Assembly (NCBI GenBank): GCA_033762255.1
Contig: JANRLT010000029.1
Location: forward strand, 62,001-126,000
DNA from: Pirellulales bacterium
Lineage (GTDB): Bacteria; Planctomycetota; Planctomycetia; Pirellulales; JALHPA01
Direction of reading: 5' to 3'
DNA: 64,000 nucleotides
The translations under genes were made by a program, and so were the position numbers. Positions 1 to 64,000 of the stretch are shown piece by piece; within the stretch, counting starts at the first letter, position 1; each line of letters starts with the position of its first letter. Under the pieces are notes generated by a model. That model was not told where the DNA came from. It made no database searches and worked only from the letters and a program-made list of their open reading frames with translations.

Positions 1-31
1 ACCGCCGATGCCAGCGACGGCGATTTTGGAT

Positions 32-55
32 TCGGCGACGGAGTCGCCTCCTACA
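32..55. repeat. palindromic intergenic repeat, copy 1
   Basis: Contains the perfect hairpin GGCGAC-GGA-GTCGCC followed by TCCTAC. The same 24 bases recur exactly at 1047-1070. Both copies lie just past the 3' ends of minus-strand genes (PEP-CTERM and DUF1559). Confidence 0.8.
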
Positions 56-69
56 TTTCAATTTGCCCC

Positions 70-858
70 CTACATAGAGCGACGGCGGAAACCCCACGCC
101 CCCGCGACGGTAGCCAACGCGATCAGACTCCAGGTGCCTGGTTCGGGAACGACGTTGGTTTGAATCCATTCTTCCGCGGCTTCGTGAATTTCCTCGCTCA
201 GTCCGTTGTTATACACGATGTAAATCGGGTCGGAGTTCAATAAGGTGCCATTGGAGTTCACGGTGGGAATCAGCTTTAATTGCATCCCAATGTAATAAAT
301 CCCATCGGGCGCGTTGGGGGCGGCGGGATTTGTCCCGTCGGTAAAATGCAACTCCGAATCGAGATGCTCATGCACGCGGCCTGCGGCACCAGTAGGCTGG
401 ATCGTGGGCCAGGTGCCGGTTTGATTTCCCGCGCCATCCACAAAGCCCGTGTTGCTGCCGCGGTTAAGACCCAATAGCACATTCGCCGGAGCGGGGCCAA
501 AGTTAACCGAGCCGGTCCCATCCCAGTAAAACAACTGCGTCACCACGTCAAACGCCAATGTGCTAAACGTGGGCAACAGGCCATCATTGGGAAAGACGCC
601 CACGGCAAATCCGCCGTTATTAAAGCCGGGATCGCCAATGATGTAGGGATCGGTGGGATCTTCGCCAAAATCATAGCCGTAGACCAGCTGTTCTAAAACA
701 TCGGTACCTAAAACATCATCATGGGAACCAGTGACGATTTTGCCATTCAGTCCATAAGGGATCACATCGGGATGTTGGGCGAAAGCATTTAGCGATCCGG
801 CCAACCAACCGCTGGCTAGCAAACCCACTACCAACAACCATTTTAAACTCTTGCGCAT
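70..858 (-). CDS. PEP-CTERM sorting-signal secreted protein
   Basis: Predicted exported protein of 262 residues. The N-terminus is a clear signal peptide (MRKSLKWLLVVGLL, then a small-residue stretch ending near NAFA). The C-terminus is a textbook PEP-CTERM tripartite signal: VPEPGTWSLIALATVAGAWG, then RRRSM. Such tails are processed by an exosortase and often belong to proteins of the matrix or outer surface. The middle is acidic and Gly/Asn-rich with no domain I recognise. The ATG at 858 is chosen over an upstream GTG at 870 because GAGG sits just before it. The gene stands alone; specific function unknown. Confidence 0.85.
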   Translation of the reverse strand: MRKSLKWLLVVGLLASGWLAGSLNAFAQHPDVIPYGLNGKIVTGSHDDVLGTDVLEQLVYGYDFGEDPTDPYIIGDPGFNNGGFAVGVFPNDGLLPTFSTLAFDVVTQLFYWDGTGSVNFGPAPANVLLGLNRGSNTGFVDGAGNQTGTWPTIQPTGAAGRVHEHLDSELHFTDGTNPAAPNAPDGIYYIGMQLKLIPTVNSNGTLLNSDPIYIVYNNGLSEEIHEAAEEWIQTNVVPEPGTWSLIALATVAGAWGFRRRSM

Positions 859-1046
859 GCTGCACCTCACAGAAAAAAACAGAGAAACCGGAATGAAACT
901 CGTGATCTTTCACTCAGGCACTCCGCAAAATGCCGGCATGCGACTCCTAAAAAGAAACGTGCAAATGGAAGGGGGATTGGATGTGGCGACAGGGCCAAAA
1001 TTTGGCGGTAGGGTCGCGATCTGGTTCTTCGGCGACATATCGGCCA

Positions 1047-1070
1047 TCGGCGACGGAGTCGCCTCCTACA
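1047..1070. repeat. palindromic intergenic repeat, copy 2
   Basis: Exact second copy of the 24-base sequence at 32-55, with the hairpin GGCGAC-GGA-GTCGCC. It lies between the DUF1559 stop and the start of the PEP-CTERM gene. Confidence 0.8.
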
Positions 1071-1081
1071 AATTCGGTCGC

Positions 1082-1795
1082 CTACTGCGGCAACGCAAAA
1101 TTCCAAGGCTGATGCGCCCAGGTGTGAATCTGCTCTTCGTTGATTAAATCCACATGCCCGTCGGCATACAGGTAATGGGCGGCACCCAGGTGACGGTCAA
1201 CCTGGACCTCCGCTTTGATAGCGTCAAACACGATCCCTTTTTTGATATTCGAGACGCGATACCAATTAAAACTGTGCAAGTGGTCGGCGAACAAATCGAC
1301 CCCTTTTTGCTCGGCGGTCTCAAAAGCGACAATCGTCTTTGATGTCGCCTTTAACTTGCGCACATTCTCAAACTTGGGCTTGGCCTCTGTTGACAAATAC
1401 CCATTCAGCGAGTAACTGGTCAACTTTTGCCGCAGGCGTTCCTCTCCCAGCAGGTCGCTAGGGCAGATCCGCACCTTGTCGACGCTTTCCATGTAGGGGG
1501 CCAGCGTATGAATCCACGCCCGGGTGTACAAACCGGTCACCGGATCGGGTTCGGTCGTGTGGGTGGACGCGGGCCAACGCCCTTTGTGCACATCCAGGTA
1601 ATTCAACATCGAAATGCCAATCTGTCGCAGGTTGTTACCGCATTGGGTGCGTAAACTGGCCTGCCGCGCTTGTTGCACGGCGGGCAACAGCAGCGCTAAT
1701 AAAATCCCAATAATTGCAATCACCACCAACAACTCGACCAGCGTAAAGCCAGCCCAGCCACGGCGGGAAATCCAGTTTGGACGGGAAAAGTTCAT
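1082..1795 (-). CDS. DUF1559 family prepilin-like protein
   Basis: Planctomycete DUF1559 protein of 237 residues. The N-terminus has the type IV prepilin signature [20 protein letters not shown]: a Gly-Phe cleavage site, Glu at +5 of the mature form and a hydrophobic helix. The C-terminus ends with the family's H-x9-DG signature (residues around [12 protein letters not shown]). It is shorter than most family members, which usually exceed 300 residues. These proteins are secreted, pseudopilin-like and of unknown role, and occur in many copies per planctomycete genome. No partner gene is adjacent. Start ATG at 1795 has only a weak AGG upstream. Confidence 0.9.
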
Positions 1796-1804
1796 AATCA
1801 GCCT

Positions 1805-2030
1805 GTAGCGGAATTCGCTAGAATTCCAGACTTTATCTCGTAGCTGAATTCACTAGAATTCCAAACCATCTGCAGCGGAATTCTGCCGCATTCTTGCCAA
1901 CGATAGCCACAAATTCCAGCCGATTGATCACGTAGCGAAAATTGCAAAATTCCGATGATTCAACGTATTTCACGAGGAACTTTGTGTGAGTTCCACTAAG
2001 TGAATACGGAACTTTGTGCAAGTTCCGCTA
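1805..2030. repeat. cluster of palindromic repeats in an intergenic region
   Basis: The 355-bp gap between the DUF1559 and uppP genes holds several small hairpins: GGAATTC-GCTA-GAATTCC (1810-1827), GAATTC-ACTA-GAATTC (1846-1861), GGAACT-N7-AGTTCC (1976-1994) and GGAACTT-TGTGC-AAGTTCC (2008-2026). Several are preceded by GTAGC or followed by GCTA. No ORF here looks coding. Confidence 0.7.
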
Positions 2031-2150
2031 TCTGCACAAGCTTAATCTTAGGAACTTTTCCGTTAGATGCAATAGTTATGCAGAAAGAATAATTGCCTAG
2101 CGGAGTGTTGTCAACACCTGCACAAGAAAATTGATTGCAATTATTGTGCA

Positions 2151-3080
2151 TTAATGGCTAATCAGCCAGTTCTGTTTTAAAGCGAGTAGCAGTAAACTGG
2201 CCAAAATGAGCCTGTAAATGATAAAAATGGCCACGCTGTTCCGTTTCAGATATTCCAGCAAAAAAGCGATGGCCGCATAACCCACGATGCCGGAAACCAC
2301 GGTTGCGATGGCGATTTCTGTTAATCCGATCAATCCCGTTGGACCGACGACCCCGGTCTGGCCCAATTCCCAGATGGGGGTCCCCGTTGCCAAGTGGGGC
2401 TTTAAAAAGTCTTTGTATCCAGAGTATACCGCCGCTGCAAAAATCGCCGGTAGCGACAGTAAAAAAGAAAAACGGGCCGCCGTTTCCCGCGATAAGCCCA
2501 AAAATAGCCCCCCGCTAATCGTCATGCCCGACCGCGACATCCCCGGCATCAGCGCAAGACATTGAAACAAACCCACGCCCAGCGTGTCGAGTAATCCAAG
2601 TTGCGGCAGTTCCTTAAATGGAGTCTCCCGCTGGCGGTACCACAGGTGGGCGATTTCCGACAGGCACATAATGATGGAGCCCGCAATTAGCTGAAGGCTA
2701 ACGGCGGTCAGCGTGCGGAGCGGGGCGGTATGTCCTTGCTCGGGATCGTCGGAGATCAAACTTTTACCAAAATAGCCGCACAGGACGATGGGAATCGTGG
2801 CCAGAATGATAAACCAACCTTGCCGCGCAATGACAGTGCCAAACGGACGTAAGGTTACTAATCCCCGCAGCCAACCCACTGCCAATTCAGTAATGTCCCG
2901 CCAAAAGTACCACAATACAGCGGCCAGCGTCCCCAGTTGAATAATTGCGGTAAAACCCGCTCCCGGATCGGCAAAGCCGCAGACCGCGGGCGTGACGCGC
3001 AGGTGCGCGGTGCTGCTGACCGGCAAAAATTCGGTCAGGCCCTGAACAATGCCCATGATTACAGCTTGCCACCAGGTCAT
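2151..3080 (-). CDS. uppP: undecaprenyl-diphosphatase UppP/BacA
   Basis: Integral membrane phosphatase that converts undecaprenyl diphosphate to the monophosphate, recycling the lipid carrier for peptidoglycan and other envelope polymers. It has 309 residues, a little longer than the usual 265-280. Both family motifs are present: GLTEFLPVSSTAHL near residue 14 and PGMSRSGMT near residue 178, which carry the catalytic Glu/Ser/His and Arg residues. About eight hydrophobic segments can be seen. The gene is monocistronic by spacing, with 590 bp of apparently gene-free DNA upstream. Some planctomycetes were once thought to lack peptidoglycan; the enzyme is consistent with a wall or other isoprenoid-linked polymers. 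Confidence 0.93.
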   Translation of the reverse strand: MTWWQAVIMGIVQGLTEFLPVSSTAHLRVTPAVCGFADPGAGFTAIIQLGTLAAVLWYFWRDITELAVGWLRGLVTLRPFGTVIARQGWFIILATIPIVLCGYFGKSLISDDPEQGHTAPLRTLTAVSLQLIAGSIIMCLSEIAHLWYRQRETPFKELPQLGLLDTLGVGLFQCLALMPGMSRSGMTISGGLFLGLSRETAARFSFLLSLPAIFAAAVYSGYKDFLKPHLATGTPIWELGQTGVVGPTGLIGLTEIAIATVVSGIVGYAAIAFLLEYLKRNSVAIFIIYRLILASLLLLALKQNWLISH

Positions 3081-3673
3081 GTCGTGAAGGAATGGATTGA
3101 AGGGGAAAGCGGCCGATGCCGGGTGGTTGATGAAATTGGATTACTATTTACACGGGATGAATATTTATGTTTGCCTGAATACTATGCCAGCTAAACAATA
3201 GGTCATGGATAGCAAATCTCAACCCATCCGGGCCAAATTCCAGATCATGGGGGGATCAAAATCAAAAAATCATGTTACTCCAGAATCAAATCCAGTTCTA
3301 TCCACAACTGGCGGATTAATTCCGCGCCTGGCAACCGACGGGGGAATATGTCTGCGGCTTGCGAAACCAACCTTATGACTGTCAGTCGTCGATAACCAGG
3401 GCGGATTCTTAAAACGACGGTGGCACATATTTATGGATGAAGGCGACAACGCCACGGTATGCTTGCTCGTGGATTGTCTTATGCATTGCAGTGCCTTTAA
3501 ACCGACTAAACAAACTTCCCACGAAAGATGGCCGGACGTTTTGCTTGACATAGATAGGGCATGTCTGATTCCATTGTTTCCCAGGCATTCCCTTGTTTCC
3601 CACCATCGGGCCAGATAAGATAAGGCCTGCCGGGCTAGCTAGGGTCTTCTACTTTTTTTGGGGGGAGAGCGGA
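3081..3673. other. gene-free intergenic region
   Basis: Between divergent uppP and the DUF1080 gene I see only short overlapping ORFs in several frames, none with a recognisable domain or good start context. No strong terminator or repeat was found. Promoters for both neighbours must lie here, but I cannot point to convincing hexamers. Confidence 0.5.
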
Positions 3674-5023
3674 ATGATGGATTGCCGTCTACAAATGCGC
3701 ACCGTGGTTCTCGACAGCCAGACTAAAACAGCTCGTTCACAGCTCGCGGCACATTTCCCGCTGCTCCAACGGTCATTACGCTTCGGTCCGCCCCTGTCCC
3801 CTTGGTTGGCAAAGTTTTACCGCGGACTGGCCGTGGCCTGTTGCGGTCTCCTGGGCGTGATGATCCTTACCGCGACCGTGAGTGGGGAGGAGTCCGCAGC
3901 TGTTCAATCCGCGGATTCGGGGTATGCCCAGGATCTGTTCAATGGCCGGGATCTGACCGGTTGGCAGGTGACTGGCTGCACGGCCGTGGTCGAGGATGGA
4001 GCGATCCTACTCAAGGAAGGGAATGGTTTTGTTCGCTCCGACCTGCAATATGAAGATTTCGTTTTAGAGTTAGACTATAAACCGCTGGCCAAGGAATTTT
4101 ACGATTCCGGCATTTATATTCGAGCGCCGTTCCCCGCCAAAAATCCCAAGCGCGCCTGGCCGGATCAGTATCAAATCAACCTCAAGACGGGGGATGAGGG
4201 GAATTTGCTGGGGATTGATGGCGCCACGACCAAGGGTTTGATCAAACCGGGGGAATGGAACCATTTAAAAATCATGGTAAAAGGGGAATCCGCCGCGCTC
4301 GAGGTCAACGGCCAACCCGCCTGGAAAGCGACGGGGTTGAAAATTCCCCGCGGTTACATCGGTCTGCAAGCCGAAGTCCCCAACGGCGGGCAGTTTTTAT
4401 TCAAAAATATCAAGCTGACCGAACTGGGCTTTGAATCGATTTTTAACGGGCAGGACCTAAGCCAATGGGTGGGGGATACCACGGGTTACACGGTGCGGGA
4501 TGGGAAAATCGTCTGCGACCCGGGCAAAGGGGGAAATCTTTACACCAAGGACGAGTATCAGGACTTTGTGTTGCGGTTTGATTTTTGGCTGTCACCAGGC
4601 GCAAATAACGGGTTGGGAATACGCGCCCCGTTGAGCGGGGATTCGGCGTATACCGGCATGGAACTGCAAATCCTGGATGATAGCCACCCCCAGTACCAGG
4701 GGATCAAGGATTGGCAGTCACATGGGTCGGTATATGGCGTGGCCGCGGCTAAACGAGGGGCGCTGCGCCCCGCCGGCGAATGGAACACCCAGGAAGTTCG
4801 CGTTCAGGGACGCGATATCACGGTGACCCTCAATGGGACGGTTATCAATCAAGTCAACCTGGACGAAGTCGCTCCGAATGGAAAAACAATCGACGGCAAC
4901 GCGCATCCCGGCTTGCAAAATAAGCAAGGTCATATTGGCTTTTTAGGCCACGGCGCTCATGTGGAATTTCGCAATTTGCGGGTAAAGCCCCTGACGAATC
5001 CGGCAAAATCCATTCAGCCATAA
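3674..5023 (+). CDS. secreted protein with two DUF1080 (3-keto-disaccharide hydrolase) domains
   Basis: Encodes 449 residues with two consecutive DUF1080 domains, a concanavalin-like jelly roll. The first begins near DLFNGRDLTGWQV and the second near SIFNGQDLSQWVG, each ending in a GxIGLQ/GHIGFLG-type strand. The family is widespread in planctomycetes and linked to cleavage of 3-keto-glycosides or to carbohydrate binding. A hydrophobic stretch (AVACCGLLGVMILTATVSG) about 60 residues in suggests export, although it lies unusually far from the N-terminus. The ATG at 3674 is chosen because GGGGGAGAGCGG precedes it; an in-frame ATG at 3593 lacks such a site. Confidence 0.85.
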   Translation: MMDCRLQMRTVVLDSQTKTARSQLAAHFPLLQRSLRFGPPLSPWLAKFYRGLAVACCGLLGVMILTATVSGEESAAVQSADSGYAQDLFNGRDLTGWQVTGCTAVVEDGAILLKEGNGFVRSDLQYEDFVLELDYKPLAKEFYDSGIYIRAPFPAKNPKRAWPDQYQINLKTGDEGNLLGIDGATTKGLIKPGEWNHLKIMVKGESAALEVNGQPAWKATGLKIPRGYIGLQAEVPNGGQFLFKNIKLTELGFESIFNGQDLSQWVGDTTGYTVRDGKIVCDPGKGGNLYTKDEYQDFVLRFDFWLSPGANNGLGIRAPLSGDSAYTGMELQILDDSHPQYQGIKDWQSHGSVYGVAAAKRGALRPAGEWNTQEVRVQGRDITVTLNGTVINQVNLDEVAPNGKTIDGNAHPGLQNKQGHIGFLGHGAHVEFRNLRVKPLTNPAKSIQP

Positions 5024-5090
5024 GCCGGCCGTGGGTATCACCCGGTAGTTACGGGCCACGTGAATTGCTAAATGATGAAGAATATCAGTT

Positions 5091-5326
5091 AACCCTGGCC
5101 GACGCGGCGGGTGAAACAACAGTTCCGTTCTCTTGACGTTTTTGCTGTTAATAGCAGCCACCCCAGTTGGGATGGCGCTGGATTTGATTATATCTATTTG
5201 AAGGTACAAAGGTGGCAAGTCCCAAGCTGCTATTCTGAGCATCCCTGCACCTCCGCACCCCTGCACGAGAATCCCTGGCTCACACGGCGGGCTGAATGAG
5301 TGGTCCCTGGTTCATGCGGCGGGCTA
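5091..5326 (+). repeat. dispersed ~210-bp repeat, copy A
   Basis: Shares a core of more than 100 bp with 10708-10921 in opposite orientation; only a few substitutions are seen in the central part (TTG/TTA, GTA/ATA, GTC/ATC, AGC/ACC). Both ends carry diverged direct copies of a short motif like CCCTGGCTCACGCGGCGGGC. The core has complementary segments AATAGCAG...CTGCTATT, CCACC...GGTGG and TTGGGAT...GTCCCAA, so it may fold as RNA. No protein-coding role is likely. It fills the gap between the DUF1080 gene and rsmE. Confidence 0.85.
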
Positions 5327-5353
5327 AGTAGGCGGCGGGGTGAAACACTGTTG

Positions 5354-6160
5354 TTAGCAATTTCCCCCTAACGCCCAACTGGCCAGGACGATCGCCGCGG
5401 TTTCCACCCGCAACATCTGGGGACAGAGGTCCATCAGCCGCCAGCCGGAAAGCGCGGCTGGGCGGACTTCCGCCAACGTGAAGCCCCCTTCTGGTCCGAC
5501 CAGGACGGTTCGCCGCGACCAAGCTTCCGCGACTTGAAAAACTGCCGCTGGCAACCAGATTTGCTCTAGCGGCGGCAGCGTCTGGCCCGTGGGTGTAGCG
5601 GCCCAGGCCGCCAGTTCCTCTGACTCGGGCGCGCTTTGTGGTTGGGCCATACAAAACAAGGCCCGGCTATCCACGGATTGCTCTTTTACCGCTAAAAATT
5701 CGCTGACGGTTTGGGGAGGAGCGATTTGCATCAGCCATGATCGCCCGCATTGTTTGGTCGCCTCTAGCACTTGGCGGCGAAGCCGTTCCACCGCGGAATC
5801 GACCGGCTGGGCGACTCCCCGTTCGGTGATCAGGGGAACGAACTCCCGCACGCCCAATTCGACTAGCTTTTCGATGAGCCATTTTTGGCGGTCCCCCTTG
5901 GGCAGGGCGACGGCGATAGTCAGGGGGACGCGCGGCTCGGGCAAGGGTGGGAGCGGCCGCAATAATTCGACCGTGGCCCGCTGTTTATGACAGTGGATCA
6001 CACGGGCCTGCCAGTCATGCCCCTGGCCGTCAAAAACCACGACTTCATCCCCCACCCCTCCGCGCAGTACCTGCCCCAGGTGGTGCGCTTCTTCCGCGGG
6101 CAATTCAACTTCGCCGTGGTTCGTGGCAAGTGACACGGCGGAATAAAAACGCTCGGGCAT
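5354..6160 (-). CDS. rsmE: 16S rRNA (uracil-1498-N3)-methyltransferase RsmE
   Basis: SPOUT-class methyltransferase of 268 residues that methylates U1498 of 16S rRNA with SAM. The N-terminal PUA-like region includes HHLGQVLRGGVGDEVVVFDG. The SPOUT domain has AVALPKGDRQKWLIEKLVELG (near residue 87) and the knot signature VGPEGGFTLAEV near residue 207. The C-terminal LRVETAAIVLASW is also typical. The ATG follows a C/T-rich tandem-repeat leader rather than a Shine-Dalgarno. Confidence 0.92.
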   Translation of the reverse strand: MPERFYSAVSLATNHGEVELPAEEAHHLGQVLRGGVGDEVVVFDGQGHDWQARVIHCHKQRATVELLRPLPPLPEPRVPLTIAVALPKGDRQKWLIEKLVELGVREFVPLITERGVAQPVDSAVERLRRQVLEATKQCGRSWLMQIAPPQTVSEFLAVKEQSVDSRALFCMAQPQSAPESEELAAWAATPTGQTLPPLEQIWLPAAVFQVAEAWSRRTVLVGPEGGFTLAEVRPAALSGWRLMDLCPQMLRVETAAIVLASWALGGNC

Positions 6161-6177
6161 GGGGAATGGGGCGGGTG

Positions 6178-6245
6178 GTGGAGTAGTGGAGTAGTGGAGT
6201 AGTGGAGAAGAAGATGTGTCAATTTGTAATTTGTAATTTGTAATT
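6178..6245. repeat. two adjacent microsatellites
   Basis: Four units of an 8-bp repeat GTGGAGTA (6178-6208) followed by three units of AATTTGT (6221-6245). On the minus strand they form the pyrimidine-rich leader of rsmE. The second runs into the stop codon of the 2Fe-2S gene. Confidence 0.85.
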
Positions 6246-6585
6246 ACCCGGGCGGTTTTCCTTTCCCGTCTTGGATGTATTGTGCCCGCAGGAGCGCGTG
6301 AGTGGCGGCATCGGGTTCAGCGAATAGGGTTGAACTTGCTTCCCCCGCGGCGGCGGTGATTTGATGGGTGGCGGCTTCCCACTCGTCCAGATTCAGGGGG
6401 GGTGGATTGACCTGAAAGTCTTCCCACATCTTTTGCAGCATGGTCCGGCACCAACCGCAGCCGGTCCCCGCGCCATGGCATTCGCTGAGTTGGCTGGGGA
6501 CGCGGGGGCGCTCGACCCGCAGATAATGCAGCACTTTACGCTTGGTCACATGAAAGCACAAACAGAGTTCGTCATCCAGCCGCAT
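6244..6585 (-). CDS. (2Fe-2S)-binding, bacterioferritin-associated-ferredoxin-like protein
   Basis: Small protein of 113 residues with the four-cysteine pattern of BFD-like [2Fe-2S] domains: C8-x-C10 near the N-terminus and C43-x2-C46 in GTGCGWC. Domains of this kind carry electrons, for example for iron release from bacterioferritin, or occur in nitrite reductase and NifU relatives. The C-terminal half (after about residue 55) has no recognisable motif. The ATG at 6585 is chosen because AAGGA lies seven bases upstream. The gene starts 11 bp after the M20 peptidase stop, so co-transcription is likely. The partner protein is not evident here. Confidence 0.75.
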   Translation of the reverse strand: MRLDDELCLCFHVTKRKVLHYLRVERPRVPSQLSECHGAGTGCGWCRTMLQKMWEDFQVNPPPLNLDEWEAATHQITAAAGEASSTLFAEPDAATHALLRAQYIQDGKGKPPG

Positions 6586-6595
6586 CGCATGATCC

Positions 6596-7960
6596 TTATT
6601 CCTCGCTGACGGTGGCCAGCCGCAATGCCAGGCGGCAGGCGGTTTCAAAATCCTCCAGGTCCAGAGTTTCGCCCGTGGTGTGAATCTGCCGCTGGCCACA
6701 ACCTAGGGTGACGGTGGGAATTCCCCGCGCTGAAAGCCAGTTGGCGTCCAACCCCCCGTTACCCACATGCCCGACGGGAGTCAGGCCCAATCCCGCGATC
6801 GCGTACGCCGCGGCCTGGACCGGGGGGGACTCTTCGACCAGTAAAAATGATTCATAATCCAACCGCGACTCCACCGCCACTCGGCCGCGCTGGCCAGTGG
6901 CGGAGGTTAGTTCGCGGGCCGCATTATTAAACGCGCGGGTAATTTCCCGGACCAGCCTTTCGCGAAAAACCGGGTCATGACTGCGGGCCTCGGCCCGAAT
7001 CCGCACACAGTCGCAGACGACATTCGTTGCTTCCCCTCCGTGGATCACACCCACATTGGTGGTGCCGCGTTTGCGGCCCTTGACCACCAGTCCGTGCCAG
7101 CCGTTGCGTGTCAAGTCGGCGATCGCCAGAGAGGCAATGGCAATAGCGCTCACGCCCGCTTCGGGGGCGACGCCGGCGTGGCTGGCCAGTCCAGTCACGG
7201 TAATTTCCAACCGATACGCGCCCGTCGCCCCAATGGTCAGCCGCGCTGGCGGGCCGCCATCCCAGTTGAACGCCAGCTTGGGCTGGGACAGTAATTTGAG
7301 ATCGGCAAAACGGGCCCCGTACAGGCCCACCTCTTCTTGGACCGTCCACAGAAATGTCAACGGCGGATGGGGGAGGCGGCGGGTCAGGATTTCCACCGCG
7401 GCGGTCAGCAAGACCGCCACGCCCGCGCGGTTGTCGGCCCCCAGGCCGGTGGCGGGATTGGCGGAGCGGATGATGTGTCCCTCGCGCGCGGGGCGCGTCC
7501 CGACACAAATAGGAACCGTGTCTAAATGGGCGACCAGCATCCGGCGGGGGCTTTTATGCGTGCCCGCCAGCTTAAAAATGAGGTTGCCGCAGGCACCCCC
7601 GTGCGGGCTATGTTGGTCTGTTTTATCAAAGTGGATCGCGGCTGGATCGGCTCCCGCCGCGAGCAGTTCCTGCTTGACCGCTGCGGCGATGGCGGACTCT
7701 TCACCGCTTTTGCCGGGAATCGCCAGCAGGCCCAACACGCGGGAGACCGCCGCGACCAAGTCGGGTTCATACCCCCCTTGTTCCACGGGAAAGTTCCCCG
7801 GCATCGGCACGAGTCCCGGAGCCAGGGGGGACCGCGCGGCCGAGGCTGGCGGCACAGAGGTTGCCCTAGCGGCGCGGGAAGGGCGCGCGGCCTTGGTCGT
7901 GTTAGCCGTGGTGGCGGCGCGGCGTGCCGCGCTCTTGGTTTTCCGGGCCGAGACGTGCAT
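6596..7960 (-). CDS. M20-family metallopeptidase (PepT-like)
   Basis: Zinc-dependent aminopeptidase/carboxypeptidase family M20. Metal-site motifs are visible in order: LVAHLDTVP, GLGADNRAGVAVLL, TVQEEVGLYGAR and, near the C-terminus, a conserved His (RQIHTTGE). The dimerisation domain is in the middle (ITVTGLASHAGVAPEAG). The overall pattern is closest to tripeptide aminopeptidase PepT or PepT-like proteins. The first ~60 residues are Ala/Arg/Pro-rich, low complexity and probably disordered; a GC-rich extension of this type is not part of the fold. The start is uncertain: ATG at 7960 is chosen, with an in-frame upstream start at 8026 possible. Substrate unknown. Confidence 0.8.
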   Translation of the reverse strand: MHVSARKTKSAARRAATTANTTKAARPSRAARATSVPPASAARSPLAPGLVPMPGNFPVEQGGYEPDLVAAVSRVLGLLAIPGKSGEESAIAAAVKQELLAAGADPAAIHFDKTDQHSPHGGACGNLIFKLAGTHKSPRRMLVAHLDTVPICVGTRPAREGHIIRSANPATGLGADNRAGVAVLLTAAVEILTRRLPHPPLTFLWTVQEEVGLYGARFADLKLLSQPKLAFNWDGGPPARLTIGATGAYRLEITVTGLASHAGVAPEAGVSAIAIASLAIADLTRNGWHGLVVKGRKRGTTNVGVIHGGEATNVVCDCVRIRAEARSHDPVFRERLVREITRAFNNAARELTSATGQRGRVAVESRLDYESFLLVEESPPVQAAAYAIAGLGLTPVGHVGNGGLDANWLSARGIPTVTLGCGQRQIHTTGETLDLEDFETACRLALRLATVSEE

Positions 7961-8241
7961 ACTACAGATATGGGTAAAATAAGGATCATCACGGAGCCGC
8001 GCACCCGCGCGACTCTGCCATTCCATGTGCGATCTTAATCCGTTCCGGGGCGGGACGTCAAACTCCCGTCCGGTTTGACGCGGTTTTATCGGTCTGAACG
8101 CTCTCGCAACGACTTGTTTTTTAGATCAGCCGTAGGGCTTTTGCCCACGGTCGCAGCGACAAAAAACCGTAGGTTACCCCCGGCGGCTAATCGGTAACAA
8201 CTCGAATTGATGGCTTTGACAAAACACTAGCCACACCCCGC

Positions 8242-9318
8242 ATGCTCCATTTGCCGCAACTAACCGAGAAAGAACTCATAGACTGGTTGCGCGGTCAGGG
8301 GCAACCGGCGTTTCGCGCTGGCCAGATACGGAAGTGGCTGTTTGCCAGCCGTTGCCGTTCTTTTGAGGAAATGACCGACCTGCCCCGCGCGCTGCGCGAC
8401 AGCTTGGCCGCGGAATTTGAACTGTGGACACTACGCCCCCTGCACGCGCACCAGGCAGCGGACGGAACCGAAAAACTCGTCCTGCAGACCCATGACCGCG
8501 AACGCATCGAATGCGTTTTATTGCGCGACGGGACGCGCCGCACCATCTGCATTAGCAGCCAGGTAGGCTGCGCCATGGGATGTGTGTTTTGCGCCAGTGG
8601 TCTGGATGGCGTCATTCGCAACCTGACCACCGGCGAAATTGTCGAACAAATGCTGCATCTGCAGCGCCTTTTGCCTCCGGAAGAACGGCTGAGCCACATT
8701 GTGGTCATGGGCATGGGGGAACCGTTGGCAAATCTGGCCAATTTACTCCCCGCGCTGGATGTGGCGGCTAGCCCCGCAGGTCTGGGAATTAGCCATCGGC
8801 GGATCACCATTAGCACGGTCGGCCTCCCCCCGGCGCTGCGTAAGTTGGCCGCGACCGAGCCGCGCTACCAATTGGCCGTGTCGTTGCACGCCCCCAATGA
8901 CACCTTGCGCGATCAATTAGTGCCAGTGAATAAGAATATCGGGCTGGCCGAGATTTTATCCGCGGCGGATGAATACTTTGAAGCATCCGGTCGCCGGCTG
9001 ACCTTTGAATATGTGCTGCTGGGGGGACTTAACGACCAGCCCGAACATGCGCGCGAACTGGCGGAACTGTTGTCGGGGCGGCTGGCGCTGTTAAATGTTA
9101 TCCCTTATAACCGCGTCGCGGGATTGCCCTACTTGGAACCAACCGCGCGGGCCAAGCGGGACTTTATGGATATCCTGACCTCCGCCGGGATCAATGTGCA
9201 AATCCGCGAACGCAAAGGGGACGAAATCAACGCCGCCTGCGGGCAGTTGCGGCGCGTCGTGCCTTCTTCGGCGGAAGTACCGGGCTCACCCATGTTGCCG
9301 ATTTTGGCGGATCGCTAG
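8242..9318 (+). CDS. rlmN: dual-specificity rRNA/tRNA adenine-C2 methyltransferase RlmN
   Basis: Radical-SAM enzyme of 358 residues that methylates A2503 of 23S rRNA and A37 of some tRNAs at C2. The [4Fe-4S] motif C110-AMG-C114-VF-C117 is intact. MGMGEPLANL, the SAM-binding GISHRRITISTVGL and SLHAPND are typical. The C-terminal cysteine that forms the covalent intermediate is in DEINAACGQL. The stop TAG overlaps the stop of the convergent CYTH gene in the palindrome CTAG (9315-9318). The 280-bp upstream region contains the GC-rich stretch 8040-8170, with partly self-complementary segments. Confidence 0.95.
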   Translation: MLHLPQLTEKELIDWLRGQGQPAFRAGQIRKWLFASRCRSFEEMTDLPRALRDSLAAEFELWTLRPLHAHQAADGTEKLVLQTHDRERIECVLLRDGTRRTICISSQVGCAMGCVFCASGLDGVIRNLTTGEIVEQMLHLQRLLPPEERLSHIVVMGMGEPLANLANLLPALDVAASPAGLGISHRRITISTVGLPPALRKLAATEPRYQLAVSLHAPNDTLRDQLVPVNKNIGLAEILSAADEYFEASGRRLTFEYVLLGGLNDQPEHARELAELLSGRLALLNVIPYNRVAGLPYLEPTARAKRDFMDILTSAGINVQIRERKGDEINAACGQLRRVVPSSAEVPGSPMLPILADR

Positions 9319-9872
9319 CTTTGCGGGACCAGCAACAATTCCAGATAACTGCGCCGCTCGGAATGCACTAATTCCAGGGTTTGGGCCAATTCCCCCAGGA
9401 TGGCCTTGGCGGTGGAAAGCTCCCCATCGGTGGCCATCAGTTCGATTTCTAAAAAATTCCCCAGGCCCACGACTTCATCCCAGGCCAGGGTAATTTTTTT
9501 GTCTTGAAAGAGTAATTCGCCGGGTGTGCGTCGTTTGCGGACTTCTAGCACGGGACAAAAGCCAAGCGCTTCGAGCAATTCGTGGTAGCGATCAGGCAGG
9601 TGGACGCCGGGGGCCAGCGGCAGTTCGATTTCGCGGCGGGTTTTGGTGGTGGCGTCCAGCTTTGGTCCCTTATACGTCACCCAGTTTTCGGTATCGACGC
9701 TGCGGAGGCGGAGCGCCTCGTCTGTCACGGCAAAATCCCGTGCGGGATGATTAAAATAGCGGTCCACCTGCTCAAGGGAATGACCCCATTCCGCCCCTAG
9801 TCGTGACAGGCGATTGCGCAGGGCCAAAGGATCTTGGATTGGAAACTTTTGTTCGACTTCCCAGAGAATCAT
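9315..9872 (-). CDS. CYTH domain protein (class IV adenylate cyclase-like)
   Basis: Triphosphate-tunnel-fold protein of 185 residues. The N-terminal EVEQKF is the CYTH signature ExExK, and alternating charged strands follow (EALRLRSVD, WVTYKGPKL, RREIELPL, KITLAWDEVVGLGNFLEIEL). Relatives are class IV adenylate cyclases (CyaB), thiamine triphosphatases and tripolyphosphatases. The sequence does not tell these activities apart; the pattern with GLGxFLEIE is closest to CyaB-type proteins. Convergent with rlmN, sharing CTAG as both stops. Confidence 0.82.
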   Translation of the reverse strand: MILWEVEQKFPIQDPLALRNRLSRLGAEWGHSLEQVDRYFNHPARDFAVTDEALRLRSVDTENWVTYKGPKLDATTKTRREIELPLAPGVHLPDRYHELLEALGFCPVLEVRKRRTPGELLFQDKKITLAWDEVVGLGNFLEIELMATDGELSTAKAILGELAQTLELVHSERRSYLELLLVPQS

Positions 9873-10241
9873 GAGGCACCCCTAGAAAACTGGTGGAAGC
9901 ATAAAAAATCGCGAGTTAGACCCCGCTACTCCCCCCACGGCCTGGATTATACCGGATTTTACGGGGGAGAGCGCGTACCGCTTCACAAGAGTCCCGTGAG
10001 CAAGTCCCCGGGGTGGCGTGCCAACCGCCAAAGCTGGTCAGATTGCCGAAATTGCGCAAACCAAACAATCCGCTTAATCCAGAAAAATCGGACAAACCGC
10101 AAAGATTCTCGCAAACCTATCTTTTTTCTAACTGTTCTACTTTGCCAAATCGTTATTCCGATGCAAAAGTTTGTCGTGGCAATGCGCAATTGATGCCCCT
10201 CCCCCCGCCAAACCCCTGATTCTTTGCCCGAGGTTCTTACC

Positions 10242-10697
10242 GTGGCCAAAACCAAGAAAAGCTCCGCGAATTTGGTAACCCTGGACCGTCGCACCACCAA
10301 GACCCGCCGCCAGGATGCCGTCCCCGCGAAATCCAAAACCAGCACCAAACCGGCCGCCACGTCCAAGGAAGTCCCCCCGCCGCTGGAACGCCGGGCCAAG
10401 GTAAACCGCCGCCGCCAAATCGATCCCACCACCTGCGAACGCGAATACACCGATGACGAGGTGGAATTCATGCAGGCCCTGGACCTCTATAAACGTAAAA
10501 GCGGCCGGATGTTTCCCACGTGCAGCGAAGTGCTGGAAGTGATCCGGAACCTGGGTTATGTCAAATTGCCCCCCAGCGCAGCGGCCGTCCAGGAAACATG
10601 GGGAACTCCCGTCATTAGCCAGGCGGCCCTCGCCGCACCGTACATCTCGACGGGACTGGAAGGGGCCTTTGCCGTCACGGAAGATGACGACGAGTAA
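10242..10697 (+). CDS. conserved hypothetical protein, basic N-terminus and acidic tail
   Basis: Unknown protein of about 151 residues. The first ~70 residues are Lys/Arg/Thr/Ala-rich and look disordered. The remainder contains a probable helical module, [20 protein letters not shown] then [18 protein letters not shown], that I recall as recurring in planctomycete genomes without assigned function. The tail is acidic (TEDDDE). The start is probably the GTG at 10242, with GAGG eight bases upstream; an in-frame TTG at 10224 is less likely. A repeat copy (10708-10921) begins just after the stop. A nucleic-acid-binding role would be guesswork from charge alone. Confidence 0.65.
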
Positions 10698-10707
10698 CCC
10701 GCCTCGA

Positions 10708-10921
10708 CACTCAGCCCGCAGCGTGAGCCAGGGATCTTAGCCCGCCGCGTCAGCCAGGGATTCTCGTGCAGGGGTGCTCAGAATAGCAGGTTGGGATTTG
10801 CCACCTTTGTATCTTTAAATAGATATAATCAAATCCAGCGCCATCCCAACTGGGGTGGCTGCTATTAACAGGAAAACGCGGAGGGAACTGTTGTTTCACC
10901 CCCCGCGTGAGCCAAGGAATA
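10708..10921 (-). repeat. dispersed ~210-bp repeat, copy B
   Basis: Inverted copy of the repeat at 5091-5326. On the minus strand it reads from CTCACGCGGGGGGTGAAAC through GTTAATAGCAGCCACCCC to CTGCTATTCTGAGC and then two copies of the CCCTGGCT-ACGC-GCGGGCT motif. In this copy TTGGGAT...ATCCCAA is a perfect complement, whereas copy A has a G-T wobble. Confidence 0.85.
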
Positions 10922-10970
10922 GACCTACTCGATGCGGTAGAGGGTAAATCATGGATGCTAATATTATCCC

Positions 10971-13900
10971 TTACGGCACATAAAGGTATTCCTTCATGTT
11001 GATCACGGCATGGCACAGGTCATTCCAGGCCTGGATTTGCGGTTTTTCCGTTTTTGCCTCTTGGTAAACCGCGACTTGTCGTGCGAGAAACTCTTGTGCC
11101 AGGGTCACCTCCGGGGCTGTCGCCGGGCGACCAAAAATTTCGGCAAACATTCGCTGGATGCGGGCCTCTTCATTTTCAGGCAGCCGCTGCGTCAGCCGCA
11201 ACGCCCAGCGCTCGGCCTGCTGCTTGACAAAGGGATCATTCATCAGGATCAGGGCTTGCGCCGGAACATTTGAGATATTTCGCCGACCCACGGTGCTAAA
11301 TGGGACCGGGGTGTCAAAGGCTAAATTGAGGGGTGATAAAAAGTTTCGCCGGATGGCGACGTAGATGGAACGCCGTCCCTTGGCATCCAGGGGGCCGGAT
11401 TCTCCCGGGCGCCCCCGGCCTGTCATAAATTCCGTCAAATGCACCGGCATCGGGGGGCCATATTCGGCGGTCGATAAATACCCCGACAACTGCAAGAGCG
11501 TGTCATGGATGACTTCCCCCGCCAGGCGCCGTGGCCGCTGCGCGTGTAAATACGTGTTTTGGGGATCGGCGGCCTGGGCCGCGGCCACCGGGACGGAACC
11601 GCGCTGATACGCCTGGGTCAGCATGATGCGCCGTATCAGCCGCTTGCGCGAGTAGCCATCTTGGGCAAAATCACGGGCCAACACATCTAACAATTCCGGG
11701 TGCGTGGGGGGCTGGCCCAAGACCCCGGCATTATCCACCGTGGGAAAAATTCCGATCACAAAGAGCTGCTGCCATATGCGATTCACCGCCGTCCGGGAAA
11801 AGAGGGGATTGGCGGGGTCAATGGTCGCCTGGGCGAGTTCCAACCGGCCGCAATGGGCGGGAGACCAGTGGGGATCTGCTTCGCCAGCCAGGGCGGCCAA
11901 AAAGCGACGGGGGACGGTCTCGCCCGTTGTTTTGGGATTTCCCCGTAACAAGATTCGATCCGCGCGCCCTGGAGCGTCGATCGCCGCATGCACGGTGTAC
12001 GTGGGAGGGACATCGCGCAGGACCTCTTCGACACGCAGGCGCTGGCGCTGGAACTGCTCGAGCAAATCTTTGTCGGTCAATAGTTCCCCAGGGAGCAACC
12101 GCGCGGATTGTAACGTAATAAAGAGTTCGGCCAACGCCGCCTGGCCAGAGAGGCGATTTTCCCGCGCGGCCGCAACCAGGCTGCGCAGGACACGCTGGTA
12201 ACGCGTTTGCCAGCCAGCGATTGTTTTGAGTTCCGCCGGTTCCACATTGGCCGAAAAGAGCGAACGCAATTCCGCCCGCTTTGCCCAGTTCTCGGGCGTG
12301 ACGCGGATCTCGTCCACCGCCAGCCAGCCATCTCCCGGATCGACCAGTTCCAGATAGCCCGTCATTCCGACATACTTGTTCAGGTCCCCCGCGATTGTCA
12401 CGGTGTGCCAGTTTTCGTTATTGATATTTTGAATCAGTCCCCGAAAAAGCAATGACTGATGGGCATCCATGCGATAATTCTGCACAACCAGGCGTATCTG
12501 GGCGTTTTTTCCCGCGGCGCGCACAAAAATCTGACTGCCAGTAATGGGAAAACTGGCGGAGCGTAATATCCCCTGAAAGCGCGGATGCAATCGCCGCGAA
12601 TCGGCCACTCCCGGAAGAAACGCCAGAAGCAATGATCCTTCGGTGGCGGAAGGAGGGGAAATTTTTTCCGTGGGGATAGGCTGTGTTAGCCAATGTTCTC
12701 CCAGATTTGTCGGCCCCTGGCCAAATGCCTGGCCCAGCACGCGCCACTGGCCAAAGTCCGCGTGGGAAAAATCTTCCCAAGGTTGTAACGGTGTCTCCGC
12801 GGGAGGAAGTTCTGGCGGGGGGGGAGCCTGTTTATGCAAATAAATCTGCCGCGCAAACCAAAGTGGATGCTCTGGATCCTCCGTCAAGGGAGATTTGAAC
12901 GCCCCTACCCAAGCCGCGACCAGGGAAGGCTCAACCTTTGCCGCCAGGGCGGCTTGATCGATAGCCTCGGTCGTGGCATCGGGAGCCAGAGTCCAGGCCA
13001 CGCCGAGCGCGTCGGCCAGTTTGGCGGCATGATTTTCCTCCAGGCGGGTCCAATGCTGTAGGGAAGTCTTGCGCGCCAATTGTTGGTGTTGTTCGATCAT
13101 GGCGGCGGCGCGGGTGTTTGCGTTATGGGGGTCCTGAATGGCCAGCCCCTCTTGCGTGCTGCGCATAATTCCCGTCAGCGCGGTATAGTCCCGCGCGCTG
13201 ATCGCGTCAAATTTGTGGTCATGGCACCGCGCGCAGGCCACGGTCAGGCCGAGGAATGTCTTGCTATACACATCCAACATATTGTCGATGCGGTCCGCCT
13301 CGTGCTGGCGGACATCGACCGGGGCGTGCGTTTGTTCGTGCAAAAACCAGAAAGCGGTGGCCAGAATTGACTCGTTTGTCCCTTCCGTCGGATGCAGTCG
13401 GGGCTGTTCCAGCAAATCCCCCGCGATGTGCTCGCGCGCAAATTGATCATAAGGCACATCGGCATTGATGGCCCGGATCAGATAATCGCGGTAGCGCCAC
13501 GGCTGATGAATATCAAAGTCAAATTCGTGGCCGTACGTCTCGGCATAGCGGACCAAATCTTGCCAGTGCCGGGCCCACCGTTCGCCAAAGCGGGGGGAGT
13601 CCAGCAGCTCATCGAGCAGCTTGGGCCAGGCGGCGGGGTCGGTATCGGCCACAAACGCCTCCACCCGTTCGGGGGGCGGTAACAATCCATGCAAGTCATA
13701 ATATGCCCGGCGAATCAGTGTCCGGCGATCCGCCAGTGCCGCGGGTGCGAGGCCCCGCTCTTGCAATTTGGCCATGATCCATAAATCAATTGGGTCGGTT
13801 TCTTCGCTAGCTCCGGGAATGGTCGGCGGGGGGGGCGTGGAGAGCGGCTGCCAGCACCAGTGCGCCTCTTTACGTGCCTGCAAGTCAAACACCGGGGCGT

Positions 13901-14408
13901 TGGGTACGGTCGGCGCGCTTTCTTCCGGCCAGGCCGCCCCGTCGGCAATCCATTTGGTCAAAATGGCGATCTCCTCCGCAGGCAGTTTGTTCTTGGGGGG
14001 CATCTGATAAATTTCGCCATAATTGATGACATCAATCAACAGGCTTTTGGCCGGGTCTCCCGGGACAATCGCCGGGCCGGTGTCCCCCCCCTTTAGTAAT
14101 CCCGCCCGCGAATCAACCACCAAACCCGCCTCTGGCTCCGCCAGCTTGTGGCTGTGGCATTCGCCGCAATGCTTGATCAACAGGGGGCGGACCGATGTTT
14201 CAAAAAACTCCAGTTGTGCCTCGGTAAATCGCGGGGCTTCCGGCTGTGGGGCGGGGGAAGCAGGCGACGGCGATGTCATGCCAGGCTCCGCGGCTCGAAT
14301 GACCGTTGCCAAGATGAACATCCAAATCAGGCAAGTCCCCCTCTCTAGTCGGCAATGTTGAAAAAAACCAGCGGCCCAGCGCGAATTTGGGGGGAGTAAA
14401 CTTTTCAT
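10971..14408 (-). CDS. PSCyt1/DUF1549/DUF1553 planctomycete cytochrome protein
   Basis: Large exported protein of 1145 residues with the standard planctomycete order: a signal/anchor segment (CLIWMFILATVIRAA, about residues 26-40), a PSCyt1 cytochrome c module with heme motif C81-GE-C84-H85, a DUF1549 (PSCyt2) domain at about residues 200-400 with a second CxxCH (C392-AR-C395-H396), a middle carbohydrate-binding-like region (about 540-720) and a C-terminal DUF1553 (PSD1) domain. The family is abundant in planctomycetes and often paired with DUF1501 proteins; no such partner is adjacent here. It is thought to act in periplasmic electron transfer or polymer degradation, but no reaction is established. 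Confidence 0.9.
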   Translation of the reverse strand: MKSLLPPNSRWAAGFFQHCRLERGTCLIWMFILATVIRAAEPGMTSPSPASPAPQPEAPRFTEAQLEFFETSVRPLLIKHCGECHSHKLAEPEAGLVVDSRAGLLKGGDTGPAIVPGDPAKSLLIDVINYGEIYQMPPKNKLPAEEIAILTKWIADGAAWPEESAPTVPNAPVFDLQARKEAHWCWQPLSTPPPPTIPGASEETDPIDLWIMAKLQERGLAPAALADRRTLIRRAYYDLHGLLPPPERVEAFVADTDPAAWPKLLDELLDSPRFGERWARHWQDLVRYAETYGHEFDFDIHQPWRYRDYLIRAINADVPYDQFAREHIAGDLLEQPRLHPTEGTNESILATAFWFLHEQTHAPVDVRQHEADRIDNMLDVYSKTFLGLTVACARCHDHKFDAISARDYTALTGIMRSTQEGLAIQDPHNANTRAAAMIEQHQQLARKTSLQHWTRLEENHAAKLADALGVAWTLAPDATTEAIDQAALAAKVEPSLVAAWVGAFKSPLTEDPEHPLWFARQIYLHKQAPPPPELPPAETPLQPWEDFSHADFGQWRVLGQAFGQGPTNLGEHWLTQPIPTEKISPPSATEGSLLLAFLPGVADSRRLHPRFQGILRSASFPITGSQIFVRAAGKNAQIRLVVQNYRMDAHQSLLFRGLIQNINNENWHTVTIAGDLNKYVGMTGYLELVDPGDGWLAVDEIRVTPENWAKRAELRSLFSANVEPAELKTIAGWQTRYQRVLRSLVAAARENRLSGQAALAELFITLQSARLLPGELLTDKDLLEQFQRQRLRVEEVLRDVPPTYTVHAAIDAPGRADRILLRGNPKTTGETVPRRFLAALAGEADPHWSPAHCGRLELAQATIDPANPLFSRTAVNRIWQQLFVIGIFPTVDNAGVLGQPPTHPELLDVLARDFAQDGYSRKRLIRRIMLTQAYQRGSVPVAAAQAADPQNTYLHAQRPRRLAGEVIHDTLLQLSGYLSTAEYGPPMPVHLTEFMTGRGRPGESGPLDAKGRRSIYVAIRRNFLSPLNLAFDTPVPFSTVGRRNISNVPAQALILMNDPFVKQQAERWALRLTQRLPENEEARIQRMFAEIFGRPATAPEVTLAQEFLARQVAVYQEAKTEKPQIQAWNDLCHAVINMKEYLYVP

Positions 14409-14596
14409 AAGGTTTGCTTTGGTAATAATTAACAGCAGGGGAAAGACGCCGACGCGGATGGTCGGTAATAATGGCGGGAATCGGCTCGCAAAGGGGCTAT
14501 AGCTATTTTAAAGCAACTTTTGCCGCCAAGCACTAGAAAAATGCGCTAAATGCCAGTCAATTGGCGTTTGTTTCCTTTCCCCCGCCCCCGGATTGT

Positions 14597-15763
14597 ATGT
14601 CGCGAATTTATTTGGATCACGCCGCCACCTCTTTTCCCAAACCACCACAGGTCTATGCCGCGGTGAACATGGCCCTGCGCGAATGGGGAGTCGCCGCCGG
14701 ACGGGGCACCACCCGCGAAGCCGTGGAAATCAACCGTATGCTCAGCCAAACTAGGCAACGGCTGGCTGAACTGTTAAATGCGACGGATCCCTGTGGCGTG
14801 GTATTTACTCAAAATGGGACCGCCGCGCTTAATCAGGCCCTGCATGGTTGGCTGCGTCCCGGAGACCATGTCATTTGCACCGCCGCCGATCATAATTCGG
14901 TCTTGCGCCCCTTGGCTTGGATGGCGGAGCAGACGGGTGTCTCGGTCACTTGCCTGCCGTGCTCCAGGAGCGGCTGGGTCGATCCAGATGATTTTTCCCG
15001 GCATTGGCATTCAAATACCCGACTGGTCACGATTTCTCACGCCAGTAATGTTACCGGCGTGGTCCAAGATGCCGCGGCGATAGGAAAGCTGGCGCAGGCT
15101 CGAAACACGGTCTTTTTGCTGGATGCGGCGCAAACACTGGGTTGTGTGCCGATCGATGTGCACGGTTGGGGAGTGGACCTGTTGGCGGCTCCCGGACATA
15201 AGGGATTATTTGGCCCCCTGGGAACGGGAATATTGTATGCCAGCCCTCGCTGCCAGGCGGAGTTACGCCCACTGCTTCAGGGTGGGACGGGCACCGTCAG
15301 CGAAAGCGAACAACAACCCGCCGACTGGCCGGAACGAATGGAGTCCGGTAATTTGAACGTTCCGGGAATCGCGGGACTGCTGGCGGGGGTAAATTGGGTG
15401 TTGGAGACGGGAGTCGCACGAATTCACGCCGACCAGCAACAACGGCGGCGGGATTTTGTGGATTTATTGCGTTCAGCCATAGGAGAACGGGTCAGCCTGT
15501 TTGGCTGCCAGTCATTGTCAGAATCGGTGGGGATTGTTAGCCTGAACGCGACGGACTGGGAACCCCAGGATCTGGCCGTGGTCCTGGATCAGCAATCTCC
15601 CCGCGTACAAATTCGCGCTGGCTTGCACTGTGCCCCGCGGATGCATGCCACCCTGGGAACAATTTCCCGGGGAGGAACCGCCCGCTTTAGTTGGGGACCG
15701 CTGAACACCTGGGAAGAATTGTCGCTAACGGGCCACCTGCTGCAACGACTTTTGACTTCGTGA
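14597..15763 (+). CDS. class V aminotransferase, cysteine-desulfurase-like (SufS/NifS family)
   Basis: PLP enzyme of 388 residues. Hallmarks: the N-terminal YLDHAATSFPKP, the PLP-contacting TQNGTAALN and HNSVLRPL, the aspartate in LLDAAQTLG and the Schiff-base lysine in APGHKGLFG. A C-terminal cysteine-containing GLHCAPRMH and RFSWGP match the cysteine desulfurase family with unknown physiological partner. The likely reaction is sulfur transfer from cysteine, but selenocysteine lyase or another type is possible. The ATG at 14597 directly precedes the conserved YLDHAA block; an upstream TTG at 14561 would add a proline-rich tail. The cysteine-cluster gene follows 22 bp downstream. Confidence 0.85.
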   Translation: MSRIYLDHAATSFPKPPQVYAAVNMALREWGVAAGRGTTREAVEINRMLSQTRQRLAELLNATDPCGVVFTQNGTAALNQALHGWLRPGDHVICTAADHNSVLRPLAWMAEQTGVSVTCLPCSRSGWVDPDDFSRHWHSNTRLVTISHASNVTGVVQDAAAIGKLAQARNTVFLLDAAQTLGCVPIDVHGWGVDLLAAPGHKGLFGPLGTGILYASPRCQAELRPLLQGGTGTVSESEQQPADWPERMESGNLNVPGIAGLLAGVNWVLETGVARIHADQQQRRRDFVDLLRSAIGERVSLFGCQSLSESVGIVSLNATDWEPQDLAVVLDQQSPRVQIRAGLHCAPRMHATLGTISRGGTARFSWGPLNTWEELSLTGHLLQRLLTS

Positions 15764-15785
15764 TCAATTTAATTTGTTAATTGTG

Positions 15786-16205
15786 ATGAGCAAACAACCC
15801 TGGTATGCCGAGACGGGATTGCGTTTTACCTGCACGCAATGCGGCGATTGCTGCACGGGGACGCCGGGTTTTGTTTGGCTTAACGCCGCCGAGAGTGCCG
15901 CTATGGCCCAGCGGCTCAATCTTTCCTTGGCCGAGTTTCACGAAACCTACACCAAAAAAGTAGGTGCTCGCCGCTCCCTGATCGAGCGGGAAAATGGCGA
16001 CTGCATTCTGCTCGACCCGGTTACTCGTGGTTGCACTGTCTACGAGGACCGGCCCCGCCAGTGCAAAACCTGGCCCTTTTGGGATTCCAATATCGAGTCC
16101 CCCCAAGCCTGGGCCGAGACCTGTTCCGCCTGCCCCGGTTGCAACCACGGCCGGTTGTATACTGTTAGCGAAATTCAAACCCAAGCGGCGGTGATCAAGC
16201 TTTAG
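15786..16205 (+). CDS. YkgJ-type cysteine-cluster protein
   Basis: Protein of 139 residues from the CxxCxxCC zinc/iron-chelating family (YkgJ, UPF0153). Visible cysteine clusters: FTCTQCGDCCTG near the N-terminus, a single Cys in GDCILLD, TRGCTVYEDRPRQCKTWPFW, and CSACPGC near the C-terminus. The function is unknown; the fold is thought to hold an Fe-S or zinc centre. Starting 22 bp after the cysteine-desulfurase-like gene, it probably shares its transcript, which fits a desulfurase/Fe-S link but does not prove it. No Shine-Dalgarno is obvious. Confidence 0.85.
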   Translation: MSKQPWYAETGLRFTCTQCGDCCTGTPGFVWLNAAESAAMAQRLNLSLAEFHETYTKKVGARRSLIERENGDCILLDPVTRGCTVYEDRPRQCKTWPFWDSNIESPQAWAETCSACPGCNHGRLYTVSEIQTQAAVIKL

Positions 16206-16522
16206 ACCTCTTGCCAGCCGGGACTTTGCCATGGCCCTTTTTACATGACAATGCCTCTTCATGAATTAAAAATCCAACTAAACAACGCCAGTCACCCAAA
16301 TTGCCCCTTCTCTCTGGTTTTCTAGTTTTTCCCTGTTTTATCGGTTGTTGGGTTGATGACCTGGAATTTATGAGTTTCCACGGATAAAACGCCTAAAAAT
16401 TGCCTGCGGTTACCCGCAATGCGCTGTTTAACAGTGGCTATACCCCCGATTTTTGACGGGGTCGGCAAGTAAATTGCGTACAATCGGCAGATATGGTTAC
16501 GTTCGCTGGGTCCCTAATTTGC

Positions 16523-16551
16523 TTGACACTAATGCTTATGCCACCTACACT
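16523..16551 (+). promoter_or_regulatory. sigma70-like promoter of the HU gene
   Basis: TTGACA (16523-16528), 17-bp spacer, TACACT (16546-16551). Transcription would start near 16558 and give a leader of about 108 nt before the HU start at 16666. The hexamers are close to consensus; this is among the best housekeeping promoters visible in the window. Confidence 0.6.
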
Positions 16552-16665
16552 TGTAGCATCCCGCTGATTTTGCAAATGACGTTAAGTTGCATAGTTAAGG
16601 GAGTTTTTGGGACATCTCAGGCCTATTGCAGGCTTGTCACAGCATGCCGGGAAAAGTGCTTTACC

Positions 16666-17034
16666 ATGACCAAGAAAGACATTGTCAAAACGATTGCCGA
16701 CCATAGCGAGCTAACACAACTCAAAACCAAAGAAGTTGTGCAAAAGACGTTTAACGAGATCGTCAATATCCTGGTGGCGGATCGGCGGATTGAATTGCGT
16801 AATTTTGGCGTTTTTGAGGTCAAAAAGCGGGCGGCACGCAAAGCCCGGAACCCCCGCACCGGCGATAAAGTCTTTGTGGATGAAAAGTTTGTGGTGACGT
16901 TTAAGCCCGGAAAAGAGATGGAAGAACGCGTGCGTGAACTAGAACGAATGGAAGCCGCCAAGAAAGCAGCCGCCAAGGTCGCCACCGAGCATAACCATGC
17001 GGAACCTCCCCCTTCCGTCCCCGAAACTCCCTAA
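16666..17034 (+). CDS. HU/IHF family DNA-binding protein with C-terminal tail
   Basis: Nucleoid protein of 122 residues. [20 protein letters not shown] and [13 protein letters not shown] form the helical dimer base. [20 protein letters not shown] is the beta-arm with the signature RNPRTG, and [10 protein letters not shown] closes the fold near residue 87. The last ~30 residues ([20 protein letters not shown]) are an extension rich in Ala/Lys and then His/Pro, absent from ordinary 90-residue HU proteins. The ATG at 16666 matches the HU N-terminus; a longer frame upstream overlaps the promoter and is rejected. It probably bends DNA non-specifically or acts as an IHF-like architectural protein. 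Confidence 0.9.
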
Positions 17035-17556
17035 TTTATCATCTTTTATTCATCACTTGCCTGTCGGGGTGGTGCCTTCGAGTCCTTACTCTTTGGCTCT
17101 TCACCGCTTGGTATAAATTCTAAGTCGCTATCTGGTCATGATTTAGCACTGGGCCAGGGGCTGATCGCCACAGTTCAATGACATTTCTCGTAGCGCTTTC
17201 CTGCTAGCGCGCTTTGGCAATCTGACGCGCCATACCAAAAGAGTTTTTTGTCTCTTTTAAGATAAAAATACGCCTTGTTTTAAGTCTATAAATGCCAAGT
17301 GGTTATCGACACAGGCTAAAAATTCTGGGAAATCCGCAAAATCGATTTAATCCCTACGATCGGATCATCCGATAATTATTGCGACATCAGTTCCCCAACA
17401 CATGGGGGACGGGTTGATTTGGAAGAGTGATCAGGCGTCATTTTTCACTGGATCAGCCCCGGGAAGCGAAATTCGGACGGGACGACCGAACAAAGCACAA
17501 CGACGGCGGATTCGCCACTTTGTTGGGCAGCGTCAGAATTCATGAAGGACCACACC
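17035..17556. other. gene-free intergenic region
   Basis: About 520 bp between the HU and small lipoprotein genes. No credible ORF, no strong hairpin with a T-tract and no repeat of the families listed elsewhere. It may hold the lipoprotein promoter, but I see no convincing sigma70 hexamers. Confidence 0.5.
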
Positions 17557-17775
17557 ATGCATAAAATGATTTTAGCAGTGTTGTTGGGAGCCACCCTGGT
17601 TGCAAACACGGGTTGTATCATCCCAATTTACTCTGGCGATCCTATGCGTCGTGCGGGGCAATTGCTGAATACCTCTGAAGATCTGCGTCAAATTGAGGAC
17701 GATTGGGAACGGATTTGGTTCCTGGATCAGCCGTCGCACATGTCGCTTATGCGGACGCATGGCGGTATTCTATAG
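17557..17775 (+). CDS. small predicted lipoprotein
   Basis: A protein of 72 residues. A short hydrophobic signal (MILAVLLGATLVANTGC) ends in a lipobox-like VANTGC, so it is probably lipidated and anchored in a membrane. The mature part, with MRRAGQLLNTSEDLRQIEDD then WERIWFLDQPSHMS, is of a kind I recall in many planctomycetes, always small and without assigned function. The ATG at 17557 is chosen because AAGGA lies eight bases upstream; an in-frame ATG at 17542 is the alternative. It stands alone. Confidence 0.75.
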   Translation: MHKMILAVLLGATLVANTGCIIPIYSGDPMRRAGQLLNTSEDLRQIEDDWERIWFLDQPSHMSLMRTHGGIL

Positions 17776-17821
17776 GTTGACTCCGTTGGCAATAAATCAT
17801 CCTCGGCTGGCGTAATTTGCG

Positions 17822-18820
17822 CTAGCCGGCCAGCAATCTCCAAACTTCCGTCCCGGCGATCTGCCGTGCGGCGACCATAGCCAGCCACACGCCCAAAAGC
17901 GCGCTCCCCAGTCGCCGCGCGCTGCGGACGGTCGCGTCATTGAGGGAATTCCCCCCAAAGGCCAACTCAAATAACCCCGGCAAAACCGCGAAACTTCCCA
18001 GCGCCCCCGCCACCAGCAGGCACGCCGCGAGCGGGGATTCTCCCAAGTAAAGGTTTTGCCAGTTTGTGGGCAGCAAGAGTAAATTAGTCAGCCCCGTCAA
18101 TATTTGTAACAGAATCGCCGCCAGGGCCAGTTGACTTCCGCTGCGCAGCGCTCTCAAGGCGGCCATCTCGCCGGTTGGTCCAGCGGTCGCCAGCCTTTGC
18201 GGCATATGTAACAACGTTACCCCGACAGATAATAGCATCGCCCCCCAGTGATGAATCACACGGCCCCAGACATCGGCGCGGCCCAGCAATGTACGATAAA
18301 GATCGCGGGTGAGGGGATCGTTTGCCAGATTTGCCGTGGTGATCAACGTGGAAAACATGACAAACAGCAGGGGAAAGTGATAGGTGGTATTGGCCCCCGC
18401 CAATAGATTTAAGACGGCGGACCCCCAGCCGGGGAATGACATCTCTTCTTTATGGCGTCGCGCATCCAGCCACAATGCCAAAAGTTGACACGCTAGTGAG
18501 AATCCCAGCGTTCCCAGCATGGATGCCCAGCGCGTGCCCCAAAGTCGCGTCATCGCCGCGGAAACAGATAAGTCTGGATCGCTCGCGAATGCCGCATGCA
18601 CACCCCACAGCAAAAATCCCAATCCCACGCCTAAACTCAGCGCTGCAAGGCTAACCCCAGCCAGACGCCGGATGACCAACAGCCGCGCGGTTGCCTCCGC
18701 CGGCGCTAATTTGCGAAAAAATGCCACAAGTTCCCAGATTCCCGCGACCAACGGTCCCACGCTTCCCACGCCCACCAGGACCAGGTGCAAAGTCAAAACA
18801 GGGATGATCAACCAGATCAT
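17822..18820 (-). CDS. polytopic membrane protein of unknown function
   Basis: Hydrophobic protein of 332 residues with about eight predicted transmembrane helices spread along its length (for example LIIPVLTLHLVLVGVGSVG at the start and LAAILLQILTGLTNLLLLP near residue 235). Several histidines lie in or next to helices (GVHAAF, TTYHFPLL, VIHHWGAM, TLLHMPQ), compatible with heme or metal ligands as in b-type cytochrome membrane subunits, but I do not recognise the family. No operon partner; it converges with the small lipoprotein gene. Confidence 0.6.
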   Translation of the reverse strand: MIWLIIPVLTLHLVLVGVGSVGPLVAGIWELVAFFRKLAPAEATARLLVIRRLAGVSLAALSLGVGLGFLLWGVHAAFASDPDLSVSAAMTRLWGTRWASMLGTLGFSLACQLLALWLDARRHKEEMSFPGWGSAVLNLLAGANTTYHFPLLFVMFSTLITTANLANDPLTRDLYRTLLGRADVWGRVIHHWGAMLLSVGVTLLHMPQRLATAGPTGEMAALRALRSGSQLALAAILLQILTGLTNLLLLPTNWQNLYLGESPLAACLLVAGALGSFAVLPGLFELAFGGNSLNDATVRSARRLGSALLGVWLAMVAARQIAGTEVWRLLAG

Positions 18821-19093
18821 GGGCGAGCAGAAATTGGTTAAAAAAGCGATTAAATGAACGCCGTAGGACGTAATTTTGAACGTTGTGTTATCCGGCTAGC
18901 AATTTGCCAAAAAGGGACGTAAACTAATTTTAGTTCAGCAAGGGCTGATTGTCATGCGGGCAGTGTGTGGCAGAGGCAAAATTGGCAGTAAGAGCAAAGA
19001 TAGCAGTCGTGTGTAGATTGCAGGGAGCAAGTTGATTACAGAGGGCAAAAAGCTGAACTTTCATTCTGCATTCATACTTCTAAATTTGACTTC

Positions 19094-19167
19094 GGGCGGT
19101 TAGCTCAGTTGGTTAGAGCGACTGGTTTACACCCAGTAGGTCGCGGGTTCGAATCCCCCACCGCCCA
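19094..19167 (+). tRNA. tRNA-Val (anticodon TAC)
   Basis: A 74-nt cloverleaf: acceptor GGGCGGT (19094-19100) with ACCGCCC (19160-19166), D-arm GCTC...GAGC, anticodon arm ACTGG-TTTACAC-CCAGT giving anticodon TAC, T-loop TTCGAAT and discriminator A. CCA is not encoded. The T-stem GCGGG/CCCCC has one C-C mismatch (positions 50/64). The gene's 3' 20 bases form the attachment core of the integrated element that follows, and the element's integrase stop codon lies inside it. Confidence 0.93.
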
Positions 19168-20461
19168 TTGGATATGTTTGCCGTTCCCGGGAATCTGCAA
19201 ATTCCCCACGATTTTCGCATATCGGGTTTCTTGAATACCCCCCAGTTCCCCCTAGTTCCGCAACTGTTTGCCGTTCTATTGCCGTTTTTTTCGGGGCAGT
19301 CAATTTTTCTTTTGAGTATTCACCCCGCACCGCTTTAGCGTGCTCATCACCTTTGGCCCGCAAGTAGTGCTTGGCCATCACTTCCACGGAATGACCGAGC
19401 CATTCCGCCGCCTTGGGAATAGGCACCCCGGCTTCGATGAGGTCCGTTTCGAATGATCCCCGCATGGCGTGCCATGCCTTGGGCCATGCTGGCAATCCGG
19501 CTTTGGTCCGAATGTCCATCAAAGTTGACCGCAGGTTCGTATGACGCCAGTCGCCGTTGCAATCGGCTTGGCTTCGATGTTTGGAAATAACGAATACCGC
19601 CCCCTCTGGGGCCATATCCCAACATTCCTGCAAATATTGCCGTATCTCGGGGAATATGGGGATTGTCCGCGTTTGCTTGGTCTTGGGGCTGTGGAACATG
19701 ATTTCTTCCCGTTCCCAGTTCACGCTTTGCCATTTCAAGGTTAGGGCTTCGCAGGGCACCCGGAATCCAGCAAACCGCGATAGTGCCACCAGCAACCGCC
19801 ATTCGGCATTAGGGCAATGCTCGATGAGTCGCCGGGCCTGTTCCGCTTCTACGTACACATTGCGGGAGTCATCAACGGTGGCTTTAATTGAAACTTTGTG
19901 GAATGGATTTTTGCGAATCACTTTAGGGGTCAAATCGGCGAATATCGTCTTGATGAGTCGCAATCGCTTATGGGCCGTGCTCGGGGCGAGGGTCCGCTTC
20001 TGTCCCTTTTGTTTGACCAACTTTTCCGACAAGAGCCAATTCTTAAAAGCTTGGGCGTGCTCGTGGTGAATCTCATTCACTTTTTTATCCGCCCCAAAAA
20101 ATTGGATGAGTGAATCGGTTGATTGTTTCCAAATGGCTTTGGTGGCCGCCGCTCCCGCGTGCGAATCGACATATCTTTGTGCCGCCTGGGCCACGGTGGG
20201 AATTACCTTGGCCTGGGGGCATAGTCCGCCATCGGCCAACTTTTTGTAAAACTTGGGTGTTAGACCCCGCAACCAGAGCTTGGCTTCCTGGGGCATCCCC
20301 GCGTTTTTATCGCGGGCGGATTCCAAGAGTTCGACAAAATATTCCACGCGTTTGGCTTCGGCTCGTTTCATCACCCCCAGGCTGACCGCTTTGCGTTTGC
20401 CATCGGCATCAAAGAATTGCACGTGCCACCGTCCGGCTTTGGTACTGTAAAGGTTGGCCAT
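19127..20461 (-). CDS. int: tyrosine recombinase/integrase (integrated form)
   Basis: Site-specific recombinase of 444 residues in the integrated state. The catalytic set is complete: R234 (RFAGFRVPCEAL), strand lysine near K260 (SPKTKQTRTI), H331-AM-R334 (WHAMRGSF), H357 (WLGHSVEV) and nucleophile Y366 (KHYLRAKG). A SAM-like core-binding domain precedes it (about residues 88-175). The last seven residues (EPATYWV) and the stop codon are encoded antisense to the tRNA gene. In the circular form the frame leaves E438 and runs 73 codons further into 27309-27088, so this C-terminus is created by integration. The start ATG lies 1 bp from the HTH gene's stop; an AGGAAA is upstream. Confidence 0.93.
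   Translation of the reverse strand: MANLYSTKAGRWHVQFFDADGKRKAVSLGVMKRAEAKRVEYFVELLESARDKNAGMPQEAKLWLRGLTPKFYKKLADGGLCPQAKVIPTVAQAAQRYVDSHAGAAATKAIWKQSTDSLIQFFGADKKVNEIHHEHAQAFKNWLLSEKLVKQKGQKRTLAPSTAHKRLRLIKTIFADLTPKVIRKNPFHKVSIKATVDDSRNVYVEAEQARRLIEHCPNAEWRLLVALSRFAGFRVPCEALTLKWQSVNWEREEIMFHSPKTKQTRTIPIFPEIRQYLQECWDMAPEGAVFVISKHRSQADCNGDWRHTNLRSTLMDIRTKAGLPAWPKAWHAMRGSFETDLIEAGVPIPKAAEWLGHSVEVMAKHYLRAKGDEHAKAVRGEYSKEKLTAPKKTAIERQTVAELGGTGGYSRNPICENRGEFADSRERQTYPMGGGGFEPATYWV
19148..19167. repeat. attachment site core, left end (attL)
   Basis: Twenty bases covering the T-loop to the discriminator base of tRNA-Val, repeated exactly at the other end of the element. On the minus strand the same bases encode integrase residues up to Glu438. 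Confidence 0.92.
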
Positions 20462-20462
20462 G

Positions 20463-20681
20463 TTATTTGTTTCCTGGGGGTTGTTCTGTCACAATTACCC
20501 GCAACCGCAGCACCCGGGCCACGCGGTCCAGGTTATCAAGGCTAAGCCCTGCTTGCTTGTGCACAAATCGATGTAAACACTCGGCGGGTACTTTGGACAA
20601 CTGGGCCAAGCGATAGCGGCTCATGCCGCAATTCAAAATCGCTTGACGGATGCCATCGGTAAAGGTTTCTCTTTTTGCCAT
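20463..20681 (-). CDS. small HTH regulator upstream of int
   Basis: DNA-binding protein of 72 residues with an XRE-like helix-turn-helix (GMSRYRLAQLSKVPAECLHRF, about residues 19-39), then LDNLDRVARVLRLRV. The ATG at 20681 sits only seven bases after the -10 box of a strong promoter, so the mRNA is probably leaderless. A palindrome, ATATAC-N4-GTATAT, overlaps the -10 box and reaches the start codon, which suggests autorepression and control of int. Its stop lies 1 bp from the int start. A longer frame from a TTG at 20717 would begin inside the -35 box and is rejected. Confidence 0.82.
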   Translation of the reverse strand: MAKRETFTDGIRQAILNCGMSRYRLAQLSKVPAECLHRFVHKQAGLSLDNLDRVARVLRLRVIVTEQPPGNK

Positions 20682-20717
20682 ATACACAAGTATATCGGCA
20701 TGTTGATTTACAGTCAA
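20676..20717 (-). promoter_or_regulatory. promoter and operator of the HTH-int operon
   Basis: On the minus strand: TTGACT (20712-20717), 17-bp spacer, TATACT (20689-20694), then seven bases to the ATG of the HTH gene. The palindrome ATATAC-TTGT-GTATAT, extended by TGCC/GGCA arms with one unpaired G, covers 20676-20700 and thus both the -10 box and the start codon. A protein bound here would block RNA polymerase. Confidence 0.7.
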
Positions 20718-20831
20718 TTAGGTTGATTCTCAAATTTGCCATTAGCGGGCCGGTTGGTCGGTTGGTATCCAAGGTCGCATTCATGGTCAAATCGCTTTGT
20801 AATGCAATCCTGTGCGGTCGGTTTTTCGCCA

Positions 20832-21000
20832 CCGCTGCATCGGGAGTGCTTGGCTTGGCAAGTAGGTACAAAGTAGTAGGTTCAAAATTGGAATAATTAC
20901 AATTTTGAAAACGCACAGCCACGTTTACAAACCGCGTAGCCGACAATCGCTTCCTCAACCGCTGCATCGGGGGTGGAGGGCGCGGCCAGGAGGTATAGGG
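20832..21000. repeat. pair of diverged direct repeats in the element
   Basis: CCGCTGCATCGGG occurs at 20832-20844 and 20959-20971, each followed by a related ~30-bp sequence (GGC...GGC-AG-AGGTA). The 322-bp segment upstream of the HTH promoter shows no credible gene. The repeats could be integrase arm-binding or partition sites; nothing in the sequence decides. Confidence 0.5.
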
Positions 21001-21004
21001 TGGA

Positions 21005-21136
21005 TTAGTCAAAAAACGACAATTTGTCGGATTTGAATCTGCCTGCCACCTGCATCATTCTCTGTGCGTTGCGCTCACTCCAGCCAAACTCTTTCTCCAG
21101 CCACTTGCCGAATTCGCCGTGAGGTAGGTTGGTCAA
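21005..21136 (-). CDS. short DUF3102-like fragment, possibly coupled or degenerate
   Basis: A 43-codon frame starting with TTG. It reads LPHGEFGKWLEKEFGWSERN then AQRMMQVAGRFK, which resembles the second half of DUF3102 domains found on phages and plasmids. It overlaps the preceding 75-codon gene by TTGA. The first half of the domain is missing, so this is either a remnant, a frameshifted product of the upstream gene, or a genuine very small protein made by translational coupling. Confidence 0.45.
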   Translation of the reverse strand: MTNLPHGEFGKWLEKEFGWSERNAQRMMQVAGRFKSDKLSFFD

Positions 21137-21360
21137 AATGGCAAATCAAGCGGATTAGGTTCCCGGTTGGCATACAACTTGGCCTCCGCCAAAAACGCCC
21201 TGATGCCTGCCCGCTCTTGGTCGGTCTCTGGCCCCCTGACCTGGGGTAGGTCAAACGTCACTTCCGCCACCTGCCGGACGTTCAATTCCACGGGCCATAA
21301 CTCCCCTTGCCGGTCTACCGTTTGTCCCCGCCCCCGTCGTTTTTTGGTTTTTGCTGGCAT
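21133..21360 (-). CDS. small hypothetical protein of the element
   Basis: A protein of 75 residues with a basic N-terminus (PAKTKKRRGRG) and a segment ERAGIRAFLAEAKLYA likely to be helical. No family recognised. It lies downstream of the iteron-like repeats, in the same direction as repA, and overlaps the DUF3102-like fragment by four bases. Confidence 0.5.
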   Translation of the reverse strand: MPAKTKKRRGRGQTVDRQGELWPVELNVRQVAEVTFDLPQVRGPETDQERAGIRAFLAEAKLYANREPNPLDLPF

Positions 21361-21400
21361 CCGTGCCCCCTGTTAAATTGGGTAATCTGCAAACCGTTTC

Positions 21401-21520
21401 AAAGTGTGCCAAGTTTCAAAGAGTGCCATATACATTTTCTGTTGGCACACTTTAAATCCAGACGGGAAAATACGGGTCCAAATCAAAGTGTGCCAACTCA
21501 TCGGGTACATGGCACACTTT
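21401..21520. repeat. iteron-like repeats next to the repA-like gene (candidate origin)
   Basis: Five copies of AAAGTGTGCCA: direct at 21401-21411, 21418-21428 (one mismatch) and 21485-21495, inverted at 21443-21453 and 21510-21520. Copies 2/3 and 4/5 form inverted pairs with the same 14-bp spacer; copy 1 stands 17 bp from copy 2. The array begins 15 bp downstream of the repA-like stop. Clustered 11-mers beside a Rep gene are typical of plasmid origins; an operator is the alternative. Confidence 0.75.
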
Positions 21521-21534
21521 AAAAGTGATACGCT

Positions 21535-22809
21535 TTAAAAATCCACATTGGGGAGTTTCCAGGTCCACTTGCCATGCCGCCCCCCCTGCCGCTCACTAAG
21601 GATATTTAGCTCCCCCTTGGCCCGCCATAACGTCCGCCTGGGGATGCCTTGGGCCTGGGCCATTCTCTCTAGCTCGCCGCTCTCTTTTGGTCCAAACTCC
21701 AGGGCCGATTGCAAAAACGCTATGGCACCGTCCAAGCTTTCCGCTTTCCGGTCGCCGCCGCCGGGCTTATGGTTCAAAGCTTCGTCGGCGGATATTTCCA
21801 CGGGGTCCGCACCCCATGCCACTTGGGAATCCACAATTTGGAATGACAATCCAAACACGTCCGGGGCGATATTGCTTTTGGTTGGAAGTAGCAACCGCGT
21901 CGCTGGGTCATCGGGGCTTTTGCTAATTGTCCATGCCGTCCGCACCATGCCGACAATCGAGATAGACCCGCTTGTACGATAAATGGCATTGCCGCCGCCG
22001 CTCTTGTTTAAGTGGGCAATCAGTACAATCGCGGCCCCCGTACGCTGGGCGAGTCCTTTGAGTGGGTCCAATGCCTGCCTGATTTCGCCCGAGTCATTCT
22101 GTTTGACGCCGGCCAAGTAGCTGCTAATCGGGTCGATTATGATAAGCTTGCAATCTTCGATGCCGCTCGCCGCCTGTTCCAAAATGTCCAGGTCATGCCG
22201 CAAGCAAAATTGCCGCTCTTGGTCGCCTGTTCTTATGGCATCCAAAAGGTAAATATGGCCCACGTCGGCACCCATGCAGTCCAGGCGGGGCCGGATTGTG
22301 TCCGCCGCGTCATCCTCCGCATTTAAGATGAGCACACTTCCCCGAGGGGCCGAACAACTCGGGGCATCGGGCCACGGGCTGCCCAATGATACCCGCGTTG
22401 CCAAATCTAAGGATATGAAACTTTTGCCTAGTCCGGGGTCGCCCGATATGAGGGTCACTTTGCCGCAAGCGATACGCTGGGGCCAGAGCCAAGTTATTTC
22501 TTCGGGTTGAACGTCATTCATGCAAATGAGCCTTGGGGTTGTGGTGGTGGATATTTCGCCATCGGCTTTGCGGGCCGCGTCCTGGGCCAGGGCAATCAGC
22601 CATCTACCGTCCAGGGTTGTACCGTCCTGTTCATGGCATCTTGCATCTATGGCCAAACTGGCTAGGCAAGCTTGCTCCACAAATGCCATGCGTTCTTTGG
22701 CCGCGTCCAGGTCGATAACATCCGAAAATACGGACTGGCCATTCTCAATAATCTCAAATTTGCGTTTGCCAATTTTCGATAGCGGTCCCGCTTTGACTTC
22801 GATATTCAT
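21535..22809 (-). CDS. RepA-like AAA/RecA-fold helicase
   Basis: An ATPase of 424 residues. The RecA-like core starts after PEEITWLWPQRIACGKVTLI and has Walker A GDPGLGKS (residues 123-130), NAEDD after the next strand, Walker B LIIIDP (D226) and IAHLNKSGGG. This is the AAA_25/RepA pattern of hexameric plasmid replicative helicases, often fused to or associated with primases in phages and plasmids. The N-terminal ~95 residues contain no primase motif I recognise. The start overlaps the preceding gene by ATGA. With the iteron-like repeats immediately downstream, the context argues for autonomous replication of the excised circle. Confidence 0.85.
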   Translation of the reverse strand: MNIEVKAGPLSKIGKRKFEIIENGQSVFSDVIDLDAAKERMAFVEQACLASLAIDARCHEQDGTTLDGRWLIALAQDAARKADGEISTTTTPRLICMNDVQPEEITWLWPQRIACGKVTLISGDPGLGKSFISLDLATRVSLGSPWPDAPSCSAPRGSVLILNAEDDAADTIRPRLDCMGADVGHIYLLDAIRTGDQERQFCLRHDLDILEQAASGIEDCKLIIIDPISSYLAGVKQNDSGEIRQALDPLKGLAQRTGAAIVLIAHLNKSGGGNAIYRTSGSISIVGMVRTAWTISKSPDDPATRLLLPTKSNIAPDVFGLSFQIVDSQVAWGADPVEISADEALNHKPGGGDRKAESLDGAIAFLQSALEFGPKESGELERMAQAQGIPRRTLWRAKGELNILSERQGGRHGKWTWKLPNVDF

Positions 22810-23126
22810 GCTCGCACCCGCCGCCGCGTTGCGGTCTGTTTGGGTACGCTTCCCAATTGAATAGCCTGGGGTTCCGCTGTCGTTTCCGGCTCTTTGATTG
22901 CGATAATGGCCCGGGCCAGACCCTGGGCGAATTGGGGCATCATCCGCCGCTCGGGCAGGGGGAATTCACTCAATAGCAACTCCACCGCCGCCAGTTCTTC
23001 CCGTGCGGTTCCCACGCAATAGCGGGGCCGGACTGGCCCACGCTGACCACGCTGGCGGGCCAAATCCTGGGCCACTTCCCGCAAAATAAATCGGGCATCA
23101 AACTCTGTAAAATCCGTGTCATGCAT
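22806..23126 (-). CDS. hypothetical protein upstream of the helicase gene
   Basis: A protein of 106 residues with no recognised domain. It is rich in Arg/Ala, with a likely helical segment (EELAAVELLLSEFPLPERR) and a basic tail (TATRRRVRA). The ATG is preceded by AGGAAATTTTATC, a good ribosome-binding site. Its stop overlaps the helicase start (ATGA), implying translational coupling and perhaps a role as replication accessory protein; that is inference from position only. Confidence 0.6.
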   Translation of the reverse strand: MHDTDFTEFDARFILREVAQDLARQRGQRGPVRPRYCVGTAREELAAVELLLSEFPLPERRMMPQFAQGLARAIIAIKEPETTAEPQAIQLGSVPKQTATRRRVRA

Positions 23127-23209
23127 GATAAAATTTCCTTGTGCTATGCGGCCTGGGCTGCCACCCGTCGCCGCGTGATGTTGGGGGTTAAGCTATGGGG
23201 CCGGGCGGG

Positions 23210-24127
23210 TCAAACCGTCCGGCTCTTGTTTTTCATAATCCTCTGTGTTGCCAGGGTCTTGGCCGCTTTGCGTAATAGCTGCCGCACTGGAATAAGCAGT
23301 GTTTGCAGCTTGTCCTGCTCGGCACTTGGTGCACGTGTTTTTCTCAACCAAGCCCCGAGAGACTTCAGGCGATATTTAGCACTTCTAAAAATCTCGTCTG
23401 TCTTGGCTTTTAGGTCGCCCGGTTCGTCGCCATCAACGTCCGGGTCGGAATCGAGCAATTCAACTCGCTTGGGCTTTTGAGGAATTGCATCTTTGAGTTT
23501 CAATGCTCCCGATGCCACCTGCTGCAATGTTCCCTCTGGCACATGTCCAGCCGCTTCAGCCTTGGCTAGTGCCACCGCTTGACGGGCTTTGTGCATCGAC
23601 GTTCCCGCCCGGGCCGCCACTTTGCCAACCGTGCTGTTTGCGTCTTTTGCTTTGGTATCGCGTTTATCAGGTGGAGACGATTTCGTCTCCGCCTGCTCCT
23701 TGGCCTTGCCTGTCGGATTACCGCTCTTACCCTTCTCAAATTGCGTTGCCTTTTGCTTCGCTTCGTTCTCCGCTTCGATAAGTGGAACAATACAAGCGGA
23801 CGCCGCCACGCGTTGATCTTCGGTTAAATGACGCCGCGTTGCGTTCGTTTCGTATATCCACTGTGACAACGTGTTCTTACACTGTGGCTCCCATTCAGTA
23901 CGCGGAATATCATCACGCCACTTACCAAGCGATTTCAAATGCTCGATTGCCCGTAGGCGGTTGCGTCCATCGACCAGCACGCCATCAAAAAAGACGATTG
24001 GTTCAAGCAAGCCAAATCGCTCAATTGAATAAACCAAGTTTTCAAATTCTTCCCCTTCCACAAGAGGAAAGATTGATGCCGCTGGATGCACCTTGTAACC
24101 GCAGATTGTTTCTTGTGGTTCGCTCAT
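23210..24127 (-). CDS. ParB-like N-terminal domain protein
   Basis: A protein of 305 residues. Residues about 12-65 form a ParB/sulfiredoxin-like fold: HPAASIFPLVEGEEFENLVY, then RFGLLEPIVFFDGVLVDGRN and RLRAIEHL. A region with TRRHLTEDQRVAASA and KVAARAGTSMHKARQAVALA follows, the latter a likely HTH. The middle is Lys/Glu/Ser-rich and disordered. Such proteins on small elements may be partition proteins, regulators or CTP-dependent clamps; no ParA is present. Its start overlaps the previous gene by ATGA. Confidence 0.8.
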   Translation of the reverse strand: MSEPQETICGYKVHPAASIFPLVEGEEFENLVYSIERFGLLEPIVFFDGVLVDGRNRLRAIEHLKSLGKWRDDIPRTEWEPQCKNTLSQWIYETNATRRHLTEDQRVAASACIVPLIEAENEAKQKATQFEKGKSGNPTGKAKEQAETKSSPPDKRDTKAKDANSTVGKVAARAGTSMHKARQAVALAKAEAAGHVPEGTLQQVASGALKLKDAIPQKPKRVELLDSDPDVDGDEPGDLKAKTDEIFRSAKYRLKSLGAWLRKTRAPSAEQDKLQTLLIPVRQLLRKAAKTLATQRIMKNKSRTV

Positions 24128-24351
24128 ATGGCACCCCCATTAACTGGTTGGGCTTGCAAGCCATCGAGCCACGCGTTTAACTGCTTTGGGCGATAGAGCA
24201 CCCGCCGCCCAAGTTTGACCGCTGGAATCTCCCCCTCTCGGGTCTTTTTGCGTAACGTCTTTAAGCAAATCGAGAGTAGCTTCGCCGCCTGTTTGGCGTT
24301 GACCAAAATAGGCTTGGTTGGCTTAGGTTGGGGTTGGCGGTAGATACTCAT
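24124..24351 (-). CDS. excisionase-like MerR/HTH_17 protein
   Basis: A protein of 75 residues with the winged-helix pattern of excisionases and HTH_17 proteins: ILVNAKQAAKLLSICLKTLR, KKTREGEIPAVKLGRRVLYR and PKQLNAWLDGL. It probably binds the element's attachment region and steers integrase towards excision, or acts as a regulator. The ATG at 24351 overlaps the preceding stop (ATGA); its own stop overlaps the ParB-like start in the same way. A longer reading from 24408 is unlikely for this reason. Confidence 0.8.
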   Translation of the reverse strand: MSIYRQPQPKPTKPILVNAKQAAKLLSICLKTLRKKTREGEIPAVKLGRRVLYRPKQLNAWLDGLQAQPVNGGAI

Positions 24352-24539
24352 CGAGCACCCCCTTGGTCCGCCTGGGCGTGCTTTAAGAGTGCCCGGATTG
24401 TTCGCCACTGAAAGCGAATCTCCCCATCGGGCAAAATAACATGCGGGAGTTTCCCCCGCTTGGCCAATCGTTCGGCTTTGCCTAGCGGCCAGCCTAGTCG
24501 CCGGTCAATGTCGGCTGTGAGCAATAATCGCGGCATCAT
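24348..24539 (-). CDS. second small HTH_17-like protein
   Basis: A protein of 63 residues with a related but more diverged pattern: LLTADIDRRLGWPLGKAERL, AKRGKLPHVILPDGEIRFQW and RTIRALL. It resembles small DNA-binding proteins that read a helix and a wing (GEIRF). AGGAG lies nine bases before the ATG, making this a well-expressed start. Two adjacent small DNA-binding proteins in one operon suggest one excisionase and one regulator, but which is which cannot be told. Confidence 0.65.
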   Translation of the reverse strand: MMPRLLLTADIDRRLGWPLGKAERLAKRGKLPHVILPDGEIRFQWRTIRALLKHAQADQGGAR

Positions 24540-24620
24540 AGATAATGGCTCCTGAGTTAAGGGGCTTGCGATATGCTTCCCCTAAACTCAGTCCCACCAA
24601 CACGCCGCCAAGAGCTTTAG

Positions 24621-25316
24621 TTACCTTTTGGCACCTTTTGGCACCTTTCGTTTTCTAATCGAGCCACCAATAACCGGGGCCACTTTTCCAGTCCGGCCAT
24701 AACAATAGGTTTCCTCTCCAACTGCCTGTAGGCTCGCGGGCTTGTGTTCGCTTTTGGTAAACTCAACTTCGAGATTATCCCACCATTCCAAGAGCCGGGC
24801 CTTGTCACACTTCGGGGGCTGTCCCTTTTGGCCAAAAATAATAGGGCCGTTGTAGGAGGTGTTTAATTGCTTTATCCGCCGTTGATTCTCGGGGTTGGCT
24901 TTCATCCCCACCGCGTCCAAAATCTCGGCGAAATTAAAAAGCCATTGTTTAGGGGGCTTGTCGCTCGCCCGTCGATTGTCCGGGGCCGGTTCGCTATCGA
25001 GGGGCCGCATCGTCGCCGCCGCTGCCCGCAGTTTGCCCGCCGCGTCATCCGTTGGCTTTCCGGTCATCATCTGCCCCAGCACCACCAGGGCCGCATTTAT
25101 AGCGTGCCTGAGCGATAGCGTGCTCTCGTCGCCCGCCCGCTGTAGCTCGGTGTAAATCACCTGGGCCGGTCGATGCCCATTAGAGATTGCATAACCGCTC
25201 GGGCGAGTATCGAGGTAACGTCCGATAAGTCGCCGCATCAATGGGCTGTTGCCAGCTTCGAGGGCCTGGGCAATTGTCTCTAGCTGTTCCGCGTGCCAAT
25301 GTAGTTCCCCTGCCAT
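24621..25316 (-). CDS. hypothetical protein, first gene of the replication operon
   Basis: A protein of 231 residues. The N-terminal ~100 residues are helical (ETIAQALEAGNSPLMRRLIG, YTELQRAGDESTLSLRHAIN). The C-terminal part contains WLFNFAEILDAVGMKANPEN and ARLLEWWDNLEVEFTK, then a basic tail (GSIRKRKVPKGAKR). No family recognised. AAGGATGCGATC precedes the ATG at 25316; an upstream in-frame start at 25451 is not supported. It heads the run of genes through the ParB-like and helicase genes and stops 81 bp before the next start. Confidence 0.55.
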   Translation of the reverse strand: MAGELHWHAEQLETIAQALEAGNSPLMRRLIGRYLDTRPSGYAISNGHRPAQVIYTELQRAGDESTLSLRHAINAALVVLGQMMTGKPTDDAAGKLRAAAATMRPLDSEPAPDNRRASDKPPKQWLFNFAEILDAVGMKANPENQRRIKQLNTSYNGPIIFGQKGQPPKCDKARLLEWWDNLEVEFTKSEHKPASLQAVGEETYCYGRTGKVAPVIGGSIRKRKVPKGAKR

Positions 25317-25754
25317 GATCGCATCCTTGCCATAAGAGGTTGCGGGCGTTGACTGGCAAGAGCCTAGCTTTGTTGGCAAGGATAGACGGTCCCTTGCCAG
25401 CCAACTGATTACAATTCGCCGCGTTGCAACACGCCGAATCCACCGCTTCATAAAGTATATGCAAGTTCAGTGTGCAAAGTAACACCCCCCGCCAGTACCC
25501 CCCAACACCGCACCGCAAAGAATCTCAATTTGGAAGTGGAAAGTCGCGAAACAAAGAGCGATTTTTATCGACCGCATCGCTATAATGGCCAGAAAGTACC
25601 TTGATTAGGGGGGCACCCCCCCCCGTCATCGTAGGTTCTCCTTACCAAACGCCTTAAATGCGGTCGCCAAGCATCCTACCCCCCGAACCAAAATACTTTC
25701 TTTCCAAAAATACTTGACACGCCTGGGGGGCTTGGGGGGCGGTCTGTCCTAAAC
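25317..25754. other. element intergenic region, probable promoter region
   Basis: Gene-free. It must hold the promoter of the minus-strand replication operon. It contains C- and G-runs that can pair (GGGGGGCACCCCCC near 25606), but I cannot identify reliable hexamers. Confidence 0.45.
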
Positions 25755-25789
25755 AAAAAACCCCGCCACTGAGAGAAACAGTAGCGGGG
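25755..25789 (-). terminator. rho-independent terminator
   Basis: On the minus strand: CCCCGCTACTG, 7-nt loop, CAGTGGCGGGG followed by TTTTTT. It is a stem of 11 pairs with one mismatch (25761-25771 with 25779-25789). It ends the transcript of the 66-, 229- and 61-codon genes, separating them from the replication operon. Confidence 0.8.
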
Positions 25790-25886
25790 TCGCACTTGGC
25801 TTTACCCCATCACAAAGCTTCGAACAACCAAACGGGGCTTCGTGAATCGAAACCAAGCAAGCTTGCGGGGGATGTTCCCCGCCGTT

Positions 25887-26087
25887 TTATCGTCGGCTTG
25901 GCGGGGTCTTTAGCTCCCGCACCAATTTCTTAAGGGCGTCGATTCTGGACATGCCAGACTGTTCCAATTCCGCCACCTTGCGGGCCGTCACATTTTCAGC
26001 CGGTCGCCGCGAAAAGGGCGGCGGGTTCGGTCGATGCCATGTGGCCTGTGGCGTCGGCATGTGTCGGGGTTCTCGGTAGTCATTCAC
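25887..26087 (-). CDS. small hypothetical protein of the element
   Basis: A protein of 66 residues: a proline-rich N-terminal half (MPTPQATWHRPNPPPFSRRP) and a helical C-terminal half (VTARKVAELEQSGMSRIDAL) with basic end. No family recognised. Its start overlaps the 3' end of the 229-codon gene by eight bases, suggesting co-translation. The terminator at 25755-25789 lies downstream. Confidence 0.55.
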   Translation of the reverse strand: MNDYREPRHMPTPQATWHRPNPPPFSRRPAENVTARKVAELEQSGMSRIDALKKLVRELKTPPSRR

Positions 26088-26769
26088 TTGTCACCCCCTG
26101 ATCCACAAAACGGACGCTACCTAACGCGTTGTGTCCCGCTGGCAGTTGGTCGCCGATACGGGCCGAATCCGCATCACAAACGACGGCAAACCCACGATCA
26201 CTTTCGGGGTCAATTTGCGGTTGAATAACCTGGGTCCGGCTCCGTGTGGGATCGCACAACAACCACACCCGTGCCGCCTGTTCCGTGACGTTGGCAATCG
26301 GCGGTATGGCGTGCTGTTGCATCGTTCGCAAGCTTGAAACAGTCGCGTAACACGCAATCAAAACCGCCGCACCGTTGGCCGCCAGACGCTGGGCCAACTC
26401 CAGGGTTTCATGGCCGCGGGTTGTGTTTGGCGGCAACCATAAAACGCAATACTGGAATTGGTCGGCGAAACATTCCAAATCATCGCTGGTGAGCGAGGAA
26501 ACATGATACAGCCGCCGTAGGTCCAGTCCGTTCGCGGTCGCGGCATCCGCCAGTTTGGCGGGGTCCAATGGTCCCGCGAATAACAGGTTTTCATCGATGA
26601 GGTTGATTAGCTGCATCGTCACCGGGAGCAAGCTAGTTTGCTGCTTGTTCGGCACACAAACCAATGCGGAAACTTCACCAGGGGTGAATAACCGCCGCAG
26701 ACTGGCTAACCGTTCCCGGCCAATGCTGGCCAAGCAAACGGCACGGGGTTTTTCTAAAAACGTTGTCAT
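26080..26769 (-). CDS. hypothetical protein of the element, 229 residues
   Basis: No family recognised. Alternating hydrophobic strands and helices (VTMQLINLIDENLLFAGPLD, FQYCVLWLPPNT, AAVLIACYATVSSLRTMQ, RVWLLCDP, GFAVVCDAD) suggest a Rossmann- or RecA-like alpha/beta fold without an obvious Walker A. The ATG is preceded by the leader TTTAGGAGATTTTCC, nearly the same as that of the 61-codon gene upstream. In the circular element this gene would be downstream of int. It is the largest cargo-like gene and the best candidate for an element-specific function. Confidence 0.55.
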   Translation of the reverse strand: MTTFLEKPRAVCLASIGRERLASLRRLFTPGEVSALVCVPNKQQTSLLPVTMQLINLIDENLLFAGPLDPAKLADAATANGLDLRRLYHVSSLTSDDLECFADQFQYCVLWLPPNTTRGHETLELAQRLAANGAAVLIACYATVSSLRTMQQHAIPPIANVTEQAARVWLLCDPTRSRTQVIQPQIDPESDRGFAVVCDADSARIGDQLPAGHNALGSVRFVDQGVTSE

Positions 26770-27053
26770 GGAAAATCTCCTAAATTGGGGGTTGATTCAA
26801 AAATTGTGGGGCCGCTGGCCAAAGTGGCGGGCAAGCCCCTGGGTTATCACTTGCTGTTCACGTATGCCATTGCTTTTGTGGCGTTGCCGCCATTACCCTC
26901 TGCCAGCATCAAGGCATGAAGCTTTGAATCGTTCTTAACTAGCCAACTGGTTGCCTTGGCACGGTCGCCGTTAAAACGGCTCTTGGCTAATTCGGTAACC
27001 TTGTCATTCCACTGGGCCAGATAACTGCTCATTGAAAAATCTCCTAAATCGGG
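26770..27053 (-). promoter_or_regulatory. duplicated translation leader (two copies)
   Basis: The 21 bases before the 229-codon gene (26770-26790) and before the 61-codon gene (27033-27053) are nearly the same: CCCC(A/G)ATTTAGGAGATTTT. Both contain a near-perfect Shine-Dalgarno AGGAG at ideal distance, unusual in this window. Confidence 0.7.
26847..27032 (-). CDS. small hypothetical protein of the element, 61 residues
   Basis: A small, probably helical protein (VTELAKSRFNGDRAKATSWL then VKNDSKLHALMLAEG), family unknown. The start has a strong ribosome-binding site (TTTAGGAGATTTTTCA). In the circular form it would begin 55 bp after the stop of the full-length integrase, in the same direction. 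Confidence 0.55.
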   Translation of the reverse strand: MSSYLAQWNDKVTELAKSRFNGDRAKATSWLVKNDSKLHALMLAEGNGGNATKAMAYVNSK

Positions 27054-27087
27054 GGGGTCAAAATAAAAATCCAGAAAACTGAAATCT

Positions 27088-27309
27088 CTATTGCTTGGTG
27101 TTCACCCCCTTGCCAGAAGTGGCACTTGTATCGCTGTCATGGCCCGCTTGGGCCAGTTTGAGAATCTTTTTTCGGATGCCTGGGGGCAGGGTCGGCCATA
27201 CTTTAATGACCGCGTCCAGGTCGGAATCGAGAGATAGATTTTCGGGCTTTGCCGTTTCTGTGCCGTTATTTTCTGGCGATTGCAGAATTTCCCGGGTATT
27301 ATGCGAATC
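27088..27309 (-). pseudogene. int: displaced 3' end of the integrase gene
   Basis: Starting at the attR core, the minus strand is open for 73 codons in exactly the frame in which int enters the attL core, ending with TAG at 27088-27090. It encodes an acidic linker (NLSLDSDLDAV) and the helix-forming segment VWPTLPPGIRKKILKLAQAG, which looks like the C-terminus I recall in other planctomycete integrases. It has no start codon of its own. In the circle it would be joined to Glu438, giving a 511-residue integrase. Confidence 0.85.
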
Positions 27310-27329
27310 TTCGAATCCCCCACCGCCCA
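27310..27329. repeat. attachment site core, right end (attR)
   Basis: Exact second copy of the 20-bp core TTCGAATCCCCCACCGCCCA. It is the displaced 3' end of the original tRNA-Val gene; host sequence resumes at 27330. Confidence 0.92.
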
Positions 27330-27379
27330 GTTTCTTATGTTGCTATCCCGGGCTAGCGCGTCATTTTCGGGAAATTCAC

Positions 27380-27396
27380 GGCGAGTAAAACTCGCC
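27380..27396. repeat. palindromic intergenic repeat
   Basis: Perfect hairpin GGCGAGT-AAA-ACTCGCC followed by GGTACGG, between attR and the last gene of the apiose locus. It belongs to the same type as the hairpins at 43079-43156. It might also end the minus-strand permease transcript. Confidence 0.65.
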
Positions 27397-27462
27397 GGTA
27401 CGGAAACGCGTCGCGGCGAAGTGCACTCCCCTCCTGAAAACTCCACTGCTCCATCCCCCCTC

Positions 27463-28437
27463 TTACTCCACGCGAATTTGGCGGCGAGTCAGGCGGCGGG
27501 TCAGGCGGGCGCGGGTCGTGTCCAGCAGCACCGCCGCAAAGATCAACCCCGCGCGGGCGACGGGGTAGGCGTAGGGGTCGGCCCGCAATTGCACCAGCCC
27601 GGTTTCGATCGTTTGAAATAAAATCGCCCCGCACAAGGTTCCCGGAAGCAGTTTCCCTCGACCGCCAAACAAGCTGGTTCCCCCCAACACGGCGGCGGCG
27701 ATGGCGATGAATTCTTTTTCTTCGCCAAAGTTGGGGCTGACCGCGCCGGTTTGCATGAGCAACACACATCCTGAAAGGGCCGCGCACCCGCCGGACAGCA
27801 CATAAACCAGCAGTTGCAATCGCGTGACCCGCACACCGGCCTTTTGTGCGGCGAGGGGATCGCTTCCCAGGGCGTAGATTTGTCGGCCCGCCGCCGTAAA
27901 AGAAAGCCACCATTGCCCCCCGCACGCCACCAATCCAAATAGCAATATCGGCAAAGGGACCCATCCCCACCGCGCCGCGGCCAACTCGGTCACGGCGGAT
28001 GGCATGTTGAGCGCGCGGGTCTGGGTGAGCCACAAACCGAGCCCCCGCAGGATAAACAGCATGGCCAACGTGGCAATAAACGGCAGCACCCGTAACCGCG
28101 TGATCAGCAGGCCATTGATTGCCCCTCCCGCCAGGCCCACAACCACGCCGCAAGCCAGCGACAGCCAGATGGGTTGACCGGCGGCGATCATTTTTCCGCT
28201 GACGGCCATTGCCACAAACATCAAGCTGCCGATGCTTAGATCCACGCCACCCGTCAGTAGCACCAGCGTCATGCCGACGGCGGCGATACCGGTGCCGCTG
28301 GAATGTTCCAAGATATTCAGCAAATTTTGCCCCGCGAGCATTTGCGGCGCGAACGCGGCAAAAACCAAGAGCACCAACCCGCATAGTAACACGGGTGATT
28401 GATCCAATAGCCATACTAGCAGCGTGACGGGTTTCAT
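27463..28437 (-). CDS. sugar ABC transporter permease (RbsC-like)
   Basis: Inner-membrane subunit of 324 residues of the CUT2/branched-chain type, with about nine or ten hydrophobic segments. Typical features are VGMTLVLLTGGVDLSIGSLM near residue 50 and AAVLGGTSLFGGRGKLLPGT near residue 247. With the other permease (30020-30970) it probably forms a heterodimeric channel for the ATPase between them. The start overlaps the ATPase stop (ATGA). It is the last gene of the apiose locus; D-apiose is the proposed substrate by context. Confidence 0.88.
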   Translation of the reverse strand: MKPVTLLVWLLDQSPVLLCGLVLLVFAAFAPQMLAGQNLLNILEHSSGTGIAAVGMTLVLLTGGVDLSIGSLMFVAMAVSGKMIAAGQPIWLSLACGVVVGLAGGAINGLLITRLRVLPFIATLAMLFILRGLGLWLTQTRALNMPSAVTELAAARWGWVPLPILLFGLVACGGQWWLSFTAAGRQIYALGSDPLAAQKAGVRVTRLQLLVYVLSGGCAALSGCVLLMQTGAVSPNFGEEKEFIAIAAAVLGGTSLFGGRGKLLPGTLCGAILFQTIETGLVQLRADPYAYPVARAGLIFAAVLLDTTRARLTRRLTRRQIRVE

Positions 28438-30023
28438 GCGGTGTCGCCTGGCTGGATCCCGGGTTGCAAAGCTACCACTGATTTCGCGGGACTGGAATGT
28501 GCCGGCGTGTCGGCCCGCAAGGCCGCGGATAAAATCCGCTCCCGCTCAAACTCCGACCGATCAAATTCCGCCACGACCTCCCCCTGGCACAGAACCAGCA
28601 ACCGATCACACAGGCCGAGGAGTTCTTCAATTTCCGAAGAGATTAGCAGAACGCTCGACCCGGCGGCGGCCAATTGCTGAATCAAGCAATAAATTTCATA
28701 TTTGGCCCCGACATCGATCCCGCGGGTTGGTTCGTCCAGAATAAACACCCGCGGCTGATTGAGCAGCCATTTTCCCAGGACGACTTTTTGCTGATTGCCG
28801 CCACTGAGTGTCCCCACCGGTTGGAAAGATTGGGCCTGGGGAGTCAATTTAACCGCTTGCCGCATTGCCTGGCTGGCGGCGCGCAGCTTAGCTCCATGCA
28901 ACATACCGGTAAAGCGGCCGGAGTACCGCTTGGCGGCGACCAGCTCTAGGTTTTCGGCGATCGATGCCGCCAGACACAGCCCATCGTCACGGCGGTTTTC
29001 CGTCAAAAACGCCATCCCCGCGGAAATCCGCGCCGGGGTGGACCAATGGGTGATGTCTTGTCCCGCCAGGGTCACGGCTCCAGACCGGAGCGCATCCAGC
29101 CCAAATAAGATCCTGGCCAGTTCGGTGCGCCCGCTTCCCATGAGACCGGCCACGCCCAGGATTTCGCCCGATTTCAGGGAAAAACTGATGTCGCGGATGC
29201 TACCGGGCAGTGTCAGGCGGTTAGCGCGGAGTAGTTCCGTCCCCAGGGGATTGGAGTGGCGGGGGGGAAACAACTGATCGGTGGTACGCCCCACCATGCA
29301 GGAAACGATTTTTGGAGTGTCAAATTCCGCGACCGGTCCGGCGGCCACGACCTGGCCGTCGCGCATGATGACCAAATCCTGGCACAGTTGCCGCACATCG
29401 GCCAGCGCGTGGGAGATATACACAATGGCCGCCCCGTTTGCCCGTAAGCGTCGCAATAGGCCGAACAAGCGTTCGATTTCGGGTGCGGTGAGGGAAGTGG
29501 TCGGCTCGTCCAGGATGATCAAGCGGGCCTGCCGGGCCAGGGCCTTGGCAATTTCCACCAGTTGTCGCTCTCCGGCGGAGAGTCGTTCAACTAGCGTGGC
29601 GGGGGAAATCTCCAAGCCCACTTGCTTTAGTAATGATGCCGCGGTCTGTTGGGCGGTCTTAAAATCGATTCCCCACCAAGCGCGGGGAAAGCGCGTGAGC
29701 CACAGATTTTCGGCAATGCTTAGATTGTGAAATAGGTTTAGCTCTTGGTGGATAAATGCCACGCCGGCTTGATCGGCATCACGGGGGGAAGAGGGGGCAT
29801 ACGGTTTTCCGGCCAGCCGCATGGCACCGCCGTCGGGGGGTGTCACGCCGCCCAAGATATTCATGAGTGTTGATTTGCCTGCGCCGTTTTCGCCGACTAG
29901 GCCCAGGATTCGCCCGGAAAAGAGTTCCCAACTGACATCCCGGAGGACGGGATTTCCCGCGTAGGCTTTGCGGATGTTGTGAAACATAAAAAAGGGTTCG
30001 GGCTGTTCATGCCAGGTTGTCAT
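28434..30023 (-). CDS. sugar ABC transporter ATPase, two ABC domains (RbsA-like)
   Basis: Cytoplasmic ATPase of 529 residues with two tandem nucleotide-binding domains. Domain 1: Walker A GENGAGKS (44-51), signature LSAGERQL, Walker B LIILDEPTTSL. Domain 2: degenerate Walker A GLMGSGRT, signature LSGGNQQKV, Walker B VFILDEPTRGID. This degenerate second P-loop is normal in ribose/xylose/galactose importers of the CUT2 class. ATGA overlaps on both sides bind it translationally to the two permease genes. Confidence 0.93.
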   Translation of the reverse strand: MTTWHEQPEPFFMFHNIRKAYAGNPVLRDVSWELFSGRILGLVGENGAGKSTLMNILGGVTPPDGGAMRLAGKPYAPSSPRDADQAGVAFIHQELNLFHNLSIAENLWLTRFPRAWWGIDFKTAQQTAASLLKQVGLEISPATLVERLSAGERQLVEIAKALARQARLIILDEPTTSLTAPEIERLFGLLRRLRANGAAIVYISHALADVRQLCQDLVIMRDGQVVAAGPVAEFDTPKIVSCMVGRTTDQLFPPRHSNPLGTELLRANRLTLPGSIRDISFSLKSGEILGVAGLMGSGRTELARILFGLDALRSGAVTLAGQDITHWSTPARISAGMAFLTENRRDDGLCLAASIAENLELVAAKRYSGRFTGMLHGAKLRAASQAMRQAVKLTPQAQSFQPVGTLSGGNQQKVVLGKWLLNQPRVFILDEPTRGIDVGAKYEIYCLIQQLAAAGSSVLLISSEIEELLGLCDRLLVLCQGEVVAEFDRSEFERERILSAALRADTPAHSSPAKSVVALQPGIQPGDTA

Positions 30024-30970
30024 GCGGCCGCTCCCCGTGTGCGCCAGACATCCACGAGCGCCGCCAAAAGGATGACCCCCCCCTTGATGATCATAATCAT
30101 AAAATACGACAGGTTGAGCAAGTTGAGGCTATTGTCGATCAAGGCCAAGAGCAACACTCCGCTAAACGTCCACGCAATACTCCCCCGTCCGCCAAACAGG
30201 CTAGTCCCGCCGATGACGGTGGCGCCGATGACATCGAGCAGATTTTCCTTCCACTGCACGGGAGAACCGGTTTCCAACTGGGCGGTAATCAAGATCGCCC
30301 CAACCGCCGCGCACAGGCCGCTCGCCGCATAGGCCAGAATGATCGTCCCTTCCACGGGCACACCCGATACCCGGGCCGTGGCGGCGTTATATCCCACGGC
30401 CCGCAGTCGTCGTCCCCACAATGTGCGAGTCAGCATGAATTGTGTGCCCAGGCAGACCGCGCCGGCGATCGCCGCGGCGACGTACAAATTTTGGCCCAAG
30501 ATTAGAAAGCCGGGCGGCAAACCGGCGATTGATTTGCTGTGCGTCAGCCAGATCGTCAGTCCGCTCCAAAACATCATGCTGGTGAGGGTGACCATGAACG
30601 CGGGCATTTGCAGAATGGCCACGCACAAGCCATTGAGCAGACCGAGCGAGGCTCCCAGGATCAGCATGACCATGATGGCCGCGGGGATGCCTCCGGAGTA
30701 ATTGGTCCAAGGCCCCTGGTCTGCGGTGAGGAGCCCGGCCCCCGCGACGCTCACCACGGCGATGATCGATGTGACGGACAGATCAATCCCCCCCGTGATG
30801 AGCACCAGCGTCTGTCCGGCCGCCACGACCAAGAGTGGCAAAAGCGCGCTTGCGATATTGGCGGCGTTTTCCGGGCTGCCAAATCCCGGGACGGCAATCG
30901 CCATCCCCAACGCATAGCTAGCGCACAAGGCCAACGTGAAAAACTGGGATTGAAGGAGCCGCCGAGACAT
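30020..30970 (-). CDS. sugar ABC transporter permease (RbsC-like), second
   Basis: A permease of 316 residues, homologous to the one at 27463-28437: VAAGQTLVLITGGIDLSVTS near residue 50 and GATVIGGTSLFGGRGSIAWT in the C-terminal half. The ATPase start overlaps its stop. The substrate-binding protein gene lies 115 bp upstream on the same strand. Confidence 0.88.
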   Translation of the reverse strand: MSRRLLQSQFFTLALCASYALGMAIAVPGFGSPENAANIASALLPLLVVAAGQTLVLITGGIDLSVTSIIAVVSVAGAGLLTADQGPWTNYSGGIPAAIMVMLILGASLGLLNGLCVAILQMPAFMVTLTSMMFWSGLTIWLTHSKSIAGLPPGFLILGQNLYVAAAIAGAVCLGTQFMLTRTLWGRRLRAVGYNAATARVSGVPVEGTIILAYAASGLCAAVGAILITAQLETGSPVQWKENLLDVIGATVIGGTSLFGGRGSIAWTFSGVLLLALIDNSLNLLNLSYFMIMIIKGGVILLAALVDVWRTRGAAA

Positions 30971-31085
30971 TTCTGGGTCTCACAGATTTGCGATAGCATT
31001 GGTAAAAGGGGGACGGGAGTCTTCCGCGAACAAGTCGAATTGCCAAAAGCGATTTCACTGCGTCAGACTCACGACCCCCAGGTAA

Positions 31086-32096
31086 TCACTGCGCCGGCTT
31101 CACATTTGCCCCCCACATGCGGGGCTTTAACTCCGCCATGTTTCCCTGGTGAATCACAAAGCCCGGATCCTTAATCAGCGGCGGCACGGTTTTTCCCGCG
31201 ATTAAGTCCAAGAGCGCCTGCACCGATTGCTCCGCCTCAAAATAGACATCTTGCACGCCAGTGGCGTCCAGATAACCGTCCCGCAACATTTGATACGCGG
31301 TGGCGTCGCCGTCAAATCCACCTAGGATGACATGCCCCGGCTCGCCAATTTTGTGATACTTGTCCGCCCCCTTGAGCGCCGAGACGATCGCCGGCAGCAA
31401 AAAATCCGATGAGGTAAAAATCAGCCCAATCTCGGGATCGGCCTGCAGGGCATTGACCACACCCGCTTGAGCTTTCTCCAGACTCCATTCCGACGGGACC
31501 TGCGCGACCACCTCCACGGCGTCCTCGTTACCCATGATGGCGGCGTTAAACCCGTCCCGGCGGCCAATGGCGTTGATATCTCCCAGGTCTCCCAGGATGA
31601 CCATCGCTTTTTGCTTTTTGCCGGTTTTTTTCGCTTGTTCGACCAGGAACGCCACGGTTTGTCTGGTGATTTCCTGATTATCGGCCTGCACCGCCACGCT
31701 CACGGCATCCCCGGCCGCGGCGGGTCGGTTAAACAGGACAATGGGAATTTTAGCAGCGTTGGCCGCGCGGATCGCCGGAATGCATGATTGGGCATCCTTG
31801 GGCACCATAATGATGCCATCCACCTTGCGGGTGATAAAATTTTTGACCTGTTGCAGTTGACGGTTGGGGTCGCTATCGGCGATCGCCTCGAGCACGTTGA
31901 TGTTGCGCTTGGCCAGCTCGGCCTTGATGGCCTCAAAACCAGCCACCCAATACTCGGTCTGGAGCGTTTCAAACGCGACACCGACGGTGAGCTGGGGCTT
32001 GCCGGTGGGGTTGGTGTTTGGCGGGGAAGATCCACACCCTGTTGCCAGTATGGTACAAGCCACTAAAAGCAGGGTAAAAAGCGTACGCGTGAACAT
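31086..32096 (-). CDS. sugar ABC transporter substrate-binding lipoprotein
   Basis: Periplasmic binding protein of 336 residues, Peripla_BP_4/RbsB type. The signal peptide LFTLLLVACTILATGC ends in a lipobox, with the lipidated Cys at residue 21. Then VGVAFETLQTEYWVAGFEAI opens the first lobe; PKDAQSCIPAIRAANAAKIP and GFDGDATAYQMLRDGYLDAT are typical of ribose-like binding proteins. A longer frame to 32135 would put the signal peptide inside the protein, so ATG 32096 is used. Proposed ligand: D-apiose or a related branched sugar, inferred from neighbours. Confidence 0.88.
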   Translation of the reverse strand: MFTRTLFTLLLVACTILATGCGSSPPNTNPTGKPQLTVGVAFETLQTEYWVAGFEAIKAELAKRNINVLEAIADSDPNRQLQQVKNFITRKVDGIIMVPKDAQSCIPAIRAANAAKIPIVLFNRPAAAGDAVSVAVQADNQEITRQTVAFLVEQAKKTGKKQKAMVILGDLGDINAIGRRDGFNAAIMGNEDAVEVVAQVPSEWSLEKAQAGVVNALQADPEIGLIFTSSDFLLPAIVSALKGADKYHKIGEPGHVILGGFDGDATAYQMLRDGYLDATGVQDVYFEAEQSVQALLDLIAGKTVPPLIKDPGFVIHQGNMAELKPRMWGANVKPAQ

Positions 32097-32269
32097 AGGG
32101 ATGACCGTGGGGAGGAATTGGATTTGGAAAGTCATGAAAACCGCGATTATCCATGGCTGTTTTCTGTCTTAGCCACGGATTGGCACAGTTGGAGTGCTGA
32201 TTTCAAATTTCATATGTCAAATTTCAGATGTCAGATGTCAGACATGATCCTCCGCCAAGCCAGGTTGCT

Positions 32270-33118
32270 TTAATCATCGACCCGGCCGCTGACGATCATG
32301 CGCGTCTGGGCGAGCACGCTTTCCGGCTCAAATAGTTTCAGCCAGTCGGGTTGCAAAATCCGCGTTTGGCCATAACTGGAAATGAGTTGCGCCCCGTCGC
32401 TAAAGGGGAACGGCGCCCGCCCAAAGGCGATTCCCAGCTCGACTTTGATATGGCCATACATAAAATCCTCGGCGGCGGCGCGGGGAACCCCCCGGCGGAC
32501 GGTTTCTTCGAGCGCTTCGCGCAAGGCCCGGACCAGCGCGATGCCGCAGGTCTCGGCCATGGTCGGCTCCAGGATCGCCATTTGCTCCACGGTGATCCGG
32601 TGGCTACGGGTGACCGGGCCGTAAAATTGCTTGGCCAGTTCCTCACCGAGGGTGTAATGTTCCTCGGGCCCCTGCAACAGCGCGCAGACAATCGCCTGGC
32701 GGGCATCGACGCCCCCAAAGAAATCGTCCCGTTCGCGCGCGGTTTCAAAATGGTCAAACACATCCGGGTGGCAGGGATGTGTCACAAAGTAGGTAATATC
32801 CCCCCGCGCGGGCAACTCCCCCGCGTGCGCCGCGGCGGGATCAAGCGTCATCACAATCGTCCCCGCGCGCAGCCGGGGGATGATCTGGGCGGCAATTTTG
32901 CCTAGGATTTTATCCGGCAAGGCCAAGATCGCCACCTCCGCCCGCTCGCAAGCAACATCCGCCTCTGTCACGGTCATGCCCCGCTGGGCCACGCGGTCCT
33001 GACCGGCGGGATGATTTTCGACTAGCAATAGCTGATGCGGCGGATCGATTTTGAGCAAGTTGTCGGTCAGGCGGCAACCCATTTTGCCCCCCGCGCCAAA
33101 TATTGCGATACGTGTCAT
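32270..33118 (-). CDS. apnO: D-apionate oxidoisomerase-like dehydrogenase (ApnO)
   Basis: NAD(P)-dependent enzyme of 282 residues. The N-terminal Rossmann motif is IAIFGAGGKMGCR, followed by ILALPDKILGKIA and VTHPCHPDVF. The C-terminal all-helical domain (MAILEPTMAETCGIALVRAL) is of the 6-phosphogluconate dehydrogenase C-terminal-like family to which ApnO belongs. In the known D-apionate pathway, ApnO converts D-apionate to 3-oxo-isoapionate. AGGAAA lies nine bases before the ATG at 33118. A longer frame to 33313 has no support. The specific call rests on its kinase and RuBisCO-like neighbours. Confidence 0.75.
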   Translation of the reverse strand: MTRIAIFGAGGKMGCRLTDNLLKIDPPHQLLLVENHPAGQDRVAQRGMTVTEADVACERAEVAILALPDKILGKIAAQIIPRLRAGTIVMTLDPAAAHAGELPARGDITYFVTHPCHPDVFDHFETARERDDFFGGVDARQAIVCALLQGPEEHYTLGEELAKQFYGPVTRSHRITVEQMAILEPTMAETCGIALVRALREALEETVRRGVPRAAAEDFMYGHIKVELGIAFGRAPFPFSDGAQLISSYGQTRILQPDWLKLFEPESVLAQTRMIVSGRVDD

Positions 33119-33276
33119 GTATGGTTTCCTGATTTTGATGGGTTGTGAGACATGTTTAGTATTGTAAAAAACGGCGTACAAAGAGGTTTTGTTTCTTGAA
33201 TTCTGTGCTGGGTTGTGGAACGGTTTATGATCCTTTGGTCGGAATGCCAACCAGATTGTTATAAGAAATAATGTTG

Positions 33277-34671
33277 CTACGCCGCGAGTGTCCCCCGGAG
33301 CAATGTCCCCCACACGTTGTCCTTGCCCACTTGGCCTCCTTTAAAGATTACTTCCAGGCCATCGAGCGCGTTGCAGGTGGTCGCCCGGCAAAGGGGGGAG
33401 CCAGGAGCCACGGGGGCCAGCGCCTCCAGCGCGGTGATCCCCAACTGGCGGGCCACATAGCCCGAAGTGTCCCCCCCCGCCACGCCGATGCGCGGCAAAG
33501 GATGCGCGGCTAAGACCTCGACTAGGATCCGGCCCAGACAGGGACCTAACACTCGGCCGCTATGCAGTTTGATCTGCATATCGGTAAAGTCCCGCCTACG
33601 CAGAGCCTTAATCGTCGCCGCCACGCGGGGGTCCGTCGGGCCCCGACTAGTATGTAAAATCACGTTTTTGCCAGCCCTCAGGTGATGCAGCGCAAGTTGA
33701 CAAACACGCGCGACTTCGGCGCCACAGAGCGACTCTTCCGCCAGTTTGCAAGGTTCGATAGCTACCGTTTCAAAGCCTTGTTCCTCCGCCCAAGCGATCT
33801 GGCGGGCATTGACTGGCGAGCAGCTCCCCGTCAGCACCAACAGTTGCTCCGTGGGCGCAAATCCCGGCGGGGCCATCTCTGACCGCGCGCCTAAACTTTC
33901 TAACAAACCCGCGTTCCGCCAATATTCCGCCAGGGCGTATTCCACCCCCGACGACCCAATCACCAATAGCGGCTCCCCGCGCTGGGCCAATTCCCACAGC
34001 AACCCGCCAATCCGCCGCAGGTCGTCCGTCGTGCAGGCATCACATAAAATTGCTCCCCCACGCTGGGCGGTCTCCGCAAATTCCGCCGCGTTAAGGCTGG
34101 CAAGGCGCGGTAAATCGACCAGGCTGATCGGCAGATCGGTTTGTTTCCCCAGATGCAGCCGGAGATCGGCCTCGGTCATGGGCGTAATCGGATGTTGCCG
34201 CATCGTGGGGTGCCGATCCAGACGGGTGACTTCACTATCCAAACCCGAACGGGCAAACAGGTTGCCAAAAGCCTGATACCGCCCCAGGGGCGGCGCGGCA
34301 ATAAGCACCGGCACGGGCTGTTCGCCAAACACCACCCGGCCCAATTCTAGCGCGCGGCCGATGCTGCCAATCGTGGCGGAGGAATCCCCGGTGGAGCAAA
34401 CCTTGTAATGGATGATTTTGGCCCCGGAAGCGCGCAATCCCGCAAAGATCGGGGGGAGTTCGGCGTTCATTTCCTCTGGTGACATCGTCCGGCTATGACC
34501 GGCGACGCCATACGCCCGCAAACCGGCATAGCGTGCTAATTCTGTCGTGGTGGGGGGCTGTAAAAATAGCACCGTGCGCAGGCCCGCCCATTGCATGACC
34601 TCCATGACATCGGCGGATCCGGTAAAGTCATCGCCATAATAGGCCACCAGGGGCAAAGCGGCTGTCGTCAT
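33277..34671 (-). CDS. oiaK: 3-oxo-isoapionate kinase-like DUF1537 protein (OiaK)
   Basis: Four-carbon acid sugar kinase family (DUF1537), 464 residues. The N-terminal domain opens with LVAYYGDDFTGSADVMEVMQ; ATP-binding features are near the C-terminus (VILHTSRGPTDPR and GVAGGDTSGYVARQLG). In apionate catabolism this family phosphorylates 3-oxo-isoapionate at O4. Other members act on D-threonate, D-erythronate and related acids, so the substrate is assigned by context. The start overlaps the RuBisCO-like stop by ATGA; an upstream extension of 123 codons is antisense-like and is rejected. Confidence 0.78.
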   Translation of the reverse strand: MTTAALPLVAYYGDDFTGSADVMEVMQWAGLRTVLFLQPPTTTELARYAGLRAYGVAGHSRTMSPEEMNAELPPIFAGLRASGAKIIHYKVCSTGDSSATIGSIGRALELGRVVFGEQPVPVLIAAPPLGRYQAFGNLFARSGLDSEVTRLDRHPTMRQHPITPMTEADLRLHLGKQTDLPISLVDLPRLASLNAAEFAETAQRGGAILCDACTTDDLRRIGGLLWELAQRGEPLLVIGSSGVEYALAEYWRNAGLLESLGARSEMAPPGFAPTEQLLVLTGSCSPVNARQIAWAEEQGFETVAIEPCKLAEESLCGAEVARVCQLALHHLRAGKNVILHTSRGPTDPRVAATIKALRRRDFTDMQIKLHSGRVLGPCLGRILVEVLAAHPLPRIGVAGGDTSGYVARQLGITALEALAPVAPGSPLCRATTCNALDGLEVIFKGGQVGKDNVWGTLLRGTLAA

Positions 34672-35927
34672 GCGCGCCCTCCAAACTTGGCCAGTGTGGC
34701 GTGTAGTTCGGGATGTTCCCGCGCATAGTCCTGAAGCGGAATTCCCAGGGCCGCGGCTTCCCAGGCTTGTTGGATTGCGCGCAAGCCAGCCGCCGGACCG
34801 GCGGGATGGGCCATGATCCCCCCGCCCGCCACATACAGCACATCGCGGGTCCCGGTGCGGCGGAGTGTTTCGGGGGCTTGGCCCCCCCATTGGCCAGAGG
34901 AAATCACCGGCATGGCAAAGTACCCCCCCCACAGCGGTGCTTGCAGGGACTGAATGGACCGCACCACCGAATCGTCCGTTTCCCAAAATTTGTTGGCCAG
35001 GCCATTCACATGTAGATGATCCACGCCAATCGCCCGCCAAATTTTTTGGTACGCGGAAAATTCAATCCCCAACAGCGGATGCCGGGTAAGCATGCCCCAG
35101 CCATTGCGATGGCCGTGGATCGGCAATTGACAATGCCGCCGCAGCGCGCTGACTCCCGCGTGTCCCACATGATTCAAACTAACCATCACACACGTGCCGC
35201 CGTGCCGCACGACACAATCGTGGTGCCGCAGCATGGCGTCCACCTCGTCGCTGATGTTAACGGCGTACATGATTTTGCGGCCGGTCCGGTCCGCCAGGCG
35301 ATTGATCACCTCCATCACGCAGCGCACACGCTCCGCTAGCGGGGAATGGGGTGGATCGGCCATCAGTTCATCATCTTTCACAAAGTCGATCCCCGCCTCG
35401 CCCAGCTCTTGCACCAACTCCGCCGTCTGCGCGGGGGAAAGTCCGACACTGGGCTTGATAATCGTCCCGATAATGGGCCGTTTATACACGCCCGTCAGCC
35501 GCCTCGTTCCGTCCACTCCAAACTGGGGACCGGGGTAGCGCGTGGCAAATTCGGCGGGCAAATCCAAATCTAACAGCTTGCAGCCGGAGTGCTCGGCCAA
35601 TTCATACAAGTTGCCGCAAACCGTGGCCAGCAGCGTGGGGATGTTGCACCCCATATTGTCAAACGGAAATGAGATTTGCACTTTTGCCCGCTGAAACAGG
35701 GGTTTTCCCTGGTTAGCGCTGGGAACCTTCGCTCCGCGCAATGAAGGCATTTCGACGGTTTCCAGCCGTTCAATACCGACCACCCGGGCCCGGGCGCGGG
35801 CCTTGAGTTCCTCGGTCTCGCCGGGGACGGGCAAAAACGTCCCCGAGCTTTGTTCACCGGCGATCATTTCCGCCGCTTGCTCGACCGGCAGGGCTGTTTC
35901 GATGAGGTAGGTGGCGAGGAGGGGCAT
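34668..35927 (-). CDS. oiaX: RuBisCO-like protein, 3-oxo-isoapionate-4-phosphate transcarboxylase/hydrolase (OiaX)
   Basis: A RuBisCO-like protein of 419 residues with the large-subunit fold. The carbamylated-lysine/metal site is kept: GIDFVKDDELM, with K184-D-D-E187. In GTIIKPSVGLSP the usual second Lys of the RuBisCO KPKxGL motif is Ser160. The loop-6 Lys is not evident, so it is not a carboxylase. In the D-apionate route OiaX cleaves 3-oxo-isoapionate 4-phosphate to 3-phosphoglycerate and glycolate. It overlaps the kinase gene and is 150 bp from the ApsD-like gene. Other RuBisCO-like functions (methionine salvage) are unlikely in this setting. Confidence 0.82.
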   Translation of the reverse strand: MPLLATYLIETALPVEQAAEMIAGEQSSGTFLPVPGETEELKARARARVVGIERLETVEMPSLRGAKVPSANQGKPLFQRAKVQISFPFDNMGCNIPTLLATVCGNLYELAEHSGCKLLDLDLPAEFATRYPGPQFGVDGTRRLTGVYKRPIIGTIIKPSVGLSPAQTAELVQELGEAGIDFVKDDELMADPPHSPLAERVRCVMEVINRLADRTGRKIMYAVNISDEVDAMLRHHDCVVRHGGTCVMVSLNHVGHAGVSALRRHCQLPIHGHRNGWGMLTRHPLLGIEFSAYQKIWRAIGVDHLHVNGLANKFWETDDSVVRSIQSLQAPLWGGYFAMPVISSGQWGGQAPETLRRTGTRDVLYVAGGGIMAHPAGPAAGLRAIQQAWEAAALGIPLQDYAREHPELHATLAKFGGRA

Positions 35928-36077
35928 ATGAATTACGAATTAAAAATGAATAATTAATAATGAAGCGGATGATGAAACATGCGCGCTTTAGCGTGAGGCA
36001 GTGAGCAAAAAAAATTCGTGGACATCCGTGCTAATCCGTGGCAAAAAAGTTGTGTCTGATCGCACTGATAGCACTCC

Positions 36078-37121
36078 TTAAATCAATGCCACCGGAATGA
36101 CGCATGCATTTTCCGCGCTGGCGTAAGCCGCATCCACCAGTGTCAGCGTTCGCAAGTTGTCCTCCGCCGTCGTTTCCGCAGGCCCCTCGCCCAACAGCGC
36201 CCCCAGTAAATTCCTTTGACAATCGACGATGCTCGATTGCACGAGCGCGTATTGCGGGTCCGCCCAGGGGTAATCTGGCGGCGGGGCCAATTCGCGCTGG
36301 ACGCCATCCGGCCCAAATATCCGCAGTTCATAGTCCAAACCCAAGGACACCCCCCCGGCGGTCCCCTCGACCGCAATGAGAGTCTGGGGAAAGCGGTCCA
36401 ATTCCCACCGGCTGGCATAACTCAGGTTGCAGGTCACGCCCAAGCCGCCGGCAGCTTCCTCGTTGTCCTGCATCAGGACGACGGTGGCCAGGTCTTCTCC
36501 CGCGATATCGGGCCGGATTCGCCGCATATGACAAAAGACGGTTGCTGGCTCGCCAAATAAAAACCGCGCCACGTCCAAAATGTGCGTCCCGATATCGGTC
36601 AAAATGAACCGCCTTAAGTCCTTTAAAAATGGTTGATTGTCAAACACCGGAAAACTGTGGGCGTAATCGATCCGTGCCCGGACTAACTCTCCGCAGACGC
36701 CGCTAGTCAGGATTTCCTTAAGCCGCCGGATGGGTCGCTGCCAACGCCAATTTTCATGGACGAGCAAAGGCAAGCCCGCCGCGCCGGCTTGTTCGGTTAA
36801 TGCGCGGGCCTCGCGCAGCAAGGGGGCCAGTGGTTTTTGGCAAATTACCGGCAAGCCCCGAGAAAGTGCCATTTGGGTAAATTGCACATGCGTGCCGACA
36901 TCGGTCACTATATCCACAAAGTCCAGCTCTTCACGGCGCAACAATTCCTCTGGCTGGTCGTACACGGCGGAAATGCCAAACTCGTCGGCAAGTCTTTCCG
37001 CCTTGGCACGGGTACGATTGTACAAAGCGACGCACTTTGCCTGGGGCAATTCCCGCCACGCCGCCAGTTGATAACGTGCCCAAAAGCCTGTTCCAAAGAG
37101 CGCAAACCTCAGTTCCCTCAT
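36078..37121 (-). CDS. apsD: Gfo/Idh/MocA oxidoreductase, probable D-apiose dehydrogenase (ApsD)
   Basis: NAD(P)-binding sugar oxidoreductase of 347 residues. The N-terminal dinucleotide fold starts ALFGTGFWARYQLAAWR; the catalytic-lysine motif is VICQKPLAPLL near residue 95. The C-terminal substrate domain includes ILTDIGTHILDVARFLFGEP. D-apiose dehydrogenase ApsD belongs to this family and oxidises apiose to apionolactone. The family has many specificities; the call depends on the overlapping ApnL-like gene upstream (ATGA, 37118-37121) and the rest of the pathway. Confidence 0.72.
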   Translation of the reverse strand: MRELRFALFGTGFWARYQLAAWRELPQAKCVALYNRTRAKAERLADEFGISAVYDQPEELLRREELDFVDIVTDVGTHVQFTQMALSRGLPVICQKPLAPLLREARALTEQAGAAGLPLLVHENWRWQRPIRRLKEILTSGVCGELVRARIDYAHSFPVFDNQPFLKDLRRFILTDIGTHILDVARFLFGEPATVFCHMRRIRPDIAGEDLATVVLMQDNEEAAGGLGVTCNLSYASRWELDRFPQTLIAVEGTAGGVSLGLDYELRIFGPDGVQRELAPPPDYPWADPQYALVQSSIVDCQRNLLGALLGEGPAETTAEDNLRTLTLVDAAYASAENACVIPVALI

Positions 37122-38989
37122 GCCAGGTCCTCCTGTTGGAGGATTTGCACACTATCCGGCGGGAGCCGCCATTCCCTGGTCCGCGCGGGCGCATGCGGGG
37201 AGGGCCAGCTTTCTTGCCGCAGACGAACGATCTGAACCTCATCCGTCAAATTTGCCAGCAGCAGGCGCCGCTGGTCGTTGTTGGTCTGGAGGGCGAGGGG
37301 GGTGATCGCCAGTGGCTGCGAACTGGATGCCGGGCAACTGGCGTAACAGTCACGCAAAGCGGCAAAAACCCGAGCCACGGGATATTCCCGCCCCATAGCA
37401 TCCATGATTCCTCCCAGTCCATGCGTCTCGTACATGGTCACGCTGTGGAGTGCGGGCTGGGCTGTCAATTCCCCCAGTGCGGCCACGGTCCAGGCGGCGG
37501 CAAAGTCCGTCTGTTGACGGGGATCGGGCCGCGTGATGGGTGTGATCGCAGCCTGTGCCTCACGCGGCGGAAAAAAGCGGGGGCACAGCGTGAGGGGCGA
37601 AATGACGACCGGACAATCTCCTGCCATCCGGGCTGATTCAATCAGCCAACGATACGACTGCACGCTTTCACAAATCGAGCGGCGGTCGGTTGCGTGCACC
37701 TGCGGATGCAGCGAAAAACAGACCATTCCTCCATAGGGAACCAGCGGCCGCTGGCGGTTGAATTCGGCAAAATAGGCGTTCGTCCCCACGACCAGCCGCG
37801 CGGCAAACTCCCCCGCCAAATCCCGCTCGGCCGTCTGGACCAACCATTCCGGCGTGCAGACTTCGTTGGCGGAATAGAGCAAGATTCTCGCAATCCATTG
37901 TTGGTGCCCCGAAAGTTCGTGACACACGGCCCCCCAGGCGGCTTCCGCCCCCTGTGCCGCCACCAATGCGACTTCCAGTTGAGTCGCGCTCCGCTGGGTC
38001 AGCCGTAGTGCCGCTTGAAGATGTTCTGGCCAGTGGGGATTTGCAAGATTGAGCTCACACCGCAGATGATCAGACTTATATTTGTCCAACGCACTGGCCA
38101 ATACCTCTGCACGTGATTCATCCACCATGTCCAGGGAATTAGCGGGAAGGGCCAAGCCTATGCGCGGCAACCGCCGGGCCATCCGCCAATCCACCTCCAC
38201 GGTGATGGCGGTTGAGGTAGTCTGAGGGTCTGACGATACGACCGGGGAGGAACTGATTTCCGGGAATAGCTCTAGGGCCACACTTTGCTGCACCCGTGTC
38301 CCCGCCGCCACGCGCACCGGAAAAGGGAGCGCTAACGGCGTGCTATAGGTTTTATAGCTGGCATCGGACCAATTACGCTGATCCTCCATTTCAAACGTGT
38401 CGCCCCAGAAACTCACCCGCGCTTGGATTTCTGGCTGCTCCGGGGTGGCAAGCGCGACCGTATGGCTGATCTGGCGAATATCTAGAAATGGCTGGTGGGG
38501 CGCAATCCACAGGGGAAACGTCCCCGTTTCATGGGTTCCATCGCCGTGCCAGACCTCGCAGGGCTTCCCCGCGCACTCGGTCAGGGGATGCAACACGCAC
38601 AAGCCTACGCGGTTTTTATAAAAATCGATCTGGGCGGTGCCGCTCACTTCATACCGCACTTGGCCCAGCTCCGTTCCGCGAATGACGCCCCGCCATTCCC
38701 AGCCGATCTCTTCCCCCGTCGGCCCGGCTGGTCGGTGGACGACATGGATAAATTTGATCGTAAAATCGCGCTCTCCCGCGCGTATATCCTGCCAGGTCAA
38801 TGCTGGCGGTATCGTATTCCAGTGGCGGTCCCGCACCGCGGGAAAAATTCCCCGCAGGACCTCGTGCTGGCCAAAATAAATCTCCCGTATAAATCCATTT
38901 TCTGGCTCATAGCGCAGCACCAAAGGCCCGGCCCGCAAAATCCGTGGAGCGAGTGTGGGTAGCGCGGTGGTGGCCGTGGCGGGGGACAT
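37118..38989 (-). CDS. apnL: D-apionate lactonase-like protein (ApnL)
   Basis: A protein of 623 residues that matches my recollection of ApnL in length and in its tripartite look. There is an N-terminal beta-rich domain with GPLVLRYEPENGFIREIYFG and LRGIFPAVRDRHWNTIPPAL, the segment FEMEDQRNWSDASYKTYSTP (about residue 205), a TIM-barrel-like middle with VNYSL-type strands (VPYGGMVCFSLHPQVHATDR) and a small C-terminal beta domain. ApnL opens apionolactone to D-apionate. The ATG at 38989 follows a pyrimidine-rich leader; the in-frame extension to 39067 would translate that leader. It is translationally coupled to the ApsD-like gene. Confidence 0.72.
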   Translation of the reverse strand: MSPATATTALPTLAPRILRAGPLVLRYEPENGFIREIYFGQHEVLRGIFPAVRDRHWNTIPPALTWQDIRAGERDFTIKFIHVVHRPAGPTGEEIGWEWRGVIRGTELGQVRYEVSGTAQIDFYKNRVGLCVLHPLTECAGKPCEVWHGDGTHETGTFPLWIAPHQPFLDIRQISHTVALATPEQPEIQARVSFWGDTFEMEDQRNWSDASYKTYSTPLALPFPVRVAAGTRVQQSVALELFPEISSSPVVSSDPQTTSTAITVEVDWRMARRLPRIGLALPANSLDMVDESRAEVLASALDKYKSDHLRCELNLANPHWPEHLQAALRLTQRSATQLEVALVAAQGAEAAWGAVCHELSGHQQWIARILLYSANEVCTPEWLVQTAERDLAGEFAARLVVGTNAYFAEFNRQRPLVPYGGMVCFSLHPQVHATDRRSICESVQSYRWLIESARMAGDCPVVISPLTLCPRFFPPREAQAAITPITRPDPRQQTDFAAAWTVAALGELTAQPALHSVTMYETHGLGGIMDAMGREYPVARVFAALRDCYASCPASSSQPLAITPLALQTNNDQRRLLLANLTDEVQIVRLRQESWPSPHAPARTREWRLPPDSVQILQQEDLA

Positions 38990-39068
38990 GAATAGGGAAC
39001 AGGGGGTAGGGGTTAGGGAAAGTGATGAGTGGATAGCGAATAGTTTGATGGAGTGGCTCGTGAGCAAA

Positions 39069-40349
39069 CTATTTCAATTGGCCGATGCAAAACAGATGCC
39101 CCTCCGTGCGAATAAACAACTGCCCATGCGCGACTGCGGGGGAGGCCTGGACCTTCTCGCCTAACGGGTTTCTGGCCAGTTCGGCAAATTCCTTCTTGGC
39201 GGCCAAGACCACCGTCTCCCCCTCGTCACCGACAAAGTACAGTCGATCCCCCACCGCCACCGGCGAAGCCGAAAAATTCCCCCCAATCCGTTTTTGCCAG
39301 ACAATTTTCCCCGTTTGTTCATCAAAGCAACTTGCCACCCCCTCGTCCGTCATCGCATACAGATACGGCGCGACAAAAATCATGGACGGAACCTTGGGCA
39401 TTCCTTTGGCCTGTTCCCAGACCAGATTTTGCTCTTTTAACTCACCCATTCCCCCCAGCTTAAACGCTTTGATCGTTTCCTTTCCCCCCCAGCCGCCAGC
39501 GGTAAAAACCAGGCCGGCGCCGATGATCGTGGAGGGGACTTTCCCTTCGCCGATGACTTCGCTACTCCAGAGCCGTTTGCCGGTTTTTAGGTCAAAGCCC
39601 TGCACCACGTCGCCGGCCTCGCTAATAAGCTGCGTTCCGGCGGGGGACTTCCACAAGCAGGGAGCGCCGTGCGAGATGCGGGACTGGCCGCGCGCGGCTT
39701 TCCATTTTTCCCGGCCGGTCGCGGCATCCAAAGCGATAATGTACGCCCCGTCCCACGGTGTTTGCCAACCTACTTTTTTATCCTCGCCTTCACTGCTGCC
39801 GTCGCGGGGCATTATCAGTAGCCCCTCATGCAGGATGGGGGACGTCCCCAGGCCATGCTGACTATAAAATTTGTAATCGCGATTGGTCCACACGATCTCC
39901 CCCTGAAAATCGACCGCCGCGAAACTCCCATCGCCAAAACAGGCATACACCCGCTGGCCATCGGTCGCGGGGGTCGGCGTGGCATACGTGTTGCGCCCCT
40001 CTTTACGAAGCAGTTCCTGTGTGAACACTTCTTTATTCCACAAAATTTCTCCCGATTTGCGGTCGAGCGCGAGGAGGCGGCACGACTTGCCCCCGTCCGC
40101 GGCGGTGGTGACAAACACGCGATCCTCCCACACAATCGGCGACGACCAGCCCTCACCAGGGATGGCGGTTTTCCAAGCAATGTTGTCCTTAGCGGACCAT
40201 TTTAGGGGAGCCGTCGTGCTGGTCGCGTGCCCCTGATTATCCGGACCGCGAAATTGCGGCCAGTTATCGCCGTAGGCCAGCCAAGGGGCACAAAGCAGCA
40301 GTAGCGAACAGAACAGCCCCGCGTGATAAACTTGGCGATCAATTTGCAT
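39069..40349 (-). CDS. PQQ-like beta-propeller repeat protein, exported
   Basis: A protein of 426 residues with a signal peptide (LFCSLLLLCAPWLAYG) and repeated propeller blades: DNWPQFRGPDNQGHATSTTA is the classic planctomycete start, then WSSPIVWEDRVFVTTAADGG, LLALDRKSGEILWNKEV, YIIALDAATGREKW and further copies. The family resembles BamB and the PQQ dehydrogenase propeller, but no dehydrogenase residues are evident. A GGGAG site precedes the ATG. It sits within the apiose locus between the apiosidase and lactonase genes; whether it has a role there is unknown. Confidence 0.85.
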   Translation of the reverse strand: MQIDRQVYHAGLFCSLLLLCAPWLAYGDNWPQFRGPDNQGHATSTTAPLKWSAKDNIAWKTAIPGEGWSSPIVWEDRVFVTTAADGGKSCRLLALDRKSGEILWNKEVFTQELLRKEGRNTYATPTPATDGQRVYACFGDGSFAAVDFQGEIVWTNRDYKFYSQHGLGTSPILHEGLLIMPRDGSSEGEDKKVGWQTPWDGAYIIALDAATGREKWKAARGQSRISHGAPCLWKSPAGTQLISEAGDVVQGFDLKTGKRLWSSEVIGEGKVPSTIIGAGLVFTAGGWGGKETIKAFKLGGMGELKEQNLVWEQAKGMPKVPSMIFVAPYLYAMTDEGVASCFDEQTGKIVWQKRIGGNFSASPVAVGDRLYFVGDEGETVVLAAKKEFAELARNPLGEKVQASPAVAHGQLFIRTEGHLFCIGQLK

Positions 40350-40538
40350 AAATAGACTCCCAGTACGATTTGTGGGACAATGGCAATTGGATCTTTGCGG
40401 GCCCTAGGCCCAACCCATCCCAGCCCAGGGCAAGCGCAGCGTCGCCCTAGGTTACTCTTGTAGTACGTATTCATGAGTGTACGGGCTAAAGTCCGCATAA
40501 CGAGAATTCCTTTATTATCATAATCGCCAATCCGTTTA

Positions 40539-42008
40539 CTATTGCTTTTGTCCTGGTGGTGAATATTTTTTGGCCGCATCATCCAGGACCAACACCCAAT
40601 CGACCATCTCTCCCGGCTGTGGCGGTGTAAATTCCCGTTCTCCCCGATTCTCAAACAAGCCGATTTCCTTTGCCTGGCCATCAAGCGGGTTAAACCACCA
40701 TGCCTGGACCTGCTTGCCGGTGATCCCGTCCATGCGCACCTTGAACGGTCGGCCTATCGGGGCGTACACAAACGCATAACTTCCCCCCTGGTCTCCGGTC
40801 GCCACAAAGCGATACCGTCCCGCGCCGGGTACGCTGGTCGGCACGCGATCCGTGACGATCAGCTTATCCAGGGGGATCCTATCGCCGTGGGGACGCGACT
40901 CCAGCAGGGCCCGCCCATGACGCATTTGATCGGCGCCGGGCTGCAATATCGCTTGATCCCAGGGCAAGAGCGGATTATTGATGGGGTCGCGCCCGGGGGA
41001 CCACATTTGCCAGACCGAATGATGCCCATAGGTATGCCCACAGGCGCCGGTGAATAAATTCCAGTACAACGGTCGGCGAACGTCGCCGCTGATGGAGTGT
41101 CCCTGTTCGTCGGCTTTGAAAGAAACCGGGTGGTCTTCGTAGATCGGCTCGCCGTCCAGGACCGGTTTTACCGGCTGACGATCGTAATCGACGCGGGTTT
41201 GATCGTAACGCTTGGTAAAGCCCGGCTCGTGGCCGTTTTGCCGCATATTAAAATCGAGCCACTCGTCCTGATGAAATTCTTGTGCTGAGCCATTCCCCCC
41301 CGTCGGGTGAAATGTCCTCAAGTGCGCGCCGCCGTCTCCCTGGTGCAAGCCCGCCGCCATTCGGCGGATGATCTCGCGGTGGAGGTCGCTTTCCACCGGC
41401 CGGTCCCCTCCCAGGATCCAAATGACCGCGGCATCCTTGTATCGCTGGCCTAACCACTGGCCATACTGTTCGGCATTTTCAGGGGTAAAAATTTCCGGTC
41501 CAACCCCCCATTTTTTATTCCATTTATCTCCCCAGGTCGGCAGCAACCCCACCACCAGGCCGACGGAGTTCGCCTTTTTAACAATGTAATCCACGTGATC
41601 CCAGTAATCATTTTCCGGGCCGTCCGTTACCGCCGGTTTGGTCGGATCATTATCCACCAGCGGCTTATGCCCATAAGCGTTGGGCGTGTTAAGTCCATCC
41701 AACTCGGCCAGGGCGACCGCCTGAATCACGGTGTAGCCTTGCTTGGCCCGCAGTTCCAGATATTTGTCGGCTTCCTCCCGATTGAGCCGGTGAAACAACT
41801 CCCAGGCGGTATCCCCCAGGTAAAAAAATGGTTGGCCTTTTTCCCCCTGGACCAGATAACGGTGGTTATCGCTGACCCGCAGCTTAACCGGGGCGGGTGA
41901 ATCGGCGGCAGCTTGTTGCCATGCAAACCAAACCAGACTAGCCAGTGCAAAGAGCACTCTTCCGGTGGCGACTCTCCGTGCGGGGACGTAATTTTGACAA
42001 GCATTCAT
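40539..42008 (-). CDS. GH140-type apiosidase (DUF4038 family), exported
   Basis: Glycoside hydrolase of 489 residues. A signal peptide ([19 protein letters not shown]) is followed by the DUF4038/apiosidase-like barrel: [35 protein letters not shown] and [11 protein letters not shown], with candidate acid/base D202. [11 protein letters not shown] follows with candidate nucleophile E287, and then [13 protein letters not shown]. The Asp/Glu pair matches what is known for GH140, which removes apiose from rhamnogalacturonan II. The C-terminus is a small beta domain (about residues 385-480). ATG 42008 has GGGAGA upstream and lies only 14 bp after the GntR-type gene. This is the best pointer to the sugar used by the locus. 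Confidence 0.82.
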
Positions 42009-42022
42009 GAATAAAATCTCCC

Positions 42023-42811
42023 TTAAGACCAACGAGAAGCGACTAAATACTGTTTGCCATAATCCAAATGCTGCCGGAGCAACTTGACCGCCAGCGGCGA
42101 TTTTCCGGCGGAAATCGCGGCAAAAATCCCTTCGTGTTCCGCCACCGCGGCCGTCAAACGCCCCGGCGCCTGGGACATGACTTGAAAGATCACCCGCTGC
42201 ATCCGCTCTCGATGGGTCAGCAGACAATCCAACATCGCCTGATTGCCAAAGACCCGAAAGAGCAGCAAGTGGAACTCCGCGTCTAATTCGACCAGACGGG
42301 CGACGGCCCCCTTAGCCGCTGCCTGAACTTGTTGGCGCAGATTACGCTCAATCTCGGCGGTTTGCCGGGAAGAGAGATTTCCGGTAATCGCCGCGACCAC
42401 GTAAGATTCGAGGGCCTTGCGCAGTTCAAAATGATCCGCGATTTCCTGAATGGAAAGCTCGCGGACCAAAATCCCCTGTTGGGGCGAAATCGTGACAAAA
42501 CCCTCTTGTTCTAGCCGCTCGAGCGCGGCCTTGATGGGCGTTTTGCTCATGCCCAGCAGTGTTTCCAACTGCCGTTCCGAAAGGAGCGTGCCGGCGGGAA
42601 AGCGCGCGTCCTGCAACCGCGACTTGATCGCGTCATAGGCGCGGTCCTTTAGTAGCGCGCGTGATCCAGGCACGGCGCGCGATTCAGACGGGATGTGGTC
42701 CTTGGGCACCGCGCGGGGTATGGGCAACGCGGGGGACTCCCCGGCGGTTCCTGGCCGCTGCTTGCCGACTTTTCGCTGTTGCGGCCGCGCCGCGCGCAAT
42801 CCACCGGACAT
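42023..42811 (-). CDS. GntR-family regulator with FCD domain (FadR subfamily)
   Basis: Transcription factor of 263 residues. Residues about 1-50 are basic and disordered. The winged helix follows ([49 protein letters not shown]), then an all-helical FCD ligand-binding domain ([49 protein letters not shown]) whose Asp/His residues usually hold a metal and an organic-acid effector. ATG 42811 has GGGAGA upstream. The gene immediately precedes the apiosidase gene, so it probably controls this locus in response to apionate or another intermediate. Confidence 0.88.
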
Positions 42812-42960
42812 ACTACCGCTCTCCCTTTTGCGATTAACGAAAAGCCCACCGTCCGTTGATGAGCGGGCTATGGCCCCCCGCCTCGTGACGGCACGCGGCG
42901 AATTCTTCCCCCAGACGGCGGCAACCGGCCTCCCGGACTGGTTGCTCGTTTTGTTTGTGG

Positions 42961-42988
42961 AGTATAACTGAGATTTCAGTGAATGCAA
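42961..42988 (-). promoter_or_regulatory. promoter with operator-like palindrome upstream of the GntR gene
   Basis: On the minus strand: TTGCAT (42983-42988), 16-bp spacer, TATACT (42961-42966). The spacer holds the perfect palindrome ACTGA-AATC-TCAGT (42967-42980). GntR/FadR regulators bind short palindromes of this type, so autorepression of the whole apiose transcript is plausible. The leader to the ATG would be about 143 nt. Confidence 0.6.
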
Positions 42989-43078
42989 GGAATTAATTTT
43001 GGTAATGCCGTGGAAAATGGCAACAGCTTTTGCCGAATCCCCGTACGGGCAATGTCCCGTCGCCGCTTCAAAGGATGG

Positions 43079-43160
43079 GCGAGTACAACTCGCTGCTACG
43101 GGCAGAATAGCGAGTACAACTCGCCGCTACGGGCAGATTGGCGACGGGAGGTCGCCGGTA
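43079..43160. repeat. tandem palindromic repeats
   Basis: Two 31-bp tandem units (43079-43109, 43110-43140), each with the hairpin GCGAGT-ACA-ACTCGC and then GCTACGGGCAGA, followed by a third hairpin GGCGAC-GGGAG-GTCGCC (43140-43156). They fill part of the 530-bp gap between the two regulator genes; the rest of that gap has no credible ORF. Confidence 0.8.
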
Positions 43161-43342
43161 TAGGCCAGTGAATAACTTTCCCGTGGTATTGCTGTGCTCC
43201 ACCACCGGCTACGAGCTTTTACCCTACGGGATGAAGGCGGAACAATTAGAAATTAAGCGGCGTGAAAAAAAAGGGAGTTGCGAAACGGACTCGCACCAAA
43301 GCGGGAACGTCTTAAGAAACGCAACCTCGTGAAGTGGTATGG

Positions 43343-44509
43343 CTATTCCTTTGGTCCCCGCTGTTGTTTTTTACGCCAGGCTCCGGGGTTGGTTCCCAAC
43401 ATTTTTTGAAAGACCGTGCTCAGGTATTCCGCATGGCCAAAGCCCGCTCGTTCCGCCACGGCGGCTAACGTCAACGAGGTCTCCGCCAACAACTGCTTTG
43501 CCCGCTCCAGCCGAAAATGCACCAAAAAATCATGCGGTGTTTTGCCCGTGGCGTTGCGAAACCGGTTCTCTAATACCCGACGCGACAAATCCCCCACGGC
43601 CACCACATCGTTCACTTTGGCCCCCGCGCAGGCATGTTCGCGAATAAATCGCAACGCCCGCGCGACCACCGGATCGGCAATGGCAATAATATCCGTCGAG
43701 TCCCGCTTGGCCACGCCCAAGGGGGGGATCAAATGCGCCTCCGCGGCGGGGCGGTTTCCTTGCAGCCATTCGTCCAGCAGCCGCGCAGCTTCGTAACCGG
43801 TTTTTTCAGGATCCAAATTCACACTGGACAGGGGCGGGTCACAGGCATTACAGATCAGTTCGTCATTATCCACGCCTAGCACCGCCACTTCCTCCGGAAC
43901 GGCTAGGTCTAAATCGCGACAAACATCCAAAATTTGCTGGGCCAAGATATCATAACAGGCGAAAATTCCCACGGGTTTGGGAAGTTGCCGCAACCATTCG
44001 GCCAGACGCTCCCGTTCGGTGGTCCAGTCATACCCAACTTCTTGGCGGTGCAGCATTTGCAGCAATTGCGTGGAACTGGCATGCTCCGCCGCCTGGGCCA
44101 AAAAATGCTCCGCCCGCCACCGGGACCAATTAAAATACGGCACCGAGCAGCAGGCCAGGATGCGAAAATTCCGCTCAAGAAAATGATCCACGGCCAGTTG
44201 CGCGACCCGCTCATCGTCTGATTCCACCCAGGGAATTTCGGTCCAGTGCCGGCCGGCGCTCAGATCAATGGCCGGCAAGCCTGTCTGGCGGATCGCCGCG
44301 GCAATTGTGGGGGTTTCGATACGGGCCAGGATGCCATCCCCCGCCCAAGTAGCCAGCCAAGGGGGAGGGTCGGCACCCCGGTCCTGCTCTGGCAGATACA
44401 ACGACCAAGAGTCATGGTGCCGCACATAATTCAAAACGCCCGCCAACAACCCCCGCGCGTAGCCGTTGGAGGTTTCGATCAACAAGGCGATGGCACGGCG
44501 GCGGTACAT
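43343..44509 (-). CDS. XylR-like regulator: LacI-type sensor domain with AraC-type HTH
   Basis: A regulator of 388 residues. The N-terminal ~270 residues form a periplasmic-binding-protein-like sensor (IALLIETSNGYARGLLAGVL, GILARIETPTIAAAIRQTGL, VAVLGVDNDELICNACDPPL SSV). The C-terminus is an AraC/XylS double HTH (VGDLSRRVLENRFRNATGKT, RLERAKQLLAETSLTLAAVA, GFGHAEYLSTVFQKMLGTNP). The architecture is that of E. coli XylR, which binds xylose directly. Here it may sense apiose or another pentose. It is co-directional with and 530 bp from the GntR-type gene. Confidence 0.88.
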   Translation of the reverse strand: MYRRRAIALLIETSNGYARGLLAGVLNYVRHHDSWSLYLPEQDRGADPPPWLATWAGDGILARIETPTIAAAIRQTGLPAIDLSAGRHWTEIPWVESDDERVAQLAVDHFLERNFRILACCSVPYFNWSRWRAEHFLAQAAEHASSTQLLQMLHRQEVGYDWTTERERLAEWLRQLPKPVGIFACYDILAQQILDVCRDLDLAVPEEVAVLGVDNDELICNACDPPLSSVNLDPEKTGYEAARLLDEWLQGNRPAAEAHLIPPLGVAKRDSTDIIAIADPVVARALRFIREHACAGAKVNDVVAVGDLSRRVLENRFRNATGKTPHDFLVHFRLERAKQLLAETSLTLAAVAERAGFGHAEYLSTVFQKMLGTNPGAWRKKQQRGPKE

Positions 44510-44979
44510 AACACAAAGGAATTGCTGTACGGGGAGTAGCAGGACGGGTCATCCTGGCAGCCACAAAGCCTATCTCAACTATAGTACAAAAACATAACGA
44601 AAATCATGTTTTCTGACATCGGCAAATTCAATTTTACAAATATTTTTCACCGAATGGTAGAAAACTCTTGGAGGTCCATATTTGAATTGCTAGAGTGAAA
44701 TGACTTGTTGTAATTATGCCACACCGAGCGATAACTATAGGATTTTCCGCTGTTCCATGAAGCTGCACATGGCGGAACACTCTTTTTCGTACGGCTGGGG
44801 GGAGCAACAACTTACTTGATCCGGTATGTCGAGGGAGCAACTTGACGCTTGTCATGATGCGCCACAGGACAGGGGCATGTGGTAAAAAAACATCATTGAG
44901 GCGCCACGCGCGGGATTTCCGCGCCCACCGATATCGCACGCCCAACATTTGTCCAATCGCACTCTTTTAGGAATGATTT
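44510..44979. other. intergenic region between divergent genes
   Basis: 470 bp between the XylR-like gene (minus) and the ThuA/cytochrome gene (plus). No credible ORF. TATAGT around 44580, read on the minus strand, could be the -10 box of the regulator, but no good -35 accompanies it. Confidence 0.4.
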
Positions 44980-47900
44980 ATGCGCCTCCCCTACCCGACG
45001 CCAGTTGTGAGGTTGTTGCGGAATTGTTTGCTATTGTTGGCGAGCTTTACTGTGATGGGTGGGGCAGCGCTGGCGGTTGAACCACTCCAAGATACCCGTT
45101 CTCCCTCCACCGCTGCAAATCTTGTTCCCGCGATTCCCCCGGCAGGGCAGCCTGCTCCGCTACGCGTGTTGTTTTTGGGGGACGACGGCCATCATCGGCC
45201 GGAGATGTTGTACAAACAGTTGCAGGGTCCGTTGGGCCGGCGAGAAATCGCGCTCACGTATACCAAGAACCTGGCCGATCTGAATTTGCCGCTGCTTAAT
45301 CAGTACGATGCACTCGTGATTTATGCCAATCACGATAAATTGGATGCCGCCGCCGAAGAGGCTTTGTTGCAGTATGTCGAATCGGGCAAGGGCCTGGTGG
45401 CGTTGCACTGTGCCAGTTTCTGTTTTTTGAACTCCGAGAAATACATTGCGCTGGTGGGAGGTCAATTTTCGCGGCATGGAACGGGAACTTTTCGTGTGGA
45501 GCCCGTTCAACCTCCCCAAGATCCGCTAGTGGGGTATGAGGGATTTGAAAGCTGGGACGAAACTTACGTCCATACAAAACATAATGACCGCGACCGTGTG
45601 ATCCTGGAATATCGCTATGGCGCGGACCAAGCCAATAGTCCCGCCAAAAAGCCTGGTTCCTCCACTCAAGATGGCCAAAAGGGGGAGCCGTGGACTTGGA
45701 TTCGCACCCAGGAAAAAGGGCGCGTATTTTACACAGCGTGGGGGCATGATGAACGAACCTGGACTAATCCCGGATTTACCAATTTGGTTGAACGCGGGAT
45801 CCGCTGGGTATGTCGACAAGACCCCTCCCTGGTTCCGGCGTTTCGGGATCCTGCGTATTTCCCGGTACCAAAATTAACGGCCCCGCGTACAGATTTGACC
45901 CAGCCAACCTATCAAGATGTCGGCCCCAAGATCCCCAATTACCGCGCCGATGCCAAACGCTGGGGCGAATTGGGTCAGGCTCTTAACTTGATGCAGGATC
46001 CCCTGCCGCCGGCGGAATCCCTCCTGCGATATCAAACCCCGGTCGGCTTTGAATTAAAGCTCTACGCCAGCGAGGAAAACTTTTTAAATAAACCGATCGC
46101 CATGAATTGGGACGAGCGGGGGAGGTTGTGGATTTGCGAAACGCTGGATTATCCCAATGAGCTACAAAAACCTGGACAGGGGCGGGACCGGATCCGCATT
46201 TGCGAAGACACCAATCAAGATGGCATCGCCGACAAGTTTACTGTCTTTGCCGAGGGGTTAAGCATACCCACGGCGATTTTACCCGTGCGCGGCGGCGCCT
46301 TGGTCCAGAATGCCACCGAGACGCTATTTCTGCGGGATACCACCGGAGACGACGTGGCGGACGAGCGTAAAACGCTGATCACTGGTTGGAATGCCGGCGA
46401 TACGCATGGCGGCGTGAGCAACTTTGTCTATGGACCGGACAACTGGATTTACGCCATGCAGGGATACAATGACTCGCATCCGGTGCTTACTCGTGAAAAC
46501 GGCCAAAAACCTGTTGCCACGCCCGGCTTTCGGATGGGCTTTTTTCGGTTCAAGCTGTCCCCTGGCGATTCCCCGGAGGTGGCCGAAATTGAATTTCTCC
46601 GTTCGACGGATAACAACACCTGGGGGATCGGCTTTTCCGAAGAAGGGTATCTGTTTGGCTCCACCGCCAATCGCAATCCGAGTGTTTACCTACCCATTCC
46701 CAATCGTTATTACGAGGCGGTGCGCGGCTGGACGCCGGACTTGATGAGTCCACGGATGGCGGACACGCATTTGTTTGTCACCACGGGTAGCGACAAAATC
46801 CGCCAAGTCGACCAGCACGGGGGTTATACCGCCGGCGCGGGGCACGCGCTTTACACCGCGCGCAACTATCCCGCCTCCTGGTGGAATCGGACCGCTTTTG
46901 TGTGCGAGCCCACGGGCAAGTTAGTCGGTGGCTTTGTCATCACTCCGCGCGGCGCGGGCTTTACCAGCAAAAACCTATTCAACCTAGTCCAAAGCAACGA
47001 CGAATGGGCGGCCCCGATCATGGCCGAGGTCGGTCCCGATGGGAACGTGTGGATTTTAGACTGGTACAACTTTGTTGTGCAGCACAATCCCACCCCGGCG
47101 GGCTTTAAAACCGGCAAGGGAAACGCCTATGAAAGCGATTTGCGCGACAAACGGCATGGGCGGATTTATCGGCTGGTGTATCAAGCCGGGGACCAAGAGA
47201 AAGCCTCGCCGAACAAGCCGGACTTGAATTTGCACAATGCCACACCGGGGGAATTACTGGCCGCGCTGGCGAACGACAATTTATTTTGGCGGAGGCAGGC
47301 GCAGCGATTGATTTTAGAGCGTAATCTGCAAGATTTACGCCCCCAATTACGCGAACTGGCCTTGCGGGGGGACTTGGACGCCATTGGACTAAATGCCGGC
47401 GCGCTGCACGCGGTTTGGACGCTGGCGGGATTAGGCGAATGGGCGAATGACACCCCGTGGGACGCGGCATTTGTGCAAAAATTGCTGGCCCACCCCTGCG
47501 CGGCGGTCCGTCGGGCGATCTTGCAAGTTTTGCCCTCCGCGGAACGTGCCGTGGAACTGATTTTAGCGGCGAATGTCTTGACTGATGAACATCCACAGGT
47601 CCGTTTGGCGGCATTATTGGCCCTGGCCGATCAACCCGAGTCCCAAGCCGCGGGTGACGCCTTGGCCAAACTATTGGCGGATGCTCCGCTGTTGGCGGAT
47701 CGCTGGCTGAGCGAGGCCTTTACCTGTGCCGCGGCGCGGCAGGCCGCGCCATTCTTGCAGGCCGTAGCCGCTCGGTCCGCGGTACAAAAAGAACCCTCCG
47801 TCGCGGCAAATAAATTGCCCAACCCGGAATTGATTCAAATCGTCGCCGAACACTGGGCCAAGGGAAAGCCCGACGCCGCGGCCCTGGCACAAATGGTCAA

Positions 47901-49578
47901 ATCCCTGGCGGGTAAAGACTCCGCCGCGCAAGAAGCCCTCCTTACGGGAATATGCCGGGGCTGGCCCCGGGACTATACCCTTAGTTTCCCGGCGGACTTG
48001 GAACAAACTTTGTTGGATTTGCTGCCGCAACTTTCAGCGGAAGGACAATCCCAACTGATTCGCTGGGGGGTGCGCCAGGGGAGCGTGCGTTTTGCCGGTT
48101 TTACGCGGCAGTTGGCTGATTCGTGGGGAAAAATATTGTCTGATCCGACAAAGGAAAATTCCCAACGCGTGGCCGCCGCCCAAGAACTTTTGAATTTGCA
48201 GCCGACCGATGAGGCAACGCTGGATCAAGTGCTGCGCTGGATCGAGCCGCAACATCCGCCCGAATTGGCGCAGGGACTGCTGGGCATCTTGTCCACATCC
48301 ACGCAGGACAGCCTGGGTGGAAAAATTGTCGCTCGTTTGCCCCGTTTACCGCCGCAAACCAAAGCGGCCGCGATGCGACTATTATTAAAGCGGGGAGCCA
48401 CGGCCGGAGCGTTGCTCACGGCACTCGAGGAGCGATCCGTGCTCGTCAGCGATTTATCACTGGATCAACAACAGGCGCTGGCCAACCATCCCGACAAAGC
48501 GTTGGGCGCGCGGGCCAAGAAGCTGCTGGCCAGCGGTGGGGGCCTGCCTAATCCCGATCGCGAGGTGGTCATCCGGGCCTATCATGCCAGTTCGGAATTA
48601 ACGGGGGATGCAGCGCGGGGGCAAAAACTGTTTAAGGAAATTTGCGCCAAGTGTCATCGCCATAGCGGTGAAGGGGCCAATATTGGCCCTGATTTAACCG
48701 GCATGGCCGTGCATCCCAAGCATGAACTATTGACGCAAATTCTGGACCCCAGCCGCAGCGTGGAGGCCAACTTTCGCCAATACACGGTCGAAACCACCGG
48801 CGGGCTGGTGTATACCGGCCTGCTGGCGGCGGAGTCGCAAAGTTCGATCCAAATCATCGACACCGAGGCCAAGCCTCTGGCGATTCCCCGGGACGAGATC
48901 GATTCGTTAACCGCGACAAATAAGTCCCTGATGCCGGAGGGGTTTGAAAAGCAGCTTTCCGTTGAACAAATGACGGATTTACTGGAATTTCTCACAACCC
49001 GCGGCAAGTATCTCCCTTTGCCGCTTAACCGCGTGGCCAACGCGGTCAGTACTCGCAGTCTGTTTTTTGACCAAGAGGGGGCCGGGGATACGATTGTTTT
49101 GCCGGCCTGGGGAAACGTAAAGGTGGAAGGGGTGGACTTTAGCCTGATTGATCCGCAAGGGGACCGCGTGAAAAATGTGGTCATGCTGCGGGGTAGCGAA
49201 GGGATGATTCCTCCCGCCATGCCACAGAGCGTAAGCATTCCCTGCAATAGCCCCGCCCGGGCGATCCACCTGCTGAGCGGCGTAAGTGGTTGGGGATATC
49301 CTTATGTCCAGGAAAAATCAGTTGCGATGAGCGTGCGCATCAAATACGCTGATGGAAAAACAGAGGACCATCCCTTGCAGAATGGCGTGCACTTTGCCGA
49401 TTATATCCGCCGCGTCGATGTGTCGGGGTCAAAATTTGCCCTGGACGCCGAGGGAAAGCAAATCCGGTATTTGCGGATCGAGCCGAAACGCGCGGAACGT
49501 ATCGAATCGCTAGAGTTTAATAAGGAATCCCGCGAAACCGCCCCGCTGATCTTTGCCGTTACCGTGGAAGGCCCCTAA
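44980..49578 (+). CDS. ThuA - PVC-type dehydrogenase - HEAT - cytochrome c fusion protein
   Basis: Exported protein of 1532 residues. Order: signal peptide (LLLLASFTVMGGAALA), ThuA-like domain (about 50-285: RVLFLGDDGHHRPEMLYKQL, GLVALHCASFC, VFYTAWGHDERTW), a glucose/sorbosone-dehydrogenase-like propeller of PVC bacteria (about 350-750: PVGFELKLYASEENFLNKPI, DERGRLWICETLDYP, GPDGNVWILDWYNF), helical HEAT-like repeats (about 760-1190), a cytochrome c module with heme motif C1222-AK-C1225-H1226 and a C-terminal beta domain. It is predicted to oxidise sugars in the periplasm and pass electrons through its own heme. AGGA precedes the ATG. A Gfo/Idh/MocA gene follows, as often seen with ThuA proteins. 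Confidence 0.88.
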   Translation: MRLPYPTPVVRLLRNCLLLLASFTVMGGAALAVEPLQDTRSPSTAANLVPAIPPAGQPAPLRVLFLGDDGHHRPEMLYKQLQGPLGRREIALTYTKNLADLNLPLLNQYDALVIYANHDKLDAAAEEALLQYVESGKGLVALHCASFCFLNSEKYIALVGGQFSRHGTGTFRVEPVQPPQDPLVGYEGFESWDETYVHTKHNDRDRVILEYRYGADQANSPAKKPGSSTQDGQKGEPWTWIRTQEKGRVFYTAWGHDERTWTNPGFTNLVERGIRWVCRQDPSLVPAFRDPAYFPVPKLTAPRTDLTQPTYQDVGPKIPNYRADAKRWGELGQALNLMQDPLPPAESLLRYQTPVGFELKLYASEENFLNKPIAMNWDERGRLWICETLDYPNELQKPGQGRDRIRICEDTNQDGIADKFTVFAEGLSIPTAILPVRGGALVQNATETLFLRDTTGDDVADERKTLITGWNAGDTHGGVSNFVYGPDNWIYAMQGYNDSHPVLTRENGQKPVATPGFRMGFFRFKLSPGDSPEVAEIEFLRSTDNNTWGIGFSEEGYLFGSTANRNPSVYLPIPNRYYEAVRGWTPDLMSPRMADTHLFVTTGSDKIRQVDQHGGYTAGAGHALYTARNYPASWWNRTAFVCEPTGKLVGGFVITPRGAGFTSKNLFNLVQSNDEWAAPIMAEVGPDGNVWILDWYNFVVQHNPTPAGFKTGKGNAYESDLRDKRHGRIYRLVYQAGDQEKASPNKPDLNLHNATPGELLAALANDNLFWRRQAQRLILERNLQDLRPQLRELALRGDLDAIGLNAGALHAVWTLAGLGEWANDTPWDAAFVQKLLAHPCAAVRRAILQVLPSAERAVELILAANVLTDEHPQVRLAALLALADQPESQAAGDALAKLLADAPLLADRWLSEAFTCAAARQAAPFLQAVAARSAVQKEPSVAANKLPNPELIQIVAEHWAKGKPDAAALAQMVKSLAGKDSAAQEALLTGICRGWPRDYTLSFPADLEQTLLDLLPQLSAEGQSQLIRWGVRQGSVRFAGFTRQLADSWGKILSDPTKENSQRVAAAQELLNLQPTDEATLDQVLRWIEPQHPPELAQGLLGILSTSTQDSLGGKIVARLPRLPPQTKAAAMRLLLKRGATAGALLTALEERSVLVSDLSLDQQQALANHPDKALGARAKKLLASGGGLPNPDREVVIRAYHASSELTGDAARGQKLFKEICAKCHRHSGEGANIGPDLTGMAVHPKHELLTQILDPSRSVEANFRQYTVETTGGLVYTGLLAAESQSSIQIIDTEAKPLAIPRDEIDSLTATNKSLMPEGFEKQLSVEQMTDLLEFLTTRGKYLPLPLNRVANAVSTRSLFFDQEGAGDTIVLPAWGNVKVEGVDFSLIDPQGDRVKNVVMLRGSEGMIPPAMPQSVSIPCNSPARAIHLLSGVSGWGYPYVQEKSVAMSVRIKYADGKTEDHPLQNGVHFADYIRRVDVSGSKFALDAEGKQIRYLRIEPKRAERIESLEFNKESRETAPLIFAVTVEGP

Positions 49579-49629
49579 GGGCGGGGAGTGATTAGGAGGG
49601 GGGCTGGCAGGCGAAGGAATTCATCGCGC

Positions 49630-49717
49630 TCGTCCACTAACCACTCTCCGCTAATCACTCTCCACTCCACACAATCCACTAACCACTCTCCACACTACAC
49701 TAACCACTCATACTCTC
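49630..49717 (+). repeat. pyrimidine-rich low-complexity leader
   Basis: Imperfect repeats of CCACTAACCACTCTCC lead directly into the ATG at 49718, with no Shine-Dalgarno. Similar C/T-rich leaders precede rsmE, the ApnL-like gene and the ABC-2 permease gene. Confidence 0.7.
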
Positions 49718-50836
49718 ATGGCAAAAACTGTCCGCGTCGCCCTGGTTGGCTTGGGTTTTGGGTCGGAATTTATCCCAATCTACCAGGCCCATCCCGAGGC
49801 CGAAATTGCCGCCATTTGCCAGCGCAACAGCGAAAAGCTGAAGCAGGTCGGAGACCGTTTTGGCATATCCACGCGCTACACCCAGTATGAGGATGTGTTG
49901 CGGGATCCACATGTGGATTTTGTGCATATTAATTCGCCGATCCCTGATCATGCTCCGATGTCGATCGCGGCGTTACGCGCGGGTAAGCACGTAATGTGCA
50001 CCGTCCCCATGGCGACCACCATAGAAGAATGCCAAGAAATTTGCGACCTGGTCAGGTCCACGGGCTTAAAGTACATGATGGCCGAGACGGTCGTGTACAG
50101 CCGCGAATTTTTGTTTATCAAGGATCTGTATGAACGGGGGGAATTGGGCAAGATCCAGCATCTGGCGGCGTCGCATCCGCAGGACATGGATGGTTGGCCC
50201 GATTATTGGGAGCGCATGATCCCCATGCACTATGCCACGCATGTCGTCAGCCCGTGCCTGGGGCTGATGAATTCGCGGGCGGAATATGTTAGCTGCTTTG
50301 GCAGCGGGACCGTGCGGGATGACATTGCCCGAAAGTCCGGCAATAAATTCGCCGTCGAGACCTGCCACATCAAATTGCTGGATAGCGACGTTACCGCCCA
50401 TATCTGGCGGTTTTTGTATGATGTGGCGCGGCAATACCGGGAGAGCTTTGACGTGTACGGCACCAAACAAAGCTTTGAATGGACGCTCATCGAGCATGAG
50501 CCGCACGTGCTGCACACGGCAAAAAAGCCCGAACCGGAAATTCCCGCCAAAATTTCCGTTCCCGACTTTGCGCATTTACTTCCCGAACCGATTCGCAAGT
50601 TCACGCTCCCTAGCGAAATTCACGATGCCGGGCATCTGAGCTTTATCCAGGGAGGGGGTCACGGCGGTTCGCATCCGCACCTGGTCAATGAGATGATTCG
50701 GGCCTTAATCGACAATCGCGACCCCCGGCCCAACGCCACCACCTCGGCCAACTGGACCTGCGTGGGGATTTGCGCGCATCAATCAGCGCTCGAAGGGGGA
50801 AAAATCGTTCCCCTGCCGGAGTTTACGCTGCGGTAG
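49718..50836 (+). CDS. Gfo/Idh/MocA family protein lacking the usual catalytic lysine
   Basis: A protein of 372 residues with an N-terminal Rossmann fold (VRVALVGLGFGSEFIPIYQA, AAICQRNSEKLKQV) and a C-terminal beta-sheet domain (ETCHIKLLDSDVTAHIWRFL, GVC-type metal-like HxxG segments such as GHGGSHPHLVNE). In the position of the family motif EKP the sequence is MCTVPMATT, so the Lys that normally acts in catalysis is missing. It may use another mechanism, isomerise, or bind a substrate. It lies 140 bp after the ThuA/cytochrome gene; co-function in sugar oxidation is likely. A strong terminator follows. Confidence 0.85.
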   Translation: MAKTVRVALVGLGFGSEFIPIYQAHPEAEIAAICQRNSEKLKQVGDRFGISTRYTQYEDVLRDPHVDFVHINSPIPDHAPMSIAALRAGKHVMCTVPMATTIEECQEICDLVRSTGLKYMMAETVVYSREFLFIKDLYERGELGKIQHLAASHPQDMDGWPDYWERMIPMHYATHVVSPCLGLMNSRAEYVSCFGSGTVRDDIARKSGNKFAVETCHIKLLDSDVTAHIWRFLYDVARQYRESFDVYGTKQSFEWTLIEHEPHVLHTAKKPEPEIPAKISVPDFAHLLPEPIRKFTLPSEIHDAGHLSFIQGGGHGGSHPHLVNEMIRALIDNRDPRPNATTSANWTCVGICAHQSALEGGKIVPLPEFTLR

Positions 50837-50888
50837 GTTATACACCGGTTTTAGCTCAATTAACTCAACCACAATCCCAAAATGCAAG

Positions 50889-50926
50889 AACCATCCTGGC
50901 GGATCAATGCCAGGATGGTTTTTTTA
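50889..50926 (+). terminator. rho-independent terminator
   Basis: AACCATCCTGGC (50889-50900), an 8-nt loop and GCCAGGATGGTT (50909-50920) form a perfect 12-bp stem followed by TTTTTT. It ends the transcript of the Gfo/Idh/MocA gene. Confidence 0.92.
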
Positions 50927-50933
50927 CTTAAAA

Positions 50934-52034
50934 TTAGTCCTCGTCGGGCGGATAAAAAATCACGCTAGCCAAATCGTAGCACTCCTTCACACTAGAGTTG
51001 ATGGCCGCTTTTGTCTTTGCCTTGCCATTCTTACCCGATTCATGCTCGTCCTCGCCCAAACGCTCTTGCCAATGCCGCCAGATCGCTTTGCCCTCCGGCC
51101 AGCGCAGTTTAAGTACCTTGGCGATCATTTCAAAATGCTGGTAAACCCGAGCACGGGTCATCCCCAGACGGGTGGCGATTTGCACCACCGGGGTTGCGGC
51201 GCACTTCCAACCAATCCGCTCGCATAAAATACTGTGTGTTAACGGGGGCACATCTAGCGCCAATTGATCCAGTAGTGGCTCCAGCAAATGCATGGTGATC
51301 CATTCGTGAGTCGGCTTTTTACCCCGCCGCTCTTCGCGCTCCGCCCATTCTTCCAATTTGAGAAATTCAGGCAAGCGAAATCGCGTTAATTTTTTGCCGT
51401 TTTGCTGGGCGAGGGTCAGCATTTGCTCGGCGGCCTGAATCGCCACCGAGATGGAGCTGATTCGCTTATGACCATGCGTGCGCAATTGGCTCAATTCGGT
51501 CAGGGAGACTTGGCAGTATTCCGCCAGCGGCGTCGTCCAGATGACCGTGGGAATTTGATTTAACTGGGGGACGACATGCACGACCGGTTCGTCAGCCAAA
51601 CCAGAGGCCATCACCCGTTCTCCCCAGGCCTGCCACTGCATATCGGACACTTTTTGCCAATCCACAAAGCCCCCCGCCGCGCCTCCCCGGCCCGACCGCG
51701 AGCGGGCCCCGCTAGCCGCTTTACGCGGGGCCAGGGAACGTGGCAACACCTGCCCCTGGTCCGAGGCAATCCGGCGCAATACCCCCATCAGGATGGTCAG
51801 TTTTTTTGGTCCCAAACTAGGGATAGCCAACAATTCCTCGACCGAGGAATGCAAAATGTCGTTGAGGGAGCGCTGCAGCAAGGGACGCAGCATGTTGCGC
51901 TCCGGCCAGAGAACCCAATTACCCAGGGGCAAATTGAGATCCAATTGGGAGATTTGTTGCAACTGTTTGACTTGGGCGGCGAAATCCCGTTGCAGGGAAG
52001 TGCGGCGCGTGGTGATGGCGGATACTTTTCTCAT
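50934..52034 (-). CDS. hypothetical protein with HhH-like and HTH-like segments
   Basis: A protein of 366 residues, family not recognised. SSVEELLAIPSLGPKKLTIL (about residues 64-83) reads like a helix-hairpin-helix or RNA polymerase alpha C-terminal motif. Near the C-terminus VVQIATRLGMTRARVYQHFE (about 285-305) is a good helix-turn-helix of sigma-region-4 type. In between are helical segments (LSQLRTHGHKRISSISVAIQ, LKLEEWAEREERRGKKP). A DNA-binding, possibly transcription-related, role is likely but unproven. It converges on the terminator at 50889-50926. Confidence 0.6.
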   Translation of the reverse strand: MRKVSAITTRRTSLQRDFAAQVKQLQQISQLDLNLPLGNWVLWPERNMLRPLLQRSLNDILHSSVEELLAIPSLGPKKLTILMGVLRRIASDQGQVLPRSLAPRKAASGARSRSGRGGAAGGFVDWQKVSDMQWQAWGERVMASGLADEPVVHVVPQLNQIPTVIWTTPLAEYCQVSLTELSQLRTHGHKRISSISVAIQAAEQMLTLAQQNGKKLTRFRLPEFLKLEEWAEREERRGKKPTHEWITMHLLEPLLDQLALDVPPLTHSILCERIGWKCAATPVVQIATRLGMTRARVYQHFEMIAKVLKLRWPEGKAIWRHWQERLGEDEHESGKNGKAKTKAAINSSVKECYDLASVIFYPPDED

Positions 52035-52728
52035 CCGAGGTAATGATTCCGGCTAAAATGGAGGTAAAGTTCGCCAACTGCCGACAACACAATTGGCAAA
52101 TAAATAATCAAAATAAACTGCTCTCTTTTTTCATACACCGCCAGCAACAAGGGGACAGACTCATTTTCCGGCAAGAACCGAAAAAATCATCAATTTTTTT
52201 CCGAACCGGTGGTCCAACCGCACGGATGCGTTTGATTCTCGTCTGGCATCTGCTGCCACACGAAAAATTGAGAATTGACGGTACTGGGCGTATCATGGAC
52301 CCCGCTACCAGGGAATAACCCAAACTACCGCCAGAAATCACGCGTCCGCTGAGCGTGTGTGGGACACAAGTGATATCTGCTTGATGCAATATAGTATTTT
52401 CCTAAATAATAAATCAGTCAAGGCTAAAAATATAAGAATTATGTTAAAAAAATCAAATTGACTTGTATTTGCGCTATTCCGCAATAAATGACAGGTTTTT
52501 GCCGTTTAACAGACGATTTACCTATACAAAAAGTAATATCTTCAATCAAATTAGTTCATAGTTATTCTATCGAATAAGAATAAATAAGATGCCTGCGAAA
52601 GTTGTTCTAACAAGGGATGGCAAAAGAGGTCATCCTCCACTTTTGCCAAGGCATCCCCATTTGCGCCCGGAGAGAGTCCTGGGATAACTACGATATTGCC
52701 CAGATTGCCTCGTGCTTCAGGTTTTATG
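52035..52728. other. AT-rich gene-free region
   Basis: About 695 bp between divergent genes, clearly A/T-richer than its surroundings between 52080 and 52600. No credible ORF, strong hairpin or repeat. TTGACT near 52459 has a 17-bp spacer to GCAATA, a weak match only. Confidence 0.5.
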
Positions 52729-54051
52729 TCTTTGTCCCCCCCTCCCTCGCCCCCCACCCCTCCCCGCTATGCCGTTATTGGCGCAGGCCCTTCTGGCTTG
52801 TCGGCATTAAGAAATTTGCTGGGGGCGGATATTTCGGCGGTGGCTTTTGAGGCCGCGGCGGATTTGGGGGGGGTCTGGAATTATGCCTCGCCCTCGGGAC
52901 GGGTCGCCCTGAACACCCATCTGATCTCTTCCCAGCGACTCACTGAATTTGCCGATTTTCCCCTGGATAGAGAGTTGCCCCCTTATTTGCATCATTCCCA
53001 GGCACTGACTTATTTTAGGGATTATGCTCGGCATTTTGGCCTATTGCCGCATATTCGCTACGGTCAAGCAGTCAGCCAAGTCGAGCGGCGGGAAGGCTCC
53101 CGACCGTGGCGGGTCTGGCTGCATGGGGGTGAATGTCATGATTTTGAGGGCGTCGTGGTGGCCAGCGGCCATCATCAAATTCCCCAGTGGCCTGAGATTC
53201 CGGGCAAATTTGAGGGGGAATGGCTGCATTCGGCGCAATATAAATGCCCCGCGCAATTACATGATCGGCGGGTGTTGATCATCGGAGCGGGAAATTCCGC
53301 CTGTGATATCGCCGTGGATGCGGCGCAACACGCGCGCCATTGCTGGCTCAGTTGGCGGCGGGGTTATCATTTCCTGCCCAAATTCATCCGCGGCATTCCC
53401 GCGGATGTCTGGGGAGAATGGCTCTTGCGGTGGCGGGTCCCCCTCGGGATCAGGCGACTGATCAGCCAATCGATTTCCCGCATTGCGCTGGGCACGCCCG
53501 CCAGCTTTGGTTTTCCACCCCCCGATCACCGACCTTGGGAATGCCATCCCCTGGTCAACTCGCAGTTGCTTTATCAGGTGGGGCATGGGCATATTACCCC
53601 GTGCGGTCCCGTGCGGGAATTTACAGCCACGGGGGTGGTATTTGCCAATGGCCAGGAATTGCCCGTGGACATGGTCATCTGCGCAACGGGTTATCAAGCG
53701 GTGTTTCCATTTATTGAACCCGCCCGCTTGAATATGCGGGATGGCCTGCCACGCCTGTATTTGCACGCTTTTCATCCCACGGATGACAGCTTATACATGG
53801 CCGGCATGATCCAACCGGACAGCGGCCAATGGGGACTAACCGACTTGCAAATGAAAATTATGGCCCGCTATTTACAGTTGCGCGACCAAGCCCCCCGGCG
53901 CGTGGCTTGGTTCGCTGACTTAAAGATTAGGAATCTGTCCGATCTGGGAAATGGGATCCGTTATTTGGATACCCCCCGTCATCGCCTGGAGGTGGAGCAT
54001 TTTTCCTATCGGCGCACGCTCACAAAAATTTTAGATCGTTTGCACGGTTAA
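52729..54051 (+). CDS. flavin-containing monooxygenase-like protein
   Basis: FAD/NADPH-dependent oxidoreductase of 440 residues. Dinucleotide motifs: [20 protein letters not shown] (FAD, near residue 14) and [20 protein letters not shown] (NADPH, near residue 190). Between them [12 protein letters not shown] matches the FMO fingerprint FxGxxx[18 protein letters not shown] is the second FMO/NMO-type motif. These enzymes oxygenate nucleophilic N or S atoms of small molecules. The N-terminal [14 protein letters not shown] is translated low-complexity sequence; ATG 52729 is the first start near the fold. It overlaps the convergent kinase gene by 21 bp. Substrate unknown. Confidence 0.85.
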
Positions 54052-55998
54052 AACCCGCCCAGGGGGCTCTTGCCCCGGATTCTCTCCCGCCGGTTGCAGT
54101 AAATCATTTAATACCCGTAAAAAACTTTCCCGGTGAATCGGTTTGGTAACATAATCGTCGCAACCGGCTTCCAGGCATTCCTCGCGATTGCCAATCATGG
54201 CATGGGCGGTAAGGGCGACAATGGGACAAGTAAATCCTAGCGAGCGCAGTCGCCGGACGGCGGTGTAGCCATCCATCAGGGGCATTTGCATGTCAGAGAT
54301 AATCAAATCATACGACATGCCCATATCGCGCGCGACCACGGCGGCCTGCACGGCTTGCAATCCATTGTCGGTCAGGGTGATATCCGCCCCCGCTTTTTTC
54401 AAAATCAACGAAATGAGGCGCTGATTATCGGGACCATCCTCCGCCACCAGAATCTTGCTTCCGGCTAAGGCGGGAAAGGGAGTCGCTGGAGTTGCGATAG
54501 AGGAACCCAGCAAGGGATTTAACTGCGCGGAGGGGTTGGAAGGGTCGGCCAGGCATAGCATTTGGCTATCGTCCACCGGACCAATGGGCAAATAAACCGT
54601 AAAGACGCTCCCTTTGCCAGCGGAACTGGATACATGGATTTTTCCGCCCAACAATTCGACCAGCCGCCGGGTAATGGTCAGGCCCAGGCCCGTTCCGCCA
54701 TAGAGGCGCGTCATTGAATTACCAGCCTGGACAAAGGGCTCAAACAATTTGGCTTGCTCGGCCAATGTAATGCCTATGCCATTATCGCTGACGTTAATGC
54801 GTAGAGTCCCCTGGTTGGCAAAATCCCGTTCGCAAGAAATTTCAACCTTGACCTCGCCAGTCTCGGTAAATTTGATCCCATTGCCGATTAAGTTAATGAG
54901 AATTTGACGCACGCGCAGCGGATCTGTTTGCAAAACCCCTGGCACTTTTCCTTGATAGGCCAATTGCAGCGACAGATTTTTTTCTTCGGCCCGCACCCGC
55001 ACCAAGGCCAGCGTCTCCGCAAAAAAAGCTGCGGTCGCGGTCGGAATCAACTCTACTTCCATCCGTCCCGCTTCGATTTTTGACAAATCCAAAATGTCGT
55101 TAATGATTCTGAGCAAATGTTCGCCATTTTTTTTAATCGTGGCCAGCCATTCCCGCTGCTCTATCGATAGTTGACTGTCTGCTTCCACCAAGAACATATC
55201 CGAATAACCCAAGATGGCGGTCATGGGCGTGCGAATTTCGTGGCTCATGTTGGCCAGAAACAGACTTTTGGCCTGATTGGCGGATTCCGCGGATTCTTTG
55301 GCCGCCAGCAACACTCGCTGACGGTTTTCTAGCTCAGCGGTCCGCTCGCGTACCCGCGACTCCAGTTTTTCCAGGGAATCTGACAGGTCGCGTCGCGGAT
55401 CGTCATTGTGCCGTGGATGGGGTTTTGCGAACTTGTGGAAAAAGCCCACGCCTGATTTCCACTTGTGTACGATATACCCCCACCCCACCCCGCTCACCAA
55501 TGCCAACATCACCACGCCGCTGGCGGTCAAATAATATTTGGTCATCCGGCCCGACAACTCGTTGCCATTCGCCCGCAGATAGAGGTAACCCGCCGTTTGG
55601 CCCGCTAGTGTGATTGTATGATTGTATTCCAGCGGACTTTTAATATGCGACTGGGCCGTTTGGCTTGTGTTCCCTACCGGCTTTGGTCCACTTTGGTGAT
55701 AGCTGGCCAACAATGCTCCGTTAGCATCATAGAGCGCCGCGGCGGCTATTGCCGGATGATCTTTAAGCGATTGGAAGACTTTTTCCCCTGCCCGGGGATC
55801 CGCTTGCTGGAGAATTGCCTCTGAAGTTGCCCCCAGCAGTTTCGCTTGGGTTTGCAATTGTTGCTGTTGAGCCAGGGACAATAAGACCCGGTCGGTCAGA
55901 ATAAATCCCGCACAAGCAACGGCCAGGGCCATCCAAGCCCCCCCGCCAGTGGGGTTGGGGTAGTTTTGTTTAAGCGAACGTAGAAACCCAAAAATCAT
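54031..55998 (-). CDS. hybrid sensor histidine kinase with receiver domain
   Basis: Membrane-bound kinase of 655 residues. Two transmembrane helices (about 21-38 and 157-177) enclose a ~120-residue periplasmic sensor. A coiled coil (about 203-235) follows, then HisKA with phospho-acceptor H253 ([20 protein letters not shown]), HATPase with N-box [20 protein letters not shown] and GGTGLGLTI, and a C-terminal receiver with D569 ([13 protein letters not shown]) and TKPI. No separate response regulator or output gene is adjacent, so the phosphoryl group may go to a distant phosphotransfer protein. It overlaps the monooxygenase gene tail to tail by 21 bp. The signal sensed is unknown. Confidence 0.92.
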
Positions 55999-56585
55999 GC
56001 AGTTAAAACACGGGCTGGTTCAAATTTGCTCACTACAAGACGTGTGTCAATAACTGTAGGTTGTAATTACCTCAGAGCAGGGCGATTGCGTTTATTTTGC
56101 GGATTGTAGGGTTTTAAAGGGATTTTTTTTATTGTTGTAATAATCAATGTGTCGTTAGGAGGTATTTTCACACTATTGATTACCTGTGGCGGTAAGGCCG
56201 AATTAGCAAATCATCTTTTTTTATTTACATCCCGAGGGTTTACTCCCCTTTTGACGATTAAAATAGCGACATTTGATCCTCAAAAGATCGCGCAAGTAGA
56301 ATGAGGACATCCTGAATAAATATCCGCAAACCTTCGTTTAGTAAAGTTATTTAAAATAAAAAAGTCGTTAACCACTGTCGGCCCGCTCGCCAGGAATTGC
56401 TACCAATTTTCTGGCCGCCACGGGGATGGTGATTGGCAAGATTGACCCCCCTTTACGCAATTTCCAAATTCTAGGATAATCGCGGTTTTACCTATTATCC
56501 CGACCAGCCACCCGCCGGATTATATAAATATACACAAAAAACTTTAAACGTAGTTTTCAACTTTACCTTTTCTGGACCTGACGCT
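55999..56585. other. intergenic region upstream of aceE
   Basis: About 590 bp, A/T-rich, between divergent genes. No ORF of note. It probably holds the aceE promoter; ATTATATAAATATA near 56520 is a possible unwinding region, but no clear -35/-10 pair can be named. Confidence 0.45.
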
Positions 56586-59492
56586 ATGCCGAGCGGCGAA
56601 CTTGACCAAGAAACGCTACCGTCAGCCTTGAATGGCACTCATGATCTGGCTCCGTCGAATGGCCGGACCAGTGGCGATGGCGAAGACCCCCAACCTGGCA
56701 TCGCCGCCGTGGCGGAGGACGCCACCGAATCGCTGGAAGGGGAAATTGACGCCGCCACCGAGGCCCTAGAAGCCGAAGAGGCGGCCGAGGAAGATTCTTT
56801 GCCTGTCGGGGACCTGGACCCCCTGGAAACCGAGGAATGGCTAGAATCCCTGCATTACGTGCTGCAAAGCAAAGGGCCTGAACGCGTCCAGTTTTTACTG
56901 GAAAAACTGGAAGAAGCGGCCCTCCGCCTGGGCGTGGAAGTGCCGTTTACGCCCAACACACCGTATATCAACACGATTCCCGCGCATAAACAGCCGATTT
57001 ATCCGGGCAATCGCGAGTTAGAGCGCCGGATCAAAAGCATTATTCGCTGGAACGCCATGGCCATGGTCGTGCGGGCCAATCGGGAAGATGGCTCGGTCGG
57101 GGGGCATATTAGCACGTTTGCCAGTTCCGCCACCTTGTACGAAGTCGCGCTGAATCACTTTATTCGAGGTCGGGGGGATGATTACTCCGGCGATCAGGTT
57201 TATTACCAGGGGCACGCCGCGCCGGGAATGTATTCCCGCGCGTTCCTCGAAGGCCGTCTGACCGAGGAACACCTGCTGAATTTTCGCCGCGAGCTGCGCG
57301 GCGGACCGGGAAAAGGGCTCAGCTCTTATCCCCACCCCTGGCTCATGCCCGAATTTTGGGAGTATCCCACGGTATCAATGGGCCTAGGGCCGATCATGTC
57401 GATCTATCAGGCCCGCTTTAATAAGTATCTGCAGGACCGCGGGATTAAGGACACCAGCCAGCAAAAAGTGTGGTGTTTTATTGGGGACGGCGAATGTGAC
57501 GAGCCCGAAACCCTGGGGGCGATTACCCTGGCCGCCCGCGAAGAACTGGACAACCTGATCTTTGTGATCAATTGCAACCTGCAGCGGTTGGACGGACCGG
57601 TCCGCGGCAATGGTAAAATCATCCAAGAGCTAGAGGGAGCCTTTCGCGGCGCGGGTTGGAACGTCATCAAGGTCATCTGGGGAGACCACTGGGATCCGTT
57701 GTTGGCGGCGGACGAGTCCGGCCTGCTGGTCCAGCGCATGGGGGAGGTCATCGATGGCGAATATCAAAACTACATCGTCAAAAGCGGCGCTTACATTCGC
57801 GAGCACTTTTTTGGCAAATATCCCGAATTGCTGGAACTCGTCGGTAATTTGAGCGATGAAAAACTCAAGAAGCTGAATCGTGGCGGCCATGATCCAGAAA
57901 AAGTCTATGCCGCCTACGACGCCGCCGTGCATACCGTGGGCAAACCCACCGTTATCCTGGCCAAAACGATCAAGGGTTACGGTCTGGGAGAGGCGGGCGA
58001 AGGCCGCAACATGACCCACCAAAAGAAAAAGTACAACGAAGAGGAACTGCGCGAATTTCGCACGCGGTTTTCGATTCCCATTAGCGATGAGGATGTGGCG
58101 AAGACGCCCTTCTATAAACCGGCCGAGGACTCCGCCGAAATGCGCTACCTGCGCGAGCGCCGGGCCGCCCTGGGGGGGCCTTCGCCATCCCGTCCCGCGC
58201 GCGAGAAACTTCCCACGCTGATCACGCCTGCCTTTGAAACCTACAAATCCTTTGTTGATAAATTTGCCGGCACCAACAACGCCACGACATTTGGGGCGGT
58301 TCGGTTAATGCGGGAATTGATGAAGGACAAAACCATTGGCAAGCATATCGTACCGATCGTCCCGGACGAGTCACGCACCTTTGGCATGGATTCGCTCTTT
58401 CGCGAGGTCGGAATTTACGCCCACACGGGCCAATTGTACGAACCGGTGGATTCTGACCAGATCGCCTATTATCGCGAGGCGGTGGATGGGCAGATTTTGG
58501 AGGAAGGGATCACCGAGGCGGGGTCGATGGCCAGCTTTATCGCGGCCGGAACCAGCTATTCGGCCCATGGTGTGCCGATGATCCCGATGTTTATTTATTA
58601 CAGCATGTTTGGGTTTCAACGGATTGGCGATCTGGTATGGTGCGCGCTCGATGCCCGGACCCGCGGCTTTATGCTGGGTGGGACGGCGGGGCGCACAACG
58701 CTGGCGGGGGAGGGCCTGCAACACCAGGATGGCAACAGCCACCTCTTTGCCATCGCCTATCCCAATGTGCGCAGCTACGATCCGGCGTTCATTTATGAGT
58801 TGGCGGTGATTATCCTCGACGGTATGAAAAAGATGTACCAACTGGGCGAGGACGCCATTTACTACATCACGATCGGCAACGAGGAATACGAGCAGCCCCC
58901 CATGCCCGCCGGTTGCGAGGAAGGGATTATTAAGGGGATTTACAAATTCCGCACGGTCGCACCCCCTGGGGGAGAGGGTCGGGGTGAGGGACAACCCCTG
59001 CAAGCGCAGCTCTTTGGCAGCGGCGCGATCATGAACGAAGTCCTACGGGCGCAAAAAATCCTAGCCGAGAAATACAACGTCGCCAGTACCGCCTGGAGCG
59101 TCACCAGCTATAAGGAACTGCGCCGCGACGCGCACGCCACGCGCCGCTGGAACATGTTTCACCCGGACCAGCCACCGCGGCAGTCCTATTTTGAACAAGC
59201 CATCGCCGGGGCCACGGGAGTATTCATCGCCGCCAGCGACAATGTCCGCGGCGTGCCGGAACAACTCGACCCCTGGGTTCCGGGGGGATTATTTACCCTG
59301 GGAACGGACGGCTTTGGCCGCAGCGAGACCCGCGCCCCTTTGCGTCGGCACTTTGAAGTCGATGCCGAAAGTATCGCCGTGGCCACGCTGTACCGCCTGG
59401 CCCAAAATGGCCAGTTTAGTACCGCGGAAGTTGCCGCGGCGATCCGCGATCTGGGCATTGATCCAGAAAAGGCGGACCCGTTTTTTGCGTGA
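56586..59492 (+). CDS. aceE: pyruvate dehydrogenase E1 component, homodimeric type
   Basis: ThDP-dependent E1 of 968 residues that decarboxylates pyruvate and acetylates the E2 lipoyl group. The ThDP motif is GDGECDEPETLGAITLAARE...NCN, with NLQRLDGPVRGNGKIIQELE after it. HISTFASSATLYEVALNHF and GEGLQHQDGNSHLF are typical AceE segments. The first ~80 residues are an acidic, low-complexity extension (EEAAEEDSL) missing from E. coli AceE, which has about 887 residues. Near residue 797 the frame reads through a GC-rich repeat (58960-58990, encoding PPGGEGRGEG). The E2 gene follows after 320 bp on the same strand. Confidence 0.95.
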   Translation: MPSGELDQETLPSALNGTHDLAPSNGRTSGDGEDPQPGIAAVAEDATESLEGEIDAATEALEAEEAAEEDSLPVGDLDPLETEEWLESLHYVLQSKGPERVQFLLEKLEEAALRLGVEVPFTPNTPYINTIPAHKQPIYPGNRELERRIKSIIRWNAMAMVVRANREDGSVGGHISTFASSATLYEVALNHFIRGRGDDYSGDQVYYQGHAAPGMYSRAFLEGRLTEEHLLNFRRELRGGPGKGLSSYPHPWLMPEFWEYPTVSMGLGPIMSIYQARFNKYLQDRGIKDTSQQKVWCFIGDGECDEPETLGAITLAAREELDNLIFVINCNLQRLDGPVRGNGKIIQELEGAFRGAGWNVIKVIWGDHWDPLLAADESGLLVQRMGEVIDGEYQNYIVKSGAYIREHFFGKYPELLELVGNLSDEKLKKLNRGGHDPEKVYAAYDAAVHTVGKPTVILAKTIKGYGLGEAGEGRNMTHQKKKYNEEELREFRTRFSIPISDEDVAKTPFYKPAEDSAEMRYLRERRAALGGPSPSRPAREKLPTLITPAFETYKSFVDKFAGTNNATTFGAVRLMRELMKDKTIGKHIVPIVPDESRTFGMDSLFREVGIYAHTGQLYEPVDSDQIAYYREAVDGQILEEGITEAGSMASFIAAGTSYSAHGVPMIPMFIYYSMFGFQRIGDLVWCALDARTRGFMLGGTAGRTTLAGEGLQHQDGNSHLFAIAYPNVRSYDPAFIYELAVIILDGMKKMYQLGEDAIYYITIGNEEYEQPPMPAGCEEGIIKGIYKFRTVAPPGGEGRGEGQPLQAQLFGSGAIMNEVLRAQKILAEKYNVASTAWSVTSYKELRRDAHATRRWNMFHPDQPPRQSYFEQAIAGATGVFIAASDNVRGVPEQLDPWVPGGLFTLGTDGFGRSETRAPLRRHFEVDAESIAVATLYRLAQNGQFSTAEVAAAIRDLGIDPEKADPFFA
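58960..58990 (+). repeat. GC-rich intergenic-type repeat inside aceE
   Basis: CACCCCCTGGGGGAGAGGGT followed by CGGGGTGAGGG. From memory this resembles a short sequence widely repeated between bacterial genes. Here it lies in frame within aceE, adding about ten residues (APPGGEGRGEG) at a surface loop between two beta strands, relative to E. coli AceE. Confidence 0.6.
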
Positions 59493-59812
59493 GGCTCACG
59501 ACAATTTGGCATGTTGAAATACTGATAAGACAGGATCACGGAGTCACGGAGAAAAATTCAGAGGTGCACGGAGCAGACAGAATACCTAGAAAAACGAATA
59601 ATTTTAATGTTTTGATTGAGTGATTGTCGTTTTTAGATTATCCGTGCATATCCGTGGCTCATAATATCTTTGCCAGGATGGACACGGATTTTCGCAGATG
59701 AATCTACTCCATATACATCGGTATTCCACTCCGTGCCTCCGTGCTAAAATATTTGTAGCTTTCAGGACACAATCTCAGCCCTCCCTTCCCTTATTTGACA
59801 CCAACCCGCGAC
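59493..59812. other. intergenic region between aceE and aceF
   Basis: 320 bp with fragments of a short intergenic repeat family (GGATCACGGAGTCACGGAG, ATCCGTGCATATCCGTGGCT, CACGGATTTTCGCAGATGAA). Related pieces occur at about 36018 and 61349. No ORF. aceE and aceF could still be co-transcribed. Confidence 0.6.
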
Positions 59813-61162
59813 ATGGAATTCAAACTTCCCAACTTGGGCGAAAATATCGACTCTGGCGACATCACCGGCGTGCTGGTAAACGTGGGGGATATCGTGGCCC
59901 CCAATCAGGATGTGCTTGAGGTCGAGACCGGCAAAGCGGTTGTGGCCGTGCCGCTCAAAGAGGGGGGCAAAATCACCAAAATATTGGTCAAGGCGGGTGA
60001 CACCGTAAATATCGGCGCTCCGGTGTTCGAGTATGAACCCGCCGCCGCGAGCGCGTCCAAACCCGCCGCCAAACCCGCGGCCGCGGCCAAGCCCGCCACT
60101 GCCGCCAAGCCCGCCGCAAAACCGGCTCCCGTGGCCACGGCGACCGCTCCCCGTCCCGCTCCGCCAAAACCCGCTCCGGTAGCGCCCCCCCCTGCCCCAC
60201 CTCCACCAACACCGGCTCCGGCAACCGCGGTGGCCAGCAATGGCCAATCCAGCACGGCCCTTGCCGCACCAGCCGGTCCCGAAGTACGCCGCCTGGCGCG
60301 AGAGCTGGGCGTGGACCTCTCCCGCGTGGCGGGTTCCGGCGCGGATGGCCGCATCCTGCGCGAGGATGTCATCGCCGCGGTTCGACATGCCAATCTCTCC
60401 GGTGTGGGCCTGTCAACGGCGACTCCCGGCTATAACGAACGTGACGGCTTTGGGCCCATCTTGCGCGAGCCACTCTCGCGCATGCGCAAGACCATCGCCG
60501 CCAACATGGTCTACAGCGTACAGACCATTCCGCAACTTACCAACTTTGACGACGCCGACGTGACCGAGCTGGAACGCATCCGCAAGGCCAGCGCCGACCA
60601 TTACAAGGCTAGCGGCCAGCCGATCAAGCTGACCGCGCTGGCGTTTGTGATCAAGGCGGTCGCCCTCTCGCTTAAAACACATAAGACGATCAACGCCAGC
60701 CTGGATATGGAGTCGGGCCAGATCATTTACAAAGGCTACGTCAACGTGGGCGTGGCGGTCGATACCGAGCATGGCCTGATGGTGCCGGTCATCCGGGATG
60801 TGGATCGGCTGTCCATTCCCCAACTGGCGCAGGCGATCACGGGCATTGCCGAGCGGGCCAAAAAGCGCGAAATCAAACCGGAGGAAATGACCGGCGGCAC
60901 GTTTACCATCAGCAATCTAGGGGCCATAGGGGGGACGTACAGTACGCCCATTATTAATCCGCCGGAGGTGGCGATCCTGCTGGTGGGCCGCTCGCGCAAG
61001 TTGCCCATTGTGACCGACGATGGGAAAATCGAGCCGCGGCTGATGATGCCGCTCAGTCTGACGTATGACCACCGCCTGGTGGACGGCGCGGCCGCCGCGC
61101 GGTTCTTGACGGACGTCATCGGCTATTTGCAAAGCCCCGGTCCACTCTTGCTGGCGCAGTGA
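59813..61162 (+). CDS. aceF: dihydrolipoamide acetyltransferase (pyruvate dehydrogenase E2)
   Basis: A protein of 449 residues. It has a single lipoyl domain at the N-terminus (MEFKLPNLGENIDSGDITGV) with lipoylated K41 in EVETGKAVVAV, a long Ala/Pro/Lys linker (about 78-145), a peripheral-subunit-binding domain (RRLARELGVDLSRVAGSGAD, residues about 160-190) and the catalytic domain with the active-site His in LTYDHRLVDGAAAARFL near the C-terminus. It transfers acetyl from E1 to CoA. No E3 (dihydrolipoamide dehydrogenase) gene is in the window. ATG 59813 begins the lipoyl domain; a TTG at 59795 is rejected. Confidence 0.95.
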   Translation: MEFKLPNLGENIDSGDITGVLVNVGDIVAPNQDVLEVETGKAVVAVPLKEGGKITKILVKAGDTVNIGAPVFEYEPAAASASKPAAKPAAAAKPATAAKPAAKPAPVATATAPRPAPPKPAPVAPPPAPPPPTPAPATAVASNGQSSTALAAPAGPEVRRLARELGVDLSRVAGSGADGRILREDVIAAVRHANLSGVGLSTATPGYNERDGFGPILREPLSRMRKTIAANMVYSVQTIPQLTNFDDADVTELERIRKASADHYKASGQPIKLTALAFVIKAVALSLKTHKTINASLDMESGQIIYKGYVNVGVAVDTEHGLMVPVIRDVDRLSIPQLAQAITGIAERAKKREIKPEEMTGGTFTISNLGAIGGTYSTPIINPPEVAILLVGRSRKLPIVTDDGKIEPRLMMPLSLTYDHRLVDGAAAARFLTDVIGYLQSPGPLLLAQ

Positions 61163-61430
61163 CCCGGTGCAGTGGGCAACGCAGCTTTATAGAAGACGAC
61201 AACCATTGTCGAACTGCGTTTATTATATTATGCGACTCCTCGCCGCCGTATTACCAAGCAACAGATTTTTAAACAGGAGGCAGCGGAGAGAGCAGAGCAT
61301 GGAGATAGGGTTTTACCTCTGCTACCTCCTGTTCAAGCAAGAATTTTAGCCACGGATGAGCGCGGATTTTCATGGAAAAGTCCCCGCTGCCATTCGTAGC
61401 ATTGTAACAAGCATTTTATGAGGAAACCGG

Positions 61431-62237
61431 ATGCTGGACCGCGTGTTCACTCTCTGCTGTATAGGCTGTGCGTTAATTGTCTGCTACACGTGGCGACCAG
61501 CCGCCAGCGCCGAAACGGCCAAACCCGCACCCGCCAAGCCCGCATCGCCCCCCCTGGCAAAATCGCCGCGGGCCGGGGAATTTGCCGCAAAGTCCGTGGT
61601 CGTGGGAAAGCAAACCCGCGAATATCGCCTTGTTATTCCCGATAGCGTCGATTTAACCCAGCCAGCGCCGTTGGTCGTGGCCCTGCACGGCATGGCCATC
61701 GATAGCAAGGACCTGATGCCGCGCTATTCCAAGCTCAACGACACGGCCCGAAAGCACAAATTTCTCATCGCTTATCCCAACGCCCTGGAAAAACATTGGG
61801 GTATCAAGCCGACCAAGGTCGCCGCCGACCTCGCTTTTTTTGACGAGCTTGTCGCCCAGATCTCGACCAATTATGCCGTGGATTCGCGGCGGATTTATGT
61901 GCTGGGAATTTCCAACGGCGGCTACTTTGCCCACCTCATTGGCAAAGAGCGTTCCACCACGGTGGCCGCCGTGGTCAGCCATTCCGGGGTGTTGGGCCTG
62001 CAAACCCTGGGGGGAATCAAGGCCGAGCGTAAATTTCCCGTGATGATTGTGCATGGGGACCGTGACCCGATCTTTCCCGTGGCCTTTGCCCGAGAAAATC
62101 GCGATAAATACCAGCGTGAAGGGCATCCTGTCACGTATCAAGAAATCGCCGGCGGCGGCCACCTCTGGACCGACAAAGTCGATATCAATGAGGAAATCTG
62201 GAAATTTCTCAAGGATCAGGCCCTGCCCGAGAAGTGA
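61431..62237 (+). CDS. exported alpha/beta hydrolase, esterase/PHB-depolymerase-like
   Basis: A protein of 268 residues. A hydrophobic N-terminus (VFTLCCIGCALIVCYTWRPA) suggests a signal peptide, followed by an Ala/Pro/Lys-rich linker. The hydrolase fold has LVVALHGMAIDSKDL (oxyanion-loop HG), the nucleophile elbow GISNGGYFAHL (Ser in GxSxG), the acid in VHGDRDPIFPV and the catalytic His in AGGGHLWTD. This pattern is shared by LpqC-type esterases, feruloyl esterases and PHB depolymerases; the substrate cannot be told. The ABC-2 permease gene starts 75 bp downstream. Confidence 0.85.
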   Translation: MLDRVFTLCCIGCALIVCYTWRPAASAETAKPAPAKPASPPLAKSPRAGEFAAKSVVVGKQTREYRLVIPDSVDLTQPAPLVVALHGMAIDSKDLMPRYSKLNDTARKHKFLIAYPNALEKHWGIKPTKVAADLAFFDELVAQISTNYAVDSRRIYVLGISNGGYFAHLIGKERSTTVAAVVSHSGVLGLQTLGGIKAERKFPVMIVHGDRDPIFPVAFARENRDKYQREGHPVTYQEIAGGGHLWTDKVDINEEIWKFLKDQALPEK

Positions 62238-62267
62238 GTGGTCCCATTTTGGGATAGAATAACGTTC

Positions 62268-62312
62268 CGCTGGCCATCTCTCGTCTCCCATCTCTCGCCT
62301 CTCGCCTCCCCC
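62268..62312 (+). repeat. pyrimidine-rich low-complexity leader
   Basis: Repeats of the type CATCTCTCGTCTCCC/CTCTCGCCTC run directly into the ATG of the ABC-2 permease gene, with no Shine-Dalgarno. Confidence 0.7.
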
Positions 62313-63131
62313 ATGTCCCATTACCTGCGCGTCTTTGGCACGTTTGCCCGGAATTCGCTAGTGCGGGATTTGACGTTTCGCGGCAACTTCCTGGTGCAGT
62401 GCGTCTCTTCGCTGGCCTGGGTGCTCATGAATTTCGGCTACTTCTGGCTGATCTTTCAGTATGTTGATTCCATCGGCCGGGCGACCGGCTGGGGAAAAAT
62501 GGAATACTTTGTGTTTCTGGCGACGTCGCTCTTGGTCAATAGCCTGGTCGAGGTCGTGTTCATGCCCAATACCCAGGAATTTAGCGAACTGGTGCGGACG
62601 GGTGGGTTGGATTTTGCCCTGACCAAGCCGATCGACACGCAGTTTTTGGTCAGCTTTGCCAAGTGGGACTGGTCGAGCGCGGTCAATTTTGTATTTGGCA
62701 TCGGCCTGTTGGCGTTCGCGGTGCCGCGGTTGTCCGTGGGAGTCCCCGCGCTGGCGTGGCTGCTGTATCCGGTATACATCCTCTGCGGGGTGGCGCTCTT
62801 GTACAGTTTGACCATTGTGCTGGCGGCCAGCAGCGTCTGGCTGGGGCGTAATCAAAACTTATACGATTTTTGGTTTTATATCACCAACTTTTCGCGCTAT
62901 CCCATGGAGATTTACGCCGGCCCCCTGGGTGGTCCCCTGCGCGTGGTGTTTACCTACCTGATCCCGGTGCTCATTGTAATCAACGTCCCCGCCCGGCTAG
63001 TCGCTTTGCCCCTGGCCCCGGAGAATGCCTGGCTGGCGGGATTTGCCCTGTTGGCGGTCGTGGCCAGCCTGGCCGTGTCCCGGTGGGTCTTTTTGCGGGC
63101 GTTAATTAGCTACCGCAGCGCGAGTAGTTGA
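62313..63131 (+). CDS. ABC-2 type transporter permease (DUF990-like)
   Basis: Membrane protein of 272 residues with about six hydrophobic segments. VRDLTFRGNFLVQCVSSLAW at the N-terminus, LVRTGGLDFALTKPIDTQFL in the first cytoplasmic loop and FSRYPMEIYAGPLGGPLRVV are typical of the ABC-2/DUF990 permease family, which exports unknown substrates together with a second permease and an ATPase. No ATPase gene is within the window; it may lie elsewhere. ATG 62313 is chosen; an in-frame extension to 62238 only translates the low-complexity leader. Confidence 0.85.
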   Translation: MSHYLRVFGTFARNSLVRDLTFRGNFLVQCVSSLAWVLMNFGYFWLIFQYVDSIGRATGWGKMEYFVFLATSLLVNSLVEVVFMPNTQEFSELVRTGGLDFALTKPIDTQFLVSFAKWDWSSAVNFVFGIGLLAFAVPRLSVGVPALAWLLYPVYILCGVALLYSLTIVLAASSVWLGRNQNLYDFWFYITNFSRYPMEIYAGPLGGPLRVVFTYLIPVLIVINVPARLVALPLAPENAWLAGFALLAVVASLAVSRWVFLRALISYRSASS

Positions 63132-63482
63132 CAGGAGTAGATGGCGGGGAGGGGAATTGCAATCACCCATGCATTTATCAGGGAGAAGCCGAGGGAAGAC
63201 CGAGTTGCACGGAGAAGACTGTGCCAAACAAATTACGAATTACGGAATTACCAATTACGATCTGATGCGGGGTATCATCAGCAGAACCGCGCTAGCGGCG
63301 GTTGGAAACTTGATTGAACATAGCATGATGCGGCTAATATGAGAATTCGGTTAAGGCAAGAACCACGTCAGCAAAAGCCAAAAATTCATTGCGGTAAAGT
63401 TTTCAGCAGCTAAAATACGTAGCGTCCTAATAAACAACGTCTTGTAGTCTCTGATTTTCAACTTGCAAACAGGGGTACGCTC
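63132..63482. other. intergenic region
   Basis: 350 bp with low-complexity pieces such as AATTACGAATTACGGAATTA and traces of the CACGGAGAAGA-type repeat. No credible ORF, terminator or promoter could be named. Confidence 0.45.
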
Positions 63483-64000
63483 ATGAGTTGGCAAAAATTG
63501 TCGTTGGTTTGCGGTCTATTGGCCGCGGGTCTCTGTTTCCACCCCACCGATGCACAGGCGATCTTGACGTATGATCTGCGTTTCGCCGATGGAACCCGCA
63601 CCAAGCCAGCCCAAGTCGGGACATATCTCACCAATCTGTACGCGGTGATTGATCAAGGGGGTGATGATACCTTCGAGAATGAGTCGATCTCATCGGGCGT
63701 TCTGTCAATCTATAGTACCAATACCGGGGGAGGGGCGATTCTTCCTGGCACTGGCAGCGGAGTGACCAGTCGCGCTCCTGTTAATAGAATTAATTCGACT
63801 CCTGGTTTTCCAAACCCGCTGCGCGTGGCAACCGACAATGACACTACCGGTGATTTGCAGCGGGATAATAATGGCGTGGCGGCCCCCAACAGCTCTCTAC
63901 CTGGCGTTGTATACAATACTGATGGGATCTTGGACTGGGGCGCGGATGAGCGGTATATAATTTCCGGAGGGGGCGCAAATGTGGCATTTCCATCCCTGGC
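63483..64000 (+). CDS. secreted protein, cut by the window end
   Basis: Open frame of at least 172 codons running off the window. The N-terminus is a signal peptide (LSLVCGLLAAGLCFHPTDAQ, cleavage after AQA). The visible mature part is Asn/Thr/Gly/Asp-rich (GGDDTFENESISSGVLSIYS), similar in style to PEP-CTERM proteins such as the one at 70-858; whether it ends in a PEP-CTERM tail cannot be seen. Confidence 0.7.
   Translation, partial: MSWQKLSLVCGLLAAGLCFHPTDAQAILTYDLRFADGTRTKPAQVGTYLTNLYAVIDQGGDDTFENESISSGVLSIYSTNTGGGAILPGTGSGVTSRAPVNRINSTPGFPNPLRVATDNDTTGDLQRDNNGVAAPNSSLPGVVYNTDGILDWGADERYIISGGGANVAFPSL

Follow-up and report, generated by a model that had tools for sequence, protein, structure and literature searches.

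Joining the ends of a small mobile element in silico places three genes from its far end directly behind its integrase gene int and the promoter that precedes it. The element lies within the window, i.e., the whole stretch of 64,000 nucleotides that was analyzed, and occupies 8162 bp (19148–27309) at the 3' end of a tRNA-Val gene. In the integrated state the three genes of 61, 229, and 66 codons, referred to as the module, are found at the end opposite to int, and only in the circle do they follow it on the same strand. This anatomy is nearly certain. The module is most likely a circle-phase module, judging from the arrangement of genes and signals, and its state-dependent expression has about even odds.

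The element is bordered by the att core TTCGAATCCCCCACCGCCCA, which forms a perfect 20-bp repeat with 20 of 20 identical positions between 19148–19167 and 27310–27329 (Table 1). Its main genes are all encoded on the minus strand and comprise int, a small HTH gene, an AAA_25 ATPase, a ParB-like protein, an excisionase-type HTH_17 protein, and several more, and neither capsid nor transfer genes were recognized among them. This integrative element is comparable in size to a plasmid. In the stretch that separates the AAA_25 gene from the adjoining small genes (21401–21520), AAAGTGTGCCA is found three times in direct and twice in inverted orientation; these iteron-like repeats are a candidate replication origin. 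A search of the assembly revealed neither the circle junction nor an empty attB.

Table 1. Features of the element and its flanks, in window positions unless a locus is named
Feature	Position	Strand	Basis and remarks
tRNA-Val (TAC), integration target	19094–19167	+	ARAGORN; Rfam tRNA 69.6 bits
attL core, 20 bp	19148–19167	.	perfect repeat of 27310–27329
int, integrated form, 444 aa	19127–20461	-	Pfam Phage_integrase 3e-16; catalytic domain complete
Small HTH gene (Cro/C1-type) directly before int	20463–20681	-	Pfam HTH_26 7.5e-4, below cut-off
Palindrome ATATACacaaGTATAT over -10 and HTH start codon	20680–20695	.	direct reading
Predicted HTH-int promoter TTGACT-17-TATACT	20689–20717	-	sigma-70 scan, score 15.5
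Conserved non-coding segment past the terminator	25452–25758	.	common to three elements
Predicted intrinsic terminator, 13 pairs and T run	25759–25791	-	terminator scan; equivalents in L014 and L013
Predicted structured 3' UTR, three stems, the last being the terminator	25759–25886	-	z -5.2
Sibling 3' UTR copies	L014: 14563–14705; L013: 13911–14056
66-codon gene	25887–26087	-	76–79% and 59% identity to sibling copies; dN/dS 0.34–0.40
229-codon gene	26080–26769	-	75% and ~30% identity to C35 and C21 copies; dN/dS 0.28–0.32
61-codon gene	26847–27032	-	95% aa identity to C35 copy; dN/dS 0.16
55-nt gap with AGGAGA Shine-Dalgarno	27033–27087	-	nearly identical in the tRNA-Leu element (54 nt)
int C-terminal tail, fused to int only in the circle	27088–27309	-	in-silico circle
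attR core, 20 bp	27310–27329	.	perfect repeat of 19148–19167
Host sugar ABC permease gene, last before attR	27463–28437	-	ORF list

The int reading frame spans the att core, so that integration alters its C-terminus. In the integrated form the gene terminates within the antisense of the tRNA-Val gene, and in the reconstructed circle it reads through attP in frame and encodes 511 aa. The Phage_integrase domain covers residues 204–369 of the 444-aa form and the att crossing falls at residue 431; about 70–80 aa of tail are swapped on integration and the catalytic domain remains whole. Similar exchanges were found elsewhere. In 14 resolved elements, drawn from the source genome and its order, the frame entering from attR in phase with int stays open for a median of 64.5 codons, while the median for the remaining two frames is 18 (p = 3e-5). 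Most of these int tails carry a W..L(P)...IL motif. Furthermore, 36 of 41 int reading frames adjoining a tRNA finish inside the tRNA antisense strand. Because of these antisense ends and long open frames, the placement of attP within int seems to be a general rule among tRNA-targeting integrases of this bacterial order, with examples in the window, at L013, L023, L067, L087, L088, L089, L097, and L100, and in the C70 element. The tail added in the circle measures roughly 20–100 aa across such integrases of the order.

A first-pass annotation of this DNA had proposed that, once joined through attP, the HTH gene, full-length int, a 55-bp gap, the three module genes, and a terminator follow each other on one strand behind one strong promoter. 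The in-silico circle reproduces exactly this order: the int stop codon ends at 27088, 55 nt ahead of the ATG of the 61-codon gene (27032), and the 229- and 66-codon genes overlap by 8 nt. The promoter is borne out as well, since TTGACT-17-TATACT (20717–20689) reaches a score above the 99% null of 13.5. With TTGATA-17-TATAAT and TTGACA-17-TAAAAT at the HTH genes of two sibling elements, these promoters match 10–11 of 12 consensus positions and score 15.5–17.5. The distance from the -10 hexamer to the HTH ATG is 6–7 nt in five elements of the genome, namely the three that carry the module and two more, and this constant spacing argues for real, leaderless HTH promoters. Thus, the HTH gene in the window is probably leaderless, with its ATG 7 nt past the -10 hexamer. 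The palindrome ATATACacaaGTATAT is a candidate operator for autorepression by the HTH protein.

Along the joined path from the HTH gene through attP to the terminator, no strong sigma-70 site was seen other than the one ahead of the HTH gene. In the region from attR to the first module gene, the top sites of the three elements score 9.1, 7.6, and 7.5, compared to a mean of 7.8 and a 95% limit of 11.5 for 300 nt of random genome, in a sigma-70 consensus scan that may miss promoters of this organism or of other types. Dependence on the circle would be contradicted by a strong promoter immediately ahead of the 61-codon gene; the scan covered all three elements and revealed none. Neither a terminator nor a sigma-70 site was detected in the 55-nt gap, no terminator is predicted between int and the module in the window element (C29) and the tRNA-Leu element (C35), and a strong terminator closes the module in all three. 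The third element, C21, possesses a weak terminator-like hairpin with a T run exactly at the int stop, though hairpin and T-run matches of that kind are only moderately above shuffled expectation. Taken together, the module genes lie downstream of the main promoter of the element only in the circle, as in Tn916. In the integrated state they had been thought to lie about 6 kb away from this promoter. The separation is correct, but not the direction: they sit upstream, behind the promoter, and are therefore cut off from it rather than merely placed 6 kb downstream.

The source genome contains at least ten further integrases of this type, and three of its elements carry the module: C29 (tRNA-Val, window), C51/C35 (tRNA-Leu, L018 and L014), and C21 (tRNA-Asn, L013). 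The order of int tail, gap, and module is the same in all three, with gaps of 55, 54, and 44 nt, respectively, and their replication genes and target tRNAs differ. The int side of C21 comprises int, the HTH gene, and a DUF3987 protein; its far end consists of the int tail, the 44-nt gap, and genes of 109, 257, and 67 codons. The end of the 109-codon product resembles the 61-codon protein, and the 257- and 67-codon products are relatives of the 229- and 66-codon ones. In the tRNA-Leu element, int is found on one contig, and attR, the int tail, the 54-nt gap, and the three module genes on the other, probably because the assembly broke at a shared int stretch. The C44 and C51 contigs begin with near-identical int 5' ends and then diverge. 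DNA homology between C29 and C35 extends from 6 nt before the int stop through the terminator, and the int tails are unrelated. Thus, if the cassette carries a complete upstream promoter, there is room for it only in the 55 nt. Given that this order is shared by three elements and that the int-phase frame is open over a long distance (p = 3e-5), the operon layout is not due to chance.

All three known copies of the module stem from this one genome. Homologs of the 229- and 66-codon genes were absent from 294 genomes of the phylum, 57 relatives, and 396 genomes of the order, the other matches in the latter being short chance matches. IMG/VR, queried with the 229-codon protein and also with int, contained no homologs, plasmids yielded none either, and genome contigs searched with int gave a single distant match. 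For the tRNA-Glu (C8) and tRNA-Arg (C49) elements, attR was not found in the stretches read.

Based on their dN/dS values, the 61-, 229-, and 66-codon genes are under purifying selection. Pfam, PHROGs, and NCBIfam provide no family for any of the three products. For the 229-codon protein, a structure model with a mean pLDDT of 57 (70–86 in the core), i.e., of low to middling confidence, shows a RecA/RadA/KaiC/DnaB-like fold, with a VIA Z of 13.4 to RadA (rmsd of 2.7 over 157 residues) and a Foldseek E of 2e-5; a Walker A motif is absent from the protein. The one weak PDB sequence match of its profile (GloB, E 0.003) was set aside, since the fold comparison points elsewhere. A SulA/ImuA-like identity might also be considered.

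The predicted 3' UTR structure of the module has z-scores of -5.2 in C29 and -4.2 in the C35 copy. The third element retains the three stems as well. Among the three sequences, 10 of 38 consensus pairs show compensatory changes, and these are suggestive of a conserved RNA structure, as far as three sequences allow. An RNA model of this region recovers the three known copies and gives weak matches in four other genomes of the order. Past the terminator, the segment at 25452–25758 shares 79% over 285 nt with C35 and 83% over 145 nt with C21. This non-coding DNA is better conserved than coding DNA of the module, as the 229-codon protein shows only ~30% identity between C29 and C21. The segment is rich in runs of G and C. 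It might be considered a candidate origin of replication or transfer.

Could the module be expressed irrespective of integration? One possibility is that it has its own promoter, in the 55-nt leader or the int tail and of a type that the scan misses, and is expressed in both states, which would explain why the leader travels along. In line with this, the 54–55 nt leader is nearly identical between C29 and C35 though the adjoining int tails are unrelated. However, none of the three elements has more than an ordinary sigma-70 site there, and the gap of C21 is without such a leader. In addition, the segment CCCCC-ATTTAGGAGATTTT of the leader recurs together with AGGAGA ahead of the 229-codon gene, so at least part of the leader is a ribosome-binding leader and its conservation is partly explained by this. 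A promoter of the module's own thus seems unlikely to us; a sigma-70 promoter in the leader was rejected, as no hexamer pair rises above chance, and the idea is kept as a rival only. The integrated module might instead be driven from outside, by read-through from a host operon at attR, at a level set by the integration site. On the host side of attR, a codirectional sugar ABC-transporter operon, whose last gene encodes a permease, stops 134 bp short of the element, and no terminator is predicted in this interval; the tRNA-Leu element (C35) likewise has a codirectional host gene ahead of attR with no predicted terminator. Integration therefore need not silence the module. C21, however, has no codirectional host gene near attR, and site-dependent read-through appears quite improbable.

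It is also conceivable that the adjacency is incidental: genes at the right end fall behind int whenever the ends are joined, and their position would be kept for itself and not for transcription across attP. In further resolved elements of the order, the genes that come to follow int are unrelated and lie at short or long distances from it, and the terminator-like hairpin at the int stop of C21 would fit as well. On the other hand, a short gap and a strict order are kept in three elements with differing integrases and replication genes, no other promoter candidate is available, and the homology boundary falls at the int stop. We consider this explanation the least probable of the three.

We return to the circle-phase module as the preferred reading. 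The element targets a tRNA, and the 3' part of int contains its attP. In the circle, either excised or newly arrived, the HTH promoter would drive one leftward message comprising the HTH gene, int (511 aa), the 55 nt, and the 61-, 229-, and 66-codon genes, which would end at the structured 3' UTR and its terminator. Integration cuts this unit at attP: int is left with 444 aa and the module is stranded at the far end behind the promoter. Accordingly, the module would be switched on with excision or arrival and, once integrated, would be off or dependent on host read-through. This would be a passive coupling to the circular state as in Tn916, yet a tighter one, as the same event splices the C-terminus of int on or off. 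The 229-codon protein, RecA/RadA-like though without a P-loop, and the conserved non-coding segment might hint at work on the DNA of the circle.

Several lines of evidence support this model: the circle reconstruction; a gene order shared by three elements that differ in replication genes and tRNAs; strong HTH promoters compared to ordinary sites on the attR side; the homology boundary at the int stop; the lack of a predicted terminator between int and module in C29 and C35; the strong terminator at the end; and purifying selection. It is weakened by the conservation of the 55-nt leader itself, which could hold more than a ribosome-binding site, by the hairpin of C21, by the codirectional host genes, by the absence of a circle junction and of an empty site from the assembly, and by the restriction of the three copies to one genome. 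On balance, we give the explanation as a whole slightly better than an even chance. More tentative, and in our view rather doubtful, is the further idea that attP acts as a two-way switch, where one recombination swaps the int tail and connects or disconnects a three-gene operon with a structured RNA, both reporting integration. As for the original interpretation, its operon in the circle was right and is kept in three elements, while the claim that expression depends on the integration state goes too far as written, given possible host read-through at attR and the hairpin at the int stop of C21. Reading the module as a sensor of integration is plausible, but "sensor" also implies that its products act on this information.

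If the model holds true, a very small element ties both gene expression and the form of its integrase to its integration state by the position of attP alone, without a dedicated regulator. The principle of Tn916 would then extend to minimal tRNA-targeting elements, and the recurrent placement of attP in int would gain a function. Three independent copies of the arrangement are found in one genome, and int tails exchanged at attP are common in the order.

Related arrangements have been described in other mobile elements. According to PMC11658703 (citing Celli and Trieu-Cuot 1998), genes at one end of Tn916 have no promoter in the integrated state; once the transposon has excised, transcription from a promoter at the opposite end reaches them through the junction. 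The module resembles them in that genes at one end come to lie behind a promoter of the other end only after circularization. However, Tn916 integrates at many AT-rich sites, the genes reached by its read-through are transfer genes, and a terminator and an antiterminator are involved, whereas here a tRNA is the target, int itself crosses attP, and the module genes belong to no known family. Circle-dependent expression is proven in Tn916, while we infer it here. ICEKp1 is similar, as excision and joining of its ends place a promoter beside other genes of the element (PMC13023037), but there it is int that is switched, with the tRNA promoter driving it in the integrated state.

Integration also changes gene products in several known systems. 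For intP of the Myxococcus phage Mx8, attP is located within the integrase coding sequence, and integration gives a new 3' end with the catalytic domain kept, as described in PMC6070905 and PMC4383910; all of these traits apply to int of the window as well. In contrast to the element, the excerpts consulted describe no operon behind intP, and Mx8 is a phage, while the element measures 8 kb and no capsid genes are seen in it. The suicidal integrases of SSV1, pTN3, and pT26-2, which a review terms exclusively archaeal, share the location of attP in int, but there the gene is split by integration (PMC8371274). The catalytic part is thereby separated and int inactivated, whereas here the catalytic domain is not split from the N-terminal part and merely a tail of ~70–80 aa is exchanged. 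Integration-dependent immunity of the mycobacteriophage BPs likewise relies on an attP inside a gene, whose product depends on the integration state (PMC4557955). There, the repressor is shortened and thus stabilized, while in the element attP sits in int and not in the HTH gene, and the coupling would act at the level of the operon and the int tail. Circle-dependent transcription (Tn916) and an attP in int (Mx8) are each already known separately; here, both are combined on a minimal element.
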